NCBI GenBank assembly: GCA_943330835.2
Contig: CALQJH020000016.1
Location: forward strand, 1 to 13,570
Source: Candidatus Kuenenia stuttgartensis
GTDB lineage: Bacteria > Bacteroidota > Bacteroidia > Chitinophagales > Chitinophagaceae
DNA length: 13,570 nucleotides
Reading direction: 5' to 3'
Part shown: piece by piece, positions 1-13,570 of the stretch
How positions within the stretch are numbered: position 1 is the first letter of the stretch
Layout of the letters: each line of letters begins with the position of its first letter
The notes under the pieces: generated by a model
What the model was told of the DNA's origin: nothing
What the model saw: the letters and a program-made list of their open reading frames with translations, nothing else
Databases searched by the model: none
Position numbers and translations under genes: made by a program

Positions 1-750
1 AATAAAAATGCATGGCTAGATTTTGCTGTTTATGTTGAAGGTGAAATAGTTGACAATATAACTGATTATTGCTGGAGAGTTTGGAAAGGATATTCCTATG
101 ATGATGAAAAATATAACACAATAAATAATTTATTCGATTTTAATATCCCAGAAAGCAACAAATGTGATATTAGAATTAGAAGAAATGATTGGCTTTTGCA
201 TAAAAATGAAATTTCTAACTCTTATATAGAGATGTTTCATAAAGCAGAAAAAAAAATAACCATTTTAAGTAGCTACTTTATTCCGGGGAAGGCAATAAGG
301 AAATTATTATCACATGCAGCCAAAAGAGGCATTCAAATAAGGGTAATCACTACTAAACGATCAGATGTTAGAATTACAAAATTTGCAGAGAAGTGGCTTT
401 ATGACTGGCTATTAAGAAAAAATATTGAATTGTATGAATACAAAACTAAAATTCTTCATGGCAAAATGGCTTTATGCGACACAGAATGGATGACAGTTGG
501 GTCTTATAATGTAAATAATATAAGCACCTATGCAAGTCTTGAATTTAATTTAGACATTAGAAATCAAAAACTCTGCAAAAAAGCAAATGAGCTTCTTGAA
601 GAAATAATAAAAAATGATTGTATAAAAATAACAAAGGAATATCATCACAAAACCAAAAACTTTATCAAACAATTTTTAAGATGGGTTTCTTATCAGTTTA
701 TAAGAATAGTCTTTTTGATGTTTACCTTTTATTTCAAAAGAAAAGTTTAA
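1..750 (+). CDS. Phospholipase D / cardiolipin synthase family protein, 3' part (5' end outside window)
   Basis: The frame is open from base 1, so the gene starts upstream; 249 residues are visible. It carries the second HKD catalytic motif, HGKMALCD (His, Lys and Asp at codons 153, 155 and 160 from base 1), followed by GSYN, the usual continuation in this superfamily. The first visible residues (AWLDFAVYVEGEIV) match the strand that normally follows the first HKD motif, so that motif should lie just upstream. The block ITILSSYFIPGKAIRKLL resembles the family's segment before the second half. Known members act at the inner membrane, transferring phosphatidyl groups to form cardiolipin, but other PLD enzymes share these motifs. 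The C-terminus is basic with a hydrophobic patch (WVSYQFIRIVFLMF), consistent with membrane contact. The stop overlaps the convergent neighbour's stop by 4 bases. An internal TTG at 196 is not needed as a start. Family is secure; exact substrate is not. Confidence 0.87.
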   Translation, partial: NKNAWLDFAVYVEGEIVDNITDYCWRVWKGYSYDDEKYNTINNLFDFNIPESNKCDIRIRRNDWLLHKNEISNSYIEMFHKAEKKITILSSYFIPGKAIRKLLSHAAKRGIQIRVITTKRSDVRITKFAEKWLYDWLLRKNIELYEYKTKILHGKMALCDTEWMTVGSYNVNNISTYASLEFNLDIRNQKLCKKANELLEEIIKNDCIKITKEYHHKTKNFIKQFLRWVSYQFIRIVFLMFTFYFKRKV

Positions 751-1757
751 ATACCGACAACCCTATGTAAATAATATTTCATCTCCCCAAAATCCCAATT
801 GGAGAATCTGCCTCTTTGAATAAGAAGATTATTATTTTGTGGGTGTTTTAAGTAATAATGAAATACAAATATATTGTTCGGATACCTCCAGCCAAATGTT
901 TGTCCAAAACGCAAATCATTAAATATAATAGTATCATGAATTCGTTCTGCAGTATAATAACCTTTAGAAAATCTTTTAAGTTTCTGTAATTCTTCATGAT
1001 CTGAAACTCTTGATAAAAAATGCTCGTTTTTTTTAAAATATTTAAAATCAATTTCCCCCTGATGATCAAAAACAGAACGATACCCCACATAAAAACCATC
1101 CTCATGAGGTACAACTATATACCATAGCCAGTTTTGCAATGGTGCGGGCGTTGAAAAATAATGAGCGGCTGAAATATTTTGAGATTTTAAACTCTTGTCA
1201 ATATCGTTATCTATCTTGATTTTATTGATACAACAATAGGTCAAATAAATTATCGGAAAAATAATGCCAAGCTTCCACCACAGTTTTCGTTTTAAATGAT
1301 ACCTGTTTAATACAATTAAAAAGACAAATGCAATGCCTGGAACAATTGAAAAAAATGGATCTGCTACATAAATAATATTAAATGAAAATCTAAAATGACT
1401 GAAGGGTTCAAACCAGCCAATCCCATAATTATTAAAAGCATCTATAAAAAGGTGGGCAAATATTTCAGCAGCAAAAAACAACACCCACTTTCTGAACAGA
1501 ATATTGTGTGGCTTGTGAATACGATCAGCAGTTAAAGAAAAAATGGGAATGATAAGTAATGCGAATAGAATCGAATGGGTAAAGCCTCTATGAGCTAAAA
1601 GTGAATCAGGATTGTCGAGCCAAAAACTTGCAATAAAATCAATATCAGGAATGCTTTGTGCCAAAACTCCCCAAACCATTGCTTTTTTCCCAAATCCTTT
1701 TTCAAAAAAAGCCTCACCTACACAAGCACCAAGTACTATATGTGTGAGTGAATCCAT
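747..1757 (-). CDS. YdjM/DUF457-type membrane-bound metal-dependent hydrolase
   Basis: A 336-residue protein with the family's histidine/aspartate pattern: DSLTH (2-6), PDID (37-40), HRGFTHS (56-62) and H102/D106 in AHLFIDAFN. These residues are thought to bind metal in the YdjM/DUF457 family. Hydrophobic segments lie near 62-78, 92-106, 134-150 and 163-177, so the N-terminal half is membrane-embedded. The last ~150 residues are polar and probably form a soluble domain. The family was named as a predicted hydrolase; the physiological substrate is not established, so no reaction is asserted. The start codon lies 24 bases after the stop of the upstream universal stress protein gene on the same strand, so it is probably the last gene of that transcript. 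It converges with the PLD gene with a 4-base overlap at the stops. Confidence 0.85.
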   Translation of the reverse strand: MDSLTHIVLGACVGEAFFEKGFGKKAMVWGVLAQSIPDIDFIASFWLDNPDSLLAHRGFTHSILFALLIIPIFSLTADRIHKPHNILFRKWVLFFAAEIFAHLFIDAFNNYGIGWFEPFSHFRFSFNIIYVADPFFSIVPGIAFVFLIVLNRYHLKRKLWWKLGIIFPIIYLTYCCINKIKIDNDIDKSLKSQNISAAHYFSTPAPLQNWLWYIVVPHEDGFYVGYRSVFDHQGEIDFKYFKKNEHFLSRVSDHEELQKLKRFSKGYYTAERIHDTIIFNDLRFGQTFGWRYPNNIFVFHYYLKHPQNNNLLIQRGRFSNWDFGEMKYYLHRVVGI

Positions 1758-1781
1758 TAGAAATAAATTTTAAAGATAGGA

Positions 1782-2621
1782 TTATTTATTGTGTGCAATA
1801 AATAGCGGAACGGTAAATGATTTTATTATCGCATCGACCATGCTCGATTTAAACCATCTTGATAGCATGGTTCTTCTATATGCTCCCAATATTGGCAAAA
1901 AGTTTTTATTTTCAAAATGTAAATGATTGATTATTTCAACTTCAGGAATTCCTTTTAAAACAGTATACGTTACATTGTCGTAATGGCGCTTTAAAAACTC
2001 TTTTATTAATTTATTATGAGGCAAATGTAAATTCTCTTCTACTGACTTTATGCATAAGACTTCTACTGGCAAATTTTTATACTGCTGAAATAAGTAACTA
2101 AATGTTTTCAATGCGTAAATAGAAGCGGCCTGACCATCATACAAAAAAATAAGCTTTTCAATTTCTTTATAAATCGCAGGTGTTAATAAAACAGGGGATT
2201 GTGCATTACTTAATACGTCACGGATGAAATGAGTAGGATATTTTTCCTCATGATGTGTAAATGATTCTCCGTTATTAATAATAAGCAAATCAGAAAACAA
2301 TGTCTCTTTCAATAATTCAGTAATGGCAACATTCCTGTCATGATGAATATTGAAAGAAATTTTGGCCGCTATACAGTACTGTTCGAATTTATCAGCTGCA
2401 TGATGTCTGAGGTTATTATCTTCAGCTTTGTATTTTTTTAACCGATGCTCAGAAACTCCATCCTCTAATACTAAATCGTATATTTTATAACTTGTATACG
2501 TTTGGTCGTCTAAAAAAATTCCAGTGAGATGCGATTTGGCAGACGCAGCCAAGGCTATTGCAAAATCACTTGTACTTTCAGAAAATTTCAATCCATCAAA
2601 AGCTGCTATATATTTATTCAT
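1782..2621 (-). CDS. Universal stress protein, tandem UspA domains (second of pair)
   Basis: This 279-residue protein has two Usp folds, roughly 1-148 and 155-279. The first opens with NKYIAAFDGLKFSE, the usual beta-strand plus Asp of Usp proteins; the second restarts with KLIFLYDGQAASIYALK. A strand ending in SPVLLTPA closes the first domain and VPLFIAH closes the second. The ATP-binding loop (canonical G-x2-G-x9-G-S/T) is degenerate: it begins at G246 as GAYRRTMLSRWFKSS, with Arg replacing the second Gly, so nucleotide binding is uncertain. Universal stress proteins are cytosolic and are induced by starvation, hypoxia or energy stress. The gene starts 51 bases after its paralogue at 2673-3497 and is probably co-transcribed with it and with the YdjM-like gene downstream. 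Confidence 0.9.
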   Translation of the reverse strand: MNKYIAAFDGLKFSESTSDFAIALAASAKSHLTGIFLDDQTYTSYKIYDLVLEDGVSEHRLKKYKAEDNNLRHHAADKFEQYCIAAKISFNIHHDRNVAITELLKETLFSDLLIINNGESFTHHEEKYPTHFIRDVLSNAQSPVLLTPAIYKEIEKLIFLYDGQAASIYALKTFSYLFQQYKNLPVEVLCIKSVEENLHLPHNKLIKEFLKRHYDNVTYTVLKGIPEVEIINHLHFENKNFLPILGAYRRTMLSRWFKSSMVDAIIKSFTVPLFIAHNK

Positions 2622-2672
2622 GTGTATAATTTATTGTTACACTTTTTTCAAATGGGATAGCTATTTTTTGTA

Positions 2673-3497
2673 TTATTTATGACCAATAAAGATGGGCATT
2701 CTATGTTCCTTTATAATATCTAATACAAAACTCTTACTGAATAATTGCGAAAAGGAAGTTCTGCCAAATGAACCGGCAACAAGTATTGAGGATTTCTTAT
2801 CCGCCACCCAGGTGGAAAAATATTTTTTTGTATCAATATTTAGTTTCGAAACTGTCAGGTCAGTAAAGTGTCTTGAGGCAAGTTCCTCGATATAAGCCTC
2901 TTCAGGCAATGGAGTTTTACCATCATTACTTGCATAAGTAAGATAAGTTGGATTGTCCTTAAATTCAGGAAGCAAATAAACAAACTGCTTAATCGCATAT
3001 ACAGACGATTCACTGCCATCATAAGTCAAAATATTCACAAGAGGGAAATCGAATTTTTCAGGAACTAAAACAACTGAGCACTCCATAGAATGCAATGCCT
3101 CTTTTAAATAATTATTTGGATTACCTGAGCCCATGTTTTCATAAAATTTTTCTTCGCCAATAATCAACAAATCGGCAAATCGAGTTTCTTTTTTTAATTC
3201 TGGCAAAGCCAAATCCATAAAGTCTTTTCTGATTCGAAATTCTATTCCATTTTTAATACAAAGCTCTTCAAACTTTTTCAAGTTTTCCTCAATGATGTCC
3301 GTTTCCTCATCATTAATTGCTGGCACAAACATTGGGGCTCCAATCCCATCAGCGTAACTCCATAAATTGGCATAACTCGTTTGAGGTAAAAAAACACCAG
3401 TCAGTAAAATCGGATTCTTCTCATTTAATTGTTTTGCGAAATTGAACGCCCCTTCAGAAAAATGAATACCATCGAATGCTAATAATATCTTTCTCAT
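2673..3497 (-). CDS. Universal stress protein, tandem UspA domains (first of pair)
   Basis: This 274-residue paralogue of the neighbouring Usp starts MRKILLAFDGIHFSE. I chose this ATG (3495-3497) over an in-frame one 19 codons upstream because it aligns with the paralogue's start, and because a TAnnTTTG promoter box lies inside the longer version. The domains are about 1-147 and 153-274. The second domain keeps a better nucleotide-binding loop, GSFGRTSFSQLFSKS (242-256): G-x2-G-x9 is intact but the third Gly is Lys. It is the first gene of a probable three-gene transcript (Usp, Usp, YdjM-like). It is divergent from the D-lactate dehydrogenase gene, with an FNR-like palindrome between them, which fits control by oxygen or redox state. 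Confidence 0.9.
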   Translation of the reverse strand: MRKILLAFDGIHFSEGAFNFAKQLNEKNPILLTGVFLPQTSYANLWSYADGIGAPMFVPAINDEETDIIEENLKKFEELCIKNGIEFRIRKDFMDLALPELKKETRFADLLIIGEEKFYENMGSGNPNNYLKEALHSMECSVVLVPEKFDFPLVNILTYDGSESSVYAIKQFVYLLPEFKDNPTYLTYASNDGKTPLPEEAYIEELASRHFTDLTVSKLNIDTKKYFSTWVADKKSSILVAGSFGRTSFSQLFSKSFVLDIIKEHRMPIFIGHK

Positions 3498-3510
3498 AAT
3501 AATGTTTTTA

Positions 3511-3518
3511 CAAACGTA
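3511..3518 (-). promoter_or_regulatory. Candidate -7 box of the usp operon
   Basis: On the minus strand this reads TACGTTTG, an exact match to the Bacteroidota -7 consensus TAnnTTTG. It lies 13 bases before the chosen usp start codon, giving a very short leader. No TTTG is seen at the expected -33 position, which would fit an activator-dependent promoter. This is a motif match only. Confidence 0.35.
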
Positions 3519-3562
3519 TTGGTATAAAAAAGATATCCCTATGACATTTATCAAACTAAGAT

Positions 3563-3576
3563 TTGATTAACATCAT
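3563..3576. promoter_or_regulatory. FNR-like (Crp/Fnr family) palindrome in the usp/ldhA divergent region
   Basis: TTGAT-TAAC-ATCAT matches the FNR consensus TTGATnnnnATCAA at 9 of 10 fixed positions. It lies in the 140-base region between divergent usp and ldhA genes. Its centre (3569.5) is about 41 bases before the start site implied by the candidate ldhA -7 box, and about 64 bases before that implied for usp. These are close to the spacings used by Crp/Fnr activators. The same pattern recurs at 8714-8727. One-mismatch matches are not rare in AT-rich DNA, so the support comes from position and recurrence. An adjacent inverted pair, ATCAAA (3550-3555) and TTTGAT (3562-3567), shares its right arm. 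Confidence 0.45.
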
Positions 3577-3597
3577 ACGAATTTTGCTCATGATAGC

Positions 3598-3606
3598 TAA
3601 CTTTTG
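3598..3606 (+). promoter_or_regulatory. Candidate -7 box of the ldhA-mla operon
   Basis: TAACTTTTG resembles the Bacteroidota -7 box TAnnTTTG with one extra T. It lies 31 bases before the ldhA start codon. It would place the transcription start near 3611, about 41 bases from the centre of the FNR-like palindrome. No good -33 TTTG is present. This is a weak motif match supported mainly by the spacing. Confidence 0.28.
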
Positions 3607-3637
3607 AGTTCTTGATAAATTTATAACCTTATAGAGT

Positions 3638-4660
3638 ATGAAAGTTTTATTTTTCAGCGTTAAAAAATTCGAAAAAATACCAATTAAACATTCAAATAAT
3701 TACGGATTTCAAATATCAATGAAAGAAGAACGCCTGACGCTTGAAACAGCATTTCTTGCAAAAGGATTCAATACGATTTGTATTTTCACAACTGACGACG
3801 CTTCCAAAGATGTACTTAAAATCTTGTACTCTCTGGGTATCCAATATATAACGATACGAGCCACTGGATATAATAACATAGATCTTGCATTCGCTCATGA
3901 AATGGGCATTAAAGTAGCCAATGTCCCAGATTACTCTCCTCATGCAGTGGCCGAACATGCAATAATGTTAATGTTAAGTCTAGCCAGGAAATCAAAAATC
4001 GCACAGCAACAAATTCAAAGACAGGACTTCTCTGTAGACAAGTTAATTGGAAGTAACATCAACAATAAAACAATTGGCATTATCGGCACGGGAAAGATTG
4101 GTGCAGTAGTAGCAAAAATTCTTTTTGGATTTGGCGTGAAAATACTTGCGCATGATTTAAATACAAATGAGGAATTAAAAAACAGTTACCATGTTAAATA
4201 TGTATCACTTGATCATTTATGCAAAAATTCCAACTTCATCACACTGCATATGCCTTTAAACAAATCAACAGCATACATGATTAATGACACGCTCATTAAA
4301 AAAATGAAGAAAGGGGTAATTATCATCAATACTGCAAGAGGCGGAATTGTAAATACAAAAGAATTAATTGCTAATTTAAAAAATAAAAAGTTAGGAGGAT
4401 ATGCAATGGATGTTTATGAGAAAGAGGAAGATGTCTTCTTTATTGATCATTCCCAGTCGAAAGTTAAAGATAATATGCTTCTTGAGTTAATGAGTTTTGA
4501 TAATGTATTTATCACACCTCACCAGGCATTTGCAACAGTAGAAGCCATCAATAATATAGCAGAAATAACATTCAATAATATCAAAAGCTGGTATTTGAAT
4601 CAAGAGCTTAAAAATGAAATAAAATTCGACATAAAAAAAATGGCATTAGAATCTCTTTAA
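3638..4660 (+). CDS. ldhA: D-lactate dehydrogenase (fermentative, LdhA type)
   Basis: The 340-residue protein is close to E. coli LdhA (329) in length and layout and should catalyse NADH-dependent reduction of pyruvate to D-lactate in the cytosol. The cofactor fold carries GTGKIG (150-155). The catalytic Arg lies in NTARGGIVNT (R234), the Glu in MDVYEKEEDVFF (E263) and the His in ITPHQAF (H295), matching the R/E/H triad of the D-2-hydroxyacid dehydrogenase family. LdhA-like stretches include ATGYNNIDL, AVAEHAIMLML and the VYEKEEDVFF segment, which favour LdhA over phosphoglycerate or other 2-hydroxyacid dehydrogenases. It leads a tight run with mlaE, F and D (9-base gap to mlaE), an unusual operon partner for a lipid transporter. 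Divergence from usp and the FNR-like site suggest low-oxygen induction. Confidence 0.9.
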   Translation: MKVLFFSVKKFEKIPIKHSNNYGFQISMKEERLTLETAFLAKGFNTICIFTTDDASKDVLKILYSLGIQYITIRATGYNNIDLAFAHEMGIKVANVPDYSPHAVAEHAIMLMLSLARKSKIAQQQIQRQDFSVDKLIGSNINNKTIGIIGTGKIGAVVAKILFGFGVKILAHDLNTNEELKNSYHVKYVSLDHLCKNSNFITLHMPLNKSTAYMINDTLIKKMKKGVIIINTARGGIVNTKELIANLKNKKLGGYAMDVYEKEEDVFFIDHSQSKVKDNMLLELMSFDNVFITPHQAFATVEAINNIAEITFNNIKSWYLNQELKNEIKFDIKKMALESL

Positions 4661-4669
4661 AAATTCAAC

Positions 4670-5440
4670 ATGACTGAAGTATCTGCAATGAAAATATTTT
4701 TCAATGAAATCGGAAAAACTTCCAGATTTACATATCGATTTCTTGCACAATGGTTTAAACCAAGATATGAAATTGCTGAATTCTTCAGACAATGTTATGT
4801 AATTGGATACAAGTCGCTTCCACTAATTGGACTAACAGGTTTTATTATGGGACTTGTACTTACCATGCAACTACGGCCAACTATGATTGAATATGGAGTA
4901 GAATCTCAAATACCCGTAATTGTGGCGATTGCAATCGTAAGGGAAATTGGACCGGTAATCACGGCGTTGATATTTGCAGGAAAGATAGGCTCCAGTATTG
5001 GTGCGGAGTTAGGGTCAATGAAAGTAACAGAACAAATTGATGCGATGGAAGTGAGTGGCACAAACCCTTTTAAATATTTAGTTGTGAGCAGAGTGTTGGC
5101 AACAACAATGATGCTGCCAGTTTTAGTGATGTTGAGCGATGCAATTTCTCTTTATGGAGCATATCTTGGAGTAAACATCAGAGGTGTTACAAGTTTCCAA
5201 TTTTTTTGGATTGAAGTGTTTGATTCCCTGTCCTTCAATGATGTAATACCTGCATTTATCAAGACCTATTTTTTTGGATTTGCAGTAGGTGTAATCGGAT
5301 GTTACAAAGGATTTAACAGCAATAAAGGAACGGAAGGCGTTGGAAGAAGTGCAAATTCTGCTGTGGTTCTTTCTTCCATTTTAATATTTATTATTGATTT
5401 ACTGGCTGTACAAATAACCGATTTGTTAGGCTTCAATTAA
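4670..5440 (+). CDS. mlaE: MlaE-type ABC transporter permease (lipid transport)
   Basis: This 256-residue integral membrane protein belongs to the MlaE/YrbE (DUF140) family, the permease of the MCE-type complex that moves phospholipids between inner and outer membranes. The family hallmark block spans about 88-127: REIGPVITALIFAG, then KIGSSIGAELGSMKV and EQIDAMEV. A second conserved block, GCYKGFNSNKGTEGVGRSAN (210-229), lies before the last membrane helix. Hydrophobic segments occur near 50-66, 82-104, 145-165, 198-212 and 231-252. The start at 4670 lies 9 bases after ldhA; an ATG six codons in (4688) is an alternative. MlaF and MlaD follow directly. No MlaB or MlaC gene is present in the window. 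Confidence 0.92.
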   Translation: MTEVSAMKIFFNEIGKTSRFTYRFLAQWFKPRYEIAEFFRQCYVIGYKSLPLIGLTGFIMGLVLTMQLRPTMIEYGVESQIPVIVAIAIVREIGPVITALIFAGKIGSSIGAELGSMKVTEQIDAMEVSGTNPFKYLVVSRVLATTMMLPVLVMLSDAISLYGAYLGVNIRGVTSFQFFWIEVFDSLSFNDVIPAFIKTYFFGFAVGVIGCYKGFNSNKGTEGVGRSANSAVVLSSILIFIIDLLAVQITDLLGFN

Positions 5441-5459
5441 ATCAATTGAAATTATACAA

Positions 5460-6212
5460 ATGATTGAAATTATCTCAAATAGTAAAACACCTGTTTTAAA
5501 CATTAGTAAACTATGCAAATCGTTTGGAGATAATATAGTGCTTAATGAATTCAATCTAAATCTTTATGAACAACAAAATATTGTTGTGCTGGGTAAATCA
5601 GGATCTGGCAAATCTGTTTTAATAAAATGCATCATTGGGTTACTAAGGCCTGACAGTGGGGAAATTATTTTATTCAACAAAGATGTTCATCAGCAAAATG
5701 ATATTGAACTAGACAAATTGCGTGTCAAAGTTGGATTTTTATTTCAAAGCAATGCATTATATGATTCCATGACAGTAAGAGAAAATTTAGAATTCCCATT
5801 GAGAAGACATTGGATAAAACATACCCAAACAGAAGTAGAGGAAATGGTTAAACAAGCATTAACTGATGTTGGATTATTACACACTATAGATATGATGCCT
5901 GTGGAATTATCAGGTGGTATGAGAAAAAGAATTGCCTTAGCAAGGACGCTAATTCTTAAGCCGGAAATTATTTTATATGACGAGCCTACAACTGGATTAG
6001 ATCCTATCACAGGAAAGGAAATTATTCAACTTATGATAGACATTAAAAAAAAATATGGAACAGCTGCCTTGATAATTTCACATGATATGAATTGCGTGAA
6101 ATTAGCCAGTGATTTTGTAGTGATTTTACTTGAAGGGAAATGTTACGCTTCAGGAAAATATGAAGAACTCATAAAAATTACGGATAAAAAAGTAAAACAA
6201 TTTTTTGAATAA
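5460..6212 (+). CDS. mlaF: MlaF-type ABC transporter ATP-binding protein
   Basis: A 250-residue ABC ATPase. Walker A is GKSGSGKS (45-52), the Q-loop glutamine is Q96 in FLFQSNALYDSMTV, the signature is LSGGM (150-154), Walker B is IILYDEP (170-176) with catalytic E175, and the H-loop is H208 in IISHDM. The sequence FQSNALYDSMTVRENL and the variant signature LSGGMRKRIALAR are typical of MlaF/Ttg2A ATPases, which power lipid transport through the MlaE permease. It lies 19 bases after mlaE and 14 before mlaD, consistent with a single transcript and one complex at the inner membrane. All catalytic motifs are intact. Confidence 0.93.
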   Translation: MIEIISNSKTPVLNISKLCKSFGDNIVLNEFNLNLYEQQNIVVLGKSGSGKSVLIKCIIGLLRPDSGEIILFNKDVHQQNDIELDKLRVKVGFLFQSNALYDSMTVRENLEFPLRRHWIKHTQTEVEEMVKQALTDVGLLHTIDMMPVELSGGMRKRIALARTLILKPEIILYDEPTTGLDPITGKEIIQLMIDIKKKYGTAALIISHDMNCVKLASDFVVILLEGKCYASGKYEELIKITDKKVKQFFE

Positions 6213-6226
6213 TAACAAATTGCAGC

Positions 6227-7201
6227 ATGAATAGCCGAACGTTAAATAATTTTAAATTGGGAATATTTGTATTGTCAGGATTATTATTTCTAATCATCTT
6301 ACTTTATATGATTGGAAAAAATAAAAACATGTTTGGTTCAAATTACACTATAAAAGCAAGGTTTGAAACCATTCAAGGATTAAAACCCGGCAATAATGTA
6401 AGATTTGCAGGTATAGATGCAGGTACAGTGGATAAAATAAATATCATCAATGACACCATAATCGAAGTTGAGATGCTGATTAATAATAAAATGAAAAACA
6501 TCATTAAAAAAAATGCAATTGCCTCCATTGGAACAGACGGTCTAGTAGGGAATAAAGTCGTAAATATCATTTCTATGAAAGAGCAAGCTCCACAAGCAGA
6601 AAGCAATGACCTCCTATCTACAAAAAAACCAATCGATACGGATGAAATGATAAGAACATTGTACAAAAGTAATAACGATATCAACGCAATCGCTGAGAAA
6701 CTAAAGTTAACCATTAGCAAAATAAATGACAGTAAATTTTTATGGTCTGTTCTCGACGATAAAGATTTAGCAAAAAACATAAGTAAGTCTGTCTCAAATA
6801 TTCAACTTGCCACAAATGACATAAAGTATTTATCAAAAGATACCAGGTCAATCATTAATAAAATAAAAAATGGCGAAGGCCCAATTGGAATGATTATAAA
6901 CGATACAGCATTCTCTAATTCATTAACGAGGGCTGTAACAAGTATAAACAACATTGGGACAGAAGCGGAGTCTCTATCCTATAAAATAAAAGATGCTGTA
7001 ACAAAAATTGAAGACAATATTGACAATGGAAAAGGAACGATAAATGCACTGCTAAATGATTCCTTGATGGCAAGAAAGCTAAACAACTCATTGAAAAATA
7101 TTGAAAAAGGCACTGAAAATTTCAATCTTAACATGGAGGCCTTAAAGCACAGCTTTCTATTCAGGGGATATTTTAAAAAACTAGAAAAGAACAAAAAATA
7201 A
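6227..7201 (+). CDS. mlaD: MlaD-type MCE-domain lipid-binding protein
   Basis: A 324-residue membrane-anchored protein with one N-terminal helix (about 11-29) and an MCE domain at roughly 39-118, including YTIKARFETIQGLKPGNNVR (40-59), FAGIDAGTVDKI and ASIGTDGLVGNKVVNI. MCE proteins form periplasmic hexamers that carry lipids to and from the MlaFE core. The 200-residue C-terminal tail is longer than in E. coli MlaD (183 residues in total) and is probably helical/coiled-coil, as is common in Bacteroidota and mycobacterial MCE proteins. Within it a short motif repeats: NGEGPIGMIINDTAFSNSL and, about 58 residues later, NGKGTINALLNDSLMARKL. It is the last gene of the ldhA-mlaEFD run; the terminator array follows. 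Confidence 0.9.
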   Translation: MNSRTLNNFKLGIFVLSGLLFLIILLYMIGKNKNMFGSNYTIKARFETIQGLKPGNNVRFAGIDAGTVDKINIINDTIIEVEMLINNKMKNIIKKNAIASIGTDGLVGNKVVNIISMKEQAPQAESNDLLSTKKPIDTDEMIRTLYKSNNDINAIAEKLKLTISKINDSKFLWSVLDDKDLAKNISKSVSNIQLATNDIKYLSKDTRSIINKIKNGEGPIGMIINDTAFSNSLTRAVTSINNIGTEAESLSYKIKDAVTKIEDNIDNGKGTINALLNDSLMARKLNNSLKNIEKGTENFNLNMEALKHSFLFRGYFKKLEKNKK

Positions 7202-7304
7202 TTCAATTGCTATCATATTGAATTATGCCTATAATCACTTTTTAGAGTTAAGCAATCCCTTACTTTTACCTCAGGTTTTTCATATAGGATATTGGATAAA
7301 TAAC

Positions 7305-7334
7305 GAGCTGGATTTCTATCCGGCTCATTTTTTT
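7305..7334 (+). terminator. Intrinsic terminator, array copy 1
   Basis: Arms GAGCUGGAU and AUCCGGCUC pair over 9 bases with one G-U and enclose UUCU; one A and seven T follow. It is the first strong terminator after mlaD, 104 bases past its stop. The T-run is on the plus side only, so it works in that direction. Confidence 0.85.
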
Positions 7335-7370
7335 GTAATAAATTATCTTAGAAAGCAATCAGTTAATGTA

Positions 7371-7394
7371 GTAACCAAGATCATTTTTGGAAAC
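7371..7394 (+). other. Small conserved hairpin in the repeat spacer (also at 7515-7538 and 7661-7684)
   Basis: The stem CCRAGA-UCAU-UYUUGG is flanked by GUAA and AAAC, which may add two outer pairs across an A-A internal loop. Copies 1 and 3 read CCAAGA with UUUUGG; copy 2 reads CCGAGA with UCUUGG. Both changes keep pairing (A-U to G-U, and G-U to G-C), which suggests selection on RNA structure, though from few changes. Confidence 0.4.
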
Positions 7395-7450
7395 AAATCA
7401 ACCCCTTACTTTTACCTCAGGTTTTTCATATAGGATATTGGATAAAGAAC

Positions 7451-7480
7451 GAGCTGGATTTCTATCCGGCTCATTTTTTT
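7451..7480 (+). terminator. Intrinsic terminator, array copy 2
   Basis: The 9-base-pair stem and UUCU loop are identical to copy 1, followed by A and seven T. It differs downstream by lacking the two bases GT after the T-run. Confidence 0.85.
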
Positions 7481-7594
7481 AATAAATTATCTCAGAAAGC
7501 AATCAGTTAATGTGGTAACCGAGATCATTCTTGGAAACAAATTACCGCCATACTTTTACAACAGGTTTTTCACATAGGATATTGGATAAAGAAC

Positions 7595-7624
7595 GAGCTG
7601 GATTTCTATCCGGCTCATTTTTTT
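7595..7624 (+). terminator. Intrinsic terminator, array copy 3
   Basis: The stem, loop and T-run are identical to copies 1 and 2. The upstream part has CACATAGG where copies 1 and 2 have CATATAGG, a change shared with copy 4. Confidence 0.85.
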
Positions 7625-7740
7625 GTAATAAATTATCTTAGCAAGCAATCAGTTAATGTAGTAACCAAGATCATTTTTGGAAACAAATTACCGCCATACT
7701 TTTACAATAGGTTTTTCACATAGGATATTGGATAAATAAC

Positions 7741-7767
7741 GAGCTGGATTTCTATCCGGCTCTTTTT
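7741..7767 (+). terminator. Intrinsic terminator, array copy 4, directly upstream of pfkB
   Basis: The hairpin is the same, but the A before the T-run is missing and only five T follow. The tract ends 8 bases before the pfkB start codon, leaving no room for a promoter between them. A transcript reaching pfkB must therefore read through this hairpin or start inside the array. An upstream UUGGAUA in the same unit could pair with UAUCCGG of the hairpin and act as an antiterminator; this is inference. Confidence 0.75.
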
Positions 7768-7775
7768 AACTTCAT

Positions 7776-8717
7776 ATGAAATCAACGATACTGACCATAA
7801 CAATGAATCCCTCAATCGACAAAAGCACTTCAATCGATTGTTTAATAGCAGAAAAAAAACTAAAATGCATTGAGCCGAAATCCGAACCTGGAGGTGGGGG
7901 GATAAATGTATCCAGAGTAATTAAAAGATTAGGCAATAATTCTATTGCAGCGTATTTATCTGGAGGAGGCAATGGAGAACTTCTAACCAAATTACTCCTT
8001 AAAGAAAACATTGAAACTAAAACAGTTTCTTGTTTAAACAATACAAGAGAAAACTTAAATGTTTTTGATCAGAAAAATAAGCTGCAGTATAGATTCATCA
8101 TGCCGGGAGCAGAAATTTATGAAAAGGAATGGAAAGCATTAATTAGTGAAATAGAACAGCTTAGCAATATAGAGTACATCGTATGTAGTGGCAGTATACC
8201 GATTGGCGTGCCTGATAATATATGGAGAACTATATCATCAATTGTAAAAAATAAAAAGATAAAATTAATCGTTGATACTTCTGGAAATCCGTTAAAAGAA
8301 ATATTAAAAGATAGTATCTACTTATTAAAACCAAATATCAACGAATTGAGTTCTGTAGTTGGCAAAGAAAAATTAAATACAAATGATGCCATACTGTTAG
8401 GGAAATCATTCGTCTCAAAAGGCAATTGCGAAATCATGGTCATTTCTTTGGGAGAAGAAGGTGCTATATTAATAGAAAAAGAAAGTGTGCATAAAATAAT
8501 CCCGCCATCAATTATAAGAACAAGCACTGTTGGTGCGGGAGATAGCATGGTTGGAGGAATTGCAAGCAAAATAGCAGACAATAAAAGCATATTAGAAGCA
8601 GTGAAATATGGAGTTGCATGTGGCAGTGCAGCAACGCTGAATCAAGGAACTGCATTATGTAACAAAGCCGATGCGGATAGATTATTCCTTAGAATTTCTA
8701 CAAAAGAGATTGTTTGA
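7776..8717 (+). CDS. pfkB: 6-phosphofructokinase II (PfkB family sugar kinase)
   Basis: The 313-residue protein closely follows E. coli PfkB (309 residues) and should phosphorylate fructose 6-phosphate with ATP in glycolysis. Visible landmarks are TITMNPSIDKS, SEPGGGGINVSRVI (37-50, the ribokinase-family first signature), QYRFIMPGAE, VCSGSIPIGVP, LLKPNINEL with K185/N187/E190, and STVGAGDSMVGG, where D256 is the catalytic base. The match of MPGA and of the VGAGDSMVGG region to PfkB favours this over 1-phosphofructokinase (FruK) or tagatose-6-phosphate kinase, which cannot be fully excluded. The start follows the fourth terminator by 8 bases, so expression may depend on read-through. The stop codon is overlapped by an FNR-like palindrome serving the next operon. 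Confidence 0.88.
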   Translation: MKSTILTITMNPSIDKSTSIDCLIAEKKLKCIEPKSEPGGGGINVSRVIKRLGNNSIAAYLSGGGNGELLTKLLLKENIETKTVSCLNNTRENLNVFDQKNKLQYRFIMPGAEIYEKEWKALISEIEQLSNIEYIVCSGSIPIGVPDNIWRTISSIVKNKKIKLIVDTSGNPLKEILKDSIYLLKPNINELSSVVGKEKLNTNDAILLGKSFVSKGNCEIMVISLGEEGAILIEKESVHKIIPPSIIRTSTVGAGDSMVGGIASKIADNKSILEAVKYGVACGSAATLNQGTALCNKADADRLFLRISTKEIV

Positions 8718-8727
8718 TTGTTATCAT
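8714..8727. promoter_or_regulatory. FNR-like palindrome upstream of the ytxH-like gene
   Basis: TTGAT-TGTT-ATCAT has the same ten fixed bases as the site at 3563-3576 and is a 9/10 match to the FNR consensus. It overlaps the pfkB stop codon and lies about 100 bases before the start of the YtxH-like gene, in a 106-base intergenic region. A possible -7 box TATTTTTA (8766-8773; consensus TAnnTTTG) would put the palindrome near -58. Both copies lie in promoter-bearing gaps of functionally related genes. Confidence 0.42.
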
Positions 8728-8823
8728 TATAAAAAGCAAGAATAGTCATTTCTATAGAATGTAAATATTTTTAGCTTCGCTTCATTATTTATAACTAATT
8801 AGTAAAAATTAAAAAAAGAAACC

Positions 8824-9069
8824 ATGGAAAATTACACAAAAATCGCAATTGGAGTTGCGGCAGGGATTGCAGTTGGAGGTATACTAGGCGTTTTATTTGC
8901 CCCAAACAAAGGAACTGAAACGAGGGCTAAAATAAAAAATGCTGGAACCAAATTAAATGAGAATGTCCAGGAGAAATTAAATAAAGGAAAAGAAAGCCTA
9001 TACGCTATGAAAAAAAACATCCTGGAGAGTCTTGACAATATAGAAGAAAGTACTGGGGAGTATATTTAA
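8824..9069 (+). CDS. YtxH domain-containing protein
   Basis: This 81-residue protein has one N-terminal membrane helix rich in Gly/Ala (about 7-26, IAIGVAAGIAVGGILGVLF), then APNKGTETR and a charged helical tail. That layout is the YtxH/gas-vesicle-like general stress family, where the APxxGxExR step after the helix is the hallmark. The molecular function is not known; Bacillus YtxH is a general stress protein. It is probably the first gene of a small operon with the holin-like gene 30 bases downstream. The leader is A-rich (AAAAAAAGAAACC before ATG), typical for Bacteroidota translation starts. An FNR-like palindrome lies upstream. Confidence 0.85.
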   Translation: MENYTKIAIGVAAGIAVGGILGVLFAPNKGTETRAKIKNAGTKLNENVQEKLNKGKESLYAMKKNILESLDNIEESTGEYI

Positions 9070-9099
9070 TTTTTTCTGAGACCTATTAATTCAATTGAA

Positions 9100-9447
9100 A
9101 TGCAAGATTCTTTCAAGAAAGCCGATGAACTATTTAGAGACATAAAAGAATATGTATCAAAAAGACTTTTGTTATTTGAATTGAATTTGGCAGATAAAAT
9201 ATCAAAGCTTATCAGCCAGTGGGTGATAAGCATTTTGATTGTAGTCTTATTTCTTTTCGGATTAATTTTTGTAAGCACGTCAGTAGCAATACTTTTAGGA
9301 AGATTATGTGGCGAAACATTGTACGGATTTTTGGCTGTTGGATTTTTCTATTGGATAGTGGCAATTATAATTTGGAAAATGAGAAAAAATAAAATTCGTA
9401 AATCTATATTGAATAACATTTTGGGAAATTTTGTCAGCAATGAGTAA
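9100..9447 (+). CDS. Phage-holin-superfamily-III-like small membrane protein
   Basis: A 115-residue protein with an amphipathic, charged N-terminal helix (1-38) and two membrane helices (about 42-67 and 75-93), then a short basic tail (KMRKNKIRKS). The layout and the LFELNLADKISKLISQ segment fit the holin superfamily III/Holin-X group, which is widespread in non-phage chromosomes. No phage genes are nearby, so a lytic role is unlikely; a role in envelope or stress physiology is inference. It follows the YtxH-like gene by 30 bases, a pairing I recall as common in Bacteroidota. Its stop is embedded in ATGAGTAA, where the next reading frame begins, implying translational coupling. Confidence 0.75.
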   Translation: MQDSFKKADELFRDIKEYVSKRLLLFELNLADKISKLISQWVISILIVVLFLFGLIFVSTSVAILLGRLCGETLYGFLAVGFFYWIVAIIIWKMRKNKIRKSILNNILGNFVSNE

Positions 9448-9732
9448 CCATAAACCTTCTTCATTTCAAAGTATAGAAGCATTTGAAATTAAAAAAAAAG
9501 CCTTGAAAATGAGTGTATTCAATTGGAGAAGACCATTCAAAATGATTGGCTGAATTTCAAACATAGCTTAAGGCCTAAAAACATATCGGCTCAAATAATT
9601 TCAAGAATTATTAAAAAAAACGAATTAGATAAAATGTCCGATTTGCTAAACTCTAAAAAAATAGCACTTTATATATTGAAATCCGCGAAACCAATTTCAG
9701 AAAAAATAAAATCATACTTTTTTAAGAAGTAA
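9440..9732 (+). CDS. Small helical protein with an apparent -1 frameshift at a run of nine A
   Basis: The ATG at 9440 overlaps the holin-like stop (ATGAGTAA). This frame reads MSNHKPSSFQSIEAFEIKKK and would end at 9553. The frame one base back is open from 9493 to the stop at 9730-9732 but has no ATG near its start. The frames meet at the A-run 9491-9499. A -1 shift there joins FEIKKK to SLENECIQLEK and TIQNDWLNFKHSLRP, giving a coherent charged helical protein of about 97 residues. I do not recognise a named family; it looks like the third member of a YtxH/holin-like set. Possible causes are programmed or transcriptional slippage, a real inactivating indel, or a homopolymer sequencing error. 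A TTG at 9523 could start a 69-residue remnant. Confidence 0.6.
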
Positions 9733-9801
9733 AAAAGCACCACTGAATAAGTTGAACTTTTTTTTCTTGAAAAGAAATTTCAAACTAAAAAAATAAATAC
9801 C

Positions 9802-10029
9802 ATGAGCATAGTTAAAGTATTAGAAGTAATGTCAAACTCTACAAAAAGCTGGGAAGATGCGGCACAGAATGCAGTAATTCATGCATCTAAAACGTTGCAC
9901 AATATTCGGTCGATTTGGATTCAGGAACAAAGTGCAAGCGTATTAAACAACAAAATAACCGAATACAGAGTCACCGTAAAATTGAGTTTTGAAATTGATC
10001 TTGTAGAAAAAGGGAAGAACAAAAAGTAA
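9802..10029 (+). CDS. Dodecin family flavin-binding protein
   Basis: This 75-residue protein has the dodecin pattern: an N-terminal strand SIVKVLEVMSNSTKSWEDA, one helix, then HNIRSIWIQEQSASV and TEYRVTVKLSFEID. Dodecins assemble into hollow dodecamers that store and quench flavins (FMN, FAD or riboflavin) between paired tryptophans; W39 occupies the place of the flavin-stacking Trp (W36 in the halophilic protein). The length is slightly above the usual ~68-71 because of a lysine-rich tail (EKGKNKK). It lies 69 bases after the frame-disrupted gene and 47 before the lipoprotein gene, same strand. The upstream stretch is A/T-only for long runs with no clear promoter box. A redox/stress role fits the neighbours. 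Confidence 0.9.
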   Translation: MSIVKVLEVMSNSTKSWEDAAQNAVIHASKTLHNIRSIWIQEQSASVLNNKITEYRVTVKLSFEIDLVEKGKNKK

Positions 10030-10076
10030 TCAATCCGATTATCTCAATTCGTTCATAAAGAATAATACGAAGAGCC

Positions 10077-10703
10077 ATGTTAATTAAATACATAAAGCCC
10101 ATTCTTTGGATAATATTAATTACAAGTTGCTATACTTCAGTAATTACAAATTCATGGAAAAGCCAAACGCTTCCGGCAAAATCATACAACAAAATCCTCG
10201 TGGTTGCTTTAGTGAAAAAAGAAGAACGATCCTTAAGAGAAAGTATGGAAAATCATTTAGTAGGAGATTTGAGCGAAAGGGGGTTTACAGCCATCTCTTC
10301 ATTGAAAGAATATGGACCAAAATCTTTTGAAGGACTTTCTGAATCAGTTGTATTAGATAAGATTGAAAAAAACGGGATTGATGCAGTACTTACTATTGTT
10401 TTATTGGATAAAGAAAAGGAGAAATACTATGTTCCAGGAAGAGTTTATTACACTCCATATACCATTTATCACCGAAGGTTTTGGGGATACTACACAACTA
10501 TATATGATAGAATTTACGAGCCTGGGTACTACTCAGTAGATACAAAGTATTTTTGGGAAAGCAATTTCTATAACATGGAGAGCAAGGAGCTAATTTACTC
10601 CGTACAAACAAAATCTTTTAATCCGAGTTCAGCTCAATCACTTGCGCATGAATATGGCAAAATGATTTGTGCAGATATAGTATCAAACGGCATTATTAAA
10701 TAA
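10077..10703 (+). CDS. Predicted lipoprotein of unknown function
   Basis: A 208-residue protein with a signal peptide ending in a lipobox (ILITSC, lipidated Cys18), so it should be anchored to the inner or outer membrane on the periplasmic side. After the signal come a SWKSQTLPAKSYNKILVVAL strand and a mixed alpha/beta region (ESMENHLVGDLSERGF, DAVLTIVLLDK). A tyrosine-rich patch at about 121-160 (YYVPGRVYYTPYTIYHRRFW and on) precedes a conserved-looking end (SLAHEYGKMICADIV). I recall similar lipoproteins in Bacteroidota without assigned function; DUF4136-like is possible but not claimed. It converges on msrBA with 22 bases between stops, and no clear hairpin terminator is visible there. Confidence 0.75.
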   Translation: MLIKYIKPILWIILITSCYTSVITNSWKSQTLPAKSYNKILVVALVKKEERSLRESMENHLVGDLSERGFTAISSLKEYGPKSFEGLSESVVLDKIEKNGIDAVLTIVLLDKEKEKYYVPGRVYYTPYTIYHRRFWGYYTTIYDRIYEPGYYSVDTKYFWESNFYNMESKELIYSVQTKSFNPSSAQSLAHEYGKMICADIVSNGIIK

Positions 10704-10725
10704 GGATGAAGTGAACGGACTACAA

Positions 10726-11805
10726 TCAATTCTTATTTTTTTTGATTCTCTCTTTAAATAGCCTTTCGAATTTTTCAAGCTTTGGCTGAATGACCATTTT
10801 GCAATAAGAGTTATTTTTATTTATTGCATAATAATCCTGATGGTAATCTTCAGCTTTGTAAAAAACTTTGAAAGAATTGAGTTGAGTGACTATTGGATTA
10901 TCATAGACTTTATTTTTGTTCAATGCATCAATAATACTTTTAGCCGTATTATATTGTGATTGATTTCTATAAAAAATTACGGAGCGGTATTGCTCTCCCA
11001 CATCATCTCCTTGTCTGTTATAAGTTGTAGGATCATGCACTGTAAAAAACACTTTTAAGATTTCATCTAATGAAGTTTTTCTCTTATCATAAACAATTTG
11101 AACAACTTCTGCATGGCCAGTATTATCCATACATACCTGTCTGTATGTCGGATTCGGCAATGTTCCTCCTGAAAATCCTGACTCAACCTTGATAACCCCG
11201 TCTAGCATTTCATAAACTGCTTCAACGCACCAATAGCAGCCGCCGCCTAATGTTATCGTATCGATATTGGAATGTTGATTCAATTGTACATATGTCTTGT
11301 CTTGCAAATCTTGTATAGGTTGAAATTCGAGAGAAAGTGAATTTACACAATAGCGTTTACCCGTTTCAGTTGGTCCGTCATCAAACAAATGACCTAAATG
11401 TCCTCCACATTTAGCACATATAATCTCAGTTCGATGAATGCCAAGGGAATTATCCACCTGTGTTTTTATTTTTCCTCCTGCAAGTTCTCGGTCAAAACTT
11501 GGCCATCCACAATGAGAGTCAAACTTCATCTCATCAGTAAACAATTCGTTGCCACAAGCCGCACATTTATAAACACCTTTCTCTTTATTCAACAATAATT
11601 TTCCGGAGTAAGGAGCTTCTGTACCTTTTTGGCGCAATACATAATATTGGTCTTTTGAAAGTTGCTTTTTCCATTCAGCATCTGATTTATTAACGATAGT
11701 AGAATCCGAATGATCAATCTTATTGTTTGATTGCCCACATGCTGTAAAAGAGATCAAAAAAATACTAAGTAATAATCGGAAATTATAACAGACAAGATGT
11801 TTCAT
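10726..11805 (-). CDS. msrBA: Bifunctional peptide methionine sulfoxide reductase MsrB-MsrA, lipoprotein
   Basis: This 359-residue fusion repairs oxidised methionine in proteins: MsrB (about 43-165) reduces the R-sulfoxide and MsrA (about 183-345) the S-sulfoxide. MsrB has the Zn cysteines C81/C84 and C130/C133, CGWPSF (99-104) and catalytic C153 in RYCVNSLSLEF. MsrA has GGGCYWCVEAVY with catalytic C190, then GHAEVVQIVYD and EQYRSVIFY; C335 may be a resolving Cys. I chose the ATG at 11803-11805 because it begins a proper signal peptide with lipobox FTAC (C23); an in-frame ATG ten codons upstream adds only unneeded hydrophobic residues. The enzyme should therefore work in the periplasm, tethered to a membrane. 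The B-A order is the reverse of the common MsrA-MsrB fusion. Both active sites are intact. Confidence 0.92.
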   Translation of the reverse strand: MKHLVCYNFRLLLSIFLISFTACGQSNNKIDHSDSTIVNKSDAEWKKQLSKDQYYVLRQKGTEAPYSGKLLLNKEKGVYKCAACGNELFTDEMKFDSHCGWPSFDRELAGGKIKTQVDNSLGIHRTEIICAKCGGHLGHLFDDGPTETGKRYCVNSLSLEFQPIQDLQDKTYVQLNQHSNIDTITLGGGCYWCVEAVYEMLDGVIKVESGFSGGTLPNPTYRQVCMDNTGHAEVVQIVYDKRKTSLDEILKVFFTVHDPTTYNRQGDDVGEQYRSVIFYRNQSQYNTAKSIIDALNKNKVYDNPIVTQLNSFKVFYKAEDYHQDYYAINKNNSYCKMVIQPKLEKFERLFKERIKKNKN

Positions 11806-11904
11806 AAAAAAAGATATTAAAATGAATAGGTGCATTACTAAACATAAACAAAGAAATATCAGTAATGTTCTGTCGATTTCAATTGAATGAACATTAGATT
11901 ATGG

Positions 11905-13233
11905 TCATTTTCCTAACATACCCATTCCTGGCATTTTACCCATTGGCATTTTATTCATCGTCTTCATCATGCCTTTCATTTGTTCGAACTGTTTGATGAA
12001 TTGATTCAATTCGACCAAATCTTTTCCACTACCACGGGCTATTCTTTGCTTACGACTTGGATTGATTATATCGGGATTACGTCTTTCTTGCATTGTCATT
12101 GAATTGATCATTGCTTCTATGCCAACAAATGCATTATCATTCACATCTAAATCCTTGACTTGTTTTCCAATTCCAGGAATCATTCCCATCAGATCTTTTA
12201 AATTACCCATTTTTTTTATCTGCTGCAATTGCGTTTTGAAATCTTCAAAATCAAATTGATTTTTTCTGATTTTCTTTTCCAATTTCGCGGCTTCCACTTC
12301 ATCAAATTGTTCTTGCGCACGCTCTACCAAACTCACAATATCACCCATGCCTAATATTCGTTGCGCCATACGATCCGGATAGAACACATCAAGTGTTTCC
12401 ATCTTCTCTCCGCTACTACTAAATTTTATGGGCTTATTTACCGTGTATTTAATAGATAATGCAGCTCCCCCTCTTGTATCGCCATCTAATTTAGTCAACA
12501 CTACCCCACTAAAATCAAGTCTTTCATTAAATACTGCGGCAGTATTTACAGCATCTTGTCCGGTCATACTATCCACTACAAATAAAATCTCCTGTGGTTT
12601 AATGGCTGATTTAATATTAGCAACTTCAGACATCATTACTTCGTCTACTGCCAATCGGCCGGCGGTATCAATAATGATTACATTTTTATTTTTCAACTTG
12701 GCTACAGCTATTGCATTTTGAGCAATTGAAACGGCATTATTATTTTCTCTTTCACTGTAAACTTCTACACCAATTTGCGAACCCAATACTTCTAATTGAT
12801 CAATAGCTGCAGGGCGATAAATATCACAGGCAACCAAAAGTGGTGATTTGCCTTTTTTTGTTTTTAGATAGTGAGCAAGCTTTCCGCTAAAGGTTGTTTT
12901 TCCACTTCCTTGCAAACCAGCTACTAATATAATTGCAGGATTACCAGATAAATTAAATTCACTTTCTTTCCCTCCCATTAAATCGGTAAGCTCATCTTGG
13001 ACAATTTTAACCATCTGTTGTCCAGGATTAACGGATAGTAACACTTTAGCACCCAATGCCTTTTCCTTTACCTTATCCGTAAATTCTTTTGCAATTTTGT
13101 AATTAACATCGGCATCCACCAATGCACGGCGTATATCCTTAACCGTATTAGCAATATTCAGATCTGTTATTCTTGCTTGTCCTTTTATATTTTTAAACGC
13201 GCTTTCAAGGCGTTCACTCAAATTTTGAAACAT
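11905..13233 (-). CDS. ffh: Signal recognition particle protein Ffh
   Basis: The complete 442-residue SRP54 GTPase binds 4.5S RNA and signal peptides of nascent membrane proteins and docks with FtsY. The N domain is 1-~90. The G domain has the P-loop GLQGSGKTT (106-114), DIYRPAA (137-143), DTAGR (189-193) and TKLDGD (247-252). The M domain (about 305-430) has DLMGMIPG, the RNA-binding RIARGSG (397-403) and a methionine-rich tail (QMKGMMKTMNKMPMGKMPGM). All expected motifs are present and the length is typical. It lies 31 bases after sucA on the same strand, so co-transcription is plausible but not required. Nothing unusual was seen. Confidence 0.97.
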   Translation of the reverse strand: MFQNLSERLESAFKNIKGQARITDLNIANTVKDIRRALVDADVNYKIAKEFTDKVKEKALGAKVLLSVNPGQQMVKIVQDELTDLMGGKESEFNLSGNPAIILVAGLQGSGKTTFSGKLAHYLKTKKGKSPLLVACDIYRPAAIDQLEVLGSQIGVEVYSERENNNAVSIAQNAIAVAKLKNKNVIIIDTAGRLAVDEVMMSEVANIKSAIKPQEILFVVDSMTGQDAVNTAAVFNERLDFSGVVLTKLDGDTRGGAALSIKYTVNKPIKFSSSGEKMETLDVFYPDRMAQRILGMGDIVSLVERAQEQFDEVEAAKLEKKIRKNQFDFEDFKTQLQQIKKMGNLKDLMGMIPGIGKQVKDLDVNDNAFVGIEAMINSMTMQERRNPDIINPSRKQRIARGSGKDLVELNQFIKQFEQMKGMMKTMNKMPMGKMPGMGMLGK

Positions 13234-13264
13234 ATTGTACCCTTACTTAATTGTGAATAATTGA

Positions 13265-13570
13265 TTACATGCTAAAAGCTGCATTTAAAATTTCCGCCTG
13301 CTCTTTTGCATGAATTTTTGCATACCCCGTTGCAGTAGCCGCACTGGCCTGTCTGCTTATCATATAAAAATTAATGTTCTTCAAATTCATTCGCAAATAT
13401 GTTGCTGCTCCCATATTGAGGGGCTCTTCCTGCACCCAATACCAAATTGCTTTTGAATATTTTTTGTATAAAGCATCCAATTGATTTTGAGGCAAGGGAT
13501 ACAATTGCTCTATCCTAACGATTGCGATATCTTTTCTATTTTCTTTTTGACGCTTTTCTTCTAAGTCGAA
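13265..13570 (-). CDS. sucA: 2-oxoglutarate dehydrogenase E1 component, C-terminal end (5' part outside window)
   Basis: The minus frame is open from the window edge and encodes the last 101 residues. These are the highly conserved E1 C-terminus: FDLEEKRQKENRKDIAIVRI, EQLYPLP, WVQEEPLNMGAATYLRMNL, then SRQASAATATGYAKIHAKEQ before the stop. In full-length SucA this thiamine-diphosphate enzyme decarboxylates 2-oxoglutarate in the TCA cycle and passes the succinyl group to the E2 lipoyl domain. The catalytic core lies upstream and cannot be examined. A TTG at 13502-13504 is an internal leucine codon, not the start. ffh follows 31 bases downstream. Confidence 0.95.
   Translation of the reverse strand, partial: FDLEEKRQKENRKDIAIVRIEQLYPLPQNQLDALYKKYSKAIWYWVQEEPLNMGAATYLRMNLKNINFYMISRQASAATATGYAKIHAKEQAEILNAAFSM

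Follow-up and report, generated by a model that had tools for sequence, protein, structure and literature searches.

Four tandem copies of a putative FopS-like small RNA gene between mlaD and pfkB in a member of the Bacteroidota

Why should four near-identical terminator hairpins stand in a row directly in front of the start codon of a carbohydrate kinase gene? The array in question lies between mlaD and pfkB in the window, by which we mean the whole 13,570-nucleotide stretch of DNA analysed here. The first-pass annotation of this DNA favored a stacked attenuator or transcriptional riboswitch controlling pfkB and listed, as the alternative, four tandem small RNA genes that each end in their own terminator. 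Comparison with related genomes turned against the first interpretation and gave good support, at the level of sequence, to the second. We consider it very probable that the array consists of four tandem non-coding RNA genes of ~60 nt with their own promoters and terminators, which would act by FopS-like repression, and that it is not an attenuator of pfkB.

The array and its predicted transcription units

The tandem repeat is real: TRF finds a single array at 7261-7767 with a period of 146, and the spacing from copy to copy is 146, 144 and 146 bases, in agreement with the 144-146 bases first noted. All four units carry an identical stem-loop of 22 bases (9 bp with a UUCU loop), at 7305-7326, 7451-7472, 7595-7616 and 7741-7762, and the window holds four terminator-like sites against a mean of 0.5 in 50 shuffles. 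The T-run of copy 4 extends to 7767, 8 bases 5′ of the pfkB ATG (7776), and with 5 T is shorter than those of copies 1-3 (A plus 7 T). Other details of the initial description also held, in that UUGGAUA is found in every one of the four units and the flanks differ between copies, with 3-21 differences per pair in the 46 bases upstream of the arm. The hairpin is not the only constant part, since a 30-base arm 5′ of it is nearly identical too (1-2 differences per copy pair).

Each unit combines a TAnnTTTG-type promoter box with a predicted RNA of ~60 nt, in which a strongly conserved 5′ arm, GGUUUUUCA(0-2 nt)UAGGAUAUUGGAU, is followed by the terminator stem. The four predicted genes lie on the + strand at 7274..7334 (copy 1, arm GGTTTTTCATATAGGATATTGGAT, T-run 7328-7334), 7420..7480 (copy 2), 7564..7624 (copy 3, arm with CACATAGG) and 7710..7767 (copy 4, arm with CACATAGG and the shortened T-run at 7763-7767). 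When single copies were folded, the arm stayed mostly open next to one strong hairpin; some minimum-energy structures had weak pairing in the arm. When the window was compared with Rfam no family reached its gathering score, which makes it probable that public genomes leave these genes unannotated; the weak matches that did appear (MicC, AaHKsRNA41, ctRNA and others) were set aside as chance matches to terminators.

The promoter-like box is TACTTTTA in all four copies, at 7261..7268, 7407..7414, 7551..7558 and 7697..7704 (+), which is -13 to -6 relative to the GG at the predicted RNA start. It is of the TAnnTTTG type with a different last base, and its designation as a -7 element comes from position statistics: across 128 copies (the window's and those of named genomes), the TAnnTTTG letters peak 5-12 bases 5′ of GG. 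Of 203 unique copies, 127 had a TAnnTTNG-type box shortly 5′ of GG, compared with 183 of 8120 windows farther upstream, while 25 of the 203 had a CGT box that may be ECF-like and 51 had neither type, these classes being assigned by simple ad hoc patterns that count the four window copies by allowing A for the last G. The available text of PMC9723704 places the sigma-A box TAnnTTTG of Flavobacterium psychrophilum at -12 to -5, and by that position transcription would start at GG or adjacent to it. Each unit may be transcribed separately from its own promoter, and dosage may be the reason for the tandem copies.

Farther upstream, each window copy has a possible Crp/Fnr-like box on the + strand, at 7226..7237, 7372..7383, 7516..7527 and 7662..7673. 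Each differs by one mismatch from TGAYNNNNRTCA, which we take to be a site of the type used by Crp/Fnr proteins, and each stands exactly 36 bases before GG. The window holds 24 such one-mismatch sites where chance predicts 25.5, so that only the position of the boxes is informative. Exact TGAYNNNNRTCA sites numbered 9 in 186 non-redundant copies × 69 positions, with 5 at 36 nt and 2 at 35 nt before GG, and sites with at most one mismatch lay 35-36 bases 5′ of GG in 15 of 29 cases, the box having been first spotted by eye and then counted on those very copies. Those seven well-placed exact sites came from four genomes of the genus (5) and from one Niastella caeni locus (2). A Crp/Fnr-type regulator could activate this clade's copies from about -42. 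Exact TGAYNNNNRTCA boxes also occur between usp and ldhA (window 3542-3575) and just 3′ of pfkB (8715-8726), and the one at 3564 is about as far from a promoter-like box as its counterparts in the sRNA units are; three exact boxes in the window are not significant (28 of 200 shuffles).

Distribution, conservation and genomic context

Throughout, genus and family are those of G001, the nearest genome compared, with 21% of sampled 31-letter words in common; judging by the titles of named carriers, the family is presumably Chitinophagaceae. With one unit as the query, 57 of 59 sampled genomes gave a match at E ≤ 1, including all 36 of the genus (G001 counted), and outside the genus such matches were weak (best E 0.014). 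The phage and plasmid collections gave no match to one unit; the window's sRNA type is present on one viral contig, L155. Model R1, built partly from genus genomes so that some of them supplied its rows, recovered the unit in 38 of 38 genus genomes at 2-21 copies each. The same model matched 72 of 82 family genomes vs 3 of 166 others in a sample of the order, and 14 of 15 vs 1 of 377 in a sample of the phylum. Among the outside matches G037 was variant-like, G146 and G048 were unlike the sRNA family and G639 matched partially.

The arm pattern occurs in at least 119 stretches of named genomes. The 119 matches listed comprise 78 from Chitinophagaceae, 5 from Chitinophagales without a family, 6 from Sphingobacteriales, 29 from Bacteroidota without an order and 1 with a Streptomyces title. 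The last (L145, a MAG bin titled Streptomyces griseus) is probably a bin that was contaminated or wrongly labelled. Several genomes hold tandem arrays, at spacings of 102-298 bases; by the exact-arm pattern, 5 of the 119 named loci listed contain one.

The aligned matches share GGTTTTTCA, 0-2 bases, TAGGATATTGGAT, a spacer, the hairpin and a T-run, with two exceptions that depart by one or two letters. The first 23 bases were exactly GGTTTTTCATAGGATATTGGATT in 157 of 194 copies gathered by the arm pattern, a count that includes overlapping loci, with some copies entered twice, and copies that the pattern itself selected for the arm. Conservation of the arm is thus partly ascertained, because most copies were collected by its pattern; arm variants were also recovered by searching with the model, which does not require the exact arm. 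In the window's own clade UUUUUCA is followed by two extra bases, and copies 3-4 have CAC in place of CAU; together these changes weaken a strict anti-AUG seed. The terminator stem covaries: in 58 non-redundant copies 94% of cells were paired and 7 of 8 pairs had changed on both sides. Among 500 shuffles, none attained the covariation score, 3 attained the count of such pairs and 55 that of pair types, the structure having been derived from the alignment on which it was scored. Between relatives the stem sequence changes, while the arm hardly does.

That last pattern bears on the suggestion that the array serves solely as an insulator, blocking read-through from the mla operon into pfkB. Four good terminators placed consecutively would suit such a role, but the stem is the part that varies and the arm the near-constant one, and an insulator leaves the conserved 5′ arm, the promoter-like boxes and the multicopy family unexplained. 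We regard such a role as highly improbable. A dispersed mobile repeat of the REP type without an RNA function we find hardly credible: it would account for the many copies per genome and the tandem arrays, but not for a promoter-like box and a terminator held at fixed places despite differing upstream sequences, nor for the presence of the element in all 38 genus genomes and the retention of copies beside mlaD.

The neighborhood bears on the relation to pfkB. Gene order in the window is mlaF-mlaD-array-pfkB-ytxH, with mlaD at 6227..7201, the pfkB-family carbohydrate kinase gene at 7776..8717 and the ytxH-like gene at 8824..9069, all on the + strand. The upstream neighbor mlaD is kept in G001, G006, G012, G024 and G027. 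In G012 the order is mlaF-mlaD-four copies-pfkB on a stretch that stops before any ytxH, and in G001 one contig ends in mlaF-mlaD-copy while another carries array-pfkB-ytxH; in both genomes pfkB closely follows the last copy. In G027 (three copies) and G024 (one copy) the copies are flanked by mlaD and, as the first gene after them, ytxH, and pfkB is absent from that interval; pfkB is therefore not a constant partner of the sRNA copies.

Control of pfkB by a stacked attenuator or transcriptional riboswitch in its leader, in which UUGGAUA would compete with the terminator stem, draws on the short distance from the last T-run to pfkB, on the lack of any promoter-like box seen between copy 4 and pfkB, and on the place of pfkB after the last copy in G001 and G012. 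Against it, G024 and G027 keep sRNA copies at that place without pfkB, the element stands at many other loci, and each unit has a promoter-like box of its own. The proposed competition of UUGGAUA with UAUCCGG fared no better: 79% of cells can pair, yet covariation is not beyond shuffles. We rejected attenuation of pfkB on the synteny of G024 and G027 and on the missing covariation of the alternative pairing, and consider it very unlikely. The kinase gene may owe its expression to transcription that reads through the shorter fourth terminator, a route that the lack of a promoter-like box seen after copy 4 makes plausible.

Several other features of the surroundings were recorded. Copies adjoin usp-like genes at L140 and L003, and some sRNA loci (L049, L055, L059, L067, L112, L149) lie within 8 kb of genes that, from the protein start, we take to be gldM/gldN-like. 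Within the window, SelR (MsrB) and PMSR (MsrA) domains are joined in one protein encoded at 10726-11835 on the minus strand.

Likeness to FopS and related RNA types

Taken together, comparison of sequences points to a promoter-like box lying 6-13 nt 5′ of a GG start, a conserved arm, a covarying terminator, many copies across the family and varied tandem spacing, and such an architecture resembles that of FopS. As described in the available part of PMC11697453, FopS is a translation repressor sRNA of Bacteroides (Rfam RF04319) with 14 members in B. thetaiotaomicron; its RNAs of 65-70 nt pair near the start codons of susC mRNAs, the RRM protein RbpB antagonises FopS and binds its 5′ part, and its range as given there is Bacteroidaceae and one phage. 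Like the window's type, FopS is a multicopy RNA of ~65-70 nt in which a single-stranded 5′ arm precedes a Rho-independent terminator, and it has a housekeeping-type promoter, a trait that extends to 127 of 203 copies of the present family (the four in the window included, A being allowed for the last G). The FopS arm, GUUUUUCAU-GG-UAUURGAUUU, can be aligned with GUUUUUCAUAGGAUAUUGGAUUU. Both types reach viral contigs, the FopS arm on several and the window's type on one, and RRM_1 proteins were present in 8 of 8 genomes tested.

The two differ in several respects. The window's type falls far under the Rfam gathering score, belongs to another family of the phylum, forms tandem arrays and gave no susC target signal at the 30 starts compared, and some of its copies have other promoter-like boxes or the possible Crp/Fnr-like box. 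The RF04319 match of the window was 17.6 bits against a gathering score of 56. None of five relatives exceeded that cut-off (best 35 bits, E 0.004, L156 in G018), and a phylum sample gave 0 of 198 at E ≤ 1e-6. Among the 20 RF04319 loci retained, one was of a sister type described below (L156), one was a copy of the family (L165) and two were possibly others (L158, L172); the rest were chance-like.

We scored the likeness directly. The Rfam consensus of FopS starts GUGUUUUUCAUgGUAUUAGAUUUAAGG, and the consensus of the sRNA family aligned to the FopS arm GUGUUUUUCAUgGUAUUAGAUUU with a local score of 27, which 16 of 20000 dinucleotide shuffles equalled (7 of 20000 in a repeat). The window's own arm scored 19, as did at least as well 1060 of 20000 shuffles, a weak similarity. 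For the part after UUUUUCAU the score was 15 (1743 of 20000), which means that the likeness of the window's type to FopS comes largely from the common UUUUUCAU start.

A sister sRNA type in the same bacteria, GGUUUUUCAUAGGAUAAGGUUUAAUGGUUAAU plus a hairpin, is closer to FopS than the window's type is. Its arm UUUUUCAUAGGAUAAGGUUUAAUGGUUAAU aligned to that of FopS over 31 columns with a score of 35 (1 of 20000 shuffles), and its tail by itself scored 21 (204 of 20000). This type also provides the best RF04319 match in the five relatives (L156), which is still under the cut-off. We found TTTTCATAGGATAAGGTTTAATGGTTAATGG, with variants, plus a hairpin in 14 of 30 loci examined as well as in L156; these loci include L411, L417, L420, L421, L423, L425, L430, L435 and L440, antisense of position ~1501. 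The sister type has an apparent ECF-type promoter (TGCAAC...ATCT).

Further arm variants were noted. A third, TTTT(C/T)ATAGGGTACGGATTA plus a hairpin, occurs at L199, L200, L217 and in G566. In genus g204, probably Chitinophaga, the arm is GGTTTTTCATAGGATATGGTTAAAAT (L215, L218, L229, L242 and others), and G620 has four copies at 194-base steps. The FopS arm GTTTTTCATGGTATTAGAT was found on 34 IMG/VR viral contigs (L441-L474) with varied hairpins.

We suggest that the window's RNAs belong to an uncatalogued, strongly conserved FopS-like family, as the similar start and the same architecture indicate, and that common descent with FopS is likely. Whether the relation runs deeper seems to us evenly balanced: FopS, the window's family and the sister types could be branches of an old phylum-wide sRNA superfamily with the anti-start-codon seed UUUUCAU-GG, set apart from one another by their promoters (sigma-A, ECF-like or Crp/Fnr-activated) and by the second half of the arm. 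The alignment of the sister type with the FopS arm makes this somewhat more probable than it was before. If so, each set of paralogues would couple its own signal to a common mechanism for blocking translation (or titrating RRM proteins), and tandem duplication would amount to dosage control. Parallels by description can be drawn with other RNAs covered in the available text of PMC11697453. GibS of B. thetaiotaomicron has the R1 seed in common with FopS and pairs at translation starts, but differs in its second seed, R2, and in promoter type; LhrC1-7 of Listeria and Qrr of Vibrio are multicopy siblings in unrelated bacteria. We found nothing on point in the open-access literature on such RNAs in Chitinophagaceae or Chitinophaga. 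If the family is FopS-like, sRNA control near start codons would extend to other, largely free-living Bacteroidota, and its many natural variants in arm, promoter and copy number offer material for finding targets and protein partners.

Target predictions and protein binding

On the analogy with FopS, the arm would be the seed, with UUUUUCAU pairing with translation starts of the AUGAAAAA type; the rest of the arm would set specificity and/or bind an RRM protein, and translation of sets of mRNAs would be repressed. Searches for a matching target signal gave no clear excess over controls. At 1602 starts of G566 (2.0 of 3.46 Mb) the arm was predicted to pair with no better energies than 12 + 12 shuffled arms, and at 30 susC starts the mean of -9.04 kcal/mol was as low in 168 of 200 tail-shuffled and 98 of 200 fully shuffled arms, start codons in both tests being chosen by rule. 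Sites of VATCCTATGAAA in 78 genomes numbered 145, compared with 147 sites of a permuted pattern and 90 of a backwards control; when 30 loci of each were examined, a loose count gave 9 starts for the real pattern vs 6 for the control, no meaningful difference. Matches of 10 bases reached 23 start regions, a number attained by 10 of 300 fully shuffled arms and by 235 of 300 arms in which UUUUUCAU was kept and the rest shuffled, and the latter figure explains the matches by the common ATGAAAAA start. A scan of 798 starts at named loci likewise returned mostly generic ATGAAAAA matches, together with two arm copies antisense at ORF starts.

With these tests negative, what argues for repression is the analogy with FopS and the seed sequence, and start-codon pairing through UUUUUCAU is best treated as a proposal by analogy. 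A serious rival, which overlaps our explanation as a sub-variant of it and which we judge possible if rather unlikely, is that the arm acts as a protein sponge, binding an RRM or other RNA-binding protein whose free level is set by copy number. The negative target tests fit such a role, as do an arm that is conserved throughout and whose two modules are joined by a linker of 0-2 nt, and the RRM proteins in all 8 genomes; RbpB, moreover, binds the 5′ part of FopS in Bacteroides according to the available text of PMC11697453. The closest known relative nevertheless works by base-pairing, and we retain FopS-like repression by four separately transcribed RNAs as the preferred explanation.

Two further observations concern start regions. 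The pattern BTATCCTATGAAA had 87 sites vs 30 for its backwards control, and of 30 such sites examined 14 belonged to the sister sRNA type and 6 stood at the start of ORFs of at least 200 aa. As a single case, the start region of a gene for a 153-aa secreted protein in G566 (L271) contains two 11-base matches to the arm.
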